Origin: Pandoraea communis
GTDB taxonomy: Bacteria > Pseudomonadota > Gammaproteobacteria > Burkholderiales > Burkholderiaceae
Direction of reading: 5' to 3'
NCBI RefSeq assembly: GCF_902459745.1
Contig: NZ_CABPSJ010000002.1
Coordinates: 62,001-126,000 of the forward strand
DNA length: 64,000 bases
The number at the start of each line of letters is the position of its first letter. The first letter of the stretch is position 1. This document shows positions 1-64,000 of this stretch, one piece after another. The translations under genes and the position numbers were made by a program. A model generated the notes under the pieces. The model made no database searches. It was not told the DNA's origin and saw only the letters and a program-made list of their open reading frames with translations.

Positions 1-359
1 TCAAGGAAGCGATTTCGATCGTCGCCGTGCATGCCATCGATCACCCGGAGCACAAGCAGTTCATCTCGCAACACGCGTCCGAGACCGGCGAGCGTGGGGC
101 GGTCCTGCACCGGCATCTGGTCATGCCGGTGTACGAGTGCATGGAACCGCTGATCACTCAGGGCATGCAGGCAGGCGTTGTGCGCGCGGAGCATCCGGAG
201 ATGTATTTCTGTCTGCTCGTGCACGCGCTGCATCCGCCGCCCGGCTCGCCCGTACTGATGCAGTTGATCGCCCCGGAAGTGGGTGGTGAGGCGTTCGGCC
301 CGGCGCTTCTCAAGCAGGTCGAGATGGTGTTTTTCGCGACGCCGGACGCGAAGCCCTGA
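1..359 (+). CDS. TetR/AcrR-type transcriptional regulator, C-terminal part (5'-truncated)
   Basis: The reading frame is open from base 3 to the TGA at 357-359 and has no convincing start in the window, so the gene begins upstream. The roughly 118 visible residues are helical and look like the ligand-binding, dimerising C-terminal half of a TetR regulator, for example the stretch LITQGMQAGVVRAEHPEMYF followed by a hydrophobic helix. The N-terminal HTH is not visible, so neither target nor ligand can be named. The gene converges on the argE-like gene that ends 30 bases downstream on the other strand. Assignment rests on overall pattern only. Confidence 0.55.
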   Translation, partial: KEAISIVAVHAIDHPEHKQFISQHASETGERGAVLHRHLVMPVYECMEPLITQGMQAGVVRAEHPEMYFCLLVHALHPPPGSPVLMQLIAPEVGGEAFGPALLKQVEMVFFATPDAKP

Positions 360-389
360 CGCGCCGGCGTGGGTACTCAGCGCGGCGTA

Positions 390-1553
390 TTACCGCGCCG
401 TCGTCAGGTACTGCGCGAGGCGACGCAGCATCGCATCGCAGCCCTCGAGTTGTTCGATGCTCACGAACTCATCGGGCTTGTGCCCCTGATCCATACTCCC
501 AGGGCCGCAAACCACCGTCGGGATACCCACTTCGTTGAACAGGCCACCCTCGGTGCCGAAGGCGACCGTGCCGAACTCGTCCGATCCGCACAACATCGCC
601 AGCAGACGTGCGGCGTCGCTATCGGGCGGCGTCGCCAGCCCCGGATAAGCCGAGAGCGGAAAGAGACGGATGCCGGTGTCCGGCTTCACCGCCTGCATCT
701 TGGGCAGCAAGTCCTCATCGGCGTAGCGTTGCAAGGCCTCGGCAACGCGATTCGCATCGAAGCCCGGTAATGCGCGCACTTCGAAATCGAACTCGCATTC
801 GGCGGGCACGATATTCAACGCCCGTCCGCCTTTGATAACGCCCGTTTGCACCGTGGAGTAAGGCGGATCGAAGCGCGTGTCGTGATACTCGGGATCGGCA
901 AGTTCATCGCCAATGTCCTCGAGACAGTTGATGAGCCGCGCGGCGTACTGGATCGCGTTGACGCCATAAGGGGCATACGCGGAATGGCACGGCGCGCCCT
1001 TCACACAGCAGCGCATCGCCAGTTTGCCTTTGTGGCCCAGCACTGGCTTGAGCGCCGTGGGCTCCCCGATCAGACACAGCACCGGTTTGTGCGGGCGCTT
1101 CGCGATCTCGGCAAGCATGGGCCGCACACCGAGACACCCGATCTCCTCGTCGTATGAGAAAGCAAGATGCACGGGCATCTGCAATTCGCATTCGACAAAA
1201 TTCGGTACCGCCGCGAGCACCGACGCCAGAAATCCTTTCATGTCCGCCGTGCCGCGGCCGTAAAGCCGTCCGTCTTTCTCGACGAGACGAAATGGGTCGA
1301 CGCTCCACGCCTGACCGTCGACCGGCACAACGTCGGTGTGCCCCGAGAGCACAATCCCGCCGCGATCTCGCGGGCCGATGGTGGCGAACAGATTGGCCTT
1401 GGTACGCTCGTCGTTATAGAACAGCTCGCTTTGCACCCCGTGTTGCGCGAGGTAATCGCGAATGAACTCGATCAGCGCCAGATTGGAATCGCGGCTCACG
1501 GTCGCGAATCCGATCAACCGTTCGAGCAGCGCGCGGCTCGACAGGTCATTCAT
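390..1553 (-). CDS. argE: M20-family deacylase, ArgE (acetylornithine deacetylase)-like
   Basis: A 387-residue zinc amidohydrolase of the M20/ArgE/DapE family. Visible metal and catalytic residues are H72 in GHTDVVP, D104 in GTADMKG, the EE pair at 136-137, E164 in GEPT, and H358 near GSMDQGHKPDE. Family members hydrolyse N-acyl amino acids; ArgE removes acetyl from N-acetylornithine. Here the gene is last in a four-gene operon with a flavin monooxygenase, RidA and a DUF1028 protein, and overlaps the DUF1028 gene by 8 bases. That context suggests a catabolic deacylase acting on an N-acyl intermediate more than a biosynthetic ArgE. Start ATG at 1553. Family is certain, substrate is not. Confidence 0.85.
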   Translation of the reverse strand: MNDLSSRALLERLIGFATVSRDSNLALIEFIRDYLAQHGVQSELFYNDERTKANLFATIGPRDRGGIVLSGHTDVVPVDGQAWSVDPFRLVEKDGRLYGRGTADMKGFLASVLAAVPNFVECELQMPVHLAFSYDEEIGCLGVRPMLAEIAKRPHKPVLCLIGEPTALKPVLGHKGKLAMRCCVKGAPCHSAYAPYGVNAIQYAARLINCLEDIGDELADPEYHDTRFDPPYSTVQTGVIKGGRALNIVPAECEFDFEVRALPGFDANRVAEALQRYADEDLLPKMQAVKPDTGIRLFPLSAYPGLATPPDSDAARLLAMLCGSDEFGTVAFGTEGGLFNEVGIPTVVCGPGSMDQGHKPDEFVSIEQLEGCDAMLRRLAQYLTTAR

Positions 1554-2223
1554 CGCCCGGCACTCCGTAACTAGGCGCGGCCGTGGGATTCAGGGCACGG
1601 GTGATGTAGTCCTGCATTTGTGGCCGATAGGCTTGCCAGAGGCCATCGAGCTTGCCGATAGGATCGTCGTCTGCCCAATCGACCCGCAGATCGACGATGG
1701 GCCACACCAGATCGCCCACGATCTTCAACGCTGCCGAGTGCACTGGCCCGGCCTCTCCACCGCTGGCGATAGCGGCATGCATCGCGGCCAGCAATCGATC
1801 GGCCAGCGCGCCGGGCGTATTCTCGAACGCCGGCACCATCGCTTCGATCACCTCGCTGCTCGTCAGCATGTTGCCCGCCGCGACGCATTGCGCCCCCGCT
1901 ACGGCATGATAGGTGCCTAACGCCTGATCGCCGCTGAAAAACGCGGTGCGACCTTGCGCATCGATCACCGTGACCTGCCGATACTCGCTCCACTCGCTCT
2001 CGGCCAGGGTGCGGCTCAACGCCGTCGCCGGGTCGATATTGCCCTGTGCGAGGCAGTCGAGAATTTGCGGCCCCAGCGCGGGCAGCGTGACGTTTTGCGT
2101 GGCGACCGCACCGACGTTCGCACGCAGCCACGGACACCGCGCGCCCACGGCGATGCTCGACGAACTGATCGCGATGCCGAGCTGCCCGGTGCGCGCGCAC
2201 CGTCCAACGATAGAGAAAGTCAT
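1546..2223 (-). CDS. DUF1028 family protein (Ntn-hydrolase-like fold)
   Basis: A 225-residue protein beginning MTFSIVGRCARTGQLGIAIS, with the ATQNVTLPALGP and GNMLTSSEV segments typical of DUF1028. This family is predicted to have an Ntn-hydrolase-type fold, but its reaction is not established. It often occurs beside RidA and amidohydrolases in degradative clusters, as here between RidA (10 bases upstream) and the ArgE-like gene (8-base overlap). A strong AAGGAG site sits 7 bases before the ATG. A role in hydrolysing an amide intermediate of the local pathway is inference. Confidence 0.85.
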   Translation of the reverse strand: MTFSIVGRCARTGQLGIAISSSSIAVGARCPWLRANVGAVATQNVTLPALGPQILDCLAQGNIDPATALSRTLAESEWSEYRQVTVIDAQGRTAFFSGDQALGTYHAVAGAQCVAAGNMLTSSEVIEAMVPAFENTPGALADRLLAAMHAAIASGGEAGPVHSAALKIVGDLVWPIVDLRVDWADDDPIGKLDGLWQAYRPQMQDYITRALNPTAAPSYGVPGDE

Positions 2224-2232
2224 ATGCGCTCC

Positions 2233-2670
2233 TTATGCACCGGACGGCGCCCATCCCTCGGGAATCACCGCGATGACGTCGATTTCCATCAACCACTCGG
2301 GCTGTCCCAGCGCGACCACCGTGAGTCCGGTGGAGATCGGAAACACGCCCTTGAGCCACTTGCCCACTTCACGATAGACCGGCTCACGAAAGCGCACGTC
2401 GGTCAGGTAAGTCGTGGTCTTGACCACGTGCGACAGGTCGCTGCCCGCCTCTTCGAGCAACTGCTTGACGTTTTTCATTGCCTGCTCGGCCTGCGCGCGC
2501 GGATCGCCCAGCCCCACCAGATTGCCTTCGAAATCGGTACCGATCTGACCGCGCACGTAGACCGTGTTGCCTGCGCGCACGGCCTGACACAGGTCGTTAT
2601 CGAGCGATTGATTCGGGTACGTATCCTTGGTGTTGAACATGCGGATACGGGTATGCGTAGGCTGGCTCAT
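2233..2670 (-). CDS. RidA family protein (enamine/imine deaminase-like)
   Basis: A 145-residue RidA/YjgF/UK114 protein. The core runs from LCQAVRAGNTVYVRGQIGTD through AEQAMKNVKQLLEEAGSDL to GLTVVALGQPEWLMEIDVIA. RidA proteins form trimers and hydrolyse reactive enamine/imine intermediates. The canonical RidA arginine is not obvious here: the segment reads GQPEWLMEIDV, whereas RidA proper has a VARLPKD..VE(I/V)-type end, so this is probably a different Rid subfamily with its own substrate. The start at 2670 has AAGGAG 7 bases upstream and overlaps the monooxygenase stop as ATGA, implying translational coupling. It likely clears an imine formed by the upstream flavoenzyme. Confidence 0.88.
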   Translation of the reverse strand: MSQPTHTRIRMFNTKDTYPNQSLDNDLCQAVRAGNTVYVRGQIGTDFEGNLVGLGDPRAQAEQAMKNVKQLLEEAGSDLSHVVKTTTYLTDVRFREPVYREVGKWLKGVFPISTGLTVVALGQPEWLMEIDVIAVIPEGWAPSGA

Positions 2671-3947
2671 GGATGGGCTCCTTCGTTCGTTGGCGTGTCG
2701 TAGTAGGCGAGATACTTGCGTTGGGTGGCGATGTGGTCCGCAATATGTCTTGCGTCGTGCCACACCCCCCAGATGAAAGACGAGCCGCGGCGCGACAGCC
2801 ACGGCAACCCGAGGAAGTACACGCCCGGCTCTTTCGAGACACCGCGTTGATGTTTGGGCTTTCCGTTGTCGTCGAAGGCGTCGACCTGCAGCCAGCCGAA
2901 ATCAACGGCGTAGCCGGTGGCCCAGATGATCGACGTCACGTTCGCCTTTTCCATATCGAGTTCGAGCAACGGGTGCGTGAGGCACGCCGGATCGGCGGGA
3001 ATGACGCGTGCCTCCGGCTCTTCGGGCAGTTCGAGGCCGTTGCGCGCGACATAGGCGTCGGCCGCGTCGAGCAACGACAGATAGTTTTCGTCCCCACGGG
3101 CAATGTTGTCCGCGAGATCGGGCTGAAACCGGGCGACGCCGTTCTCAAACGATTGCGTCAGGCCCGTGAGCGTGACGCCCTCGTGCGCCAGACGCCGGAA
3201 ATCCACCGTATGCCCCCCGCGCGCGCCGCTTACCGCGATGGTCACGTGTTCTTTGCCGGGGCGCATGACTTCGGCATCCCACTCGCCGAGCACCCCCAGC
3301 CACCAGCAGAAGTCGCGTCCGCGATAGCCGCGCGGCGGCCGGTCGTGCGGGCCGACCGACAGATAAACCTGCCGCCCGGCGCGGTTCAGTTCGTCGGCAA
3401 TCTGCACGCCCGACGACCCGGCGCCCACCACGATCACGTGACCCGGCGGCAGTTGCTCCGGGTTGCGGTAGTCGGCCGAGTGGATCTGGGTGAGGCGCGC
3501 GTCCTTGGGCGCAATCGGCGGAATCACGGGACGCTGGAACGGCCCGGTCGCCACCACCACACGCTGCGCTTCGATCGTGCCGTCCGAGGTCTCCACGGTG
3601 AATCCCGGCCGGCCCGTGTTGCGCACGACCTTGGTTACCTCGACACCCGTGCGGATAGGCGCCTCGATCTTTCGGGCGTAGTCGACGAAATAGTCCGCCA
3701 CCTGCTCTTTCGGCGCGAAGCCATCGGGATCGACGCCCGTAAACGTCATGTTGGGGAACCGGTCGTGCCACGCCGGGCCATTGGCTACGAGCGAATCCCA
3801 ACGTCCGGTGCGCCAGCGCTCCGCGATACGCGAGCGCTCCAGCACGAGATGGGGCACGGCGAGCTTGCTCAGATGCTCGCTCATCGCCACGCCGGCCTGC
3901 CCGGCGCCGACGACGAGCGTATCGATTGACGTTGTATGCACTGTCAT
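2667..3947 (-). CDS. flavin-containing monooxygenase-like FAD/NAD(P) oxidoreductase
   Basis: A 426-residue two-dinucleotide-binding flavoprotein. The FAD motif GAGQAG is at 14-19 and the NAD(P) motif GAGSSG at 175-180. Between them QIHSADYRNP (about 153-162) resembles the flavin monooxygenase/BVMO fingerprint, and ATGY lies near 349. Enzymes of this class hydroxylate amines or sulfides or insert oxygen next to a carbonyl, using NADPH and O2. It is the first gene of the operon reading away from the LysR gene at 4137. The ATG at 3947 has a purine-rich GGAAGGA sequence upstream, inside a small CCTTCCGAAGG palindrome. Substrate unknown. Confidence 0.85.
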   Translation of the reverse strand: MTVHTTSIDTLVVGAGQAGVAMSEHLSKLAVPHLVLERSRIAERWRTGRWDSLVANGPAWHDRFPNMTFTGVDPDGFAPKEQVADYFVDYARKIEAPIRTGVEVTKVVRNTGRPGFTVETSDGTIEAQRVVVATGPFQRPVIPPIAPKDARLTQIHSADYRNPEQLPPGHVIVVGAGSSGVQIADELNRAGRQVYLSVGPHDRPPRGYRGRDFCWWLGVLGEWDAEVMRPGKEHVTIAVSGARGGHTVDFRRLAHEGVTLTGLTQSFENGVARFQPDLADNIARGDENYLSLLDAADAYVARNGLELPEEPEARVIPADPACLTHPLLELDMEKANVTSIIWATGYAVDFGWLQVDAFDDNGKPKHQRGVSKEPGVYFLGLPWLSRRGSSFIWGVWHDARHIADHIATQRKYLAYYDTPTNEGAHP

Positions 3948-4136
3948 GGCTTGCGTCCTTCCGAAGGCAGATTGATTCCAACGACCCGTAGGGGTGGGTC
4001 ATTCGCGGCAATCTACGCGCCTCGACAGAATCCGAAAAATATATTTAAAAAATGCAGGGCATCGGATTTGACTATGCAGACTTTTTTTTCGGTTTCACAA
4101 TGTCCTCGAACCATGCTGCCCAATGGAGCGATGCCG
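3948..4136. promoter_or_regulatory. divergent intergenic region with operator-like dyad
   Basis: This 189-base region separates the divergently transcribed monooxygenase operon and LysR gene. It holds an AT-rich core (AAAAATATATTTAAAAAA) flanked by a 7-bp inverted repeat, AATCCGA at 4029-4035 and TCGGATT at 4062-4068. The arrangement is typical of a LysR auto-regulated divergent promoter. The dyad is directly visible; operator function is inference. Confidence 0.5.
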
Positions 4137-5066
4137 ATGGACAATCAGCCCCTGCGCTACTCGCTGCGCCAACTGCGCTATTTCGTGGTCACAGCGGAAG
4201 TCCTGTCCTTCACTGCCGCAGCCCGGCGGCTGCATATTTCGCAGCCGTCCATTTCCACCGCGCTCGCGGATCTCGAGGTGTCGTTCGGCGTGCAGTTGTT
4301 CATCCGGCATCACGCGAGCGGCTTATCGCTCACGCAAGCGGGACGCGATCTGCTGGGGCAGGCACGTAACCTGCTCAAGACCGCCGAAGAACTGCAAATG
4401 GCCGCCAAGGAGATGGACGGCGGCATGACCGGCTCCATTGCGCTGGGTTGTCTTGCCTCGCTCGCGCCGCCGCTGATGCCGGGTCTCATCAGCCGCTTTA
4501 CGGAAGAGCACGCCGGCATCTCCTTTCGTACGGTGGAAGCACATCAAGACGGGCTGCTGCGCGGCCTGCACGACGGATCGCTCGATATCGTCCTCACGTA
4601 CAGCCTCGATCTGAGCGAGGACATCGCCTTCACGCCGCTGCTCTCGCTGCCGCCCTACGCCATCCTGCCCCGCACGCACCGGCTCGCCCGCGCACGCAAG
4701 GTGTCGCTGGCCGACTTGTTGCCGGAGCCCTATGTCATGCTCGATCTGCCGCACAGCCGCGAGTATTTTGCCGCGCTCTTCGACGCTGTCGGCAACCGCC
4801 CCGTCCCCGCATTCCGATCCTCGCAACCGGAAGTGGTGCGCGGCATGGTGGCAAACGGACTGGGCTACAGCCTGCTGAATTTCCCGCTCAAATCGAATCG
4901 CACGGTGGACGGCGAGGAGTTCGTCATCAAGCGCTTCAAAGACAACGTCAACGCCACCATGCTGGGCATCGCGCAATCGCGCACGATGAAGCCGCGCCGG
5001 GTCGTGGAGCGCTTCGCGGCCTTTTGCGAGAACGACATCCGGCGCCTGCATCTGTCGTCGCAGTGA
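4137..5066 (+). CDS. LysR-type transcriptional regulator of the Rieske/ABC/RidA island
   Basis: A 309-residue LysR regulator. The N-terminal winged HTH includes LRQLRYFVVTAEVLSFTAAA and RRLHISQPSISTALADLE; the remainder is the periplasmic-binding-protein-like effector domain (for example GSIALGCLASLAPPLMPGLI). The ATG at 4137 is preferred because GGAG at 4125-4128 is 8 bases away; ATG 4131 is too close. The gene lies between the divergent monooxygenase operon and the co-directional Rieske/ABC operon, so it probably controls both, with a pathway substrate or intermediate as co-inducer. The effector cannot be named from sequence. Confidence 0.92.
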   Translation: MDNQPLRYSLRQLRYFVVTAEVLSFTAAARRLHISQPSISTALADLEVSFGVQLFIRHHASGLSLTQAGRDLLGQARNLLKTAEELQMAAKEMDGGMTGSIALGCLASLAPPLMPGLISRFTEEHAGISFRTVEAHQDGLLRGLHDGSLDIVLTYSLDLSEDIAFTPLLSLPPYAILPRTHRLARARKVSLADLLPEPYVMLDLPHSREYFAALFDAVGNRPVPAFRSSQPEVVRGMVANGLGYSLLNFPLKSNRTVDGEEFVIKRFKDNVNATMLGIAQSRTMKPRRVVERFAAFCENDIRRLHLSSQ

Positions 5067-5069
5067 CGC

Positions 5070-5118
5070 ACAGGGCAACGGTGCAAAACAGACTGCATAG
5101 GGAAAACCTTTGCCCTGT
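5070..5118. repeat. 9-bp inverted repeat downstream of LysR gene
   Basis: ACAGGGCAA at 5070-5078 pairs perfectly with TTGCCCTGT at 5110-5118; a TGC/GCA pair lies inside the 31-base loop. It starts three bases after the LysR stop codon. It may be a terminator, an attenuator or a regulator site for the downstream Rieske/ABC operon. There is no T-run typical of an intrinsic terminator. Confidence 0.45.
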
Positions 5119-5120
5119 AT

Positions 5121-5138
5121 CCAAAAACAATATTTTGG
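5121..5138. promoter_or_regulatory. candidate LysR operator before the Rieske gene
   Basis: The perfect dyad CCAAAA-ACAATA-TTTTGG occupies 5121-5138, about 100 bases before the Rieske start. It also satisfies the T-N11-A rule of LysR sites (T5120 to A5132). It lies immediately after the 5070-5118 inverted repeat. Binding by the neighbouring LysR protein is inferred from position and symmetry only. Confidence 0.45.
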
Positions 5139-5237
5139 CTGGCAATTTGGCTTGATAGATTGATGTTCATGTTGAATGCGGTGCGCCAGGGCTTGCGACG
5201 TTGCCTGAAGCGTTCCGGCGAATGAACGGAGGGCTTC

Positions 5238-6386
5238 ATGGCTGACCAGACTGGGACGACCGCAGGGCAATCGCTCATCGACGCACTGCGTACCGGTGGC
5301 GAACGCCCATTCGACGACGCACGGGCCATGCCACCCGGTGTGTACACATCTCCTGAATTTCTCGCGAGGGAGCAGCGCGATATCTTTGCACACGAATGGC
5401 AATGCGTCGGCCGCGCAAGCGTCCTCGCCGCGCCCGGCGACTACCTGAGCGCGCAGATCGGCGATCAGCCCATCGTGGTGGTGCGCGACGAGCAGATGCA
5501 GCTAAGCGCCATGTCCAACGTCTGTCTGCACCGCATGTCAGTGCTGCTCGAAGGGCGCGGCAACGTCAGACGAATCGTGTGTCCTTATCACGCCTGGAAT
5601 TATTCGCTCGACGGCAAGCTCAAGGGCGCGCCGATGATGGATCAGCAAGCCGGTTTCTGCAAAGAGCGCTATCAACTGCCCGCGATTCGCTGCGAGCAAT
5701 GGCAAGGCTGGATCTACGTGACGCTCGATAACGATGCGCCACCCATCGGCACACAGCTCGCCGGGCTCACCGAGTTGATCGCGCCGTACGGCATGACCGA
5801 CTACATCGAAACTTTCTATGAAGAACACGTCTGGGACACCAACTGGAAAATCCTTGCCGAAAACTTCATGGAGAGCTACCACCTGCCGATGCTGCACCGC
5901 GCCACGGTAGGCCCCCATTCGAAGCTCGAAGAAATGGAGTGCCCGCCGGGTCACCCGGCTTTCAACTACCACTGGATCACCAAGGAAGCGACGCTGCCTA
6001 TCGGCAACGCGCATCCGGATAACACGCGGCTCGAAGGCCACTGGCGCAAGACGACGGCGCTGCTCGCCATCTACCCGACGCACCTCGTCACGCTCACCCC
6101 TGGGTACTTCTGGTATCTCGTGCTCCAGCCCCGAGGCGTTGACCGGGTGCATATCCGCTTCGGCGGCGGCCTCTCGCCCGAGTTCATTGCCGACGAAGCA
6201 GCCAACGCCCATATGGTCACGCTCAAAGCGCTGCTCGACGAAGTGAACGCCGAAGACCGGCGCGGTGTGGAGGCCGTGTTCCGAGGCGTGCATGCACCAC
6301 TCGCGAAGCCCGGCCATCTGAGCCGGCTGGAGCGCCCGAACTACGATTTCGCACGCTATCTGGCTGCCAAGCTGGCACAGCCCTAA
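5238..6386 (+). CDS. Rieske non-heme iron oxygenase, alpha (catalytic) subunit
   Basis: A 382-residue Rieske oxygenase. The [2Fe-2S] ligands are C96 and H98 (CLHR) and C115 and H118 (CPYHAWNY). The catalytic domain has NWKILAENFMESYHLPMLH with iron-binding H215 and H220. Relatives include aromatic ring dioxygenases and the choline monooxygenase/betaine demethylase group. A polyamine-type ABC importer follows immediately, so a small cationic or zwitterionic amine is a likely substrate, but this is inference. No beta subunit or ferredoxin gene is adjacent, fitting the alpha-only type. A GGAGG site lies 5 bases before the ATG. Confidence 0.9.
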   Translation: MADQTGTTAGQSLIDALRTGGERPFDDARAMPPGVYTSPEFLAREQRDIFAHEWQCVGRASVLAAPGDYLSAQIGDQPIVVVRDEQMQLSAMSNVCLHRMSVLLEGRGNVRRIVCPYHAWNYSLDGKLKGAPMMDQQAGFCKERYQLPAIRCEQWQGWIYVTLDNDAPPIGTQLAGLTELIAPYGMTDYIETFYEEHVWDTNWKILAENFMESYHLPMLHRATVGPHSKLEEMECPPGHPAFNYHWITKEATLPIGNAHPDNTRLEGHWRKTTALLAIYPTHLVTLTPGYFWYLVLQPRGVDRVHIRFGGGLSPEFIADEAANAHMVTLKALLDEVNAEDRRGVEAVFRGVHAPLAKPGHLSRLERPNYDFARYLAAKLAQP

Positions 6387-6411
6387 GTTTCGAAGACAGG
6401 ACGCAATCACG

Positions 6412-7596
6412 ATGTCGAATCCATCCTTCATTTCGTTCTCGGGCGTGAGTAAGTCGTATGACGGCGTGCAATGCGTCGTCGACGACCTGAACCTCGATGT
6501 GCGCAAGGGAGAGTTCTTGTCGCTGCTCGGCCCTTCCGGTTCGGGCAAGACGACCACGCTCATGATGCTCGCGGGCTTCGAGTCGCCCACCCACGGCGAG
6601 ATTCGCCTGGACGGCAAGCGTCTGGACGACAAGCCGCCGCATCGCCGCGATATCGGTATGGTGTTTCAGAACTACGCCCTTTTCCCGCATCTCACGATTG
6701 CGCAGAACGTCGCCTTTCCGCTCTCCGTCAGGCGCGTGAGCCGTGCCGAACAGGACGTCCGCGTCAAACGCGCCCTGGACATGATCGAGCTGTCGCACCT
6801 CGCCAACCGGCGCCCCGCGCAACTCTCCGGCGGGCAGCAACAGCGCGTGGCGCTCGCGCGTGCGCTGGTGTTCGAGCCGAGCGTCGTGCTGATGGACGAG
6901 CCGCTCGGCGCGCTCGACAAGCGCCTTCGCGAAACGATGCAATACGAAATCATGCGGCTGCATCGGGAACTGTCGCTCACCATCGTCTACGTGACCCACG
7001 ATCAGGCCGAAGCGCTAACGATGTCGGATCGCGTGGCCGTGTTCTCCGACGGACGCATTCAGCAAGCGGCGCCGCCGAGCGAACTCTACGAGAACGCGCA
7101 GAACGCATTCGTCGCGAATTTCGTCGGCGAGAACAACGGATTGACCGGCCATGTCGTGAGCGTTCACGAAGGTTGGGCGACGCTTGCGCTGTCGGACGGC
7201 AGCATGATTCGCGGCCGCTGCGAGCAAGGGTTGAGCGCCGGTGACGATGCGATGCTCGCGTTGCGCCCCGAACGCGCCCACATCCCTGGGGCAGACGGCC
7301 TTCCGAACGGCGACCAACAGAACAACGTCGTGCGGGCACGTGTCGACGAGATCGTGTATTGCGGCGATCACCATCGCGTGCACCTCACACTCGGCTCGCA
7401 CGACGCCATCGTCGTGAAAGTCCCCAACACGCAGCGTCATGCACTGCCCGGTGCCGGCGACACCATCGACGTCGCCTGGCGTCATGACGACTGCAAGATT
7501 CTCGCCGCCTGCGCGCCGCGCACGGCGCAAACGATCCACTCTCCCAACGCGCCTTCCCCGTCCCTCATCTTGACCGCACCTGCAGGAGCCAATTGA
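6412..7596 (+). CDS. ABC transporter ATP-binding protein, spermidine/putrescine (PotA) type
   Basis: A 394-residue ATPase of the polyamine/opine/iron importer class. Walker A GPSGSGKTT is at 40-48, the signature LSGGQ at 138-142 and Walker B VVLMDEP at 158-164, followed by ALD. The C-terminal 150 residues form a TOBE-type regulatory domain. It starts 25 bases after the Rieske gene and ends one base before the start of the binding-protein gene. With the next three genes it makes a complete importer, so the operon couples uptake to oxygenation. Confidence 0.93.
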   Translation: MSNPSFISFSGVSKSYDGVQCVVDDLNLDVRKGEFLSLLGPSGSGKTTTLMMLAGFESPTHGEIRLDGKRLDDKPPHRRDIGMVFQNYALFPHLTIAQNVAFPLSVRRVSRAEQDVRVKRALDMIELSHLANRRPAQLSGGQQQRVALARALVFEPSVVLMDEPLGALDKRLRETMQYEIMRLHRELSLTIVYVTHDQAEALTMSDRVAVFSDGRIQQAAPPSELYENAQNAFVANFVGENNGLTGHVVSVHEGWATLALSDGSMIRGRCEQGLSAGDDAMLALRPERAHIPGADGLPNGDQQNNVVRARVDEIVYCGDHHRVHLTLGSHDAIVVKVPNTQRHALPGAGDTIDVAWRHDDCKILAACAPRTAQTIHSPNAPSPSLILTAPAGAN

Positions 7597-7597
7597 C

Positions 7598-8644
7598 ATG
7601 CGCACTCCCATCAAAACTCATTGCGCCGCCTTCGCGGTACTCGCGTTCGCGGCCGTCACATCGCACGCTGCGGAAACGCTCAGTGTAGTGACTTTCGGCG
7701 GCGCCTTCGAAGCGGCAGCGAAGAAGGCCTGGTTCGAGCCGTTCACGCAAGCCACCGGCGTGACATTCGCGACGGAATCGTACGATGGCGGCCTGGCCAA
7801 GCTCTCGGCGATGGAACAGGCGAAGAACACCACGTGGGATCTGATCGACCTCGAAACCAACGACGCAATCACGGCCTGCGACGAAGGGTTGCTCAAGAAA
7901 TTCGACAAGAAGTCGCTCGGCAAGACCAGCGACTTCATCCCCGGCTCGATCAGCGAGTGTGCGGTCGCAAGCATGGTGTGGTCTACCATCTATGCGTACG
8001 ACACCAGCAAGCTGAAAACCGCACCGAGCACCGTCAACGACTTCTTCGATTTGCAGAAATTCCCGGGCAAGCGCGGGCTGCGCAAGTCGCCCAAGGTCAC
8101 GATGGAGTGGGCGTTGATCGCCGATGGTGTCGATCCGAAGGACGTGTACAAGGTACTTGCCACGCCCGCCGGTGTTGACCGCGCGTTCAAAAAGCTCGAC
8201 ACGATCAAGAAGAGCATCGTGTGGTGGGAGTCCGGCGCGCAGGCGCCGCAATTGCTCGCCGACGGCGCGGTTGTGATGGTGCAGGCCTATAACGGCCGCA
8301 TCGACGACGCCGCGAAGAAGGACAAGAAGCCCTTCAAGGCCGTGTGGGATGCGCAGGTCTACGACTTCGAATGGTGGGGCGTGCCGGCCGGCGCGAAACA
8401 TGCCGACACCGCCGCGAAGTTCATCGTCTCGGCGTCGCAACCGAAGGCGTCGGCGGATCTGTCGAAGTACATCGCCTATGCGCCGCCGCGCAAGGATGCC
8501 GTGGCGTTGGTCGACAAGCAGCGTCTGGCCGATATGCCGACCGCGCCGGAGAACTTCAAGCGCGCCGTGCAGATCAACGCCAATTTCTGGGCCGACAATG
8601 CCGACGCCATCAACAAGCGTTTCCAGGTCTGGCTGACGCAGTAA
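7598..8644 (+). CDS. ABC transporter periplasmic substrate-binding protein (PotD-like)
   Basis: A 348-residue extracellular binding protein of the spermidine/putrescine-type family. A clear Sec signal peptide (KTHCAAFAVLAFAAVTSHA) ends near residue 24. The mature protein begins AETLSVVTFGGAFEAAAKKA, and WWESGAQAPQLLADGAVVMV matches the family. It captures the ligand in the periplasm for the adjacent permeases. AGGAG precedes the start by 9 bases, within the end of the ATPase gene. Ligand identity cannot be read from sequence; the family binds polyamines, opines, amino-acid-like amines and related cations. Confidence 0.92.
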   Translation: MRTPIKTHCAAFAVLAFAAVTSHAAETLSVVTFGGAFEAAAKKAWFEPFTQATGVTFATESYDGGLAKLSAMEQAKNTTWDLIDLETNDAITACDEGLLKKFDKKSLGKTSDFIPGSISECAVASMVWSTIYAYDTSKLKTAPSTVNDFFDLQKFPGKRGLRKSPKVTMEWALIADGVDPKDVYKVLATPAGVDRAFKKLDTIKKSIVWWESGAQAPQLLADGAVVMVQAYNGRIDDAAKKDKKPFKAVWDAQVYDFEWWGVPAGAKHADTAAKFIVSASQPKASADLSKYIAYAPPRKDAVALVDKQRLADMPTAPENFKRAVQINANFWADNADAINKRFQVWLTQ

Positions 8645-8660
8645 CGGCTAACAGCGCGAG

Positions 8661-9920
8661 ATGACCGATATGCCCGCATCGATTCATGCCACGTCACACG
8701 CGCCGGCAAGCGCCGAAGGACTCGCCGCTTACCGGCGCGTGCAAAGGCGCGCGTCGATGCGGGCGCTGATGCTCGCGTTGCCGTTGATCGTATTTCTGCT
8801 CTCGACGTTCATCGCGCCCATTGCGCTGCTGCTCGCCAGGAGTGTGCAGAATCAGGAAATCGCCGACGGGATGCCGCAGCTCGCCCGTGCGCTCGACGCG
8901 TGGGACGGCAGCGGCGTACCGGGCGAGGCGACGTTTGCCCAGCTCGCCGCGGGTCTGAAACAAGCGCACGAAAGCGGGCAGCTCGGCACCATTGCCCGAC
9001 GCATGAACTTCGCGCAACCCGAGTTTCGCAGTCTGCTCATGCGCACCGCACGCGCCGTCGGCAACGATGCGCCGCCGGCATGGAAGCCCGTGCTGATCGA
9101 GATCGACGAGCGCTGGGGCTCGCCCGAAACGTGGCGCTTGCTCAAGCGTGCCGCCGCCTCGCCCACGCCGGACTATCTGCTCGCCGGCATGGATGCGCAG
9201 GTCACACCGCAAGGGGTCATCGCCGCGCTGCCCGAGAACGCCTCGGTGTATCGCGCGGCGTTCGTGCGCACGATTTCCATCAGCGCCACCGTGACACTGC
9301 TGTGCCTCGTCTTCGGCTATCCGGTCGCGTGGCTGCTGGCGAATCTCCCCGAGAAGCAAAGCAATCGGCTGATGCTGTTCGTCATCGTTCCGTTCTGGAC
9401 ATCGCTGCTGGTTCGCACAACGGCGTGGTACGTCTTGCTGCAACCCGGCGGTGTCATCAACAGCCTGTTGTCGAGCCTGGGCATCACCACGCATCCCGTG
9501 CCGCTGATCTTTAACCGTACCGGCGTGCTGATCGGCATGACCCACGTGCTGCTGCCCTACATGATTCTCGCGATCTATTCGGTGATGAAGAGCGTGCCAC
9601 CCGTTTATATGCGTGCGGCGAAATCGCTTGGTGCGCATCCGTTCACGGCGTTCGTGCGCGTGTACATTCCGCAGACCCTGCCGGGGGTAGGTGCCGGGTG
9701 CTTTCTCGTCTTCGTGCTTGCGCTGGGTTACTACATCACGCCCTCGCTGCTCGGTGGCGCGGGCGACGAGATGATCAGCCAGCTCATCGCCATGCAGACC
9801 AATACGCAACTCAACTGGGGACTCGCGGGCGCGCTCTCGGCGTATCTCGTGATCTTCACGGCGGTCTTCTACTTAATCTTCAACCGTATCGTCGGCATCG
9901 ACCGGCTGCGCTTCGGTTGA
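8661..9920 (+). CDS. ABC transporter permease (PotB-like)
   Basis: A 419-residue inner-membrane permease. TM1 is near residues 34-58. It is followed by an unusually long non-membrane insert of about 140 residues, then the MetI-like permease domain from IRTISISATVTLLCLVFGYP-type sequence onward. The EAA-loop region reads MRAAKSLGAHPFTAFVRVYI. The long insert before TM2 occurs in some PotB-like permeases. The annotated ATG at 8661 could be replaced by ATG 8670; neither has a strong ribosome site. It forms the channel with the next permease. Confidence 0.9.
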   Translation: MTDMPASIHATSHAPASAEGLAAYRRVQRRASMRALMLALPLIVFLLSTFIAPIALLLARSVQNQEIADGMPQLARALDAWDGSGVPGEATFAQLAAGLKQAHESGQLGTIARRMNFAQPEFRSLLMRTARAVGNDAPPAWKPVLIEIDERWGSPETWRLLKRAAASPTPDYLLAGMDAQVTPQGVIAALPENASVYRAAFVRTISISATVTLLCLVFGYPVAWLLANLPEKQSNRLMLFVIVPFWTSLLVRTTAWYVLLQPGGVINSLLSSLGITTHPVPLIFNRTGVLIGMTHVLLPYMILAIYSVMKSVPPVYMRAAKSLGAHPFTAFVRVYIPQTLPGVGAGCFLVFVLALGYYITPSLLGGAGDEMISQLIAMQTNTQLNWGLAGALSAYLVIFTAVFYLIFNRIVGIDRLRFG

Positions 9921-9946
9921 TTTGCTCGCGACATAGGAGACAAGCC

Positions 9947-10774
9947 ATGCCGGACAAACGCAATACCGTACTGACGGAACGTGTGGCGTCGCGCTGGGTG
10001 CGCCTGCATACCGCGCTCACGCTGTTCTTCCTGATTGCGCCGATTCTCGCAATCGTGCCGCTCTCGTTCAACGCCGGTTCTTATTTCTCTTATCCGTTGA
10101 CCGGCTTTTCAATGCGCTGGTACCAGCAGGCGCTGACCAGCCCCGACTGGCAGCGAGCCCTGCTCAACAGCCTCGGCATCGGCGCGGCGTCGACCTTGAT
10201 TGCGACGTGTCTGGGCACGCTCGCGGCGCTTGGCCTGAGCCGTTCGCAGTTCCCGTTGCGCTCGGTCATCATGCCGATCATCATCTCACCGATGATCGTG
10301 CCCATCGTGGTCGTGGCGGCGGGCTTCTATCTGATCTTCGCGCCGCTCGGACTCGTGAATTCGTACCCCGGCGTGATTCTTGCCCATGCGGCGTTGGGCA
10401 CGCCATTCGTCGTCATCACCGTGACGGCCTCGCTGCTGTCGTTCGACCAGAGCCTTCTGCGCGCGGCCTCGGGCCTCGGCGCCACGCCATGGACCACGTT
10501 CCGGCGCGTGACGTTGCCGCTCATCACACCCGCAGTCGCCACCGGCAGCGTGTTCGCATTCGCCACGTCGTTCGACGAGGTCATCGTGATCCTCTTCATC
10601 GGCGGGCCAGACCAGAAGACCGTGCCGCGCCAGATGTGGAGCGGTATCCGTGACGCCATCGATCCGTCGATCCTCGCCGTCGCCACCATGTTGATCGTGT
10701 TCGCGGTGCTGCTATTCGCGAGCATCAACTGGCTGCGAGGACGGGCCACTGCGGCGAGTCATGCGATGAGCTGA
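9947..10774 (+). CDS. ABC transporter permease (PotC-like)
   Basis: A 275-residue MetI-type permease with about six membrane spans. The EAA loop is RAASGLGATPWTTFRRVTLP. The start at 9947 has AGGAGA 6 bases upstream and lies 26 bases after the first permease. It is the last gene of the Rieske/ABC unit; 92 bases separate it from the next coding sequence. Confidence 0.92.
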   Translation: MPDKRNTVLTERVASRWVRLHTALTLFFLIAPILAIVPLSFNAGSYFSYPLTGFSMRWYQQALTSPDWQRALLNSLGIGAASTLIATCLGTLAALGLSRSQFPLRSVIMPIIISPMIVPIVVVAAGFYLIFAPLGLVNSYPGVILAHAALGTPFVVITVTASLLSFDQSLLRAASGLGATPWTTFRRVTLPLITPAVATGSVFAFATSFDEVIVILFIGGPDQKTVPRQMWSGIRDAIDPSILAVATMLIVFAVLLFASINWLRGRATAASHAMS

Positions 10775-10866
10775 TGCGATGGCCTGGCCGATGTCAGCCA
10801 CAGCGTGAGCGCCACACGTGCGCTGATGCATTACACTGACGGCCAAATTCTCTCGCTTTCATCCTC

Positions 10867-12126
10867 ATGTCCGAAGCCACTTCCACCACTGTCATCCTTG
10901 GCGCAGGTCAGGCCGGCGGCGAAACCGCCCTCGCACTGCGTCAACTCGGTTACACCGGCCGCATCGTGCTCGCCGGCAGCGAAACGCATCTGCCCTATCG
11001 CCGCCCGCCGCTCTCGAAGGCGTTTCTGGCCGGTCAGGCCGATGAAGCCAGCCTGCTGATCCGTCCGGCCGATGCCTGGGAGAAGGCCGAAGTCGACGTG
11101 CGCCTCGGGGTGACGGCCACGGCCATCGATCGCGCGGCACGCACTGTCACGTTCGACGACGGCCAGACGCTGGGCTACGACCATCTGGTGCTGGCCCTCG
11201 GCGGCCGTGTGCGCCCGCTGCCCATCCCGGGCGGCGATGCACCGAACGTCTATTACCTGCGCAACATTGCCGACGCACAGCGTCTGCGCGAAGCCCTCAC
11301 ACCGGGGAAGCGTGTGGTCGTGGTCGGCGGCGGCTATATCGGTCTGGAAGTGGCGGCAAGCGCCGTCAAGGCGGGCACCAGCGTGACGGTGCTCGAAGCG
11401 GCGCCGCGCCTGCTGGCGCGCGTGGCGGAAGCCGATCTCGCCGGGTTCTTTGCGACGCTGCACCGCGAAAACGGTGTGGACGTGCAGGTCGGTGTCGGTG
11501 TGACAGCGCTGGAGCAGGACGCCACCGGTCAGGTTGTCGCCGTCGTGGCCGGTGACAAACGTCTGCCGGCAGACGTCGTGGTGGTCGGCATCGGCCTGAT
11601 CCCGAACGCCGAACTTGCTCAGGCAGCCGGTCTGGCGGTCGAGAACGGCATCGTCGTGGACGAATTCGCACGCACGAGCGATCCGGCCATTCTGGCGGTG
11701 GGCGATTGCGCGCATCACGAACACCCCGCACTGGGCCGCCGTATCCGTCTGGAGTCGGTGCCGAGCGCCAGCGAAATGGCCAAGGTGGCCGCGAGCGTGG
11801 TGCATGGCGACACGCCGAAGGCGGTCGCGACCGCACCGTGGTTCTGGTCCGATCAGTTCAACGCGAAACTGCAGATGGTCGGCATGACCGAAGGCCACGA
11901 CGCCGTGGTGGAGCGCCGGTTGCCCGACGCACAAGGGGCGGCGGTCTTCATGCTGTTCTATCTGCGTGAAGGCGCCGTCGTGGCGGCTGCGAGCATCAAC
12001 CGTGCGCAGGAGTTTCTTGCCGCGCGCGAACTCGTCGGCCGCCGCGCGGTGATCGATCCGGCCCGTCTGGCCGACGCCGCCACGCCACTCAAGACATTGC
12101 TCGCCGAACTCGGCCCGGCGGTCTGA
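10867..12126 (+). CDS. ferredoxin reductase-like NAD(P)/FAD oxidoreductase
   Basis: A 419-residue flavoprotein of the putidaredoxin/rhodocoxin reductase family. The FAD motif GAGQAGGE is near residues 13-20, the NAD motif VVGGGYIGLEVAA near 155-167 and ILAVGDCAHHE near 276-286; a C-terminal reductase domain follows. Such enzymes pass electrons from NAD(P)H to a [2Fe-2S] ferredoxin serving P450s or Rieske oxygenases. It may reduce the Rieske enzyme encoded 5 kb upstream, although it sits 92 bases after the transporter and could be separately transcribed. No Shine-Dalgarno sequence is visible before the ATG. Confidence 0.88.
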   Translation: MSEATSTTVILGAGQAGGETALALRQLGYTGRIVLAGSETHLPYRRPPLSKAFLAGQADEASLLIRPADAWEKAEVDVRLGVTATAIDRAARTVTFDDGQTLGYDHLVLALGGRVRPLPIPGGDAPNVYYLRNIADAQRLREALTPGKRVVVVGGGYIGLEVAASAVKAGTSVTVLEAAPRLLARVAEADLAGFFATLHRENGVDVQVGVGVTALEQDATGQVVAVVAGDKRLPADVVVVGIGLIPNAELAQAAGLAVENGIVVDEFARTSDPAILAVGDCAHHEHPALGRRIRLESVPSASEMAKVAASVVHGDTPKAVATAPWFWSDQFNAKLQMVGMTEGHDAVVERRLPDAQGAAVFMLFYLREGAVVAAASINRAQEFLAARELVGRRAVIDPARLADAATPLKTLLAELGPAV

Positions 12127-12149
12127 GGGCGCACACGCTCATCTGACAT

Positions 12150-12183
12150 GGCGCACGGCGGGCGTGCTTGCCCAACGTGCGCC
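12150..12183. terminator. bidirectional hairpin between convergent genes
   Basis: GGCGCACG (12150-12157) and CGTGCGCC (12176-12183) form a perfect 8-bp stem. An inner stem GGGC/GCCC (12160-12163 and 12170-12173) extends it. It lies in the 71-base gap between the convergent ferredoxin-reductase and universal stress genes. There is no long T-run, so Rho-independent termination is likely but not certain. Confidence 0.5.
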
Positions 12184-12197
12184 GCTGGCAGCCGCGC

Positions 12198-13133
12198 TCA
12201 CTCCACCGGCGCATGCGCAGGCAGCAGCAACACCGGACGGCCTGCGTGACGCGCCGTATCTTCCGCCACGCTGCCCAGCGTGAAGCGACGGAAGCCACGC
12301 CGCCCGTGTGTGCCGAGCACGATGACATCGACGTCGGCATCCTTACCGGCGGCGATGATCTGATCGGCAACGCCCTCGCCCACCGGTTGAATCTCCCGCA
12401 TTTCGATCTCCCCCGGCACCCCGGCCTCCTGCAATCGCTGCTTTGCCCAGCTTCGCACTTGTTCCCCCACAGCACGCACCGCATCGAGCAACGGCTTGGG
12501 GTCGAAGTCAGCGAGAAACGGCCCCGGCAGATCCAGGACATGCACAACGCGTAACGACGCCCCGTGCGTGCGGGCAAGCGACAGCGCATATTCGAACGCA
12601 CGGTGCGACGTTTCACTATCGTCCAGCGCGACAAGTATCCGCTCGTAGTGCCCGCCCGAGCGCAAGGGCATATGCGGTCGCGCCTCACCTGCCACCAGCA
12701 TCACCGGCACCTCTGCACTGCGCAGAATCTGCTCGGCAATGCTGCCCAGCATGACGCGACGCACGCCGCTACGGCCATGCGTGCCAACGATGATGATGTC
12801 CGCCCCCCACTCGTTGGCCTCGCGCGTCATGGCCTCGGGAACCGTCTCCCCGGTGGTGCGCAAATCGAGCAGATGCGCCTGTGCGTCGAACCCCTCGTCA
12901 CGCAGATACAGCACCGCCCTCGCGAGATCCTCCTCCCCCTCGCGCTGCATGTCGCGGCGCACTTGCTCCAGATCGATGAACTTGCCGAAGGCCGACGTCA
13001 ACAGATTGACGGGGTCTTCCACCGTATGAATAACGCGGATCGCGTCGCCGTTGCGCGCGAAGGCCGCGGTCTCTCGCAGCGCACGGCGCGAAGATTCGCT
13101 ACCGTCGGTTGCCACCAGAATGCGTTTTGTCAT
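12198..13133 (-). CDS. tandem-domain universal stress protein (UspA family)
   Basis: A 311-residue cytoplasmic protein made of two Usp domains. Each carries the ATP-binding G-x2-G-x9-G(S) motif, in GTHGRSGVRRVMLGS of domain one and GTHGRRGFRRFTLGS of domain two. Such two-domain proteins resemble UspE and are induced under stress, often hypoxia. It stands alone in its orientation next to the aldo/keto reductase gene, 47 bases away. Start ATG at 13133. Confidence 0.9.
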   Translation of the reverse strand: MTKRILVATDGSESSRRALRETAAFARNGDAIRVIHTVEDPVNLLTSAFGKFIDLEQVRRDMQREGEEDLARAVLYLRDEGFDAQAHLLDLRTTGETVPEAMTREANEWGADIIIVGTHGRSGVRRVMLGSIAEQILRSAEVPVMLVAGEARPHMPLRSGGHYERILVALDDSETSHRAFEYALSLARTHGASLRVVHVLDLPGPFLADFDPKPLLDAVRAVGEQVRSWAKQRLQEAGVPGEIEMREIQPVGEGVADQIIAAGKDADVDVIVLGTHGRRGFRRFTLGSVAEDTARHAGRPVLLLPAHAPVE

Positions 13134-13180
13134 GATCCGCCTCGTTTGATGAGTCGAAAGAACAACTGGGCGTGCGGCGC

Positions 13181-14179
13181 CTATCGGGCCGCGTCACCCC
13201 AGCGATAGGCATGCGACGCTTCATCGAGCTTCGCCTTGAGGTCCGGATCGAGCGTGTAATCGATAGTCCCCAGCGTCTCCGTGAGTTGTTCGACGCGGCT
13301 CGCGCCGATGATGGCCGACGTCACGACGGGATTCGCGAGTACCCATGCGAGCGACAGGCGCGTCAACGACTCGCCGGCGTCCTTCGCAATGCCCTTGAGC
13401 GTCTCGATGGTCTCGAACTCGCGCTCGTGCCAATAGCGCTGTTGGTACATCGCCCCGGCTTTGCCGACCGTCGCGGTAGTGAAGCGCCCTTCGCTCGGTG
13501 CGGCGTCGTGCCGATACTTGCCGGTCAGCAATCCGCCAGCGAGCGGGTTGTAGGGGATGACGGCCAGCCCTTCTTCGTTGGCGAGCGGCAACAGCTCGCG
13601 CTCGATCTGGCGGAACAGGAGGTTATAGCGCGGCTGCACCGACACGAAACGCGCCAGGCGCAGCACGTCGGCACGGCCAAGCGCCCGGGCGAGGCGGTAC
13701 GCGAGGTAGTTCGACACACCGATATAGCGGGCCCTGCCCGACTTCACGATGGTATCGAGCGCTTCGAGTGTCTCGTCGATCGGCGTGTCGGTGTCGTCGG
13801 AATGCAGTTGATAGAGGTCGACGTAGTCAGTACCCAAGCGGCTCAGCGAGGCGTCGATAGCCGACAGCAGGTGTTTGCGCGACGCGCCCTTGTCCCACGG
13901 CGACGGCCCCATCTGGCCGCACGCTTTGGTGGCAACGATGAACTTGTCGCGACGCCCCTTGAGCCAGCGCCCAACGATCTCTTCGGTGCGCCCGGCGAGC
14001 GAGGTATCGGCACCGAGCGGATAGACGTCGGCAATATCGATGAAATTGACGCCTGCGTCCGACGTGCGGTCGAGAATCGCGTGGCTCGCGGCCTCTTCGG
14101 TCTGGAGACCGAATGTCATGGTACCCAGGCACAGGCGGGAAACGCTCAGGCCGGTGCGGCCGAATTTTGTGTATTGCAC
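13181..14179 (-). CDS. aldo/keto reductase
   Basis: A 332-residue NADPH-dependent (beta/alpha)8 oxidoreductase. Visible elements are the N-terminal QYTKFGRTGLSVSRLCLGTM, the DIADVY segment with D and catalytic Y, and the catalytic lysine region FIVATKACG. LYQLHSDD carries the active-site histidine, and AIIGASRVEQLTE near the C terminus binds cofactor phosphate. The frame extends to 14338, but homology begins at a GTG (14179) preceded by GGGAG at 5 bases, so GTG is taken as start. Physiological substrate unknown. Confidence 0.88.
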   Translation of the reverse strand: MQYTKFGRTGLSVSRLCLGTMTFGLQTEEAASHAILDRTSDAGVNFIDIADVYPLGADTSLAGRTEEIVGRWLKGRRDKFIVATKACGQMGPSPWDKGASRKHLLSAIDASLSRLGTDYVDLYQLHSDDTDTPIDETLEALDTIVKSGRARYIGVSNYLAYRLARALGRADVLRLARFVSVQPRYNLLFRQIERELLPLANEEGLAVIPYNPLAGGLLTGKYRHDAAPSEGRFTTATVGKAGAMYQQRYWHEREFETIETLKGIAKDAGESLTRLSLAWVLANPVVTSAIIGASRVEQLTETLGTIDYTLDPDLKAKLDEASHAYRWGDAAR

Positions 14180-14236
14180 GGTAACTCCCGGAATGTTCGA
14201 ATCAGGCAATATCAAACGGCGATACAAGACTGCGCT

Positions 14237-14252
14237 GCCCGCGTGCGCGGGC
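14237..14252. repeat. short GC hairpin between bcsG and aldo/keto reductase
   Basis: GCCCGCG-TG-CGCGGGC is a perfect 7-bp stem in the 118-base gap after bcsG. A T6 run precedes it on the bcsG strand instead of following it, so it is not a classical terminator. It may still end the cellulose transcript. Confidence 0.3.
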
Positions 14253-14297
14253 GAGACACACAGTATGCGCGATTCCGGGAAAAAACGTGAGCGTGCG

Positions 14298-15941
14298 TTA
14301 CTCCATCGATCTGAGATCCAGCCAGACACCGTCCGCACCGCGAATGAGTACCTTGCCGTCGTACTTCATGACGGTTGTCTGCTCGTTCGCGGACACAAAG
14401 GCCGTTTGCGGCAGATCGTTTGCATACTGCGCCAGATCCGGTGTCCCCGCGAACGGGTTGTTCGCGACAAGATGCGAGACAAGCGTCATCAACGCCAGAT
14501 AGCTCGTGGGCGTGGAAATCGTGACAGGCGTACTGCGAGCCGCCGTCGCATCGTTGCCGAAACCCACGAGCTTGACCGCGACCGGCACGTGCGTGATCCC
14601 GGGCAGTGGAATCTCACGCATACCGGAGACTTGCAGCTTGCTGCCACGCAGCGCGGCCCCATGTTCCGGTACGAACACCACGACGGCCTTGCGGCCCGAC
14701 TTCGCAATGGTGTCGATGAACTGGTTGAAGTCGTCGAGCAACGCTTTGGCGCGTGTCGGATAGCTTTGCGCGCTGGTGAGCGTCGAGCCTTCGAGACGGT
14801 TGCCGTCGTGCAGCGAGATCGTGTTGTAGTAGAGCGCCACACGCTTGTCCGGCATGGTGGTGCGCTGCTTCCACCACGATTGCAGCACGTCGCCATCCGA
14901 GCGGACCGGGGTTTCGTCGAATGAGCGCATGACAACACGCGCTTGCGTATTGTCAAACGGCGTAATGCCCTGGACGTTGTAGTTTTGCTGCACTTCCCGC
15001 ATGAAGTTGTCGAAATGCCCGTCGTGGTTCATTGCGAGCGCCGGCGTAAAGCCAAGCGTCTTCAGATTACTCATCACATAGCACTGCGAACCGGCGGGAT
15101 CGTACAGCGCCTTGTGCGTTGGCTGACCACAGTCGGCGCGCAGCACGCGAATGGCTGCCGGGCCGCTGTAGCTCGCCGCCGAGTTGAAATTCTTGAAGAC
15201 GAAGTCGAAGCGCGAGAGCAACGGCTGGTTGGCGAGATCGTCGACATCGAGGTCGTCCTGCGAGAGCGAGCAGATATGCAGGAAGATGATGTCGAAGTCA
15301 GGGCCAGCCCCGGCCTGTGCCGGTAGCGAGACGGAGCGCGTCAGTTCGCGCGCGTAGAAGCTGTTGAGTGCCGCATCCGGATTTGCGCCCAGCGGCACCT
15401 CTGCGTTACCCGCCACGAATTCGCCGGCACCCGCTGCCGCACTTCCCCCACCGGCGGCGCCCGATGCCGCACCCGCCGTGACGGCCGTCTTATCGCCCTG
15501 TGCAGCCACCACCGGCGAGACCGACACCCATGTCCCGACACGCAATACGCCCGGCACGATCAGGAGCGCGAGCAGCACGAAGGTCGTCACGCGCACCCAA
15601 CGGTTCACGATCCAGTATGCGAGCACCATGATCGCCAGCAACAACCAGTCGCTCGCGGAGACAAAGCGTCCGAGCAGTTCGGTGATGTACGAGACGCGGA
15701 ATTGCAGCAGCGCGGGCAACTGTTCGACGAAGCGGGCGAATGGCGGCAGGTTCGAATCGTAGTAAAGCAATGCCGCCCCCGCCGGGACGGCGATCACCTG
15801 CCGCGTGATGCGCGCCCAGCGTGGACGCAGCCGAATCGTGAGCAACAGCGCGAAAACGAAGTTCGGCAGCACGTGAAAGCCGATGATGCCTGCCCACAGC
15901 AGCAACAGCTTCAGAATGAAATAGAGGTTCCAGATACCCAT
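14298..15941 (-). CDS. bcsG: cellulose phosphoethanolamine transferase BcsG
   Basis: A 547-residue inner-membrane protein with about four N-terminal membrane spans and a periplasmic alkaline-phosphatase-superfamily domain. BcsG transfers phosphoethanolamine from phospholipid to nascent cellulose. Matching segments are FNSAASYSGPAAIRVLRADC (nucleophile serine region), NTISLHDGNRLEGS and VVVFVPEHGAALRGSK with metal-binding E and H. An alanine/glycine-rich linker (about 165-190) joins membrane and catalytic parts. ATG 15941 is chosen (AAGGAA 8 bases upstream) over ATG 15977. It closes the bcs operon; bcsE and bcsF, its usual partners in enterobacteria, are not adjacent. Confidence 0.93.
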   Translation of the reverse strand: MGIWNLYFILKLLLLWAGIIGFHVLPNFVFALLLTIRLRPRWARITRQVIAVPAGAALLYYDSNLPPFARFVEQLPALLQFRVSYITELLGRFVSASDWLLLAIMVLAYWIVNRWVRVTTFVLLALLIVPGVLRVGTWVSVSPVVAAQGDKTAVTAGAASGAAGGGSAAAGAGEFVAGNAEVPLGANPDAALNSFYARELTRSVSLPAQAGAGPDFDIIFLHICSLSQDDLDVDDLANQPLLSRFDFVFKNFNSAASYSGPAAIRVLRADCGQPTHKALYDPAGSQCYVMSNLKTLGFTPALAMNHDGHFDNFMREVQQNYNVQGITPFDNTQARVVMRSFDETPVRSDGDVLQSWWKQRTTMPDKRVALYYNTISLHDGNRLEGSTLTSAQSYPTRAKALLDDFNQFIDTIAKSGRKAVVVFVPEHGAALRGSKLQVSGMREIPLPGITHVPVAVKLVGFGNDATAARSTPVTISTPTSYLALMTLVSHLVANNPFAGTPDLAQYANDLPQTAFVSANEQTTVMKYDGKVLIRGADGVWLDLRSME

Positions 15942-16035
15942 CGTATGGTTCCTTGGCGCCGGTGTCGTCCGGCTCACGTTTCGTCCGTTTCCGAGTCACT
16001 ACTTTCCTGCGTCGCCGCATGCCGTCCGGGCTGCC

Positions 16036-18693
16036 TTACGGCTGACGCACACCCCGCAAACGATTCTGCCAACGCGTCACGAGATTGTTCAGCAGGTAGT
16101 TCGCCAGCACCTGATAACCACGCACGCCCATCGCCAGCATTTCGAAGAGCGCCTTGATCGGCTCGTCCCGTGCGCGCTCGGCATCCCAGTCGCGCCACGC
16201 GTCGGCGCGGCCGAACGTGAATTGCACGAGATGTTTGTCCTGCTCTTCGGTGAGCGGCAGGAACGAGAGAAACAGGTCTTGTCCTCGCCCGCCGACCACG
16301 CTCACCGGAAAGCCGTATTCGTTCACGCCACGTGCCAGCGCCACCTGCGCTTCGGTGCCCACGGTCAGATCGATAGGCACGGGCATTCGCAGCGCCAGGC
16401 CGCCGCCCGAGAAGTCGCGCGTGTGGCACGCCATCGTGCGTCCGTCCGGCAGATATAGCGTGGCGGGCATGCGCATCAACACCCGGTGAGTGCGGCGCAC
16501 CTGCTTCACCTCGGTCGCCACGGCCACGGCAGCTCCCAGAACCGCAAGGTTGAACGTCGTCCATCCCAAATTGAAGATCAACGCTCCCATCTCATGGACC
16601 GGGCCGTAGAAATAGCGCAATACGCCCGCCACGAACCCCAGAAAATTGACGCTGAGCAATACGAGATACGGCTTCGAAATGCTCCAGTCGAAGAAGCTCT
16701 GCTCGATCAGGCCGCCCTTGGTCGTCACATTGAACTTGCCGTAACGCGGGTTGATAAACGCCAGCGTCGTAGGTAGCGCCACATACCACGCGAGCACAGC
16801 CTCATACACATCCGACCAGAACGAATGCCGGTATTTCCCCTGGATGCGTGAGTTGGCGATGTTCGCGTGCGCGATATGCGGCAACACATAAGCGCAGATA
16901 CTGAGTGCGGCCGCCTGCACGATGTGTAACCCGAAAAAGAGGTAGCACATCGGCGCGAGCAGGAAAATAATGCGCGGAATGCCGTAGAGAAAGTGAAGCA
17001 TGGCACTGGCGTAGCAAATGCGCTGACCGAGGCTCAGACCTCGGCCAAAGATCGGGTTGTCGACACGGAATATCTGTGTCATGCCGCGCGCCCAGCGAAT
17101 GCGTTGCCCCACATGGCCGGAGAGCGACTCGGTGGCCAGACCGGCTGCCTGCACCACTTTCAGGTACACGCTGTTCCAACCCCGGCGGTGCATCTTCAGC
17201 GCGGTGTGCGCGTCTTCCGTCACCGTTTCGATTGCGACGCCACCGACTTCCTCGAGCGCCGTGCGACGCAGCACCGCACACGATCCGCAGAAAAATGCGG
17301 CGTTCCACAGGTCATTGCCGTCCTGCACGATTCCGTAGAACAGGCGCCCTTCATTAGGTACTGCCCCACGCGTGGCAAGGTTACGCTCGAACGGATCGTC
17401 GGAAAAGAAGTGATGCGGCGTTTGCACGAGCGAGCAGCGCTCGTCCTTTAAGAATGCTCCCATCGTGGTTTGCAGAAACGAGCGCACGGGGATGTGGTCG
17501 CAGTCGAAAATGGCAATGAACTCGCCCTGCGTCTTGCCCAGCGCATGGTTGATGTTGCCCGCCTTGGCATGCCGGTTGTCGGGGCGGGTCATGTAGTGCA
17601 CCCCCGCTAGCTCGGCAAATTCGCGCATGAAGTCGCGACGCCCGTCGTCGAGCAAGTAAATGTTGAGCTTGTCGGATGGCCAGTCGATTCCGCTAGCGGC
17701 GTAGACCGATGGCCGCACCACTTCGAGCGCCTCGTTGAATGTCGGAATATAGATATCGACGGTCGGCCATTGGCTCGTATCCGGCGGCAGCGGCGTGATG
17801 GGCCGGCGCAACGGCCAAACCGTCTGAACATACCCGAGCAGCAGAATCAGCCATGTGTAGACTTCGGCCGCGATAAGCGTATAACCGGCCGTCGCTTCGG
17901 CCATGGTGTCAAACCCCAGCGACTGAGTGAGACGCCACCACACATAACGGATCGTCGAAATCAGCGACAAGCCGATCAGCACGAGCACGGAATATTGGCT
18001 GTCGAGGCGCCGGAACACCAGCGCCAGCGTGAGCGTGCAAATCGAGAACAGCAATTGCTCGAAGGGATCAAACGGTGTCGTCACGATCCAGAACACGCCG
18101 ATCAGCCCGAGCAGCGCGATGATCGCCGATGTCACACGCCACTGCACCGCGCGCTCAAGGTGCATGTCGAATCGGTGGGCGAGTTGTACAGGTGTGCCGG
18201 GCGGGATGCCAAAGAGTGTCAGCACCATCCACGACCGCACACGGTCGTAGTACTTCCGAAACGCCAGCCATGCCGTGTAAGGCGGGAACGCGGGGCGACG
18301 GTCGGCCCGGCGCCACGCCAGCGCACTCACGATTTGCCCGAAACTCGCATCGGCCGGGGCGTCGATCCGATGCGTAGCGCGTTCGTTGATCCACGCCAGC
18401 GCACGTCCCGGATAGTCGGGCCGTCCCGGGCGTGCAGGTTGAAACACAAGGCGTAGCCACCAGTCGCGCCATTGGTCGAGTTGACGGACGTCGAGCCGCG
18501 CTGCCAAGAGCACTACAGCACGGTCGCCCATTCGCGAAATCCATAGTCGATGCTGCGGCGAACGCACCGTCGCGGCGAGCACCCACTGCAGCACGCCTGG
18601 GTAGCGCCCGCCCGGTCTAAGCGGCACTTCGAAACGCACGACCAGCATCTCGCGACCCAGCCGGTGAAGAGAGCGCAACGCGTCGCGGATCAT
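16036..18693 (-). CDS. bcsA: cellulose synthase catalytic subunit BcsA
   Basis: An 885-residue GT2 family membrane glycosyltransferase making beta-1,4-glucan from UDP-glucose. Visible catalytic signatures are DDGRRD, the DCDH motif, TEDAH and QRIRWARG (QxxRW). The C terminus carries a c-di-GMP-binding PilZ domain, with an RRTHR-type RxxxR and DFSGGG. About eight membrane spans surround the GT domain. The start at 18693 overlaps the bcsQ stop as ATGA; an upstream in-frame ATG at 18753 is less likely. Control by c-di-GMP is expected from the PilZ domain. bcsB lies three genes upstream instead of adjacent. Confidence 0.96.
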   Translation of the reverse strand: MIRDALRSLHRLGREMLVVRFEVPLRPGGRYPGVLQWVLAATVRSPQHRLWISRMGDRAVVLLAARLDVRQLDQWRDWWLRLVFQPARPGRPDYPGRALAWINERATHRIDAPADASFGQIVSALAWRRADRRPAFPPYTAWLAFRKYYDRVRSWMVLTLFGIPPGTPVQLAHRFDMHLERAVQWRVTSAIIALLGLIGVFWIVTTPFDPFEQLLFSICTLTLALVFRRLDSQYSVLVLIGLSLISTIRYVWWRLTQSLGFDTMAEATAGYTLIAAEVYTWLILLLGYVQTVWPLRRPITPLPPDTSQWPTVDIYIPTFNEALEVVRPSVYAASGIDWPSDKLNIYLLDDGRRDFMREFAELAGVHYMTRPDNRHAKAGNINHALGKTQGEFIAIFDCDHIPVRSFLQTTMGAFLKDERCSLVQTPHHFFSDDPFERNLATRGAVPNEGRLFYGIVQDGNDLWNAAFFCGSCAVLRRTALEEVGGVAIETVTEDAHTALKMHRRGWNSVYLKVVQAAGLATESLSGHVGQRIRWARGMTQIFRVDNPIFGRGLSLGQRICYASAMLHFLYGIPRIIFLLAPMCYLFFGLHIVQAAALSICAYVLPHIAHANIANSRIQGKYRHSFWSDVYEAVLAWYVALPTTLAFINPRYGKFNVTTKGGLIEQSFFDWSISKPYLVLLSVNFLGFVAGVLRYFYGPVHEMGALIFNLGWTTFNLAVLGAAVAVATEVKQVRRTHRVLMRMPATLYLPDGRTMACHTRDFSGGGLALRMPVPIDLTVGTEAQVALARGVNEYGFPVSVVGGRGQDLFLSFLPLTEEQDKHLVQFTFGRADAWRDWDAERARDEPIKALFEMLAMGVRGYQVLANYLLNNLVTRWQNRLRGVRQP

Positions 18694-19463
18694 TTTTCGC
18701 CCCTTCTTGACCGGTCCAACACCTCGTCCGGGGTGGTGGCGCGCACCAGCCACGCGGCCAAACGCGCGAAATCGAGCGCTGCCTGCGAGCCGAACCCGGC
18801 GTTTGCCAGTGTCTTCCCGTTCGCCGCCATCGTGCTGATCGCCTCATCGCGATGAATACGCAGCGGCACGACGGCCTCGCCCCCACGCGCCTGCATCAGG
18901 TGCAGAAGATCATTGTTGAACGAGGAATTGGCAGCGGCCAGATTCGGCACCATCTGCACGCGGTCCGCACAAGCCGCCATCAGATCCGGTTGTGTGACAT
19001 AGCCTGTAGTTGTCACAGGCACGATACCCAGTATCAGATCGGCAGCCGCCACCGCCGCTTGCGCCGCCATGTCGGGCAAGCGTTGCGTGTCGATGAGCAC
19101 CCGTGTGCCCGGCGCCAACCCGAGTGCATCAAGCTGGCGACGCAAGCCTCCGGTGTCTTGCTGCAACCACTGGCCGAGCGCGGCGAGCGTTGTCGCGTCG
19201 GTGCGGCCTGCGGGCAGCAACGGCACACCGGCGGGCGTCTCGCACAACACGCTGTGCCAACTGTCCGGCGCAACGCTCGGCGACATCACACCTTTGCCAC
19301 ATGCCTCGCGCAGCCCGAGTACCGAGCCGATGCTGTTCTGGGCGTCGAGTTCGAGCACCACGACCGGATGCGAGGCGTGCGCAAGTTGCGCCGCCAGATG
19401 GGCCGTGACGGTGCTGCGGCCAGCACCACCGGCACTGGAGACAACGGCGATGAGCGTCAGCAT
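18690..19463 (-). CDS. bcsQ: cellulose biosynthesis protein BcsQ (ParA/MinD-like ATPase)
   Basis: A 257-residue MinD/ParA-type protein. In enterobacteria BcsQ is needed for cellulose synthesis and its polar location. The C-terminal PLRIHRDEAISTMAANGKTL is a BcsQ hallmark, and VLIDTQRLPDMAAQA corresponds to the switch II region. The deviant Walker A is degenerate: SAGGAGRST at about 10-18, where active ParA-type ATPases have KGGxGKT/S. Both lysines are replaced, so nucleotide hydrolysis may be weak or absent. GGAGG lies 4-5 bases upstream of the ATG, and the stop overlaps bcsA. Confidence 0.9.
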   Translation of the reverse strand: MLTLIAVVSSAGGAGRSTVTAHLAAQLAHASHPVVVLELDAQNSIGSVLGLREACGKGVMSPSVAPDSWHSVLCETPAGVPLLPAGRTDATTLAALGQWLQQDTGGLRRQLDALGLAPGTRVLIDTQRLPDMAAQAAVAAADLILGIVPVTTTGYVTQPDLMAACADRVQMVPNLAAANSSFNNDLLHLMQARGGEAVVPLRIHRDEAISTMAANGKTLANAGFGSQAALDFARLAAWLVRATTPDEVLDRSRRGEK

Positions 19464-19537
19464 GTGCCCTCCCAGGCAGCGTCCTGGGACACGCGTGAAA
19501 CGGCGATGGTCAGAACGGAATCGAGGCGAGCGCTCAT
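19457..19537 (-). CDS. possible 26-residue coupled ORF between bcsC and bcsQ
   Basis: An ATG at 19537, four bases after the bcsC stop, opens a 26-codon frame ending at 19457 inside the bcsQ start region. GGAG lies about 10 bases upstream within bcsC. It contains the bcsQ ribosome site. It could be a coupling or leader peptide filling the 77-base gap, or chance. No homology is recognised. Confidence 0.2.
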   Translation of the reverse strand: MSARLDSVLTIAVSRVSQDAAWEGTC

Positions 19538-19540
19538 GGG

Positions 19541-22500
19541 TCAGTAGCTCCAGATCGGGCGTACCGGCGAAGGCGGCATCGGTACCTCACCGCGACGCGC
19601 GTCGAAGTGATAACGCATGTAGACGAGATAGCGATTCGGCGCGTAGTAGTCAGAGCGCTCGAACTGCACCTGCGCACCGATGACCCACTGGCGGTCGACC
19701 CAGTATTCCGCGCGTCCAACCACCGAGAAACCGACCCCGAAGCCGCCGCCCGAACCGTACGTCAGGTTTCCGCTGGCCGCTTGCAGCGCCCCGTCCGTCG
19801 GGAAGTACGGCATCGACTTCTCCTGACTCTGCGAGAACGACACGGAGCCGCGCAGATAGTACGACCAGCGTTGCAAGCGTCCGTACCATTCCAGTGGCAG
19901 CGTCAGCGAGACATAGGTCTGCGGGCTGTAGTACCCGCCGTGTCCGTACGTGTAAAAGCGCTCGTTCTGCGCAAAGCTGTCGAAGAACAGCGTGAGGCCC
20001 GTGTTCAGGCGCATGTCACGCTTGTAGATGAGCGGCAGATCGACACCGGCGCGCGCCGACACCTCGGAGTTGTTCAGGACATTCTCGCCCGTGAGCCGCG
20101 CCACACTGGCTTGTGCGAACACACCCCACTTCGCAAAGTCGCGTGACGCGTGGAACGTAATGGCGTCGCGCCGCACACCGCCCCATTTGCCGTCGCCGAA
20201 TATCTCGGGTAACGGCAGATACGCCCCGGCGTAAGACACCATGCTGCCGATCATCGGCCGACGTGATGCGTCGACCCAGTAGTTGTAGCGTCCAAGGTTG
20301 CCGAACAGGCGCACGCCACCGGTCACGTAGGAGATGGGGAAGCCGATGGGCGTATGGCCGATATCCGCCCGAATCCAGTCGTTCTCATACCCGAGCATGA
20401 GCGCCTGTCCGTGCGCCTTCTGGCGCTTCGTGCCGTAGTCGCCCAACACACCGGGATTGGCCGTCCGGAACGCCGGCACATTGAGCAATGGCAGCGTGCC
20501 AAACTCCGACGTGCCGTTCAGCGGCAAGTCCCCGGAGTCGGCGTTGACATAATCCGTCTGCGCGAACACATGACCGTCGTAACCGATCGCGTATTGGCCG
20601 TATACGGGCACGGCGCGCGCGTTGAACATCGAGATGCCGCCGTCCCCCTTCTTCTGATCGATTTCGTATCCCGCCGCCACATAGCTGTTGCGACGCGACA
20701 TCAAGGAGTCGATGGCCGACTCGGCCGACGTCATGCCGTCATAGCCCGGCAGTGCGCCTTGCACGATCTCTTCCTTGCGCGCCTGGTCGTACCATCCCTT
20801 CGCCTCGTTGTAGTGACGCTGGGACTGCGCAATGCGGCCGCGCTGCACCGTTACCGCCGGGGTATCGGGAAACTGGGCGCGCAGCTTGTCGTTCAGGGCG
20901 ATGGCTTCGTCGAAGCGATCCATCGCGGTGAGCCGTCGCACGGCCGCAAGTTGCGTCCAGACGTCATCCGGCGCAGCCTCGGCCAACGCGCGATCGAGCT
21001 CGCGGTTGGCGGCCTCGTCGTCTTGCATCTCGTAGAGCACGCGCACGAGCGACAGGCGTGCATCCTGATCGTTCGGATCCTGACGGATTTGTGCTTCGGC
21101 GATCTTGCGCGCGTCGTCGTAACGGCGTTCGTCGAAATAAATATCGCCCAGCGTCGACAGCGCGCGCTTGTCAGGCGGTTGACGCGAGAGCAACGGATCA
21201 AGCTTGTCGCGTGCCGTCTTGAAGTCACCCAGCGCCCGCGCCCGGTCGGCTTGACGCAACGCCAGCCGATCTTGCAAATCCCGCCATTCGTCGCGCTGAT
21301 CCGCGCCGAGCGTCGCCGGATCGATGCCCGCGAGGAACGTTCCGAGTTCGGCATCGCGCTCGGTCGTATTGAGCAGTTCCGCGTAGCGCAATTGCGCATC
21401 GGGCTGCGGCTTGTCTCGATGCGCGGCGAGCCAGTCGCGCATGAGCGCAAGCCCCTGCTCCGGCTGCCCCGCCGACACGCGCGCACGCGCCACCTCACCG
21501 ATCAGTTCCGGATCGTCGCCCGCCATCGTCAACGCTTCACGATAGCGTTGTTCGCTCAGCGCGTCGTCACCCGCGGCATGCGCTTCACGCGCCAGACGGG
21601 CCGTGTCGCGAATCGCAAGCGTCGTTCGCATGCGCTGGATCGACGGTGTGACATTGGCCGCCGGAATCTGTGCGAGCGAAGCTCGCGCCCCGGCCTCATC
21701 GTCAATCACGTTCAGGTAAATGGCCTGGGCGTACAGCATCTGCGCGCGGTCGTCGGGCTCGAGTGGCTGGCGCAGGCCATCGGCCATCACGTCGCGGCCG
21801 ATCTGCGGCAGTCGCAGCTTCCGGTAGAGACCCGCGAGCGAATAGCGTGTCCACGCATTACCCGGATCGAGCGCGACGGCACGCTCGAGCGCCGCGAGCG
21901 CCGGACCATTGTGGCCTTCGGCCATCTCGCGCTCGGCGTCGCCTGACAACGCGGCAGCCTCGGCCTTATCGAAGCGCGCCTTGTCTTGCGGGAAGCGCCG
22001 GCGCAGGTCGCCGAGCAAGCTCGCCAGCTCCGTGCGGCGCTGCTGGCGCGAGTACAGGGTCATCATGCCGCGCAGCGCCGTATCGTTATCCGGCTCGACC
22101 TTGAGCGCTTGCTGGAAGAGCCGCTCGGCGTCGCCGTCGCGCTTGTCGTCAAGCGCAATGGTGCCCAGCAGCGCCAGCCCGTCCGGATTGCGCGGATCGC
22201 TCGCCAGGGCGCTTCGCACGAGCCTGTCAGCCTCATCCAGACGGCCCGCGTCGCGGGCGGCGCGCGCCTCGGACATCGCGCCCCAGAACTGCGATGTCCG
22301 CAGCAGACTGCGCCACTTACCGGCGTTGCCCGGGTCTTTGCGCAAGGCCTGCGCGAACAGTTCCTGTGCGCCCTTGTGATCGCCTTGGCGCATCTTCACA
22401 AGTCCCAGCGAGCCCGCCAGTTCGCCGTCGTTAGGTCGCTTGGCGCGTGCTGCGTCGAGCGACTTCTCGGCATCGGTCAGCCGCCCCTTATCGAGCGCCC

Positions 22501-23410
22501 GAATACCGGCCTGTTTCGCCTGGTACGTGGGGTCGTCGAGCATGCGCGTATGGGCAGTTTGCTGTGCATTCAGCTTGTCATAGGCCGAGCGGATCTCGGC
22601 GTCGTTCGGCGCGAGCGCGAGGTAGCGTTGATACAGGGGTAACCACGCCAGATTGCCGTCCGCCTTGGACAGCCCCTTCTGCCACAGCGACAGCAACGCG
22701 TTCATGTCCGCATCAGGACGCGCCGCGAGTTCTGCCACCATGCGTGTGCCCGCAAGGCGGCTCGACGGCCGGTCGATCATCAGTTCGGCCAAGGATTGTG
22801 AAGCGCGAGTATTTTCCGGCGACGCCTTCGCCAGATTCGCCAGCCCTTGTTGCGCAGCCGGCCAGCCGTTGGTGGCATTCGCCTGCGCCCGGAAGTACTC
22901 GACGCCGAGATCGCCACTGGGCGGACCATCGGGAAACAGTGCCTTGTATTCGGCGAAGGCGGCATCGGCCTGCCCGCTGCGTTGAAGCAGACGAGCGCGC
23001 GCGATGCGGGACTTGTCGACGGTATTGATACGGATCACGTCGGCCAGCGCTCTCGTCGCCAGGGCGTTCGGATAGCGCGTGCGCAGCGTCTGCAATGCCT
23101 TGTTCGCCTGCTGCGGATGATTCTCCTCAATCTCGATCTGACCGAGCAGCGAGAGCGCGTCGGGCTGATCCGGCTGCACAAGCAACGCCTTTTCCAGCGC
23201 GGCGCGGGCGAGATCGTTGCGATAACGCGCATGCCAGAGGGTGGCGCTCGAGAGCAGATTGCGCACGTCTCGATTAGGCGCCACGGCGTCGGCCTTGTTG
23301 TCACCGGCGTTCGGCGCGGGGGCCGCACGCACATGTTCACCGCCTGCGGCCATGAGCAGGCAAGTCACACAGGCGGAGCGAATCAGCGTGTGGCGCAAGC
23401 CGCCTCCCAT
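19541..23410 (-). CDS. bcsC: cellulose synthase outer-membrane export protein BcsC
   Basis: A 1289-residue protein. A signal peptide ends near VRAAPA (about 30). It is followed by roughly 900 residues of TPR superhelix, for example LLGTIALDDKRDGDAERLFQ and DPGNAWTRYSLAGLYRKLRL. The C-terminal BcsC beta-barrel (about 950-1289) ends in an aromatic tyrosine (PIWSY). It carries the glucan through periplasm and outer membrane. It overlaps the end of bcsZ by 28 bases, typical of coupled translation. Length is in the usual range of 1100-1300. Confidence 0.95.
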   Translation of the reverse strand: MGGGLRHTLIRSACVTCLLMAAGGEHVRAAPAPNAGDNKADAVAPNRDVRNLLSSATLWHARYRNDLARAALEKALLVQPDQPDALSLLGQIEIEENHPQQANKALQTLRTRYPNALATRALADVIRINTVDKSRIARARLLQRSGQADAAFAEYKALFPDGPPSGDLGVEYFRAQANATNGWPAAQQGLANLAKASPENTRASQSLAELMIDRPSSRLAGTRMVAELAARPDADMNALLSLWQKGLSKADGNLAWLPLYQRYLALAPNDAEIRSAYDKLNAQQTAHTRMLDDPTYQAKQAGIRALDKGRLTDAEKSLDAARAKRPNDGELAGSLGLVKMRQGDHKGAQELFAQALRKDPGNAGKWRSLLRTSQFWGAMSEARAARDAGRLDEADRLVRSALASDPRNPDGLALLGTIALDDKRDGDAERLFQQALKVEPDNDTALRGMMTLYSRQQRRTELASLLGDLRRRFPQDKARFDKAEAAALSGDAEREMAEGHNGPALAALERAVALDPGNAWTRYSLAGLYRKLRLPQIGRDVMADGLRQPLEPDDRAQMLYAQAIYLNVIDDEAGARASLAQIPAANVTPSIQRMRTTLAIRDTARLAREAHAAGDDALSEQRYREALTMAGDDPELIGEVARARVSAGQPEQGLALMRDWLAAHRDKPQPDAQLRYAELLNTTERDAELGTFLAGIDPATLGADQRDEWRDLQDRLALRQADRARALGDFKTARDKLDPLLSRQPPDKRALSTLGDIYFDERRYDDARKIAEAQIRQDPNDQDARLSLVRVLYEMQDDEAANRELDRALAEAAPDDVWTQLAAVRRLTAMDRFDEAIALNDKLRAQFPDTPAVTVQRGRIAQSQRHYNEAKGWYDQARKEEIVQGALPGYDGMTSAESAIDSLMSRRNSYVAAGYEIDQKKGDGGISMFNARAVPVYGQYAIGYDGHVFAQTDYVNADSGDLPLNGTSEFGTLPLLNVPAFRTANPGVLGDYGTKRQKAHGQALMLGYENDWIRADIGHTPIGFPISYVTGGVRLFGNLGRYNYWVDASRRPMIGSMVSYAGAYLPLPEIFGDGKWGGVRRDAITFHASRDFAKWGVFAQASVARLTGENVLNNSEVSARAGVDLPLIYKRDMRLNTGLTLFFDSFAQNERFYTYGHGGYYSPQTYVSLTLPLEWYGRLQRWSYYLRGSVSFSQSQEKSMPYFPTDGALQAASGNLTYGSGGGFGVGFSVVGRAEYWVDRQWVIGAQVQFERSDYYAPNRYLVYMRYHFDARRGEVPMPPSPVRPIWSY

Positions 23411-24606
23411 GGCACTTGTAACGTGCCGTCAGCGGCAAAACGGAAGTGCCCGTCCTGCCAGCCCAGACCGAATAGCGAGAGTACCGAGTTGTAGTAGACC
23501 GGCGCCGATTGCGCGTCGAGAGAACGGGCACGCGCGACTTGCGCTTGCGCCAGCGTCGTATCCCCCACGGCCTGAAGCAGCGGGACCAGCGCCGCTGAAA
23601 ATCCCGAACCGCCGTCCTGCCTGGCAGTGCCGTCACGCGTATTGACCCGCTCAGGCGGCGCGCCGTGGGTCGCCACGTACTTCAACATGCCGTCGAAAGT
23701 GTGTCTGAGCGCGCGAAAGTCCTCGCTGCCGGGGGCGAGCATGCCCGCCCAGAGGTACACACGAATCGCGTTGTAACTGCCCTCACCCTGCGTCTCGGGA
23801 TCGATCTCGAACCCACGGCCTGCGCGGTACATTGCCCACTCGGGGGCGAACCCAAGCGGCGGCGCCGTCAGCGTGATCTGCTTGAGCGACGACGCGATGA
23901 GTTGTCCCCAGCCGCTCTCCGGGAAGAGGCCCGCCAGGCGCCGCACCACTTGCATCGGCACGTAACTGGGGTTGAGCCGCCACAGATCCTTGGCCGGATG
24001 AAAACCGACCGGGGCCGGGAGTAACGTGCGGCCAAGTCCCGGGACAAAATCTGTCTCCTCCGACGCGATGCGTCGTGCAACGAGCGCGCCAAGCGCGGTG
24101 TAGCGCCGCTCCGTCCATAACCGTCCCGCCTCACCCAGCGCGTAAGCGATCCACATATCGGCGTCGCTTGCCGGGTTGCCGTCGAGTACGCCCCACTGTG
24201 CGTCGTCCTTCTTGCCCCAGAGCCATGCCGGGAGATGGGCGGTCAGATCGCCCTGCGCCAGATTACTGATCGTCCAGTCGAGCACTTTGTCGAACGTGGC
24301 CCGATCGTTGGCAATCAGTGCAAAGGTCAACGCGTAGGCCTGGCCTTCGGACACCGTGCGCTGATCGTTCGTGCTGTGATCGACCACGCGTCCGTCGTCA
24401 CTCAGGAAACCCGCCTTGAAACGCGTCCAGTCGGGCCAGTCGACAGGCGCGCACGTACGACCGCCCGCTGCGCGAAGGGGCGCAGGCTTCGCCGGTGCGC
24501 CATGTACCCGTTGCGTCACACTGACGAGCATCGGCATCGTGCTGCACGCGGCGAGCGCGCGCAACATGGCACGACGGCGCCGGCCATAAGCATCGGCGCG
24601 TTCCAT
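23383..24606 (-). CDS. bcsZ: periplasmic endo-1,4-beta-glucanase BcsZ (GH8)
   Basis: A 407-residue glycoside hydrolase family 8 enzyme. An N-terminal basic and hydrophobic stretch (RRRAMLRALAACSTMPMLVS) is a probable export signal. The GH8 signature TVSEGQAYAL carries the catalytic acid E87, and NPASDADMWIAYAL is the second conserved block. BcsZ trims cellulose during export. The start directly abuts the bcsB stop, with its ribosome site inside bcsB; ATG at codon 14 is a possible alternative. Confidence 0.94.
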   Translation of the reverse strand: MERADAYGRRRRAMLRALAACSTMPMLVSVTQRVHGAPAKPAPLRAAGGRTCAPVDWPDWTRFKAGFLSDDGRVVDHSTNDQRTVSEGQAYALTFALIANDRATFDKVLDWTISNLAQGDLTAHLPAWLWGKKDDAQWGVLDGNPASDADMWIAYALGEAGRLWTERRYTALGALVARRIASEETDFVPGLGRTLLPAPVGFHPAKDLWRLNPSYVPMQVVRRLAGLFPESGWGQLIASSLKQITLTAPPLGFAPEWAMYRAGRGFEIDPETQGEGSYNAIRVYLWAGMLAPGSEDFRALRHTFDGMLKYVATHGAPPERVNTRDGTARQDGGSGFSAALVPLLQAVGDTTLAQAQVARARSLDAQSAPVYYNSVLSLFGLGWQDGHFRFAADGTLQVPWEAACATR

Positions 24607-26967
24607 TCACTGCTCCAGACGACGCGACGCGCGACGCTGCAACCAGCCAAAGCACTTGAGCGCAATCGCGAAGGCCGCGAGCAACGCAACCAGCCCGACC
24701 AGAATCGGGTGGCTTGAGAGGTGATAACGAATGCGGGTCCACCAGCTCACGTCGCCGACAAAGTACGTCCGCCCCAGCCGGTACGATTCGACTCGCTCGC
24801 CATTGACCACCGCCAGATCGCCGTGAATCGCTTCGCGCCGGGTGCTGTCGTCAATGGCATCGACCACGCTGAGCAGGGTATCGTCGCTCGACGCGTTGAT
24901 CGCGACCACCGAGCGCGAGGGGCTTACGGGCGATTCGAAGCCGACGAGTGCCGCGAGCGGACCTTGCGACAGTACGTCCATGCGAGCCGGACCGACGCGG
25001 CTTGCCGTGAATGCCGAGCCCATCGCGCCATCCCCCCGATAGCCTTGCGGCTGCGTCGTCAGCACGCGGCGGGTCTTGTCGATGATCAGCGGCAGATTCT
25101 TGCCCCACTTGACCAGAAGGTCGGCGGCATCCTTCCTGCCGATCACCAGCAGGTCGCGGTCCTTGAAGCGGTCCGTTTGCGTCGTGTCGAGCACGTCGAA
25201 GCGGTCGGCATACGTGCCGGTCGAGCGGCCGAACTGGCCGAGCGCCGAAAACACCGTTTCGAGTTCCGCCGTGTCGGGTGTCTTAGACATGACAATCGCA
25301 GTCTGCGCAAGATCGGCGTACTTCGTGAACGGGAAGCCGCTGCCGGCGAAGAAGCTCAGATTCGGCATCTCGGCGTAGTGCGGCAAATCGCTGAAGTCGA
25401 TGGTCGAGTCTGCGTCGATGGCCGAGTGTGCGGCGTTCGTGATCGTCTGGCTGCACATCCCTTCCTTGTGCGGCTCCATCGCGAACTGGAACGACAGCGC
25501 ATTGCGCGCCGCCACCTGGAAGGCGGGGATGCGCACCTCCCTGCGGTCGGCCGTTGTGCCGTCGGCGAGCAACTCCACAAGCATGTGACTCTTGTCGGCA
25601 CTCGCCCCTGCCGGGCGCAGACGATACGCACGCACGAACTGATCGTTGATCGCCACGCTCATCGACGAATCGTCAGTTTTGACCGGCGGCGTGTAGCGGT
25701 ACTTCAGATCCATCGGCACGCCGGTGTTCTGCCACGTAAGCAAGTCCGCCGGCAAATTGAGCTGAATGCGAATCGGCCACGGCATATAGCCGTTCACCTG
25801 GAGATCGCTCGGATTGTCGACCAGTTCGCCGAACGTGACGGGCCGATCGGTGCGCACCCAGCGCGGCGCGTCGTACGCCGGGCGCGGGGGCAACGGCTCA
25901 AGCGCATCGATGCGTGTCGTTTCCCCCGATAGCGCAGCGCGGCCCGAGACAAGCGCCAGGACCGCCGTCTCCAGATCCTTGGCGTCGCGCCCCTGAACGA
26001 CCAGCAGCTTGAGCGACGAATCGTTCGGGTTCGACATCATGCGCAGCGTCGGCGCGTCGACCTTCGCGAGATTGAGCCCCTGCGGCAACGTGTCGTTCGT
26101 GGCGAACACAATGGCGTGTTTCGACGGCAGCGTGTTTACGCTGACCGGGAAACGCGTACGGCGATAGTCGCCGATAGCCCCCGCCCACGTCGCCACCACC
26201 CCGGCCGCGTGCACCACCGCAGGCGACGGCGGCGCGCCGAAGACAAAGGGCACCGACTGATCGCGGTTATCGTGCCGATCGAAGAACGGTGTAGGCAGCG
26301 TGGCCAGATCGTTGCGCAGTGAGAGCTGCTGAGTACTCGTGACGATCTCGCTCTGCGGACTGACATCCATCCACAGGCTGGAGTGCATCGGGTCCTCGCA
26401 CTCCATGGTGTAATGGCCGATGAATACGAGACGAACCCGGTTGAAGCCCGAGAGCAGGCGCGGATCGAGCGGAATCTCTTGCACCAGATTCTTGCCGCCG
26501 TCCTGCTTGCTGAACGGCAACGCAGCGATCAGTTCCTCGTTCAGATACACCTTGAGTTGCGAGAGATTGGGTATCAGAGCGGGCGAATAGGTGTAGCGCA
26601 GCCGCAGCAACGCCGAGGCGACGGTCTGATCGAGTCGGATTCCGAAATTGACATCGCCCGCCCCTTCCGTGCCACGCAGACGCAGGCCGTTCGTCTGCCC
26701 TAGTTGAGCAAACGTGACCGTACGCTGACTGGTGCCGGGCGGTGGTGACGTGAGCGCAACGGTATTGCCGCCCGTCTCTGGCGAGGCGGTGGCACCGGAC
26801 GTCTTGTCCGGCACGGCAGCGGCGGCCGATGGCCCCGAAGCCTTGCCCGTTCTGCCTCCCGCTGGTGCCGCTCCCGCAAGCCTGACACCAGGGGCCATCG
26901 TTGCAATCACCAGCAGGCCGATAGCTGTGACTTTCGTGTAACGCGACCAAGACGCTTGAAGCTGCAT
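24607..26967 (-). CDS. bcsB: cellulose synthase periplasmic subunit BcsB
   Basis: A 786-residue periplasmic, membrane-anchored subunit. A signal peptide lies at about 1-33. It is followed by alternating carbohydrate-binding and flavodoxin-like domains, for example VYLNEELIAALPFSKQDGGK and IRIQLNLPADLLTWQNTGVP. The C-terminal anchor is HPILVGLVALLAAFAIALK at about 755-775. BcsB guides the glucan from BcsA. It is the first gene of the operon, with GAGG 8 bases before ATG 26967. Placing bcsB first and apart from bcsA is not the common order. Confidence 0.95.
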   Translation of the reverse strand: MQLQASWSRYTKVTAIGLLVIATMAPGVRLAGAAPAGGRTGKASGPSAAAAVPDKTSGATASPETGGNTVALTSPPPGTSQRTVTFAQLGQTNGLRLRGTEGAGDVNFGIRLDQTVASALLRLRYTYSPALIPNLSQLKVYLNEELIAALPFSKQDGGKNLVQEIPLDPRLLSGFNRVRLVFIGHYTMECEDPMHSSLWMDVSPQSEIVTSTQQLSLRNDLATLPTPFFDRHDNRDQSVPFVFGAPPSPAVVHAAGVVATWAGAIGDYRRTRFPVSVNTLPSKHAIVFATNDTLPQGLNLAKVDAPTLRMMSNPNDSSLKLLVVQGRDAKDLETAVLALVSGRAALSGETTRIDALEPLPPRPAYDAPRWVRTDRPVTFGELVDNPSDLQVNGYMPWPIRIQLNLPADLLTWQNTGVPMDLKYRYTPPVKTDDSSMSVAINDQFVRAYRLRPAGASADKSHMLVELLADGTTADRREVRIPAFQVAARNALSFQFAMEPHKEGMCSQTITNAAHSAIDADSTIDFSDLPHYAEMPNLSFFAGSGFPFTKYADLAQTAIVMSKTPDTAELETVFSALGQFGRSTGTYADRFDVLDTTQTDRFKDRDLLVIGRKDAADLLVKWGKNLPLIIDKTRRVLTTQPQGYRGDGAMGSAFTASRVGPARMDVLSQGPLAALVGFESPVSPSRSVVAINASSDDTLLSVVDAIDDSTRREAIHGDLAVVNGERVESYRLGRTYFVGDVSWWTRIRYHLSSHPILVGLVALLAAFAIALKCFGWLQRRASRRLEQ

Positions 26968-27115
26968 ATGCGATGCCTCATCTGTTCTTGTGCTGCATTA
27001 TCACCATCTCCACACGAGCCTTGCCTGATCGGCCCGACGTTTCACCACGTCGTTATCACGCAATCCTAAGATCGCCAGGGTCCGGCAGCACAACTCAGCC
27101 CATAAAATCTCGAAA

Positions 27116-27130
27116 TGGCACGTTCTGCCA
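27116..27130. promoter_or_regulatory. TGGCA-N5-TGCCA dyad in bcsB/BcsR-like intergenic region
   Basis: A perfect 5-bp dyad with a 5-base spacer lies in the 295-base divergent region (26968-27262) between bcsB and the small BcsR/BcsP-like gene. It is followed five bases later by a second larger dyad. It is a candidate transcription-factor site; the factor is unknown. A sigma-54 -24 element was considered, but no GC falls at the right spacing. Confidence 0.4.
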
Positions 27131-27135
27131 TGCTA

Positions 27136-27165
27136 GCTTGCTTGAGTACAAGTAATCAAGCAAGC
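27136..27165. promoter_or_regulatory. 10-bp inverted repeat, candidate cellulose operator
   Basis: GCTTGCTTGA (27136-27145) and TCAAGCAAGC (27156-27165) are perfect inverted arms separated by 10 bases. Outer GCTA/TAGC blocks (27132-27135 and 27168-27171) add near-symmetry. The element lies 169 bases upstream of bcsB and about 98 bases upstream of the divergent gene, so one protein could control both. The symmetry is directly visible; function is inferred. Confidence 0.5.
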
Positions 27166-27262
27166 ATTAGCACCCATGTGTCGCAAGACAGGTACAGTGG
27201 CCGTCCGGTCAGCATGGCAATTGAATTGCGGTGGGCAAGCCGCACCGTATAGAATGCCCGGC

Positions 27263-27529
27263 ATGAGCCTGAACGAACCTTCGTCCCCCAACACCGTGGC
27301 GACCAGCACGTCCGCGCCGGAAGCGGCTGACGCGATGATCGAGCATCGGTATCCATCGGACATCGACCGTTTGCGTGAAACCGTCGGCACCGGTGTGCTG
27401 CCGTTCTATCGCGACGAACAGGCGATTGTTGCCGGTCGGCAGGCGAGTGAACGCTGGCCGCATCTCGTGGCCGTCGCCGACTCGCGCAGCGCAACGCCGG
27501 CATCATCGCCCATGCCGGACAAGCGCTGA
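27263..27529 (+). CDS. BcsR/BcsP-like small cellulose biosynthesis protein
   Basis: An 88-residue soluble protein. The C-terminal part has DIDRLRETVGTGVLPFYRDE and, further on, QASERWPHLVAVAD. This D-I-x2-L ... Y ... A-x2-RWP-x-L pattern resembles the short BcsR/BcsP family that accompanies BcsQ. The N-terminal 30 residues are Ser/Ala/Pro-rich and probably disordered. In enterobacteria bcsR precedes bcsQ on the same strand; here the gene is divergent from the bcs operon and leads a unit with the HAD and FUSC genes. The assignment was made by eye and needs a profile search. Confidence 0.6.
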   Translation: MSLNEPSSPNTVATSTSAPEAADAMIEHRYPSDIDRLRETVGTGVLPFYRDEQAIVAGRQASERWPHLVAVADSRSATPASSPMPDKR

Positions 27530-27535
27530 CGCTGC

Positions 27536-28186
27536 ATGCAAGACGCGTCCATCATCGCCGCCTTCGACTTCGACGGGACCATTTCCACCACCGACAGCCT
27601 GCGTGTGTTTGTGCGTGACACCGTCGGTACACCGCGTTTCGTGGCAGGCGCCGTGCTCGCGTCGCCATGGCTGATCGGCGCTGCATTGCGTCTCGTTGAC
27701 CGAGGTACCGCCAAGGCGGCGTTCCTACGGGCGTCGCTCGGTACGCGTACCCGGGCACAGCTCGAAGACGATGCCCAACGGTTCATCACTCAGCGTCTGC
27801 CCGATCTGCTGCGCCCCGAGATGCTTGCGCGCCTGCGGCAGCACCGGGCGATGGGGCACCGCGTCGTGCTGGTCAGTGCCTCGCCGGGCTTGTACCTTCG
27901 CCCCTGGGCCGCCTCCGTCGGGTTCGATGCCGTGCTAAGCACCGAACTCGCGTTCGACGATCAGGCGCGCTTCTCCGGGCAATTCGCGCAGCCGAACTGC
28001 TGGGGCCCCGAAAAATTGCGACGCCTCGAAGCGTGGTGGACGACTTATCCGCCGCGCGTGCTTTTCGCTTACGGCGACAGCCGGGGCGACAAAGAGATGG
28101 CCGAGCGCGCCGATCACGCCTGGATTCGCGGCCAAGGCAAGCTCATGCCGCTGATGGATACCGACACGCCAGAGCGCGCGTCCTGA
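27536..28186 (+). CDS. HAD-IB family phosphatase (SerB-like)
   Basis: A 216-residue HAD hydrolase. Motif I is DFDGT with nucleophile D11 and D13, motif II VVLVSASPGLYL, and motif IV YGDSRGDKEM. The family includes phosphoserine and phospholipid-intermediate phosphatases. It starts 6 bases after the BcsR-like gene and is followed by the FUSC gene 22 bases on, so all three are probably co-transcribed. Substrate unknown. Confidence 0.88.
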   Translation: MQDASIIAAFDFDGTISTTDSLRVFVRDTVGTPRFVAGAVLASPWLIGAALRLVDRGTAKAAFLRASLGTRTRAQLEDDAQRFITQRLPDLLRPEMLARLRQHRAMGHRVVLVSASPGLYLRPWAASVGFDAVLSTELAFDDQARFSGQFAQPNCWGPEKLRRLEAWWTTYPPRVLFAYGDSRGDKEMAERADHAWIRGQGKLMPLMDTDTPERAS

Positions 28187-28208
28187 CGACGGAGCGGCAG
28201 CCCTCCCC

Positions 28209-30134
28209 ATGCCCACAACGCCTGAACCCGGCCACCGCGTCGCGTGGATGTCGCGTCTGGCGCGGCTCGAACCCGTGGCGTTCTCGCGCTGGGACGCCGT
28301 CCATGCCGCCCTCTCCGTCGCGGTGCCTACGGCCATCGGCGCCGCCATCGGTCATGGCGCCGATGCGTCGCTCATCGCCCTCGGCGCGCTGCCGGCCATC
28401 ACGGGCGACCGGACCGGCCCCTATCGCGCACGGGCACGCTCCATCCTGCTGACCATTGCCACCGGCGTCGTGGGTTTTTATGCCGGTATGCTGATCCACG
28501 ATATCGACGCCTTCAACCCGTGGCTCGCGCATGTGCTGCTGCAAGTGGCCATTCTGCTGTTCAGCTTCGTCGGAACGTTCGGCAACGTGGCCTCAGCCGC
28601 GACGTTGCAGGGTGTCATCTACCTCATCGTCGGCTGGGGCCTTGCGCTGCCGCCGCCCGAATGGCGTGCGCCACTGCTGCTGGCGGCGGGGGGCGTTTTC
28701 AGCGTAATGCTCATGGCCGTGCATTGGCTACGGCATCCGGGCGCGGCCGAGCGTGACGCTGTCGCCGCCATCTATCAGCAGTTGGCCAACGTGCTCGAAG
28801 CGAGCGGCACACCGCGCGTAAGGCTCGCACGCCGATCGCTCGAAAATGCGATTGCTGCGGCTTACGACACATTGCTGACGGCACGCGCAAGCACGGTTAG
28901 CGGCTGGGATGTCCTCGAGCGCCGCGCCGCGCAGATATTGGCTGCCGAGCCCATCACGTCTGCGGTCATCGGTCTTGTGCAAGGAGGCAGGCCCTTACCT
29001 GCGCCGCTTGGGCGCGCCTTGTACGGCGTTGCCCGCAGCATTGCGAGAGATCGCCCGGTCGACGTTGATGCCGTCGTCGCCGTTGCGAAAGCCAATTGGT
29101 CGCCGACATTGGCGTCGGCGTTGCATCGAGCCGAGCCGTTGCTCACGGGTACCGTGCATGCTGCCGAGGCGCCATTGATTGCTTTGGCACGGCATCAGGC
29201 GCGGGCTACGGTGCATCCACGCTGGATGCCGAAGTGGCCTTGGCCGGATGTATGGCGGTATCTGGTGCGCATTGGCCTGTGCGTGCTCGTCGCGCAGATC
29301 TTCATAGCGATCACAGCGTTGCCGCGTTCGTATTGGGTACCGTTGATCGTCGTGGTGATTTTCAAGCCGAACTACGGCTCCGTATTTGCCCGTGCGTTAC
29401 AGAGTGGCGTGGGCAGCATCGTCGGTGTGGCAGTCTCAGCGGCGGTAGTTGCGGTCGACCGTAACGGTCTGGTCAGTCTGGCGACGCTAATTCCGCTTGC
29501 TGCGTGTTTGCCTTGGGCGCTGCGGCGCAACTACGGATTATTCAGTGCGTTGTTGTTACCGATCCTGATGTTGGTGATGGGTGCGTTGCAGCCGGGCAGT
29601 CAGAACATTGCCGTCGCGCGTTTCATCGACGCAGTGGCGGCGTGTGCCATCGTGTTGTTGGTGGGGTATTTGCCGTGGGCGAAGTGGGAGCGGCGTCAGC
29701 TTGACGAGCGTGTTGCCGGAGTGCTTGACGCGCTGGGCCGCTATGCGGCGCTTGCCCACGCGGGCGACATCGATGCGGCTTTCGCGGCACGGCGCGCGGC
29801 GTACAAGGCGCTGGACGACACCCGTATTGCATTGCAGCGAGCGTTATCGGAGCCGCCACTGGTGAGTCGTCGGGCGGCGCGTTGGTGGCCTGCGTTGGTG
29901 GGGTTGGAGCGGGTGGCGAATACGATCACGGACACGGTTCCGCGTGGAGACGCTCACGGGGCGGCGTTACATCCTGGGGCGGCGATTCTCACGCATATGG
30001 CGGCGGCGTTGAGGCATGGCGGACCGGCACCTGAGATGCAGCCGGCGCCGATCCCGGGCATCGACCCGGCGTTGGATGGCGCGATAAGGGAGGCAATCGG
30101 CGTATTGTTCTCTGCTCCGGAAGGCACAACTTAA
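28209..30134 (+). CDS. FUSC family inner-membrane protein (YccS/FusB-like)
   Basis: A 641-residue membrane protein. Two hydrophobic blocks (about 25-185 and 355-500) are each made of several short spans, joined by cytoplasmic helical regions, as in the FUSC/aromatic-acid-exporter family. Sequence such as RSYWVPLIVVVIFKPNYGSV matches the second FUSC block. Members export aromatic acids, fusaric acid or envelope components. A link with the BcsR-like gene upstream comes only from operon position. Confidence 0.85.
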   Translation: MPTTPEPGHRVAWMSRLARLEPVAFSRWDAVHAALSVAVPTAIGAAIGHGADASLIALGALPAITGDRTGPYRARARSILLTIATGVVGFYAGMLIHDIDAFNPWLAHVLLQVAILLFSFVGTFGNVASAATLQGVIYLIVGWGLALPPPEWRAPLLLAAGGVFSVMLMAVHWLRHPGAAERDAVAAIYQQLANVLEASGTPRVRLARRSLENAIAAAYDTLLTARASTVSGWDVLERRAAQILAAEPITSAVIGLVQGGRPLPAPLGRALYGVARSIARDRPVDVDAVVAVAKANWSPTLASALHRAEPLLTGTVHAAEAPLIALARHQARATVHPRWMPKWPWPDVWRYLVRIGLCVLVAQIFIAITALPRSYWVPLIVVVIFKPNYGSVFARALQSGVGSIVGVAVSAAVVAVDRNGLVSLATLIPLAACLPWALRRNYGLFSALLLPILMLVMGALQPGSQNIAVARFIDAVAACAIVLLVGYLPWAKWERRQLDERVAGVLDALGRYAALAHAGDIDAAFAARRAAYKALDDTRIALQRALSEPPLVSRRAARWWPALVGLERVANTITDTVPRGDAHGAALHPGAAILTHMAAALRHGGPAPEMQPAPIPGIDPALDGAIREAIGVLFSAPEGTT

Positions 30135-30242
30135 ACGAACGAAAGCGCGAACGAAAGCGGTGAAAAACGGGCCATTTCCGGCGGGAGGGGTATTAACGCA
30201 GGCATAATGCGGGCTTCCGGCGCATCCAGAAGGAAGCGAAGA

Positions 30243-30317
30243 AGACGGACCGGGGGCCCCTTTCTGCAGCGAGTTGGGTTTATGTTTGAGAGGCGGAAAG
30301 GGGCCCCCGGTCCGTCT
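30243..30317. repeat. perfect 22-bp inverted repeat after the FUSC gene
   Basis: Arms at 30243-30264 and 30296-30317 are exact reverse complements, with core GACCGGGGGCCCC and a loop of 31 bases. The element lies between the FUSC stop and the methyltransferase start at 30374. The stem is far longer than a usual terminator and there is no T-run. It could be a strong bidirectional terminator, a cruciform or one copy of a dispersed palindromic repeat family. Confidence 0.7.
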
Positions 30318-30373
30318 GGGGAAGGCATCCCGTCAGAGCTTCACAGCGCCGCCACGCCATTAAAAGACATAGC

Positions 30374-31537
30374 ATGAACAATACCCCGACGCTCGACTGG
30401 ACCGAAGACGGCCGCCCCGTCACTGCCCGTTGGCGTTCAGAAGCGGGAGTTACCCCACCGCGCCGCGTCGAAGTTGTCGACGATACGATCACGGCTGACG
30501 ATGCGTACCATCTGGCGTGTGGTGGAACGGCGTTGCTATATCGCGGCGACTATCAGAATGCACGGCAATTGATGCAGGCGATGGCGCGTCGGGCTGACCG
30601 TCCGCCGCATCGTCCACGTCGCAAAGCGGCGGTGAAGGATACGCAGACCGGCGTCAATCCGGCTGAAGCCTTTCACAAGCACCGCATGGCGCAGGCCCAG
30701 CGGGCGAGAATCTTGGGGATGGTGCTCATTCCGCTGGATGCTGACTACGGCATTCCGTTGCGTCGAGCGCCGGACGTTCGAGAGGCGTGCACGGAAGTCT
30801 GGGGGGTACCGGACGGTGCACCGTCGGTGGCATCGTTGCGAGAGATTCTGGGATTGGTCGGTGCGCACGAGTGGCGCAAGAAGGGGGTGACGATTCCGGC
30901 GTTGGGTGCATCGATTCACCCGTGGTATGGCGTATTTTCGCCGGTTCGCGGCGAGTATTTGCAGTTGATCGAGCAGGCGCCGTTGCCGTCCACGTCGTTG
31001 GCGTTTGACGTTGGCACGGGAACGGGTGTCGTCGCGGCGTTGCTGGCACGTCGTGGGGTGCAGCAGGTTGTCGGGACGGATCGCGATCCGCGAGCATTGG
31101 CGTGTGCGCGCGAGAATATCTCGCGACTAGGCTACGAGCGTTCGGTGAAGATCGTGGATGCCGATTTGTTCCCTGAGGGCAAGGCGCCGTTGATCGTCTG
31201 CAACCCGCCGTGGTTGCCGGCCAAGGCGAATGCGCCCATCGAGCATGCCATTTACGATCCGGAGAGCCAGATGCTCAAGGGTTTCCTGAACGGCTTGGTG
31301 GCCCATCTGAGTCCGGGCGGCGAAGGCTGGCTGATTCTGTCGGATCTCGCGGAACATCTGGGTTTGCGCACCCGAGAGACGTTGTTGTCGTGGATCCACG
31401 GGGCGGGTCTGGTCGTGCTCGCGCGTCACGACGTGCGGCCGCATCATCCGAAGGCGGGCGATGCCAACGACCCGCTGCATGCTGCAAGACGTGCCGAAGT
31501 CACCTCGCTGTGGCGTCTGGGCGTTCGCCCGGCCTGA
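30374..31537 (+). CDS. class I SAM-dependent methyltransferase (HemK/PrmC-like)
   Basis: A 387-residue protein with a roughly 200-residue N-terminal region of unclear function. The Rossmann methyltransferase domain has DVGTGTGVVAALLARRG at about 212-228 for SAM binding and NPPW at 277-280. The NPPW/NPPY tetrapeptide is typical of enzymes methylating amide, amino or ring nitrogens, such as PrmC and RlmF-like enzymes. No operon partner is evident. Substrate could be a protein glutamine, a nucleic-acid base or a small molecule. Confidence 0.85.
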   Translation: MNNTPTLDWTEDGRPVTARWRSEAGVTPPRRVEVVDDTITADDAYHLACGGTALLYRGDYQNARQLMQAMARRADRPPHRPRRKAAVKDTQTGVNPAEAFHKHRMAQAQRARILGMVLIPLDADYGIPLRRAPDVREACTEVWGVPDGAPSVASLREILGLVGAHEWRKKGVTIPALGASIHPWYGVFSPVRGEYLQLIEQAPLPSTSLAFDVGTGTGVVAALLARRGVQQVVGTDRDPRALACARENISRLGYERSVKIVDADLFPEGKAPLIVCNPPWLPAKANAPIEHAIYDPESQMLKGFLNGLVAHLSPGGEGWLILSDLAEHLGLRTRETLLSWIHGAGLVVLARHDVRPHHPKAGDANDPLHAARRAEVTSLWRLGVRPA

Positions 31538-31609
31538 CCCCGCTGACGCCGACACCAGACCGAGAAGACGAGCGATACCCGGCGGCGGCACAGCCGTCGG
31601 GGCGCGCCG

Positions 31610-32899
31610 TCAGCGCAGGGCCCGAAGGTAGGCTGCCGCGCCATCTCCCGCCGCGCAGGCGCTGGCGAAGCATGCGGTAAGCAGATACCCGCCGGTTGGC
31701 GCTTCCCAATCCAGCATCTCTCCTGCGCAGAACACCCCCGGCAGTGCCTTCACCATCAAATGCGCGTCCAGTGCGTCGAGCGCGACGCCGCCGGCGGAGC
31801 TGATAACCTCGGCAATCGGCCGTGTGCGTAGCAGCGTCAACGGCAACCGCTTGATCCCGGCCGCAAGCGCCGCCGGATCGTTGAACGTCTCGCGCGGCAG
31901 GCACTCGCGCAGTAGCGCTGCCTTAACCCCCGCGATTCCCAGACGGCTTTGCAGATGGCTCGCCATCGAGCGTGATCCGCGCGGGCGCGCTACCTCCTCG
32001 GCCACGCGCTGCTCACGCCAATCCGGCAAAAGATCCAGATAGATTTGCGTGCTGCCATTGGCGCGGATCGCATCGCGAATCGGTGCACACAGCGCGTACA
32101 CCAGACTGCCCTCGATGCCATGCGTCGAAATCACGAACTCGCCTTGCCGCGTCGTGCCGTCAGGCAGCGTCATCGTCACGGACTTCACCGGGTGCCCCGC
32201 GAAACGCTCGCGCAGATGCGGCGTCCAGTCCGTCTCGAAGCCCGCGTTGGCAGGCAGAAGCGGCGCGACGCCGACCCCGTGATCCTGCAACCAGGGTACC
32301 CAGGCGGCGTCCGACCCCAACTGCGGCCAACTGGCACCGCCCAACGTGAGTACCACCGCCTTTGCCCGTACCCTGCGCTCACCGCCCGGCGTTGCGAACC
32401 GCAGGTCGTCCGGACCGGCAGCCGCCTGTGCCTCCCAGCCCAGCCAGCGATGACGGACATGCAGCCTGACACCGGCCGCACGTAACCGCGTGAGCCAGGC
32501 ACGCAACAGTGGCGCCGCTTTCATGTCGACGGGGAAAACACGTCCTGATGTGCCAACGAACGTATCGATGCCCAGCCGATGCGCCCACGAGCGCACGTCG
32601 TCCGCGCTGAAACGGCGCAGCCATCGGGCGACGACGTCCGCTCGTTTGCCGTAGCGGGCCACGAATGGCGCTGCGGGCTCGCTGTGCGTGAGATTCATAC
32701 CGCCCTTGCCCGCCATCAGAAACTTGCGACCGACCGACGGCATGGCATCGTACACATCGACACGCCATCCTGCCGCCGACAACACTTCTGCCGCCATCAG
32801 ACCGGCGGGACCCGCTCCGATCACGGCGACATCGATGGTCTCGGCCGCACCAAAGGTCGAGGCGTCGGACGGTGAGGGAGAAAGACTGGATGGGGGCAT
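31610..32899 (-). CDS. NAD(P)/FAD-dependent oxidoreductase, YhiN/HI0933-like
   Basis: About 429 residues. The N-terminal dinucleotide motif VIGAGPAGLMAAEVL is followed by GRKFLMAGKGGMNLTHSEP, a signature of the HI0933/YhiN flavoprotein family of unknown reaction. The C-terminal ISSAGGVALDALDAHLMVKA and GGYLLTACFASACAAG complete the FAD site. The frame allows starts at ATG 32938 and ATG 32899; neither has a good ribosome site, and the latter is used here. Confidence 0.87.
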   Translation of the reverse strand: MPPSSLSPSPSDASTFGAAETIDVAVIGAGPAGLMAAEVLSAAGWRVDVYDAMPSVGRKFLMAGKGGMNLTHSEPAAPFVARYGKRADVVARWLRRFSADDVRSWAHRLGIDTFVGTSGRVFPVDMKAAPLLRAWLTRLRAAGVRLHVRHRWLGWEAQAAAGPDDLRFATPGGERRVRAKAVVLTLGGASWPQLGSDAAWVPWLQDHGVGVAPLLPANAGFETDWTPHLRERFAGHPVKSVTMTLPDGTTRQGEFVISTHGIEGSLVYALCAPIRDAIRANGSTQIYLDLLPDWREQRVAEEVARPRGSRSMASHLQSRLGIAGVKAALLRECLPRETFNDPAALAAGIKRLPLTLLRTRPIAEVISSAGGVALDALDAHLMVKALPGVFCAGEMLDWEAPTGGYLLTACFASACAAGDGAAAYLRALR

Positions 32900-33193
32900 G
32901 CTTGGGAATGTTGTTGCGCCATAACGGCTGTCGCACAACGCCCGTCATCGAAGGCAGACGCGGCGGCGAAGGCCGTTATTGTCCCACATCGGTCTCGCAC
33001 GGACACTCGGAGGAGGCTCGATTCCGTCCCGACATCCCTGTAAATCGCAACAGGAGGTATGCCGGGCATGGCAGATATTTGCCGCTTTGGCGTTACAATC
33101 GCTCCCCGCATTTTTATTTCACCCTGCCGCCCGGTCACCTTTGCGCATTCGCGTCATCGTGCGCCGTACGGGGCCGTCACCCTGGAGCCGCGC

Positions 33194-33943
33194 ATGCCGT
33201 CATCCGATCCAGCGTCGATAGGACGCACCGCTTACGCAAGTTTCGCCGAACGCTACGCCGAGATTGCCGTCACCAAGCCGCACAACGCCCTGTACGAACG
33301 CCCCGCCACGCGCGCCCTGCTTGGCGACACCGCCGACCTGCAAGTCCTAGACGCCGGCTGCGGCCCCGGCATCAACAGCGCCTGGCTCGCCGGACAAGGG
33401 GCGACGGTGCACGGCATCGATGTCACCCCCGAAATGATCGTGCTGGCCCGCAAACGCTGCGAAGGGCTAGCTGCGAGGTTCGACGTGCAAGACCTCGGTG
33501 AAACCTTCGCGACACTGACCGACAATCGCTTCGACGCCATCGTCAGCGCCCTCGCGCTCGACTACGTTGAAGACCTTGGGCCGACATTTCTCGAATTCGC
33601 GCGGGTCGCCAAACCCGGCGCGACGCTGGTCTGGTCGATGGGGCATCCGATGCGCGACTGGATGGACGAGCGTACGCGGCGCAACAGCACCTACTTCGAG
33701 ACCACGCGTTTCGGCATGTACTGGAGCGGCTTCGGGGAGCCGAAGCCGTATGTGGAGTCCTACCGGCGCCCGCTGGCGGGCATTCTGAATGCCGCCGCCG
33801 AGGCAGGCTGGCAGATCGAACGCATGGTCGAACCGCTGCCGTTGCCGGAGATGAAGGCCGTCGACCGCCGGCTGTACGACGAATTGTCGCAAGCGCCTGC
33901 CTTCATGTGCGTGCGGGCACGCCTCGCCCCACCGGCACGCTGA
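33194..33943 (+). CDS. class I SAM-dependent methyltransferase
   Basis: A 249-residue methyltransferase with motif I VLDAGCGPGINSAWLAGQG and acidic motif II HGIDVTPEM, in the UbiE/small-molecule methyltransferase style. The start at 33194 has GGAG six bases upstream; the frame continues to 33059, but that part is not protein-like. It diverges from the YhiN-like gene across a gap of about 294 bases in which I see no other gene. Substrate unknown. Confidence 0.9.
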   Translation: MPSSDPASIGRTAYASFAERYAEIAVTKPHNALYERPATRALLGDTADLQVLDAGCGPGINSAWLAGQGATVHGIDVTPEMIVLARKRCEGLAARFDVQDLGETFATLTDNRFDAIVSALALDYVEDLGPTFLEFARVAKPGATLVWSMGHPMRDWMDERTRRNSTYFETTRFGMYWSGFGEPKPYVESYRRPLAGILNAAAEAGWQIERMVEPLPLPEMKAVDRRLYDELSQAPAFMCVRARLAPPAR

Positions 33944-33984
33944 AGCGGCCGGCCGATGCCCTCATCGACACGCTTATCGACGTG

Positions 33985-34176
33985 TCACGACTTCTCACGC
34001 TCGCCCCACGGAATCAGCATGGTAGCCGTGCATGTCGCACCGATCAGCACGGCTGCCACGCCGTAGCGGGAGACCTCCGGCAGGTTGAACAGCAGACCGT
34101 GGATCGTGGCGAAAATGCCTCCCAGCGTCACGAACGCGGCGATGGAGGCAATGAAGACGCGGATATCGGAGCACAT
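33985..34176 (-). CDS. small two-span membrane protein, copy 2 of tandem pair
   Basis: A 63-residue hydrophobic protein with two predicted membrane helices (about 6-27 and 38-55) and a charged C terminus. It shares the pattern R-V-(F/V)-IASIAAF-x-TL-x-G-x-FATIHGLL with the 69-residue protein at 34340-34549, so the two are tandem paralogues. GAGG lies 6 bases before the ATG. No known family is recognised. Confidence 0.7.
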   Translation of the reverse strand: MCSDIRVFIASIAAFVTLGGIFATIHGLLFNLPEVSRYGVAAVLIGATCTATMLIPWGEREKS

Positions 34177-34339
34177 ACGTCACCTCACAACGAGGTCACG
34201 CACGTTGCGAAGCGATTCAGGCAGGGAAATCGACGGGGCCGGCGGCTTTTCCAGCCGGGGCCGCGTGACTCTCGGGTGACTTCGGCGGCGTCCCTCAATT
34301 CTCAGTGTAGGACGCCGCACACCAAACGGTTGGCGCGAC

Positions 34340-34549
34340 TCAGGACTTTGACTTGGTCTCGCCCTCTTCGTCTCGCGGCCACGGCGTGAGCATCACGACG
34401 ATGAAGAGAATGCCAAACAGCACAGTAGCCACTCCCCAGTGCATGACGTAGGTCTTGTCATAAAGCAAGCCGTGGATGGTGGCAAACGCCCCGGCCAACG
34501 TCATGAAGGCCGCGATCGAGGCGATGACAACGCGAAATTCCGAGCCCAT
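34340..34549 (-). CDS. small two-span membrane protein, copy 1 of tandem pair
   Basis: A 69-residue protein with two predicted membrane helices and a Lys/Glu-rich tail (PRDEEGETKSKS). It is clearly homologous to the gene 163 bases downstream. A strong AAGGAG site precedes ATG 34549 by 4 bases, supporting expression. Function unknown. Confidence 0.72.
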   Translation of the reverse strand: MGSEFRVVIASIAAFMTLAGAFATIHGLLYDKTYVMHWGVATVLFGILFIVVMLTPWPRDEEGETKSKS

Positions 34550-34725
34550 GGCGACTCCTTCTAGTTTTCGGCAATGGTGCCGCTGTTGTGTAACTTCTTT
34601 TGCGGCAACGCTAGTCTACGCCGATCCCTACGGCTCGCCTATTGAGTCGTATGCCTAAACAGTCCGAAATTTGACGCCCATCAAGTCCAGCACGCGAAAG
34701 TATTACCCCGATGAGAATGAGCGGA

Positions 34726-35028
34726 CTAACGACGCGACGCCTGACGCCGGGTCTCCCGCACCCAGCGGAAGTGCCCGCTGCGCAGCAGGACGGGGCCCGC
34801 GAGCCCCATTGCCAGGTATTCACGCGTGAGCGCATGGATATGACTGCGCCCATGTTCGAAGGCGTGCAACAGATCGTCTGCGCGGGCAGAGTGGGCGCCG
34901 AAGTGATCCTCCAGCGCTTCAGCCGACACTGCGCAATCGAACGGCCGGCCATTGACGACAACCGCGAATTCGATCGTCAGATCTTCGTAGTTGAACACGG
35001 GACGGTGATCCGGAAACTCAATTTGCAT
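34726..35028 (-). CDS. DUF1488-type small protein
   Basis: A 100-residue soluble protein starting MQIEFPDHRPVFNYEDLTIE and containing FAVVVNGRPFDCAVSAEALE, resembling the DUF1488 family of unknown function. ATG 35028 is preferred to ATG 35100 because conservation begins there; the ribosome site is weak (GGGGGTG). It is a single gene flanked by non-coding DNA on both sides. Confidence 0.65.
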   Translation of the reverse strand: MQIEFPDHRPVFNYEDLTIEFAVVVNGRPFDCAVSAEALEDHFGAHSARADDLLHAFEHGRSHIHALTREYLAMGLAGPVLLRSGHFRWVRETRRQASRR

Positions 35029-35227
35029 GGCGACACCCCCGGGGTTACGAAAGGACGCGATCGACGTGTCGGCCGACACGTTCCATCCAGCATAGTGCAT
35101 CGCAGGACAATTCGTGAATCGCGTCGCTTATCGGTTCGTCATTCGCGATTGGCGAAGGTTCAGCATCGCAAACCATCAAATAAATTACATCAACAAAAAA
35201 TCGTAATTTACTGATTAAAAAAGAATA

Positions 35228-35797
35228 TTATCGGACATCACTTTTTCTTTCATTCAAAAACGTCACGAACCCGGCGACAAACGCGGCCAGTTGCTGGCGC
35301 ACGGCGTCGTCCTGAAGATTACCGTCGGTATCGATGGCCTTATTCGCGTGCGACACCATCAGACGGCCTTGCCACCAAGGGGTGGTCTGTAGCGTGCGCA
35401 GTACGGGCAACCAGGCGTTCTGACTGAGAATCGTGCCGAAACCACCGGGCGACGCGCCCATGATGGCGACCGGCTTATTCTGGAACACTCGCGCACTATC
35501 GGCAGGCGGCCGCGATAGCCAATCGAGCGCGTTCTTGAACACGCCGGGCATGCCGTTGTTGTACTCGGGCGTTGCCAGCAACAAACCATCCGCGTTTGCG
35601 ATGGCGTCTTTCAGGGCGGCGACCGCGTCCGGAATGCCCTCACTCGCTTCGACGTCGCCGTCGTAAAGCGGAATGCCATGCAATGTGCGCACGTCGAGCG
35701 TCACGCCTGCAGGCGCCACCGCCTTCGCTGCAACCAGCAATGCCGTGTTGTACGAGCCCTTGCGCAGGCTGCCGGACAAACCAATGATCGTCGTCAT
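35228..35797 (-). CDS. NADPH-dependent FMN reductase (chromate/quinone reductase-like)
   Basis: A 189-residue flavodoxin-fold reductase. The phosphate-binding loop GSLRKGSYN is near 8-16, PEYNNGMPGVFKNALDWLSR is the family signature, and MGASPGGFGT closes the FMN site. Members reduce FMN, quinones, azo dyes or chromate. It lies downstream of astB with a 78-base gap; no functional link with arginine catabolism is implied. Start ATG 35797. Confidence 0.9.
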   Translation of the reverse strand: MTTIIGLSGSLRKGSYNTALLVAAKAVAPAGVTLDVRTLHGIPLYDGDVEASEGIPDAVAALKDAIANADGLLLATPEYNNGMPGVFKNALDWLSRPPADSARVFQNKPVAIMGASPGGFGTILSQNAWLPVLRTLQTTPWWQGRLMVSHANKAIDTDGNLQDDAVRQQLAAFVAGFVTFLNERKSDVR

Positions 35798-35875
35798 CGA
35801 ATCGACTCCTTTCGTTACGGATAGAAAATGACCGCCACACAGCGCCGTTGCCCGGCGCCCGCTGGCGGGTTGCGC

Positions 35876-37237
35876 TCAAACGTCGCGCTGGAACGGGTAA
35901 AGGCTACCCAGGTCAAGTAACTGTGTGAGTTCGTCGAGGGCGGTACGGCATTCGTCGAGCAATGCCGGATCGGCCAGATCGCTCACCGACAGCCGGTCAC
36001 GATAATGGCGCGTCACCCAGCCGGTGAGCGCCGCATAACGCGCATCGTCGATCCACAGCCCGGCATGCGTGGCCTTGCGCTCCGCTTCGGTCAGCACCAC
36101 CCGCAGCCGCAGACACGCGGGGCCGCCGCCATTGCGCATGCTCTCGCGCAGATCGAACACCTGTAGCTCACAAATCGGTCCGCCGTCAGCCACCAGCGAT
36201 TCGAGGTAACGCCATACCGCAGGACGTTCGCGACACTCCTGCGGGACCACCAGACGCATGCCACCGCCCGACTCCGCGGTTCGGGCAAGCAACTGGCTAT
36301 TGAAAAGGTAGCTGCCGACGGTGTCCTCGATCGAGACGTCCGCAGCAGACACCTCGATCACCTCCAGTTGAGTGCCTCTGGCGGCCAGACGATCGCGCAG
36401 CGTTGCCAGCACGGCCGCCTGATCGACAAACGCCAGTGCGTGGCAAAACAGCACGTTGCCATTGCCCACGGCGATCACGTCGTTATGGAAAACGCCTGCA
36501 TCGATCGCGTCGGGATGCTGCTGGGCAAACACCACGTCATCGTCGGCCAGTCCGTGCAGACGGGCAATCGCCTGACTCGCCTGCAACGTCTGACGGGCAG
36601 GAAACCGGCGCGGCGCCACGCTGCTCGCAAGGTCGTCCCGTCCGTAGACGAAGAACTCGACGCCCCGCTCACCGTATGCGCCGCAAAACCGCGTGTGATT
36701 TGCCGCGCCCTCGTCCCCCAAGGACGGCCAGCCCGGCAACGCGTTGTGATGCGCGAACTGCGCCTCATCGGGGAATGCGGCACGCAGCACGCGCGACGTG
36801 GTGTCGTGCTCGATAGCGCGGTGCAACTTGCTGCACAGATTCGCTGCCGTGAAATGCACCCGGCCGTCAGCGGTATCTGCCGACGGGCTGACAGTGGCAG
36901 CGTTGGCCGTCCACATGCTCGCCGCCGAACAGGCCGCACCGAGCACTGCCGGCGCGGTGCGGGCCGCCTCGCGGATGACCGCGTGGTCGTTGCCGGAAAA
37001 CCCAAGCGTGCGCAGCAACGCGACCGACGGACGCTCTTGCGGGGGCAAAACGCCCTGTGCGTAGCCGAGATCGGCCAGCGCCTTCATCTTCGCAAGGCCC
37101 TGGAGCGCAGCCTCGCGAGGGTTTGATACGCGATTGGCGTTGTTCGCCGAGGCAACGTTGCCGAACGACAAACCCGCATAGTTGTGAGTGGGGCCGACCA
37201 ATCCGTCAAAGTTGGCTTCCAAGGCAAAACGCGTCAT
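35876..37237 (-). CDS. astB: N-succinylarginine dihydrolase AstB
   Basis: A 453-residue enzyme of the arginine succinyltransferase (AST) pathway. It converts N2-succinylarginine to N2-succinylornithine, CO2 and ammonia. The N terminus [20 protein letters not shown] is highly characteristic, as is [18 protein letters not shown] near the C terminus. ATG 37237, with AGGA 6 bases upstream, is preferred over 37264. It follows astD by 45 bases on the same strand. Confidence 0.96.
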
Positions 37238-37282
37238 GTCAGTTCCTGAGAAAGCAGAATACAAATCCGGTCGATACCACCG

Positions 37283-38968
<1,686 letters not shown>

Positions 38969-38973
38969 TCATC

Positions 38974-40026
38974 ATGACCGACGCCAATCGTTCGGCCCTG
39001 CGCCACTGGCTAAGCGATGTGCGCGAATCGCGCGACACTCACCACGACGAAGGCATCGATCCGTGCGGTGTCCGCTGGCAACGGCACGCTGAAGGCGTGC
39101 TCGAACTCACGCCGGCCGACGCGAACGACACCACCGACAAGGCTGGGACGTCACAAGGCGGCCGCTTCGACGCCGTCCTGTCCTGTGGCATTCACGGCGA
39201 CGAAACCGCCCCCATCGAAATCGTCGACGGCATTCTGCGTGACATCGCCGACGCTCGCCTGACGTTGCGCGAGCGGGTGCTCGTGATTCTCGGCAACCCG
39301 GACGCCGTGCGTGCCGGCAAGCGATACCTCGAATACGACCTGAATCGTCTGTTCCAGGGCGCCCACGCGAAACGTGCCGAGTCCCCCGCAGTGCAGCGCG
39401 CCCGCGAACTCGAAGTGATCGTGGCGCAGTTCTTCGCGGGGGTGGACGGCGTGCGCCGCAAGCGCCGGCATGTCGATATGCACACCGCGATTCGCGCATC
39501 GCTCTTTTCGCGCTTTGCGGTCGTACCCGGCACCCCGCAGCACCCACCGAGCGACGACTGGATCGATACGCTCGCCGCCGCCGACATCGAGGCAGTGATG
39601 CGCACCGAACAGCCGTCCGTCACGTTTTCGTATTACACATGTGCACGATTTGGCGCCGAGAGCTGCACGCTCGAACTCGGCAAGGTGGCGCCGTTCGGGC
39701 AGAACCGTCTGGCGGACTTCGCGGGCATCGACGCCGCGCTGCGACGCTGGCTCTGCGGCGGCGAGATGGGGCTGCGCGAGGATGGCAAGGTCCTGCATGC
39801 GCAACGCTTTCGCGTGGCTGCCGAAATCGTGCGCCGCACGGACGCTTTCGTTCTCGACGTTCCTGCCGATACGCCAAATTTCACACCCTACGCCGCAGGC
39901 ACCGTGTTGGCACGTGACGGTGAGAACACTTACACGGTGTCGCACCCCGAAGAGCGCATTGTGTTTCCCAACCCCAACGTCGAGAACGGCTTGCGTGCCG
40001 GGGTGATGGTGGTGCCCGACGCCTGA
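38974..40026 (+). CDS. astE: succinylglutamate desuccinylase AstE
   Basis: A 350-residue zinc hydrolase of the M14/AstE-AspA family. It releases glutamate and succinate in the last AST step. Zinc ligands H74 and E77 lie in GIHGDE and H170 in VDMHTA; CTLELGKVAPFG contains the catalytic glutamate. The gene is divergent from astDB across 209 bases; in most genomes astE is last in one ast operon. GGAG lies 10 bases before the ATG. Confidence 0.95.
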   Translation: MTDANRSALRHWLSDVRESRDTHHDEGIDPCGVRWQRHAEGVLELTPADANDTTDKAGTSQGGRFDAVLSCGIHGDETAPIEIVDGILRDIADARLTLRERVLVILGNPDAVRAGKRYLEYDLNRLFQGAHAKRAESPAVQRARELEVIVAQFFAGVDGVRRKRRHVDMHTAIRASLFSRFAVVPGTPQHPPSDDWIDTLAAADIEAVMRTEQPSVTFSYYTCARFGAESCTLELGKVAPFGQNRLADFAGIDAALRRWLCGGEMGLREDGKVLHAQRFRVAAEIVRRTDAFVLDVPADTPNFTPYAAGTVLARDGENTYTVSHPEERIVFPNPNVENGLRAGVMVVPDA

Positions 40027-40339
40027 TCGGTGACACACGATGCGCAATGCCCAACGTGCAGGACGTTGGGTATCCGCTGAATCGGTGGCGGCAGGCGCGG
40101 CGCCACTACGCAGCATCGCGAATTAACGACTTCAAACGGCTGTCCAAGCGTGGTCGCAGCGAACGGATGCGCGTAGCATCGCCCGCTTCATTTCGCCTTT
40201 TCACGACCGCGGCCCGGCACCTCGCTGTCGGCCGAGTCCCGCTATCGACGCCATGCCCTACGGATGCTTCCCTTGCTTGCCCTCCCGTAACCCCACCAGC
40301 GTTACCCCTTCAGCACACGAATCGGAGCGACATGAACCC
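40027..40339. other. intergenic region after astE
   Basis: About 313 bases without a supported gene. It contains the CCCAACGT/ACGTTGGG hairpin at 40050-40070 and, near its end, a minimal ORF ATG AAC CCG TGA at 40332-40343 with GGAG just upstream. Nothing else is recognised. Confidence 0.5.
40050..40070 (+). terminator. hairpin downstream of astE
   Basis: CCCAACGT-GCAGG-ACGTTGGG is a perfect 8-bp stem with a 5-base loop, 24 bases after the astE stop. It is not followed by a T-run, so it is a probable but atypical terminator. Confidence 0.5.
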
Positions 40340-42166
40340 GTGACGCCACTTGCCGAGGACTTCGCCCGCGCTCAGCAAGCGGCGGCTCAGGCCAGTGTGA
40401 CGGCTAACGCGTTGCCATGGCTATCGGCACAGGCGCAGGCTCGCGGCGGCGGTGCGCTCCGGGAGCCAGCGGCACTTGCGCCGGTATTCGCCGGTCGCCG
40501 ATCATCCGCCCCCGCCGCTCCGTCTTCGCGGACCTCGACGGTCGAACCCCCTGTCTTCGCCATCGATATGTTCACGGGCTACGGCGCCGATCGCGCGCGG
40601 CGCATTTTCGATGCGCTTTGGCAGGACGTCGCCGTACCGGCGCTGCGTGCCATGGGAACGGCACCCGCATCGGACCGATGGCAAGACGCCCTTGAACAGC
40701 TCAGACAGGGATGGACTGACGACACCCTGCAAGCCCCCGTCAATTCAGCGGCGCACTCGTGGCATGACACATTGCACACACACCTGCACAGACATGCCCG
40801 GATGCTGGCGCATCACGGATTCGACGTGGCGGACGTGACCGATCGCCTCGAGGCGCTGTTGCGCGAACAACGGCCCGGCTTCTCGTGGCGCTCGTTCCAT
40901 ATCGGCACGCTGCGCGATGCCATGCCCTTCGCCGTCGGCTCCACCCTCGTCTCGCTTCTCGCGGAATCGACGGACCCCACCCGCTCGCAGGCGTGGCTAT
41001 GGCCGCCATTGGCCGCGCTGGGCGTCGTTCTGATCAACTTGCTGGGCATGGCCGGCTTCAACGCCACTCAAGTGCGGCACCAGAACCAGATCGTACGCAC
41101 GACGCCGGCGCCGGGACTGGAAGGCTTGAGCGCGATCCTCGCCACGCCCTACCGCGCGGCTTTTGCGCAGGTGCTCGGTTTTGTCTTGTGCTACGGGGTT
41201 CTGCGCAATGGGGCCCGCTACGGCATCGAACGTGTCGTGTCCCGCTTCGCACCGGGCATTTTCACGCGGCGCTTCGGCGACACGCTGCACGCGGCCCTTG
41301 AGGTTCCGCTGGCACCGATTCCGGGCCTCCTGCTGCTCCCCGTCATCCATCAGTTGGGGATGACGCGGCACAGTGCGGGCCTGCAAGTCCTCACGCAAAA
41401 CAACTTCGCGGAACTGATCGAAGCCGTGGGACGCGAGCCTGCTCCCGTCGGTCGGCGAACGAGCGTCAGCGCGTTCTTTTGCGATTTCTCCGCCATGCTT
41501 CAATCCACCCCGCCCAGACTCATCTGGTTTGCGCTGACGCTTACGTTCTACTATCTCGCGTGGATGGGCGATTATGCGGCTCACGCCCACGGCAACGCCG
41601 ACGACGCGCCGTTTGCCGACGACTACGACGCTCGCAATGTGACGCTACCCACATCCGCCCCTCACTCCCCGACGGCGGCAGAGGAAGCCCATGTTTTCGC
41701 GGTCCTTGACGTCCTGTACGGTGTCATCGGCCTCATATTCTCGATAAGCCAGACTGCCGCACAACGCGAAGACATTCGCACTGCGCACGAACGGCGCGCA
41801 CCGCAACAGAAGATCAGTACCAGCACGGTCATCACCGTTGCCGACTCGGGCGTATCGTCGGGAAATTCGTCCCCATCGCACCTCGACAGTCCAGGCAGCC
41901 CGGGCACTGACGAGGTGAACAACAACACGACGATGGGAACGTCGTTCACCTTTCCCGAAACGCGTTCGGCAGGCGCCGCCGCGCTGGCGGCCTCCGGTCG
42001 CCGTGCCGACGATGCGCCGCGCTCCCCCTCCCGGCCGACCGGTGCCCGGCGGCACGGCACGACGACGGTACCCGATGCGCTTTGCCGGCCGAGGGACCTC
42101 CCATGGTGGCGTAGCCTCCCGCCGGATCGGGCCGACGACGACACAGAGCAATCGACGCCGCTGTAA
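40340..42166 (+). CDS. unknown multi-span membrane protein with disordered tail
   Basis: About 608 residues from GTG 40340; ATG 40253 would give 637 but adds a stretch that looks non-coding. The N-terminal roughly 160 residues are soluble and Ala/Arg-rich. Five or six hydrophobic segments follow, for example AWLWPPLAALGVVLINLLGM, PGLLLLPVIHQLG and LIWFALTLTFYYLAWMGDYA. The last 120 residues are Ser/Thr/Pro-rich, disordered and end in acidic residues. I recognise no family. The layout would fit a secreted effector or a lineage-specific membrane protein, but there is no direct evidence for either. Confidence 0.6.
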   Translation: MTPLAEDFARAQQAAAQASVTANALPWLSAQAQARGGGALREPAALAPVFAGRRSSAPAAPSSRTSTVEPPVFAIDMFTGYGADRARRIFDALWQDVAVPALRAMGTAPASDRWQDALEQLRQGWTDDTLQAPVNSAAHSWHDTLHTHLHRHARMLAHHGFDVADVTDRLEALLREQRPGFSWRSFHIGTLRDAMPFAVGSTLVSLLAESTDPTRSQAWLWPPLAALGVVLINLLGMAGFNATQVRHQNQIVRTTPAPGLEGLSAILATPYRAAFAQVLGFVLCYGVLRNGARYGIERVVSRFAPGIFTRRFGDTLHAALEVPLAPIPGLLLLPVIHQLGMTRHSAGLQVLTQNNFAELIEAVGREPAPVGRRTSVSAFFCDFSAMLQSTPPRLIWFALTLTFYYLAWMGDYAAHAHGNADDAPFADDYDARNVTLPTSAPHSPTAAEEAHVFAVLDVLYGVIGLIFSISQTAAQREDIRTAHERRAPQQKISTSTVITVADSGVSSGNSSPSHLDSPGSPGTDEVNNNTTMGTSFTFPETRSAGAAALAASGRRADDAPRSPSRPTGARRHGTTTVPDALCRPRDLPWWRSLPPDRADDDTEQSTPL

Positions 42167-42303
42167 GGTACCGGCGGCGCGACGCACTTGCCGTGCCCGC
42201 CACGGCATGGCATCGTGTTTCCCTCGCACACCCACCGTGTGCGGACATGTACTGCCGGACGCGTGGCGACACGCGTCTGCCCCCTCTGTCTGCCGGAGCA
42301 CCC

Positions 42304-43473
42304 ATGCTTTCCACGACCCCGAGCGAACTCGCCCGTAACCTGCTGATCATCCTCGTCCTCAGTGCGCTGATGATCGGTACGCTATGGGTGCTGCTCCCCT
42401 TTCTGCCGGCATTTATCTGGGCAGTCACGATCGTCGCCTCCACCTGGCCATTGCTTGTCGGCCTGCAACGGCGTCTGTGGGGCAAACGATGGCTTGCCAC
42501 CACGGTCATGATCCTCGGCATGCTGGTGATCGTTGTCGCCCCGTTGTCTGCCGCCATCGGCACGCTGATCGGACACGCATCCGACATTAGCAATCAGGTG
42601 CATTCGTTCGGGCAACGCGGCCTGCCGATGCCGCCCGACTGGCTCTCCCGCATCCCGGTGATCGGTCAACGCGCCAGCGACGAGTGGCAGGCACTGGCGG
42701 CCGCCGGTCCCGGCGGTCTCGTCGCCAAGATTCAGCCCTATGCCGTCAAGGCCGCTTCCTGGGGATTCTCGAAGCTGGGCTCCGTCGGTCTGCTCGTGGT
42801 TCACCTCGCGCTCACGCTGATCATCTCCGGCATTCTCTTCATGCAAGGCGAGCGCGCGGCGCGGGCGCTGATTCGCATAGCAAGACGCCTCGGCGGCGAT
42901 CGCGGAGAGGAATCGGTACGGCTTGCGGGCATGTCGATTCGTGCGGTGGCGCTCGGCATTGTGGTCACGGCGGTGACGCAGTCGCTGCTCGGCGGCCTGG
43001 GACTCTGGCTGACGGGCGTGCCGTTATCGGGCTTCCTGACGGCCCTGATGCTGGTGCTGTGTATTGCGCAGATTGGCCCGTTCCCCGTGCTGCTCTCGAG
43101 CGTTGCATGGCTTTACTGGCAGGACAGCCCGACACTCGCCACGCTGCTGCTGGTGCTGTCGGTATTCATTGGCATGCTGGATAACGTGATGCGTCCGATA
43201 CTCATCCGCCGTGGCGCTGATTTGCCGATGACGTTGATTCTCGCGGGTGTGCTCGGCGGGATGCTGACGTTCGGCATCGTCGGCCTGTTTGTCGGCCCTG
43301 TGATTCTTGCAGTGACCTACACGTTGCTGAGCGCATGGATCAATGAAGGGCTGAGTCGTCCCCCGATGGCACCCAACGGGGCCCCATCGGCAGCGCCCGC
43401 CGCGCCGGATGCGCCACCGCCCGTCGATTCCCCGGTGAAGGTATCGGCAACGCCTGAGGACAAACGGGCTTGA
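42304..43473 (+). CDS. AI-2E family transporter (PerM/YdiK-like)
   Basis: A 389-residue membrane protein of the AI-2 exporter/PerM family with about eight spans. The conserved late region runs AQIGPFPVLLSSVAWLYWQD, DNVMRPILIRRGADLPM and FVGPVILAVTYTLLSAWINE. The last 35 residues are Pro/Ala-rich. Some members export autoinducer-2, others are Na+/H+ antiporters or have unknown cargo. GGAG lies 5 bases before ATG 42304. An intrinsic terminator follows at once. Confidence 0.9.
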   Translation: MLSTTPSELARNLLIILVLSALMIGTLWVLLPFLPAFIWAVTIVASTWPLLVGLQRRLWGKRWLATTVMILGMLVIVVAPLSAAIGTLIGHASDISNQVHSFGQRGLPMPPDWLSRIPVIGQRASDEWQALAAAGPGGLVAKIQPYAVKAASWGFSKLGSVGLLVVHLALTLIISGILFMQGERAARALIRIARRLGGDRGEESVRLAGMSIRAVALGIVVTAVTQSLLGGLGLWLTGVPLSGFLTALMLVLCIAQIGPFPVLLSSVAWLYWQDSPTLATLLLVLSVFIGMLDNVMRPILIRRGADLPMTLILAGVLGGMLTFGIVGLFVGPVILAVTYTLLSAWINEGLSRPPMAPNGAPSAAPAAPDAPPPVDSPVKVSATPEDKRA

Positions 43474-43481
43474 TCCCCGCG

Positions 43482-43507
43482 TTGCGTGACACGGCGCTGT
43501 CACGCAA
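43482..43507 (+). terminator. intrinsic terminator after the AI-2E transporter gene
   Basis: TTGCGTGACA-CGGCGC-TGTCACGCAA is a perfect 10-bp stem with a 6-base loop, 8 bases after the stop. A T5 run lies about ten bases further (43518-43522). Confidence 0.7.
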
Positions 43508-43600
43508 ACCGGACACATTTTTCGGACGGCTTCACCTGTCGCTCGCCGCCGCCGCATGGCTAAATATCTCCCGTAACCACGCGATTCCGGGAGATATCAA

Positions 43601-43897
43601 ATGCCACACGCCGCATCCGCCCATCCGCCCCTGGCCCCCGCACGGCGCTCGCTGCGCGTGCCGCGCCGCGCCCGTCTTGGCGATCCGCCCCTGTTACGCC
43701 GGGTCGGCAATGAACTCGCCTACACCCCCACGCGCTGCCGCGTTACCGCCAGCCTGATGGTCCGCCGCACCGATCCCTGGTGGCAGCGCTTTCCGTCATC
43801 GTGCCCGAGCGACCATGGCAAGCACGAGACAATGCCGGACCCGCAAATGACAAACGCGCCGGCCGGGGAACCGGCGCGACGCGTTGTGCGCGCTTGA
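43601..43897 (+). CDS. doubtful 98-residue ORF
   Basis: A Pro/Arg-rich reading frame with a good GGGAG site 7 bases before its ATG. However, its 3' part contains the likely fahA terminator hairpin (43855-43878), its composition is low in hydrophobic residues, and no family is recognised. It may be a small lineage-specific protein or non-coding. Confidence 0.25.
   Translation: MPHAASAHPPLAPARRSLRVPRRARLGDPPLLRRVGNELAYTPTRCRVTASLMVRRTDPWWQRFPSSCPSDHGKHETMPDPQMTNAPAGEPARRVVRA
43855..43878 (-). terminator. hairpin terminator of the hmgA-fahA transcript
   Basis: CGCGCCGG and CCGGCGCG form a perfect 8-bp stem with an 8-base loop, 64 bases beyond the fahA stop. On the fahA strand it is followed by TTTGTCATTTG. 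Confidence 0.5.
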
Positions 43898-43942
43898 GTC
43901 GGTGCTTCCCAGCGTAAGCCGGGACACCGCGCCGACCGGCGC

Positions 43943-45217
43943 TTATCGCGCCTTCGCCGGCAGAATCTTGCCCGAGACTTCACCGAAACCGACACGGTAG
44001 CCGTCGCCCTGACACCAGCCCGCCATCGAGACGGTGTCGCCATCCTCGATGAACGTACGTTTCGCCCCGCTGGAGAGCGTGATCGGGTTCTTGCCGTTCC
44101 AGGTCAGCTCAAGCAGGCTGCCAAACGAGTCCGGCGTCGGGCCGCTGATCGTGCCGGAGCCCATCAGGTCGCCAACGCGCACATTGCAGCCCGAGACCGT
44201 ATGGTGAGCGAGTTGCTGGGCCATGCTCCAGTACATGTGGCGGAAATTGGTACGGCAGATGGACGTCGGCTGCGCGTCGCCATCGGCTTGCAGAAAGACT
44301 TCCAGTTGGATGTCGAAGGCGTGCTTGCCTTGCTGTTGCAGGTACGACAGCGGTTGCGGGTCTTGCTCCGGACCGGCAACGCGGAACGGCTCGAGGGCTT
44401 CCATCGTCACGATCCACGGTGAGATGGACGTGCCGAACGTCTTCGCGTTGAACGGACCGAGCGGCACGTATTCCCACTGCTGCAGATCGCGGGCCGACCA
44501 GTCGTTGAGCACCACCATCCCGAAGATGGCCGCTTCGGCGGCATCCACGCTCAGGGACTCGCCCAGCGATGTGTCGCGACCGACGATGAAGCCGGTTTCA
44601 AGTTCGAAGTCGAGCTTGCGGCAGCCGTCGAAAATCGGACGCGGCTGGTCGGGCAACTTGATCTGTCCGTTAGGACGATGAATCGGCGTGCCGCTCACCA
44701 CCACCGAGCTGGCGCGGCCGTTATAGCCGATGGGGATTTCCAGCCAGTTCGGCAGAAGCGCGTTGGCCGGATCACGAAACATCGAGCCCACGTTGGTCGC
44801 GTGTTCTTTCGACGAATAGAAATCGGTGTAACCCGGCACCTGCACGGGCAAGTGCAGCGTGGCATCCGCCAGCGGCACGAGCGCTTGAGCACGCAGCGAA
44901 GCGTTATCGCGCAGTGCGCCGTCGCCATCCGCCGCAAGAAGTGACGTCAGTCGAGCACGCGTGGCACGCCAGGCAGCACTCCCCAGCGACACGAACGCGT
45001 TGATGGAGGGCTGAGCAAAGACAGGCGTCTCGGCGGCCTTGAGCACACCGGCGGCTTCGAGCGCCGCCAGATCGAGCACCTGGTCGCCAATGGCGACACC
45101 AACGCGCGGTGCAGGTTTCGACGCGGTGCTGAACACGCCATATGGCAGGTTTTGCAACGGGAAGTCCGTCACACCGGTGTTGGCGGACGCGACCCAGCTT
45201 TGCGGGAGTGCAGACAT
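43943..45217 (-). CDS. fahA: fumarylacetoacetase
   Basis: A 424-residue hydrolase catalysing the last step of tyrosine/homogentisate degradation: fumarylacetoacetate to fumarate and acetoacetate. Metal-site and signature segments include GYTDFYSSKEHATNVG, FELETGFIVGRD, VVLNDWSARDLQQWEYVPLG and GSGTISGPTPDSFGS. ATG 45217 has AAGGAA 7 bases upstream; the frame extends to 45364 without homology. It follows hmgA by about 101 bases on the same strand, forming an hmgA-fahA unit. Confidence 0.96.
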   Translation of the reverse strand: MSALPQSWVASANTGVTDFPLQNLPYGVFSTASKPAPRVGVAIGDQVLDLAALEAAGVLKAAETPVFAQPSINAFVSLGSAAWRATRARLTSLLAADGDGALRDNASLRAQALVPLADATLHLPVQVPGYTDFYSSKEHATNVGSMFRDPANALLPNWLEIPIGYNGRASSVVVSGTPIHRPNGQIKLPDQPRPIFDGCRKLDFELETGFIVGRDTSLGESLSVDAAEAAIFGMVVLNDWSARDLQQWEYVPLGPFNAKTFGTSISPWIVTMEALEPFRVAGPEQDPQPLSYLQQQGKHAFDIQLEVFLQADGDAQPTSICRTNFRHMYWSMAQQLAHHTVSGCNVRVGDLMGSGTISGPTPDSFGSLLELTWNGKNPITLSSGAKRTFIEDGDTVSMAGWCQGDGYRVGFGEVSGKILPAKAR

Positions 45218-45318
45218 GTGGAATTCCTTGTTCGAGGTAACGCGTCGGCCGGCCCTGCGCATCGGGTGCGCGGGGCCGGCCGTTTCGGAAATCAGTGAAA
45301 TCGTGGCGCGATGGCCGC

Positions 45319-46638
45319 TTACTTCCGGTTCGGATTGAAGTGCTTCTTCAGACCTTGCCAGCAAGTGTAGTAGTTGTCCTGCAATTGCTTGGTCTCCAGC
45401 GCGAAGCGCGTCGGACGAATGACCGCAGGCGTCTCGAACATGAAGGCCATCGTCGCGTCGACCTTATGCGGCTTGCTCGTGTCGGCCGCAGAGGCTTTCT
45501 CGAACGTGTCCGCATCGGGACCATGCCCCGACATGCAGTTGTGCAGACTCGCGCCGCCCGGCACGAAACCCTCGGCCTTGGCGTCGTACACGCCGTGAAT
45601 GAGGCCCATGAACTCACTGGCGATATTGCGGTGGAACCATGGCGGACGGAACGAATTTTCCATCGCCAGCCAACGCGGCGGGAAGATCACGAAGTCAATG
45701 TCGTCCACGCCCGGCGCATTGCTCTGCGATTGCAACACCAGGAAGATCGACGGATCCGGATGGTCGTAACTGATCGATCCGATCGTGTTGAAGCGGCGCA
45801 GATCGTACTTGTACGGCGCGTAGTTGCCGTGCCACGCCACGATGTCCAGAGGCGAGTGACCGATATCGGCGCGCCACAACGCACCAGCGAATTTCGCCAC
45901 CAGTTCAAAATCGCCTTCGACATCCTCATAGGCCGCAACCGGTGTGAGGAAGTCGCGCGGATTCGCAAGGCCGTTCGAGCCAATAGGGCCCAGATCCGGC
46001 AGACGGAACAACGCGCCATAGTTCTCGCAGACGTAGCCACGCGCGCAACCATCGAGCAGCGTGACACGGAAGCGCACGCCACGCGGCAGCACGACGATTT
46101 CATAGGGCTCAACGTCAAGCACGCCGAATTCCGTCGCGATGCGCAAACGCCCTTCCTGAGGCACGATCAGCAGTTCGCCGTCGGCGTCGTAGAAAAAGCG
46201 GCCTTCCATCGACTTGTTGGCTGCGTACAGATGAATGCCGCAACCACGCGCGGCGTCCGGGCTGCCGTTGCCCGCCATCGTGACCATCCCGTCGACGAAA
46301 TCCGTTGGCACATCCGGCATCGGCAGCGGGTCCCAACGCATCTGGTTCGGCGGCGTGGGCACGTCGTCGAAACGGCTCAGCCAACGCGACTGCTCGACGG
46401 CGGTAAACGGCTTGTGCATGGCGGCGGGACGAATGCGATACACCCACGAGCGGCGGTTATGCCCGCGCGGTGCCGTGAACGCCGTACCCGAGAGTTGTTC
46501 CGCATAGAGGCCGTACGGCGCACGTTGCGGCGAGTTCTGCCCGATAGGCAGCGCGCCGGGCAACGCCTCGGTCGCGAACTCGTTGGCAAAACCGGACAGA
46601 TAGCCCAATTCCCCCTGAATTTGGTCTGCTTGGCGCAT
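45319..46638 (-). CDS. hmgA: homogentisate 1,2-dioxygenase
   Basis: A 439-residue non-heme iron dioxygenase opening the ring of homogentisate to maleylacetoacetate. The N terminus reads [20 protein letters not shown]. Iron ligands lie in [20 protein letters not shown] (H and E) and in [18 protein letters not shown] 46638, with GAGG 6 bases upstream, is chosen over the upstream ATG 46728, which would run through the promoter. It is divergent from the LysR gene at 46752. No maleylacetoacetate isomerase gene is in the unit. Confidence 0.96.
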
Positions 46639-46706
46639 GAATGGCCTCGTCTCCTGATTTCGAATGGAATCATTGTCCGACAAGCGACCACATTTTGCGA
46701 TATAAA

Positions 46707-46718
46707 TAGACAAATCTA
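46707..46718. promoter_or_regulatory. AT-rich dyad between hmgA and its LysR regulator
   Basis: TAGA-CAAA-TCTA lies in an AT-rich stretch flanked by ATATA and TATAT, within the 113-base divergent gap. It is the most symmetric element there and a candidate LysR operator overlapping promoter sequence. Confidence 0.4.
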
Positions 46719-46751
46719 CTATATTCACAATACAAATAATACCGCCGCCTC

Positions 46752-47657
46752 ATGATTTCCTTACGCGACGTCGATTTGAACCTGCTGGTCGTCTTTCATG
46801 CTGTGCTCACGCATCGGAGCATTTCTCAAGCGGCGCGGGAGTTGGGCTTGTCCCAACCTGCCGTGAGTAACGGATTGGCCCGCCTGCGGCAAACGTTCGA
46901 AGACGAACTATTCACGCGCACCGGCACGGGGATGCAACCTACACCCTTTGCCGAGGCGCTTGCAGAGCCGGTGTCTGCTGCCCTTGCCGGCATTTCCCGG
47001 GCAATCAATCACCGCGAGGCGTTCGATCCTGCAAGCAGTCAGCGCGAATTTACGTTGGCCATGACGGATGTCGGGGAGGTGTACTTCATGCCCGTGCTCG
47101 TCGATCTTTGCACGCGGCTGGCCCCCGGTGTACGTCTCAACACGGTGCGCGCAACGCTACCCGACCTGAAGGAGGCGATGGCAGCGGGACGCATTGACCT
47201 TGCGGTGGGGGCTTTCGACGATCTCACTGGGCCATTCTTTCAGCGCCGGCTGTTCAATCAGCAATATGTGAGCATGTTCCGCATCGGACATGCGCTCGAC
47301 ATGCCCCATGCCGGACTGGCCGAGTTTCAGGCGGCACGCCACCTGTTTGTTGCCACCGGCGACAACCCATATGCGCGCGTCAATCAACTGCTCGCGCAGG
47401 CGGGCTTCGGCGCTGACGCGAACTTCTGGGTCCCCCACTTCATCGCTGTGCCGTATATCGTGAGCGCCAATGATCTGGTGGTCACCGTGCCGCAGAAGTT
47501 TGCCGAACGCGCGGCCGCACCGTTCGGGCTGCGGTTCGTCACCCCGCCGCTTCGCCTCCCCGCGCTGCAAACGAATGTGTTCTGGCACCGGCGCTATCAC
47601 CAGGACGCCGGGAACCAATGGCTGCGCCAGTTGATATCGGAACATTTCGTCGAGTAG
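46752..47657 (+). CDS. LysR-type regulator, probable activator of hmgA-fahA
   Basis: A 301-residue LysR protein. The HTH starts LRDVDLNLLVVFHAVLTHRS and continues ISQAARELGLSQPAVSNGLA; the effector domain follows (FTLAMTDVGEVYFMPVLVDL). It belongs to the NodD/LinR-like branch starting DVDLNLL. Divergence from hmgA across 113 bases indicates local control, with a homogentisate-pathway compound as likely co-inducer. It ends 25 bases from the convergent histidine kinase gene. Confidence 0.92.
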   Translation: MISLRDVDLNLLVVFHAVLTHRSISQAARELGLSQPAVSNGLARLRQTFEDELFTRTGTGMQPTPFAEALAEPVSAALAGISRAINHREAFDPASSQREFTLAMTDVGEVYFMPVLVDLCTRLAPGVRLNTVRATLPDLKEAMAAGRIDLAVGAFDDLTGPFFQRRLFNQQYVSMFRIGHALDMPHAGLAEFQAARHLFVATGDNPYARVNQLLAQAGFGADANFWVPHFIAVPYIVSANDLVVTVPQKFAERAAAPFGLRFVTPPLRLPALQTNVFWHRRYHQDAGNQWLRQLISEHFVE

Positions 47658-47682
47658 CGAGGGGAAGCGGCTGCCCCCGCGA

Positions 47683-50600
47683 TCAGGCGTCGCTAACGAT
47701 GGCCTGCCCTTGGGAGCGCAGCCAGTCATTCCACGCAGCGTCGAGCGCGTCGAACGCGGCTTCCATCTGTCCCGCAGATGCCTGGGGCGCCAGATGCTCC
47801 ACCTGCGCCGCGAGCGATGCCAGCGGACTCAGGCCGAATGCCATGAACCCGCCGCGCAATCGATGCGCCGAGTGACGCAACGTCTCGCGCGACTGTTCGG
47901 CAAGCGCAGCCCGGCAATTCGCGATGTCCTGATCTGCAATCTTGACGAACGTATCGAACATCTCCGGAAGCGGTAAATGCCAGTCCTTCGTCGACGCCGT
48001 TTCGGGCAATGCCTTGGACGCGCCTTCAATCAGATGCGATGACGCAGGTAGCGGCGCGATTTCGATGCAAAGCGACGGATATCGGGTTCGGACCAGTTCA
48101 ATGACACGCAACAGCGAACGCGCATCGACAGGCTTGTAGACGACGGCATCGAACGGGGAATTCGCCTCGCGGTCGTGACGCAACGTGACATCGGCCGTCG
48201 CCACCACCACCGGCACATGAGGGGCATGTGCCTTGATTTCCGTCGCCAGCGCATGCCCGGAGAGATGCGGCATGTTGGCGTCGGTGATTACCAGCATGTG
48301 CGATTCCGCGTCGAACGCCTCCAACGCCTCACGCGGATCGTGGTAACAATCGACCATCGCCCCGAGCCCTTCCAACTGGCGCGACAGCAACATACCGCTG
48401 ATCGGATGATCGTCCGCCACGAGCACGTACCAACCCGCCAGCGGTTTGACACGCGTACGCGCACTCGCCGTTGCCGGAAGTTCGCTCTCACCATGCCCCG
48501 CCGACGGCACTGTACCAAGGGCGTCCCAAAGTTCCGCCTGCTGGAACAATGCAATGTCGCGGGGCCAGGCGGACGTGCTGCCGGCCAAGCGATCGACGGG
48601 GGTCGCACGCAGCAGATAGACCTCTGCCCCCGCCATGCCGCGTACCGGCCACTCATCGGCGAACATGAGCAAGCCAGCATCCTGCACGCGACCGCTACCG
48701 GAGGACCATGCCACGGCGTCGTCATACCTGACAGGCTCGTAGCCGGCCCGGCGGATCAGCGCGTCGAGGTACCAATGACGGCGAGCCAGCGCGCTGACAT
48801 AGGCGAACGTCTCTCCCGTCGGGAAAGCCAACGTTGACTCGCTTTCCGGTGTCCAGGGCAGATGAAGCGAGAAGCGCATCGTGGTGCCCGCCCCCGCCTG
48901 ACTCTCGACCTGCAATACCCCGCCGAGCATACCGACGAACTGGTGCGAAATCGCCAGTCCCAGCCCGGTGCCATGCTGCATGCCTGTCTCATTGGTGCTC
49001 TTGCCGAATGGCCGGAACAAGTCGGCCAGGTCGGCCGCCGCAATCCCCACACCGCTATCGCTCACCGTAAAGACCACGTCGCAGCCCTGCGTGTCAACGT
49101 GCGTGACCATCGCACTGAAGGCAACGTGGCCTTTCTCAGTGAACTTGATGGCGTTGCCGACGAGATTCGTCACAACTTGCCCCAGTCGCAGGGCGTCGGT
49201 ATGCACTGCACGAGCGAGTTGCGGGTCGATCATCCAGTCGAGCGTGAGTCCCTGCAATCGCGCACGCCCCGTGAACGACAGGCCAACCGCTTCAAGTTCC
49301 TTGAGGAGTGAGCAATCGCGGGAATTCAACTCGAAACGACCCACCTGAATCCGCGAATAGTCGAGCAGATCGTTGATGAGATCGAGCAGATTACGCGTCG
49401 AGCTTTCCATCACATCAACGTAATAGCGATGTTCGTCGCCCAGATTCTGGGCGCTCAACAGTTCGATCGACGCCAGAGTTCCATACAGCGGCGTACGCAT
49501 TTCGTGGCTTACCGTCGTCAGGAAGACATCCTTGGCACGGTTGGCATTCTCGGCAGCAAGGCGCGCCTTGCGTTGCTCAAGCTCAAAGCGCCGTTGCTCG
49601 GTGACATCGGACAGCGTGCAGATCAGCACCGGCTGCTCGCGAAAGACCGTATCAACGAGGCTCACCGCATAGTGGCGCTCGCCGGCGTCATCGAGCGCAC
49701 TCAGCAAGCGCCGCACCGGACGCACAACCACGCCGCTGTGCAATTGCCGGTACATACGTGCCAACTCGCCGTCGCCCAATTGCCGTAGCAGATCGACAGT
49801 GCCGGCGTACGCCGGATTGCTCATGACCACGGCCGGCTCGAACGGATCGATGATCGCCATGCCGACGGGCGCCGTCTCGATCAGCGTTTGCGTGAAGGCG
49901 TCCCGCTCAAGAATTGCCGTCGTACGCCGACTTGCAGGTTCGATAATGCGCTGACGCATGTAGCGCATTCCCGCGAAGATCCCGGCCGCATAGAGAAGCA
50001 GCAGCAACGTGGCGCCGATCAATAGCGAGGCACTTTGCTGCAGCAGGTCGATCGGCCGTACGGCATAGCGCACGTACCACGGGGACGAAGCGAGATGGCG
50101 CTCGAAGACCACGCGCTCGCCGTCGTAGCGCAAGACCATTTGCGCATCGCCAAACATCGGCAATGTCACGAGGGTACGCAGATGCCCCAATGGTGAGAGC
50201 GGCGCACCGGCGCTCGCCACGACGAAACCGTCGGGCGACACCAGTTGGAGTGCTTCGCCCGTGTGCTCCAACGTTCGCAGGCGAGGGGGGATGATCCTGT
50301 CGGGCGCCATGCTGGTGCCGACATAGAGCATGAGATGTCCATCGAGATCGCGGATCGGCACGAAGCTCGAAACGACTGTCGAGTGCGTGATGAGATTTTC
50401 GTAGTTGTAGGTCCAGAACGGCCCCTCATTGCCGGCGTGCACGCGCGCCGCGTAACGCTCGACCTTGTTGATCTCGGAGAGCATCGTCTGCGCGTCTTGC
50501 GCGAGACCTTCAGCGCTGATGGACGGCATGTCGGTGGCCGTCCGATACGCGGCAAAAGCGCCGTCCGCAGAGAGGATGAAGGTTTCGTCCTGGCCGCCGA

Positions 50601-51063
50601 GTGCGCTCCAGAAATTGGCGTCGAGATTCATGAGCCGGAGCGAGAGTCGCGCCAATACCTCGGCACGCTCGGGTGGGATATTCGCCAATTTGACGATCTG
50701 GAATTCGTCGTCCCATCCTGCGCCGGAAACACGCTTTGCGGTGCCGACAGGCATCGCGAGGAGCGGCTTCAGAATTCGATCGGTGAGCGATTCCGTAACG
50801 CCACCGGGGCGAACCGAACTCGCCAGCGTGGCTTGCGCCATGGTGCTGGCCTGCTCGTTGAAAATCTCGACGTCGCGAACCTCATGGCCAACGGTCGAAA
50901 AAAAGGCCGACGTCTTCTGGGCACCTTGCCAGACCATGCCGAACAACCCGTAGGAAACTGCCGCAGCCCAGACAGACAAGCCGAAAAGCAATGCCAACAG
51001 GCCGCCGCTACGGAGCAGGCGGCCGGCAATCGCGATGTCACGCGTCATCGTTCTGTCGGTCAT
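47683..51063 (-). CDS. hybrid sensor histidine kinase with REC and Hpt domains (RcsC/BvgS-like)
   Basis: A 1126-residue phosphorelay kinase. TM1 is at about 17-45, a periplasmic sensor at about 46-340 and TM2 at about 343-366. A PAS-like region covers about 385-495. HisKA has H520 (TVSHEMRTPLYG), and the HATPase has N-box NAIKF, DSGVGIA and GTGLGLAISH. A degenerate receiver-like region (about 742-870) precedes the receiver domain with D928 (VITDANMP) and a C-terminal Hpt with H1067 (AHRLRGG). The built-in Hpt lets it phosphorylate the adjacent regulator without a separate RcsD. It starts 30 bases after the regulator gene; GGAG is 3 bases before ATG 51063. Confidence 0.92.
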   Translation of the reverse strand: MTDRTMTRDIAIAGRLLRSGGLLALLFGLSVWAAAVSYGLFGMVWQGAQKTSAFFSTVGHEVRDVEIFNEQASTMAQATLASSVRPGGVTESLTDRILKPLLAMPVGTAKRVSGAGWDDEFQIVKLANIPPERAEVLARLSLRLMNLDANFWSALGGQDETFILSADGAFAAYRTATDMPSISAEGLAQDAQTMLSEINKVERYAARVHAGNEGPFWTYNYENLITHSTVVSSFVPIRDLDGHLMLYVGTSMAPDRIIPPRLRTLEHTGEALQLVSPDGFVVASAGAPLSPLGHLRTLVTLPMFGDAQMVLRYDGERVVFERHLASSPWYVRYAVRPIDLLQQSASLLIGATLLLLLYAAGIFAGMRYMRQRIIEPASRRTTAILERDAFTQTLIETAPVGMAIIDPFEPAVVMSNPAYAGTVDLLRQLGDGELARMYRQLHSGVVVRPVRRLLSALDDAGERHYAVSLVDTVFREQPVLICTLSDVTEQRRFELEQRKARLAAENANRAKDVFLTTVSHEMRTPLYGTLASIELLSAQNLGDEHRYYVDVMESSTRNLLDLINDLLDYSRIQVGRFELNSRDCSLLKELEAVGLSFTGRARLQGLTLDWMIDPQLARAVHTDALRLGQVVTNLVGNAIKFTEKGHVAFSAMVTHVDTQGCDVVFTVSDSGVGIAAADLADLFRPFGKSTNETGMQHGTGLGLAISHQFVGMLGGVLQVESQAGAGTTMRFSLHLPWTPESESTLAFPTGETFAYVSALARRHWYLDALIRRAGYEPVRYDDAVAWSSGSGRVQDAGLLMFADEWPVRGMAGAEVYLLRATPVDRLAGSTSAWPRDIALFQQAELWDALGTVPSAGHGESELPATASARTRVKPLAGWYVLVADDHPISGMLLSRQLEGLGAMVDCYHDPREALEAFDAESHMLVITDANMPHLSGHALATEIKAHAPHVPVVVATADVTLRHDREANSPFDAVVYKPVDARSLLRVIELVRTRYPSLCIEIAPLPASSHLIEGASKALPETASTKDWHLPLPEMFDTFVKIADQDIANCRAALAEQSRETLRHSAHRLRGGFMAFGLSPLASLAAQVEHLAPQASAGQMEAAFDALDAAWNDWLRSQGQAIVSDA

Positions 51064-51092
51064 AGGCTCCGGCGTCCGGTATCGAGATGAAT

Positions 51093-51767
51093 TCAGGCAG
51101 CACTCGGCGCTTCGACTTCGCCGTCGCGCGAAAACTGTACGGGGCTCGATACGTGGAGTTTGAACAACTCCATGTCGGTGCGGCAACCGAGCTTGCTCAT
51201 CGCCATCCGCTTCTGATTATTGATGGTCTTGGCGGAACGCTTGAGTGCGTCGGCAATCTGCGACACGTTCAGGCCGTCCAGATACATACGCAATACTTCC
51301 ATTTCCTTCGGAGACAGCGGACGGCGCGCCGTCGGTTTGCGGCGCATCTGCTCTTCGAGAATCTGTTCGGCCCGCCCGCCGCGATAGCTCATGCCGCGTC
51401 GGCAACGCTCCACGCACACGGTGATTTCGCGCAGATCGTCGGACTTGGTCATCACCCCCAGCACGCCACAACTGTCGAGCGCGTGGATGATGGCCGGTTG
51501 TTCGATCGACGTGAACACGATGATCTTTACGTCCGGATATTTGCGGCGCACGCGGTTGATCATGACCAGACCGTCACCGAAGGTGCCGCCAGGCATGCAG
51601 TAGTCGGTAATCAGCACATCGACCGAATTGGTCTCCAGTGCCTTGAAGAGTTCCGTCGAGTTGGTAACGGGGGGCAGCACGTGAAAGCCGGGGTCCGGCG
51701 AGAGCATTTCACGCAGCGTGGAGGCGATGATCGGGTGATCATCCGCGATAAGAATTTTTACCATCAT
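51093..51767 (-). CDS. RcsB-like response regulator (NarL/LuxR family)
   Basis: A 224-residue regulator. The receiver domain has acidic pocket D9/D10 and phospho-acceptor D55 (DVLITDYCMPGG). The LuxR-type HTH reads LSPKEMEVLRMYLDGLNVSQ followed by RSAKTINNQKRMAMSKLG. Blocks such as VLITD-x2-MPG, LSPKE-x-EVLR and KTI-x2-QK-x2-AM-x-KLG are close to enterobacterial RcsB. It is first of the two-gene unit with the hybrid kinase, its obvious partner. Rcs-box-like sites occur nearby at 52674 and 61076. Confidence 0.92.
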   Translation of the reverse strand: MMVKILIADDHPIIASTLREMLSPDPGFHVLPPVTNSTELFKALETNSVDVLITDYCMPGGTFGDGLVMINRVRRKYPDVKIIVFTSIEQPAIIHALDSCGVLGVMTKSDDLREITVCVERCRRGMSYRGGRAEQILEEQMRRKPTARRPLSPKEMEVLRMYLDGLNVSQIADALKRSAKTINNQKRMAMSKLGCRTDMELFKLHVSSPVQFSRDGEVEAPSAA

Positions 51768-51989
51768 TTTGCAGAATCCTTTTAAAAGAAGTCAGCCGTG
51801 GGCGCGCGCGATCCTTCGCCGTGTCTACGCGTCATGGCTTCCCAAAAGAGGAATGTGCGTCGAGTCGACACACGCGTTGGTCAAGAAAGCGTGACCTCGT
51901 TTGTTACTGTGCGACCTTTGCAGGACCTGACGATCCGACACATCGCCGTCTGCACCACGCGCTCCGGGTCGATCCACCGGCGCCGATCG

Positions 51990-52562
51990 TTACCCCGCGA
52001 CCTCAGCCGCTCTTGGGTTGTCTACCGTCGTCCACGCAGAGCACGTCTTATGTCCCGTGAGTCGCGAGGTTCCCTCGCCGATGACCGGTTTGACGCAGTA
52101 ACGAATACGCACACCGCGCAACCCTGCCGACGGCATCATTTCGCGGGCTCGTCCAACAACACGAATGCGTGTCGGCCCGGACGCCGCTTCCCAAAGATGC
52201 ACCGTACCGGTCTCGGGCCAATCCGCCATCCATCGATACGTCCCACTGACTACGCGGCCGACTTGCGGCGTGCCGCTCATCGCGACCGCCGCCGCCACCG
52301 GCCGCATACGCACTTCGACTTCACGCGGCGGCGTCACCGTTTGTGCAGCCTCGGCGAGCGACGCACCGGTATTTTCCGACGCGTTCGCCACACCCGATGC
52401 CGCCACCGTCGCCTTGTACTCGCTACACCCCGTGAGCAAGGCGATTGCAACAGCACCGCTCAGGTTTGCCAGAGTGACGCCGGCACGCCGCCCCGTGACT
52501 TGCCTGACGCTCAGGCAACGGCATAAGAAAGACGGAAGAGAGTCAACGTGTGTCGTGATCAT
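51990..52562 (-). CDS. small putative lipoprotein
   Basis: A 190-residue protein with a hydrophobic stretch ending in a lipobox (AVAIALLTGC), so the cysteine is likely lipidated. About 46 residues precede it when ATG 52562 is used, long for a lipoprotein signal, and no better start is visible. The rest is a compact domain with YRWMADWPETGTVHLWEAAS and RIRYCVKPVIGE, of no family I recognise. It lies 222 bases upstream of the regulator on the same strand and has an Rcs-box-like element 112 bases before its start. Confidence 0.6.
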   Translation of the reverse strand: MITTHVDSLPSFLCRCLSVRQVTGRRAGVTLANLSGAVAIALLTGCSEYKATVAASGVANASENTGASLAEAAQTVTPPREVEVRMRPVAAAVAMSGTPQVGRVVSGTYRWMADWPETGTVHLWEAASGPTRIRVVGRAREMMPSAGLRGVRIRYCVKPVIGEGTSRLTGHKTCSAWTTVDNPRAAEVAG

Positions 52563-52972
52563 CAATGCAAAGTCACTCGCCTCGCTGCGTGACACATCTC
52601 CGTCACGCGTCGTTTTGCGACCAGCAGGAATATAGGATAAATCTACAAAATCCAGCCGTTTTGGATCTGCTTATAGGAAATATCCTAGATCAAATTAGGC
52701 GGATTACCTGGTGCATCTCACATGACACCCGCAAGATGCGGCGGTTTTATGCGGGAACAACCCGAATTACGTACTGCTCACGCATATGCCACGTTTAAAT
52801 GGACAGACGAATGACCAAAAGATTCATTCAATACGCCGCGCGCGTGTCAACCGCCATCAATACACGAGAAGGCGCGTAAATTCACGGGATGCAGATCGTC
52901 ACTCGGATGACGTGGAGATTCTTGAGAGCGCTGTAAGTGCCCCAGGGACGGTCCCGGTGCTATCGCAAGACT
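52563..52972. other. AT-richer intergenic region upstream of the lipoprotein gene
   Basis: About 410 bases without a convincing gene and clearly lower in GC around 52620-52700. It carries the Rcs-box-like element at 52674-52687 and a related half-site TAGGATA at 52633-52639. It probably holds the lipoprotein promoter. Confidence 0.5.
52674..52687. promoter_or_regulatory. Rcs-box/BvgA-like heptad pair
   Basis: TAGGAAATATCCTA consists of inverted heptads TAGGAAA and TATCCTA. It agrees at 10 of 14 positions with the enterobacterial RcsAB-box consensus as I recall it (TAAGAATATTCCTA), and the left heptad is the complement of the BvgA-type TTTCCTA. It lies 112 bases upstream of the lipoprotein start and near the RcsB-like regulator gene. 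Confidence 0.45.
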
Positions 52973-53869
52973 TCAGGCGCCAAAGGCTTTTGCAAACATG
53001 CCGAGCGCGACGGCAGCCATGAGCATTGAGAAAAGCTGCTGCAGTTTCGATGCAGCAAGACGCGGTGCGAGAGCACGTCCGAGCAGCATGCCGACGATGG
53101 CGCCTGCCACGAACATCCATCCCTGGGCACCTGGGTGCATGCCGTTCCACCACGCGTTGGCGACGGTTCCCGCAGAAATCAGTGCGATGACGAAAAGCGA
53201 TGTCGCCACGACGCCGTGCACCGTGATATCGGTGAAGCGCCGCAACGCGGGGACGATCACGAATCCGCCGCCCACACCCAACAGCCCGGACGCGAACCCC
53301 GACACCGCACCGATCGTGCCAAGCGTGCCTGCGACTCGCCGCGTCCAGTGCAACCTCCCCGTCGCGGGATTCAGGCGACACGGCGGCAACGGCGGACAGT
53401 TGCCCGATTCTCCGTTGCCGGCAGCCCTACCTGCCCCCCCACCGCGCGACGCACGATACATACGTGCGGCAACGATGAGCATGGCGACAGCGAAGAGCCC
53501 CACAAGCCAACGCTCGGGCAACCGGTGCGCCATCCATGTGCCGAGCGGTGCAACACATACGCCGACGCCGGCCATCAGCATCGCGGCACGGTAGCGCACG
53601 AGTCCGGCACGCAAGCCATGAGCACTGCCGACGGCAGCGCTTGCGCCTACAGCGAGCAAGGCGACCGGTCCAGCTTGCGGCACCCCCCATCCAAGGCCGA
53701 AGACGAGTGCGGGCACAGCGAAAATCCCGCCACCCGCGCCTGTCAATCCCAATACGAGACCGACCGCTGCGCCCAGCAAAGCGGCCATCGGCGAAGCACT
53801 CGAGAGTTCGGCAAACATGGGCAGGAATCCGGCAGAAAGTGACTTGTCATCCAAATCACTATTAGTCAT
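52973..53869 (-). CDS. TauE/SafE family membrane transporter (sulfite exporter-like)
   Basis: A 298-residue membrane protein with two homologous halves of about four spans. Each has a glycine-rich signature: GLVLGLTGAGGGIFAVPALV in the first and FASGLLGVGGGFVIVPALRR in the second. A hydrophilic linker with GGGAGRAAGNGESG (about 150-185) separates them. Members export sulfite, sulfoacetate or other organic anions. ATG 53869 is chosen; ATG 53818 is possible. Cargo unknown. Confidence 0.88.
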   Translation of the reverse strand: MTNSDLDDKSLSAGFLPMFAELSSASPMAALLGAAVGLVLGLTGAGGGIFAVPALVFGLGWGVPQAGPVALLAVGASAAVGSAHGLRAGLVRYRAAMLMAGVGVCVAPLGTWMAHRLPERWLVGLFAVAMLIVAARMYRASRGGGAGRAAGNGESGNCPPLPPCRLNPATGRLHWTRRVAGTLGTIGAVSGFASGLLGVGGGFVIVPALRRFTDITVHGVVATSLFVIALISAGTVANAWWNGMHPGAQGWMFVAGAIVGMLLGRALAPRLAASKLQQLFSMLMAAVALGMFAKAFGA

Positions 53870-53914
53870 ATGCTTATGACGCTGGATTATATAGAAATTA
53901 CAAATAACAGAGAA

Positions 53915-53931
53915 GCCCCGCCCGGCGGGGC
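53915..53931 (-). terminator. hairpin terminator of the CoA-transferase gene
   Basis: GCCCCG-CCCGG-CGGGGC forms a GC-rich stem followed on the minus strand by TTCTCTGTTATTTG. It lies about 128 bases beyond the CoA-transferase stop and before the TauE start. Confidence 0.5.
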
Positions 53932-54058
53932 CATCGGGCGCAAAGGCGAGCGTTGGGCAGCGCGACAAAGCAACGAGGCCGGCACCAGAGTGCCGGGCAA
54001 CAGGGAGCGACGCCAGAACAATGCCGCCGCCAATGAAATTATCGGGGAACGGGGGGAA

Positions 54059-55366
54059 TCAGCGACTTTTCGCCGGCTTCGCACCCGGAACGTCTGGTGC
54101 GCCGCCAGCATAGAGTTCGGCAAGAATATCGCCCGTATGCGCCCCCGGCGCTGGCGGGTCCACGTGCGTGACCGGACTTTGGCCATTGAGCCGGACGGGA
54201 GAGACAATCGTGTGTGTCGCCAGACCGCCAGGCAGCACCATTGGCCGCACCCAGCCCATATGGGCCACCTGCGGGTCGGCAAGCACACGGGAATAGGTGC
54301 TGATCGCCGTACACGGCACGCCGACGGCGACTAGCCGGGCAAGCCAGACCCCGCGATCTTCGAGCACGAACACCGCCTCAAGCACATCGCGCAGCGCAGC
54401 CTGATGCCGGGCTCGCTCGCGAGCGTTAGTAAATCTCGGATCGTCGAGCAAATCGACGCGATGCACCAGCGCACAGATGGCACGCCAATGGGCCTGCCCG
54501 TCCAGATCCATGCCGAAATAGCTGTCTCTGGCCCGGAACGTCGGCCACGGTGCTACGGATCCGCCGAAGCGCGCCCCATCGTCGCCTGACGCAAGTGGCG
54601 ACAACATGCCATGCCCTGCGGCCTGCGCCGGACCGTGCCGGGAAAGTCCGTCCGTCAGCCTCGGCTCCGTATCCGGCTCCGTATCCATCGCCAAACCCGC
54701 CGCAGGCACCAAACCGGCCCGGTGCGCAGCCTGAGCGCCTTCGTCTCCCGCACGCAGTGCGGCAATGGCGAGTGTTGCGCCGAGCATCGGCACGTCGATA
54801 TGCACCCCGCGGCCCTGCCGCTTGGCAGCGACCAGCGCTGCCGACACGGAAAACGCCGCGTAGAGCCCCGCAGCCAGATCGGCCACAGGCAAGTCGCGTG
54901 GCGGCTCGAGACCACTCGGCGCAACGCCCAGCATGCCCCGCAAGGCTTCAAGTGCCGGCACACCAGGCTGCGCCGAAGCGCGCGGCCCGTCCTGACCGAA
55001 TGCAGAGATCGATACGTAGACCAGATGGGGCTGCACGTCCGCCAACGCGTCGTATCCCAGCCCCGCGCGCGCGAGCATGCCTGATGGCAGACATTCGATG
55101 ACGACGTCCGCCCCGCGCACCAGCGTATGGGCGAGGCTACGGCCTTCAAGGGTGAGCAAATCGAGTGCAACGGAGCGCTTATTGCGCCGCAAGCCCAACC
55201 GCGCCGGCTCTCCCGGCGTGCTGGCGCTATCGTTGACGATGTCGTCGACAGGGTCGTCGACCAGAATGACGTCCGCGCCCATGTCAGCCAGCAACAAGCC
55301 GCAATAGGCACCTGCCGCGCCACGACAGAATTCAATGACGCGGATCCCCGAGAGTGGTGCGTTCAA
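54059..55366 (-). CDS. CaiB/BaiF family (class III) CoA transferase
   Basis: A 435-residue family III CoA transferase. The N terminus SGIRVIEFCRGAAGAYCGLLLADMGADVI is characteristic, and LPVADLAAGLYAAF corresponds to the block with the catalytic aspartate. A region around 230-275 is an insert-like Gly/Pro-rich stretch. These enzymes move CoA between carboxylic acids in catabolism of carnitine, oxalate, aromatic acids or bile acids. There is no pathway partner adjacent, so the substrate is open. Confidence 0.88.
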   Translation of the reverse strand: MNAPLSGIRVIEFCRGAAGAYCGLLLADMGADVILVDDPVDDIVNDSASTPGEPARLGLRRNKRSVALDLLTLEGRSLAHTLVRGADVVIECLPSGMLARAGLGYDALADVQPHLVYVSISAFGQDGPRASAQPGVPALEALRGMLGVAPSGLEPPRDLPVADLAAGLYAAFSVSAALVAAKRQGRGVHIDVPMLGATLAIAALRAGDEGAQAAHRAGLVPAAGLAMDTEPDTEPRLTDGLSRHGPAQAAGHGMLSPLASGDDGARFGGSVAPWPTFRARDSYFGMDLDGQAHWRAICALVHRVDLLDDPRFTNARERARHQAALRDVLEAVFVLEDRGVWLARLVAVGVPCTAISTYSRVLADPQVAHMGWVRPMVLPGGLATHTIVSPVRLNGQSPVTHVDPPAPGAHTGDILAELYAGGAPDVPGAKPAKSR

Positions 55367-55616
55367 TGTCTGACCCCTAATGTGCCTGGCATTTGTTGTA
55401 ATTCTTCAAGCTTTGGCAACCGTCTGGCGCGGTATTGGGGCATTCTAGAGCAATCATTCGACGCCGGTCACTGCGAAAAATGGCAGTTCGGCCCGCCCCC
55501 CCGTTGCCACCGGACAACAGGCCTTCGGACGGCGCCCTCAGGACATGCACCCGATAGAGAAACTGGGCTTCAGCGCGATGAAACGTCTTCCCACAGACCT
55601 TACATCGCGCTGTACG

Positions 55617-56594
55617 TCATAACCAGCCGGCCTTGCGGAATTTCAGGAACAGCAGCGAATCGATGAGGATCATCACCGCAACGCACACCGGGTAGCCATA
55701 TTGGAATTTCAGCTCGGGGATATCGGCAAAGTTCATGCCGTAGATCCCGGCGATCATCGTTGGCACGGCGAAGAGTGCGGCGAACGACCCGAGCCGCTTG
55801 GTCGTCTCGTTCTCCGAGAGCGAGATCATCCCCAGATTGACCGACAGCGCGGTCGTGACCATTTCGCGCAACAAATCGATGTTCTTCGTAATGCGCTGAA
55901 GGTGGTCGAACACATCGCGGAAGTACTCCTGCATGCCACCGCACAGCTTGGGGGCCATCGCACCGAACAGCTTGCTCACGGCCTCCATCAGCGGCACGCA
56001 AGCGTGCTGTAGTGTGATGAGCCGGCGCTTGAGCTGATAGAGATCCTCGATGATCGCCCGTCCCTTCGAGGGTTCGTTCGGCTTGAAGATTTGCGCTTCG
56101 ATCGATTCGAGTTGTGCTTCGAGGTCGTCGAGCACAGGGAAGTAGCTGTCGACGATGGCGTCCATGAGCGCATAGAGCACGAAGATCGGGCCCTGACGCA
56201 ACAGCAGCGGCTCCCTTTCTGCACGCGCCCGCACGATACCAAGCCCTTGCGTGGCGTTCGAGCGCACCGACAGCACGTAATTGTGCCCCGCGAAAATCGC
56301 CACTTCGCCGATCGAGAAATCGCCTTCGGCGTCCTTGTTCAGCACATGCAACACGGCGAAAAGCGAGTCGCCGTACTGCTCGATTTTCGGACGCTGGTGG
56401 CCGTGCTGCGCATCTTCGACGGCGAGATCGTGCAGGCCGAATTCATGCTGCATCTGCGCGAGTTCGCCTGGACCGGGGTCCTTGAGCGCCACCCAGACGA
56501 AGCAACGGGGGCGTTCGAGATAATCCGAGATTTCATCGGGGTTCAGGTCGGCAATCTTGCGGCCATCCTCATAGGCCACGCAATTCACTAGCAT
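55617..56594 (-). CDS. corA: CorA family magnesium/divalent-cation transporter
   Basis: A 325-residue pentameric channel subunit. A long cytoplasmic funnel domain is followed by two C-terminal membrane helices with the YGMNF selectivity motif and a positively charged end (KFRKAGWL). ATG 56594 has AGGA 6 bases upstream and matches the family N terminus; the frame continues to 56663 without homology. It ends a co-directional series starting with the acyl-CoA ligase gene. Confidence 0.94.
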   Translation of the reverse strand: MLVNCVAYEDGRKIADLNPDEISDYLERPRCFVWVALKDPGPGELAQMQHEFGLHDLAVEDAQHGHQRPKIEQYGDSLFAVLHVLNKDAEGDFSIGEVAIFAGHNYVLSVRSNATQGLGIVRARAEREPLLLRQGPIFVLYALMDAIVDSYFPVLDDLEAQLESIEAQIFKPNEPSKGRAIIEDLYQLKRRLITLQHACVPLMEAVSKLFGAMAPKLCGGMQEYFRDVFDHLQRITKNIDLLREMVTTALSVNLGMISLSENETTKRLGSFAALFAVPTMIAGIYGMNFADIPELKFQYGYPVCVAVMILIDSLLFLKFRKAGWL

Positions 56595-56669
56595 TCGTCT
56601 TCCTGTTCGAGGCGGCCGCCCTGCCCTCGGGCGCGAGCACGAGGGTCGGGACGTGCCGGCCAAGTACCG

Positions 56670-59375
56670 TCACCCCCTGCGCGCCTCCTGCGCCTGCGCC
56701 GTCTGTTGCAGCGGCAGCCGGATATGAAGAACGCCCGCCTCCATTTCCTTGTCTTCGACAAATCCGAGATGACGAGCGAGTGTCAGCATACGCGCATTTG
56801 CCGTGAGCACATAGCCGATGAGTTCCCCGGTTCCGCGCTTGCGGCTGTAGTCGATGATGTGTTCCATGAGCGCCCGTCCGAGACCGCGCCCCTGCGCTGC
56901 CGGGCTGACCGTCACCGAAAATTCGGCCAGCGTATTGTCGGGATCTGCCAGCGCCTGCACCACGCCGAGCAGGCGCGTATTGCCCGCTTCGTCCTTTTCC
57001 GTGGCGACGAACGTCATCGCGCGGTCATAGTCGATCTGCGTGACGCGCGCCATCTGCGAATGTGACAGGTCCTTGATCAGACCGAAATAGCGGAACTGCA
57101 CGTCCTGCGGCGTGAGGGTGTGGAAGAACGCGTTGTACGCAGGTTCGTCCTCCGGCCGGATCGGACGCACGCGTACCGGCTTGCCCCCGGCATCGACCGT
57201 GCTTTCGAGTTCCTGCGGATACGGGCGGATCGCCAGACGCCCATGCCCCGGCAATGCGGGTGCCCGCGCCACGATGCGGGCGTCGAGCGCGAGTACCCCT
57301 TGGGCGTCGGCGAACAATGGATTGATGTCCAGTTCGGCGATCTCGGGCACGTCGCACACGAGTTGCGAGAGTTTGACGAGCGTGAGGTAGATCGCCTCGT
57401 GATCGGCAGCCGGCCGGTTGCGATAGCCCGCGAGCAACTTCGACACGCGCGCACGCGCCACCATATCGCGCGCAAGGTTCAGGTTCAGCGGCGGCAGACC
57501 GATGGTGCGATCGGCGATGACTTCGACGGCGGTCCCGCCCTGACCGAACAACAGTATCGGGCCGAACACGCTATCGGTCGCCACACCCACGATCAACTCG
57601 AACGCCTCGGCCCCATTGGCCATGCGCTGCACCGAATAACCGGTCACGCGCGCATCCGGTCTCGCTGCCAGTGCGCGTTTGTGAATCTGGCACGCCGCCT
57701 CGCGCGCCTGCTCGGCCGTTTCAATATTGAGCACCACGCCGCCGACGTCCGACTTATGCGTGATGTCCGGTGAAATCAGTTTGACGGCGACCGGGAAGCC
57801 TATGCCTTGCGCCAACTCCCCCGCCTGCTCCGGCGTTTGCGCGACGAGCGTCTCGACCACCGGAATGCCATACGCCGCCAGCACGCCCTTTGCCTCGGGC
57901 TCGGAGAGCAACGCCCTCCCCTCGCGCATCGCACTCTCGATGATGGCGCGCACACGCGCCACGTCAGGCGCAAAACCCGGCGGAATAGACGGCGGCGTTT
58001 CCATCAGCAGCGACTGGTTGCGACGATAGTTGACGGCCTCGAGAAACGCCCGCGCGGCATTCTCCGGCGTGTCGTACGTCGGTAGCCCAGCCTCCCGGCA
58101 GATGCGGCGTGCGCGCTCGGCCGTCTCGCCGCCCAGCCAGCAGGTGAATACGTTCTTCGACGGCTTGGGCAGCGCGGCAAGGGCGTTCGCCACGTCCAGG
58201 CTCGGCATGACCGCCGTGGGAGCCTGAATGAACAGCACGGCCGCCGTCTCAGGGTCTTCGCACAACGCCGCCAGCGTGGCCGTGTAACGTTCGAGATCCG
58301 CATCGCCACCGATGTCCACCGGGTTGACGCGGCCGAGCGTCTTGGGCAACACGGCATCGAGGGCGTCTCGCGTGTGCTCGCTCAGATGGGCGAGCTTGCC
58401 GCCATCGAGCACGAGCGCGTCGGTCGCCATCACCCCGGCACCGCCGCCGTTGGTCATGATCGACAGCTTGTCGCCGAAGAACGGGCGTAGCCGTGCGAGC
58501 GTCTCGACCGCGGCAAACAACTCATCCGTCGTATCCACGCGCAACATGCCAGCACGACGAATTGCCGCGTCATAGACGTCGTCCGAACCGGCCAGCGCCC
58601 CCGTGTGCGAGGCCGCCGCCTGCGCCCCCTCAGGCACACGCCCGGACTTGATGACGACCACGGGCTTGTTGCGCGCCGCCGAGCGTGCGGCGGACATGAA
58701 TTTACGCGCGTCGCGAATCGATTCCATGTACATCAGGATGGCGTCCGTGCCGGGATCGCTCGCCAGATAGTCGAGCATGTCGCCGAAGTCCACGTCCGCA
58801 CTGTCGCCCAGAGAAACGAAATGCGAGAAGCCGATCTCACGGGCGTCGGCCCAGTCGAGCACGGCCGTGGTGAGTGCGCCCGATTGTGATACGAACGCGA
58901 GCTTGCCCGCGCGCGCGCCCATGTGCGCGAAGCTGGCATTCAATCCGATACAGGGACTCAGCAGTCCGATACAATTCGGGCCGAGAATCCGAAGCACGTA
59001 AGGCTTGGCATTCTTGAGCATGCGCTCCTGCAACGTCACGCCCTGACGATCGCGCTCACGCGCGAGCCCGGAGGTCAGCACCACCACGGCGCGCGTGCCA
59101 CGCTCGCCGAGTTCGCTGATGAGATCGGGCACCGTCGCCGGTGGCGTGCAGATCACGGCAAGATCGGGGGCTTGCGGTAGCGAGGCGATGTCGCGATAGC
59201 AGCGGAGATTCGCGAGCGTCGAGTATTTCGGATTGACCGGATAAATATCGCCCTTGAAGCCCCCGTCGATGACGTTTTGCAGCACAGTCGTACCCACGCG
59301 TCGCTCGCGATTGGACGCGCCGATCACGGCGACCGATTTCGGCAGAAACATCTGGCTCAGATTACGGGTGGTCAT
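56670..59375 (-). CDS. ATP-grasp acyl-CoA ligase (ADP-forming type) fused to GNAT acetyltransferase (PatZ-like)
   Basis: A 901-residue multidomain protein. It has an N-terminal CoA-binding domain (PKSVAVIGASNRERRVGTTV), a succinyl-CoA-ligase-like region (VSQSGALTTAVLDWADAREI; SHTGALAGSDDVYDAAIRRAG), an ATP-grasp domain (FPVAVKLISPDITHKSDVGG) and a C-terminal GNAT domain (AAQGRGLGRALMEHIIDYSR). This is the layout of PatZ/Pka protein lysine acetyltransferases that inactivate acyl-CoA synthetases, and also of some acetate-CoA ligases. GGAG is 5 bases before ATG 59375. Confidence 0.92.
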   Translation of the reverse strand: MTTRNLSQMFLPKSVAVIGASNRERRVGTTVLQNVIDGGFKGDIYPVNPKYSTLANLRCYRDIASLPQAPDLAVICTPPATVPDLISELGERGTRAVVVLTSGLARERDRQGVTLQERMLKNAKPYVLRILGPNCIGLLSPCIGLNASFAHMGARAGKLAFVSQSGALTTAVLDWADAREIGFSHFVSLGDSADVDFGDMLDYLASDPGTDAILMYMESIRDARKFMSAARSAARNKPVVVIKSGRVPEGAQAAASHTGALAGSDDVYDAAIRRAGMLRVDTTDELFAAVETLARLRPFFGDKLSIMTNGGGAGVMATDALVLDGGKLAHLSEHTRDALDAVLPKTLGRVNPVDIGGDADLERYTATLAALCEDPETAAVLFIQAPTAVMPSLDVANALAALPKPSKNVFTCWLGGETAERARRICREAGLPTYDTPENAARAFLEAVNYRRNQSLLMETPPSIPPGFAPDVARVRAIIESAMREGRALLSEPEAKGVLAAYGIPVVETLVAQTPEQAGELAQGIGFPVAVKLISPDITHKSDVGGVVLNIETAEQAREAACQIHKRALAARPDARVTGYSVQRMANGAEAFELIVGVATDSVFGPILLFGQGGTAVEVIADRTIGLPPLNLNLARDMVARARVSKLLAGYRNRPAADHEAIYLTLVKLSQLVCDVPEIAELDINPLFADAQGVLALDARIVARAPALPGHGRLAIRPYPQELESTVDAGGKPVRVRPIRPEDEPAYNAFFHTLTPQDVQFRYFGLIKDLSHSQMARVTQIDYDRAMTFVATEKDEAGNTRLLGVVQALADPDNTLAEFSVTVSPAAQGRGLGRALMEHIIDYSRKRGTGELIGYVLTANARMLTLARHLGFVEDKEMEAGVLHIRLPLQQTAQAQEARRG

Positions 59376-59515
59376 GGCGACTCCGGCAGGGGCGAGAGGA
59401 AGGCGCGCAAACGCGCGCACCGGACATGGCAGGCGCGCGCGTTCATTGTCGCCAGGTGGATCGTACTAGCGGCAAGGCGAGCGGGCACCCGGACGGGCGC
59501 CCGCAGATATCTCGA

Positions 59516-60001
59516 TCATTCGCCTCGCAGGTGGGCTTCGACCTTCCAAAGATACAGGTCGACGCCGCGCGAGATTTCCGTGAAGAGATCCGACGTGGTC
59601 GGGTCCTCGACCTTGGCCGATGCGTCGATCAGGCCACGAATGATTTCGCCGTACGCCGCGAGTGCCGAGGCGAGTGCGGCGACGTGGTCGAGACCGCGTT
59701 TGAACTCATTCTCATAGGGGGCCAGCTCGGTCTTCTTGGCCACGGTCTGCACGCGACCGTCGGCCACACCGCCCAGCGCCACGAGACGTTCTGCACAAAG
59801 ATCGGTCCACTCGATGGCGGCGTCGTAGACCTCGTCGAACAACAGGTGCAGCGCGATGAAGCTCGGGCCATGGACGTTCCAGTGCGCCTGCTTGGCCTGA
59901 CGTTGAACGTCGATGCCGTTGACCAATCCGCGATTGAGCAGGTTGACCGATTCGATGCGGATCTTCTCACCGAGGGTGTTACGCGTATGGTTCAGAGCCA
60001 T
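59516..60001 (-). CDS. dps: Dps family DNA-binding ferritin-like protein
   Basis: A 161-residue Dps protein. The ferroxidase site residues lie in QAKQAHWNVHGPSFIALHLL and FDEVYDAAIEWTDLCAERLV. Dps forms a dodecamer that stores iron and protects DNA from peroxide in stationary phase. ATG 60001 has AGGAG 6 bases upstream. It is followed by the acyl-CoA ligase gene and preceded by an HdeD gene, all on the same strand. Confidence 0.93.
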   Translation of the reverse strand: MALNHTRNTLGEKIRIESVNLLNRGLVNGIDVQRQAKQAHWNVHGPSFIALHLLFDEVYDAAIEWTDLCAERLVALGGVADGRVQTVAKKTELAPYENEFKRGLDHVAALASALAAYGEIIRGLIDASAKVEDPTTSDLFTEISRGVDLYLWKVEAHLRGE

Positions 60002-60118
60002 TTGATACTCCTGACGTCTGGCAACCCGCAGGCTGCCGGGGAAAAGCCGTCGGCACCGGGCGTGACACACGCCCGCGCGGACGAAGGGAAACGAGCAAGA
60101 CTCGGCACCGCGGCCAGA

Positions 60119-60691
60119 CTACGACCGCAGATGTCCCGAGGGTGCCTGCGATGCGCCGTGCGTGACGCCCCGCAACTTGAAACCTGCCACCACAAGCAAG
60201 ACGCCCCAGATGATGGCCCACGACCCGATGGCCCAGATGAGCGCGAGCGCCCCCGCGCCCGGTTGCCACATGATGAAGATGGCAAACAGGATGCTGAACA
60301 CACCGGAGAGAATGACCCACAGTTCGCCCTCAACCTCGCGACGCAACGCGATGCCGGCGGCCACCTGCAACACGCCGGTAACAAAACTCCAGGCCACGAT
60401 ATAGATAAGCAACGCAACGGCGGTCAACGCCGGGTTGAGATAAGTGAGGACACCGATGACGATGCCCGCAATGCCTTGCAACAGCGGGAGCCACCAGTCG
60501 GCATGCTCCTTGCGCGCACCCCATGCGCCACCGAGCGAGAAAATACCGTCGACGAATGAAAACGCACCGAAACACAGCACTAGCACCGCAATCGTCACGC
60601 CGGGCAGCGCAAACGCCGCGATGCCGAAAATCACGGCCAGCACGCCGCGCAACACCAGCAACCACCAGTATTTCGACAGAAGTCTGAGCAT
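60119..60691 (-). CDS. HdeD/DUF308 family membrane protein
   Basis: A 190-residue protein with six predicted membrane helices arranged as three hairpins, beginning LSKYWWLLVLRGVLAVIFGI and containing LLQGIAGIVIGVLTYLNPAL, as in HdeD acid-resistance proteins. HdeD protects at high density in acid, but the mechanism is unclear. Proximity to dps suggests a stress-response group. Start ATG 60691. Confidence 0.88.
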   Translation of the reverse strand: MLRLLSKYWWLLVLRGVLAVIFGIAAFALPGVTIAVLVLCFGAFSFVDGIFSLGGAWGARKEHADWWLPLLQGIAGIVIGVLTYLNPALTAVALLIYIVAWSFVTGVLQVAAGIALRREVEGELWVILSGVFSILFAIFIMWQPGAGALALIWAIGSWAIIWGVLLVVAGFKLRGVTHGASQAPSGHLRS

Positions 60692-61075
60692 GACATCCCT
60701 CTCGTGAAATATCCGCAGGTAGCGAACACGCGCGACGACCGTCCTATCACACGAATGGCGTGACTGGCGCTCGGTGCGCTTCTGGAAGCCATTCTAGAGA
60801 CTGCATTGTTGCGAGATCAAGTGAAATATGTGCGATTGCTTGTGCCATCGACACGCACTTTGATTGACATCACACCGCTTCGCGTTTCTCCTGCCGTTCT
60901 CATCGAAATCTGCGCCAGGTTGACCGTCCGGGACTACACCACTCGGTCGCATGCGACGTGCGACGTCCGGCATTACCGCCGCCAATTCACGTCATCATGC
61001 GCACTGCGTGATCACAAAGCATGCGCTTTGCGCGTATGTCAGCGACACTCGACGGGCGGCACCCCGGCAAATCAA

Positions 61076-61089
61076 TAGGAAGATTCCGA
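61076..61089. promoter_or_regulatory. Rcs-box-like element upstream of pilus operon
   Basis: TAGGAAGATTCCGA agrees at 11 of 14 positions with the RcsAB-box consensus as recalled (TAAGAATATTCCTA). It lies 147 bases before the pilin start. The window encodes an RcsB-like regulator 9 kb away. Binding is inferred. Confidence 0.4.
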
Positions 61090-61130
61090 AAGCCATGCAC
61101 CCTCAGGCATTTCGGCCAAACGCCTTCATA

Positions 61131-61185
61131 AACTACGTAAAAAACGTCTTCAGATGGCGCGTGCATCGCCGTCGTTTACGTAGTT
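61131..61185. promoter_or_regulatory. 11-bp inverted repeat with TACGTA cores
   Basis: AACTACGTAAA (61131-61141) and TTTACGTAGTT (61175-61185) are exact inverted copies, 44 bases apart start to start, about four helical turns. Each has a palindromic TACGTA centre. The right arm ends 50 bases before the pilin start. A cooperative, looping repressor or activator could use such paired sites. Confidence 0.5.
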
Positions 61186-61235
61186 CTCGCATCGTACCAC
61201 CCTAACCTCAAGTAGGACTCCAAAGGAGAACGACA

Positions 61236-61763
61236 ATGAACCGTTCGCTGCGCCTTCTGGCCTTTTCCTGGATTGTCTACGGACTCAGTCAAACCGCACC
61301 GGCGCGCGCCGCCGTCTATTCGAATGGGTCGGCAACGGCGCAAATGCGGGTGCAGTTGACGATCCTTCCCGGCTGCACCATTGCCACCACGCCCATGACC
61401 TTCAACGCGGTGCAAGGGTCGGCGACCGGCCCGGTGGCGAGCACATCGTCGCTCACGGTGATTTGCACGGCGTCGACGGGCTACAACATCGGCCTGAACG
61501 CCGGCACGGTACCCAGTTCGACGGAGACGAACCGCCTGCTCGCCGGCACGCTCACCGGCAATACCACCACGATTCCGTTTGGCCTCTTTCAAGACTCCGG
61601 CTACGGCACGCCGTGGGGCAACACGCAGGGCACGAATACCCTGAACGACTCGGGCACGGGGACGCTGAAGACGTATACCGTCTACGGACAGGCCACGCTG
61701 TCGGCCACCATGCCCGCGCCGGACGTCTATTCGTCGACGGTCACGGCGACCGTGTACTTCTAA
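61236..61763 (+). CDS. spore coat U domain (SCPU) pilin subunit, Csu-type
   Basis: A 175-residue secreted protein. A signal peptide ends near PARA (residue 25). The SCPU domain follows, with two cysteines (TILPGCTIA and TVICTAS) and a glycine/threonine-rich beta-sandwich ending VYSSTVTATVYF, a donor-strand-type C terminus. Such subunits build Csu-like chaperone-usher pili used in attachment to abiotic surfaces. AAAGGAG lies about 7 bases before the ATG. First gene of the operon. Confidence 0.92.
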   Translation: MNRSLRLLAFSWIVYGLSQTAPARAAVYSNGSATAQMRVQLTILPGCTIATTPMTFNAVQGSATGPVASTSSLTVICTASTGYNIGLNAGTVPSSTETNRLLAGTLTGNTTTIPFGLFQDSGYGTPWGNTQGTNTLNDSGTGTLKTYTVYGQATLSATMPAPDVYSSTVTATVYF

Positions 61764-61778
61764 GACGCGGGATCGAAC

Positions 61779-62537
61779 ATGACCCCTTCGAGACCTGTCG
61801 TACGCCGTCCCACGGCCTACGCCTGCGGCGGCGCATTCGTCGCCCTGCTCGCCTTCTGCGCGACCGACGGTAACGGTGCGACGCTGCAAGTCTCGCCGGT
61901 CATCGTCAATATCCTGCCCACGCAGCCGGCCACCACACTCACACTGGGCAACTCCGGCGATCTGCCGATTCACGGCCAGTTGCGCCTGTACGCGTGGACG
62001 CAACGCAATGGCGATAACGTCCTGACGCCCACCGAGGCGCTGATTGCCAGCCCGCCGATCGTGCGCATCGAGCCCGGTGAGCGGCAGATCGTCCGGCTCG
62101 TGCATGTGGCGCAAAAACCCGAACATCACGAGCAGAGCTACCGGCTGCTGGTTGACGAACTGCCGTCAGCCGACGCTGCCGTTACCGATGGCGTCTCGAT
62201 CCGTCTGCGGTATTCGCTGCCGGTCTTCGTGCAAGCCCGCGACGCGCAGGCACCCTCGTTGCATTTCGACGTGCGCATGGCACAGGGCGAGGTGGAGGTG
62301 CGCAACGACGGCGAGCGCCATGCGCAGCTCGGCGCGACGCGTGTGCTGGATACCTCCGGGCGTAGCGTCGAATTGGCCCGAGGCTTGCTTGGCTATGTCC
62401 TCGCCGGGCAAACGCGGCGCTTCCCCCTGCGCTGGCCCGCCGGCACCCGGCCCATCGCCCCCTTTACGGTGGAGTCGCGCGTCGACGCGGTACCGATGCG
62501 CTTTGCCGCTGGCCCGGCGTCGGATGACGAGCGCTAG
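61779..62537 (+). CDS. periplasmic pilus-assembly chaperone (PapD/CsuC-like)
   Basis: A 252-residue chaperone. A signal peptide precedes the first Ig-like domain starting LQVSPVIVNILPTQPATTLT, which contains RIEPGERQIVRLV (G1 strand region) and YRLLVDELPS. It carries pilin subunits to the usher by donor-strand complementation. It begins 15 bases after the pilin gene and overlaps the usher gene by 14 bases. Confidence 0.9.
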   Translation: MTPSRPVVRRPTAYACGGAFVALLAFCATDGNGATLQVSPVIVNILPTQPATTLTLGNSGDLPIHGQLRLYAWTQRNGDNVLTPTEALIASPPIVRIEPGERQIVRLVHVAQKPEHHEQSYRLLVDELPSADAAVTDGVSIRLRYSLPVFVQARDAQAPSLHFDVRMAQGEVEVRNDGERHAQLGATRVLDTSGRSVELARGLLGYVLAGQTRRFPLRWPAGTRPIAPFTVESRVDAVPMRFAAGPASDDER

Positions 62538-64000
62538 CCGTGCCCGCGTACGCCGTGCTCCCGATGTCGCCCCCGCTCGCCGCGCCCGGCCCTCTGCGCT
62601 GCCGGGGCAGGCAAAGGCAGCGTCGATTACCGTGGCCACGGCGATCGCTACCACGATGACATGCGCCGTCGCTTCGCTGGGCAAGACAGGCGACGTGCAC
62701 GCAGCGTCTCCCGCCGTGACCTCAGGCGACGGCAGCTCTCTGAGGCAAGACGTCGCAGGCACCGCACTGTTCGACGACGCCATGCGCTCGGCCGCCGCCA
62801 CGCTCACGTCGCCCCGCCCCGGCGGCGTCTCCCGGCTCGACGGGCGCTATGTCCTTGAAGTGATTGTGAACGGCGAGTCGACGGACCAACTGGTGCCCGT
62901 CGAGCGCAGACAGGGTCGATGGTTCGTGCGCGCAGGCGATCTGCGTGCGCTCGGGTTGATACCCGGCCGCCTGCCGAAGACCGGCGGCACGGAAGTCGCC
63001 CTCGATGCGCTCGACGGCATCGACACAGCCTACGACGCCATGCATCAGACGCTCTCGCTGCAAGTGAGCGATGCGTGGCTCGCACCGTATCGACTCGGCA
63101 GTCCGCCTCCCGCCATCTTGAGCGCGACGTCCGGTACAGGTGTGCTCATCAACTACGACGGCTATGTGCAGCGCGACCGGTTCACGCGGGCGTCTGTCTG
63201 GAGCGAAGTCCGTGGCTTCTGGCCAGGGGGCACGGTGCGCCAGACTGGCCTCGTCGAGCATGCCCCGTGGCGGCGCGGATACCGTCGCTACGACACCTGG
63301 TGGCAACACGACGATCCGGCCCGTCTGACAAGCTGGACGGCGGGCGACCTGATCACCGGCTCCCTTTCCTGGACACGCTCCCTGCGCATCGCCGGTCTGC
63401 AATGGCGGCGCAATTTCAGCCTGCGTCCCGATCTCGTCACGTTTCCCGTTCCCGCGTTGCGCGGCAGCGCCGTTGTCCCGTCGTCGGTCGATCTGTACCT
63501 CGACGGCGTGCGACGCATGGGTGGCCGCGTGCCACCGGGGCCGTTCGTGATTCAGGAGACGCCGGGGCTCACCGGCGACTTGCAGGCGAGCGTTGTGACA
63601 CGCGATGCGCTCGGGCGCGAGCAGGTCACCACCGTTACCCTCTATATCGACCCCCGGCTGCTCGCACGCGGACTGTCGAGTTTCTCCGTGGAAGCCGGCT
63701 TTCCGCGCGACGATTACGGCGTGCGCTCGTTCTCCTATCGCCGCGACCCCGTCGCGTCGATTGCCGCACGCTACGGCGCGACCGATACCTTGACAGTGGA
63801 AACGCAGGCGCAGGCCGGACGGCGGCTCGCCCTGGGCGGTGCCGGTGTCCTGATGGCGCTCGGCCGCGCAGGTGTCGTCAGCGCGTCGGCGGCCGTGTCG
63901 GGTGGCCGAGGCACAGGCAGTCAGTGGAGTGCCGGCTATCAATACCTGTCACGACGCCTCGGCATCGACGCCCAAATCATCCGGACGGCAGGACGTTACC
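62524..64000 (+). CDS. fimbrial outer-membrane usher, partial (CsuD-like)
   Basis: The frame is open from ATG 62524 to the window end (492 codons visible) and overlaps the chaperone stop. A long N-terminal region with a hydrophobic export stretch (SITVATAIATTMTCAVASLG) precedes the usher N-terminal domain (GRYVLEVIVNGESTDQLVPV). PSSVDLYLDGVRRMGGRVPP and GPFVIQETPGLTGDLQASVV are plug-region usher motifs. The usher translocates pilins across the outer membrane. The 3' end and a probable tip-adhesin gene lie beyond the window. Codons 1-40 are Arg-rich, so a later start is possible. Confidence 0.88.
   Translation, partial: MTSASRARVRRAPDVAPARRARPSALPGQAKAASITVATAIATTMTCAVASLGKTGDVHAASPAVTSGDGSSLRQDVAGTALFDDAMRSAAATLTSPRPGGVSRLDGRYVLEVIVNGESTDQLVPVERRQGRWFVRAGDLRALGLIPGRLPKTGGTEVALDALDGIDTAYDAMHQTLSLQVSDAWLAPYRLGSPPPAILSATSGTGVLINYDGYVQRDRFTRASVWSEVRGFWPGGTVRQTGLVEHAPWRRGYRRYDTWWQHDDPARLTSWTAGDLITGSLSWTRSLRIAGLQWRRNFSLRPDLVTFPVPALRGSAVVPSSVDLYLDGVRRMGGRVPPGPFVIQETPGLTGDLQASVVTRDALGREQVTTVTLYIDPRLLARGLSSFSVEAGFPRDDYGVRSFSYRRDPVASIAARYGATDTLTVETQAQAGRRLALGGAGVLMALGRAGVVSASAAVSGGRGTGSQWSAGYQYLSRRLGIDAQIIRTAGRY

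Follow-up and report, generated by a model that had tools for sequence, protein, structure and literature searches.

In the Rut pathway, pyrimidines are oxygenated by a flavin enzyme, after which amide bonds are hydrolysed and a Rid-family protein acts. Group V Rieske oxygenases named in the excerpted text of PMC7948474 act on amines of the carnitine, choline and proline-betaine type, and the same excerpt supplies residue criteria, namely a bridging Glu at the E205 position of CntA for group V and an aromatic residue (Tyr or Phe) at position 203 for clade Va. According to the excerpted text of PMC4433059, a catalytic Arg takes part in imine hydrolysis by RidA proteins and Ser is found instead in ∼10% of them. 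A homarine pathway of environmental bacteria is cited in an excerpt of PMC13390433 (Ferrer-Gonzalez et al., 2026). DUF1028 is still a family of 'unknown function' in Pfam, a search on 'DUF1028' and 'PF06267' found no paper in the literature collection used, and the entry title of a DUF1028 structure, 2imh (SPO2555, Silicibacter pomeroyi), gives no function.

The locus described here lies in a window of 64,000 nucleotides from Pandoraea communis and comprises ten genes (390-10774), arranged as two divergent units flanking a single LysR gene (Table 1). By sequence their products comprise a single regulator, an importer, two oxygenases and three proteins of hydrolase type. Profile matches and open frames placed all ten families where the earlier note had reported them, and the overlaps that it described, of 8 bp (1546-1553, ArgE-like and DUF1028 genes) and ATGA (2667-2670, Rid and FMO genes), are real. 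With confidence somewhat above even, we read the set as a movable regulon that serves the catabolism of a small N-quaternary compound of the betaine or pyridinium type. An N-methylated heteroaromatic acid, homarine for example, is the likeliest candidate. The literature was searched and no recognised description of this gene set was found.

Table 1. Features of the ten-gene locus and its right flank (window positions).
Feature	Position	Strand	Evidence
Insertable ten-gene unit, approximate extent	354..10819	.	Empty-site comparison, four cluster-free Pandoraea genomes
M20 metallo-deacylase, ArgE-like	390..1553	-	TIGR01892 418.1 bits (cut-off 297.7); PF01546; metal-ligand motifs by pattern
DUF1028 protein, Ntn-hydrolase fold, invariant Thr2	1546..2223	-	PF06267
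Rid-family protein, Ser113 replacing catalytic Arg	2233..2670	-	PF01042 83.9 bits; alignment to solved Rid proteins
Flavin monooxygenase, FMO/ArsO-like	2667..3947	-	TIGR04046; two GxGxxG motifs, H156-S-x-x-Y
Candidate shared site CTATGCAG, before FMO and LysR	4072..4079	+	CTATGCAR count
LysR-type regulator	4137..5066	+	PF00126, PF03466; 79/80 loci
Same candidate site, inverted, before Rieske gene	5093..5100	-	CTATGCAR count
Rieske oxygenase alpha subunit	5238..6386	+	CntA alignment; PF00355, PF00848
ABC importer ATPase, PotA-like	6412..7596	+	TIGR01187 357.6 bits, cut-off 355.6
Periplasmic binding protein, agropine/GABA/polyamine-binding superfamily	7598..8644	+	PF13416
Importer permease, PotB-like	8661..9920	+	PF00528 at 219-411; long segment precedes permease domain
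Importer permease, PotC-like	~9947..10774	+	Open frame; 78/80 loci (best 80 of 256 relatives)
Ferredoxin-NAD reductase, flanking core gene, not in unit	10867..12126	+	Presence across Pandoraea genomes

The extent of the unit was assessed in four cluster-free Pandoraea genomes, in each of which a match ending at window position 343-353 was followed by a match starting at 10810-10825. The gap between these flanks was 29 bp in L203, 88 bp in L206 and ∼1.6 kb in L204 and L205. As the flanks adjoin in all four genomes, the ten genes represent one insertable unit, and by this comparison the set is self-contained and movable, gained or lost as a block. The earlier note had extended the system to 12126; the unit stops at PotC and 10867-12126 falls outside it. 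The ferredoxin reductase encoded there is ruled out as a member, since it is a Pandoraea core gene: of the 21 Pandoraea genomes searched, 19 carry it, including 12 of the 14 cluster-free ones. It is situated 1.5 Mb away from the cluster in genome G007 and was found in 3/80 cluster loci.

Conservation was examined in the best 80 of 256 relatives found, and hence in the nearest ones. The genes present were colinear in 80/80 loci and all ten were present in 61/80, bearing out the co-occurrence around LysR for which the earlier note had proposed a search; on gene order, clustering of the ten genes by chance is excluded. Among the carriers is a soil strain, Paraburkholderia xenovorans LB400 (L052). 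The least conserved member was the ArgE-like deacylase, for which 13 of these 80 loci gave no match; it is probably truly missing in seven of the 13, because those stretches exceed 21 kb. The PotC start at 9947 was set by comparison with L020, while the counts were computed from 9938.

A candidate regulator site was located upstream of both units. In 76 of the 79 loci, against a resampled mean of 0.8, CTATGCAR occurred on either strand within 260 bp upstream of LysR; it was present before the Rieske gene in 58/79, and in both regions in 55/79 (resampled mean 0.015). The site was picked post hoc, spotted by eye in the window and its last base widened to R after k-mer counts; the exact octamer CTATGCAG was found in 30, 52 and 22 (both) of the 79 loci. 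Its position before each unit supports a putative single regulon, and the proposal that the two divergent units belong together holds, the order and the site being common and the units being present or absent as one block.

Alignment of the Rieske oxygenase to CntA, possible over residues 27-220 only, identified the 2Fe-2S motif (96-118), F210, the bridging E212, H215 and H220. F210 and E212, at the clade Va aromatic and group V Glu positions, were invariant in 135/135 loci; here, as in the other residue counts (Rid, DUF1028) and in the FMO/HpaB and Sox-neighbour counts, loci longer than 5 kb were used and repeats were kept (L112=L076, L199=L104, L208=L021 and perhaps others). The enzyme thus bears the quaternary-ammonium (group Va) signature, and oxidation of such an amine is predicted, which is consistent with the 'betaine-type' substrate suggested earlier. 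Like CntA and the group Va enzymes, it is an alpha-only oxygenase with the bridging Glu and an aromatic residue two places before it; unlike in the CntA system, no CntB-type reductase was seen and a flavin monooxygenase and hydrolases lie alongside. No recurrent electron-transfer partner was found near the clusters among open frames of at least 90 aa from a rough caller, which placed some on the wrong strand.

Alternatively, though improbably, the substrate may be a quaternary amine or betaine without an aromatic ring, related to carnitine, choline or proline-betaine, which the Rieske enzyme would demethylate or cleave while the other enzymes processed an N-acylated amine. Such compounds are the substrates of the group V enzymes in the excerpt of PMC7948474, and CntA is the nearest PDB match of the window enzyme (E 8.6e-34) and GbcA its nearest NCBIfam model. 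However, its score of 137.4 bits is well under the GbcA cut-off (NF058607, 670 bits), the clade Vb Asn is absent, and a flavin monooxygenase with two amide hydrolases is hard to account for with a simple trialkylamine. Moreover, the FMO-RidA-DUF1028-ArgE unit also exists without a Rieske gene, and one such unit adjoins a cytosine permease, a family that transports flat heterocycles.

The existence of this Rieske-less unit would also suit a histidine-related substrate or an N-heterocycle that is neutral or zwitterionic, as would genes read as hutG and hutU adjoining loci of family f67. These neighbours were seen in only 3 of the 36 f67 loci fetched, however, and the invariant aromatic residue 210 and bridging Glu argue against a non-quaternary substrate, which we consider quite improbable.

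The importer was described in the earlier note as of polyamine type. The ATPase scores above the PotA subfamily cut-off, but the binding protein reached 31.9 bits against the PotD equivalog cut-off of 582 (PRK09501), leaving a polyamine unsupported as ligand or substrate. The PDB sequence matches of the binding protein were 8jv1 (closest), 6dgv and 6hly; its structure model was of low confidence (pLDDT 44, pTM 0.41). The PotB model covers only residues 195-409 of the 8661-9920 product.

The role of imine hydrolase given earlier to the Rid protein is not supported: where E. coli TdcF has its catalytic Arg105, Ser was found in 111 and Cys in six of 117 covered loci, Arg in none, with one of 118 loci uncovered. 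The window's Rid protein also scored below the TIGR00004 cut-off (67.2 against 106.25 bits). DUF1028 matches PF06267, with the Ntn fold and Thr2 as its N-terminal nucleophile residue, and from fold and Thr2 it is predicted to hydrolyse amide bonds. The ArgE-like deacylase passes the ArgE cut-off, while the gene context argues against arginine synthesis. The FMO (380.8 bits) falls short of the MSMEG_0569 flavin oxidoreductase model (TIGR04046, 498.35 bits) and is replaced in some loci by an HpaB-like enzyme, the two co-occurring in 0 of 114 loci. This mutual exclusion would be expected if both flavin enzymes perform the same oxygenation, and the exchange offers a clean route to working out the flavin step. 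Flavin oxygenation, amide hydrolysis and a Rid-family protein are shared with the Rut pathway, but the ten window genes include no RutA-, RutB- or RutD-type gene and do include a Rieske enzyme; the Rid protein scored 34.1 bits against the RutC cut-off of 169.1, and the HpaC-like partner of the HpaB variant 103.6 bits against 254.75 for RutF.

We infer the substrate and the order of steps from sequence. The substrate would be taken up by the ABC importer, its cation held against Phe210 and oxygenated by the group Va-type Rieske enzyme, with electrons from a housekeeping ferredoxin and reductase. The FMO or HpaB-like enzyme would oxygenate and open the ring to yield an N-acyl (formyl) enamide, the amide bonds would be cut by DUF1028 (through Thr2) and the ArgE-like deacylase, and an enamine or related reactive intermediate would be handled by the Ser-type Rid protein, giving a common amino acid or 2-oxo acid and a C1 acid. 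If this is right, a pathway would be assigned to DUF1028 and to Rid proteins without Arg. It is rather doubtful that this pathway is new to soil Burkholderiaceae, with DUF1028 and the Ser/Cys-type Rid as a new hydrolytic pair after interchangeable flavin oxygenases and the Rid Ser/Cys as a nucleophile replacing Arg-based imine hydrolysis; if true, it would provide the first function for both families.

That homarine itself (N-methylpicolinate) is the substrate is a real prospect, a little short of even. N-methylglutamate dehydrogenase (Mgd) is of the sarcosine-oxidase type and would need a SoxD-type subunit. A cationic pyridine acid would suit the window enzymes and the title of the homarine paper names environmental bacteria, but for the Mgd step cited in the excerpt most Pandoraea carriers have no such subunit. 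It gave 0 matches in the window genome, where Mgd with a SoxD-type subunit was thus not found, was absent from 9/10 Pandoraea carriers in the first set, and was found in 0/4 in a second search covering 27 of 28 genomes, in which 23/23 non-Pandoraea carriers had it. All 54 f67 genomes had it, 36 carriers and 18 non-carriers alike, and SoxD co-occurrence is uninformative as a test of N-methylglutamate chemistry outside Pandoraea. The 14 control genomes gave no signal in any of these searches; that the search works is evident from the matches obtained. Beside the cluster, no SoxD- or SoxB-like gene was seen in the fetched loci and only SoxA-like matches were obtained (L115 and L170), with queries taken from L101, not itself a cluster locus.

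The five enzyme genes and a LysR gene cluster on four Rhodobacterales plasmids, and in Tropicibacter they adjoin one another. With the 2026 homarine pathway, these clusters mean that the ten-gene set may already be described. The homarine gene set is reportedly named homABCDER, five genes plus R, which like the Tropicibacter arrangement would fit a copy of a described hom operon; we entertain this tentatively, and it overlaps the main reading. The lack of SoxD in most Pandoraea carriers stands against it, and the importer and HpaB variant might still be additions. The Rhodobacterales LysR proteins share only 30-43% identity with that of the window, making their orthology putative. In family f67 all six genes were together in 10/36 loci fetched, Rid and DUF1028 lay beside the Rieske gene in 22/36, and the Rieske gene was without them nearby in 14/36, a few of those stretches ending at a contig edge; a Parasedimentitalea plasmid likewise has the Rieske gene (59%) with neither nearby. 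If the heteroaromatic acid reading is true, a pathway for betaine-like compounds would be common to marine and soil bacteria, entering and leaving chromosomes as a block. In the class of genome G336, 9 of 385 genomes gave a Rieske match with an E value of 1e-90 or lower.

Ten genes in the window form two divergent units with a LysR gene between them, as the earlier note had described. The left unit, on the minus strand, contains FMO-like, Rid, DUF1028 and ArgE-like genes with overlaps of 4 bp and 8 bp, and the right unit, on the plus strand, contains Rieske, PotA, PotD, PotB and PotC. The window was compared with four Pandoraea genomes without the ten-gene set, in which one match ended at window position 343-353 and the next began at 10810-10825. 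The two flank matches stood 29 bp (L203) and 88 bp (L206) apart in two of these genomes, and L204 and L205 each had about 1.6 kb between them. As the flanks adjoin in these cluster-free genomes, the block is about 354-10819 and holds the ten genes only; no contrast in base composition was found between block and surroundings. The span given in the earlier note ends at 12126 and covers a ferredoxin reductase. This gene was rejected as a block member, as it was found in 19 of 21 Pandoraea genomes searched (12/14 without the block, 7/7 with it) and lies 1.5 Mb from the block in genome G007. The PotB-like permease carries about 190 residues ahead of the part covered by the PotB model, the alignment beginning at model position 59.

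Location of features in the window and in the related locus L028
Feature	Position	Remark
Ten-gene set	window 390-10774	two divergent units, LysR gene between
CTATGCAR	window 4072-4079	before LysR
CTATGCAR	window 5093-5100	between LysR and Rieske gene
PotB-like permease	window 8661-9920	
Ferredoxin reductase	window 10867-12126	beyond right unit
Second Rieske gene	L028:16756-17910	
Protein of about 263 aa	L028:17950-18741	

Genomes were scanned with the Rieske protein, and the best 80 of 256 relatives were taken for locus comparison; these belonged to Pandoraea, Paraburkholderia, Caballeronia, Trinickia and strains named Burkholderia. The nearest named relatives, all Pandoraea loci, had 89-99% Rieske identity, which places the window in Pandoraea. 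The proposed co-occurrence of these families around the LysR gene in Burkholderiaceae was borne out: for the genes present, all 80 of these best 80 loci were colinear with the window, and 61 were complete. FMO alone was absent in four, and the other 15 mostly reached a contig end or lacked ArgE. ArgE had no match in 13 of the best 80, seven of them (L020, L045, L081, L082, L090, L092 and L095) on stretches over 21 kb. Within the genus the set has a scattered distribution: of 25 Pandoraea genomes, with that of the window included, 10 have a close Rieske match (E <= 2e-212).

A candidate regulator site, CTATGCAR, was looked for in the 79 loci that have LysR (one of the 80 is without it): 76 carried it in the 260 bp upstream of the LysR gene, and 58 carried it, for the most part in inverted orientation, in the region that separates LysR from the Rieske gene. 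Both regions carried it in 55 loci; in 200 first-order resamplings the mean was 0.015 and the highest count 1. Counts for the exact form CTATGCAG were 30, 52 and 22 of 79. The octamer was chosen post hoc, after inspection, and the counts come from related, hence not independent, loci, so that the weight rests on the same word in two separate regions. This recurrence supports, at the level of sequence, one regulon for both units.

By sequence, the nearest solved relative of the Rieske protein is carnitine monooxygenase (E 8.6e-34); identity with GbcA was rejected (137.4 vs 670 bits). According to PMC7948474, group V Rieske enzymes, in which a bridging Glu carries electrons, act on quaternary amines, and position 203 is an aromatic residue, Tyr or Phe, in clade Va. 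F210 and E212 of the window protein align with the clade Va aromatic and bridging Glu positions, and both were invariant in 135/135 loci. No partner reductase recurred among the neighbours (frames of 90 aa or more), and housekeeping proteins would therefore probably supply the electrons. A second, distant Rieske gene was present in 15 loci, including L028, L058, L173 and L179-L181; that of L028 is about 34% identical with the same ENFME motif, and in L028 and L058 it is accompanied by its own LysR gene. The protein of about 263 aa in L028, recurrent in 18 loci (L112 being a repeat of L076), had no NCBIfam match and is possibly of the phytanoyl-CoA dioxygenase type.

These data indicate that the ten genes are a real, coherent and movable catabolic regulon, probably for a quaternary-nitrogen compound. 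The Rieske signature, and a flavin enzyme that would open the ring with amide hydrolysis next, would both be in keeping with a cationic pyridine acid, and homarine (N-methylpicolinate) is the best single guess for the substrate. The homarine operon is reportedly named homABCDER, with five genes and a regulator. A SoxD-type subunit, which we take to be expected of N-methylglutamate dehydrogenase, was present in 23/23 non-Pandoraea carriers. Against homarine, however, it was absent from the window genome and from 9/10 Pandoraea carriers, and no SoxD- or SoxB-like genes were found beside the cluster in the loci compared. In Pandoraea, therefore, either a different enzyme would have to handle an N-methylglutamate product or the substrate is another one. 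That the two divergent units form one system, as the earlier note proposed, is supported by the shared gene order of the best 80 of 256 relatives, the shared regulator site and presence or absence as one block. Its description as new is in doubt, as the set has possibly already been described under homarine's name; a homarine pathway of environmental bacteria, published by Ferrer-Gonzalez et al. in 2026, is cited in PMC13390433.

The label of imine hydrolase given to the Rid protein was not upheld. PMC4433059 reports Arg105, or its equivalent, as essential to imine hydrolysis; in about 10% of RidA proteins this residue is Ser. Of the 117 loci covered at this position (one further locus was not), 111 have Ser, 6 have Cys and none has Arg, which leaves the label unsupported. 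The alternation of Ser and Cys leads us to guess at nucleophilic catalysis.

The flavin step is variable. An HpaB-like gene occupied the place of FMO in nine loci (Caballeronia, Burkholderia sp. and one Paraburkholderia MAG; L112 is a repeat) and in two loci of the genome family f67. An HpaC-like match lay beside it in the Burkholderiaceae cases scored and in L115, and was absent in L165; HpaC-like matches also occurred in two FMO loci (L155 and L169). The HpaB/HpaC-like pair of L091 scored under the cut-offs for HpaB and HpaC. Rid and DUF1028 were both present in 114 loci; of these, 95 had FMO alone, 11 HpaB alone, none both and eight neither within the stretch, two of the eight (L104 and L200) ending within a flavin oxidoreductase gene. 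In the Burkholderiaceae HpaB cases Rid, DUF1028 and ArgE were more diverged (45-67% vs 73-99%), and the entire left unit therefore appears to have been swapped while the right unit stayed.

Seven alphaproteobacterial plasmid records were picked by Rieske match. FMO, Rieske, Rid, DUF1028, LysR and ArgE occurred together in four (Pseudosulfitobacter, Paracoccus, Tropicibacter and Thioclava; Rieske identity 56-64%), and this six-gene set was absent from Parasedimentitalea (Rieske 59%) and from the records of Roseovarius and Aminobacter, which are more distant. The Rieske gene was found in 41/149 genomes of f67, probably the same Rhodobacterales group, and in 7/398 sampled genomes of the phylum and 9/385 of the class of genome G336, both counts including the query genome or centre. 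Of 43 f67 places 36 loci were scored, a 37th being obtained separately; Rid and DUF1028 were nearby in 22 of the 36, ten of these with all six genes, and the pair was absent in 14.

The left unit also occurred without the Rieske gene, in Burkholderia pyrrocinia (with a cytosine permease), in Ideonella and, with a different importer and extra enzymes, on one Klebsiella and one Pantoea plasmid. On these enterobacterial plasmids (L199, Klebsiella pneumoniae plasmid ps01, and L200) the Rid-DUF1028-ArgE set is accompanied by its own ABC importer and by quinone oxidoreductase, GST-like and 3-dehydroquinate-dehydratase-like genes, and L199 has an FMO 62% identical. Matches to the DUF1028 protein were found in plasmid records of Klebsiella (105) and Escherichia (7). 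The left unit appears to be a common lower pathway whose entry steps are exchangeable. L061 gave a weak hutG-like match (29%), and hutG- and hutU-like genes, which we take to belong to histidine breakdown, lay near the cluster in three f67 genomes (L154, L174 and L179).
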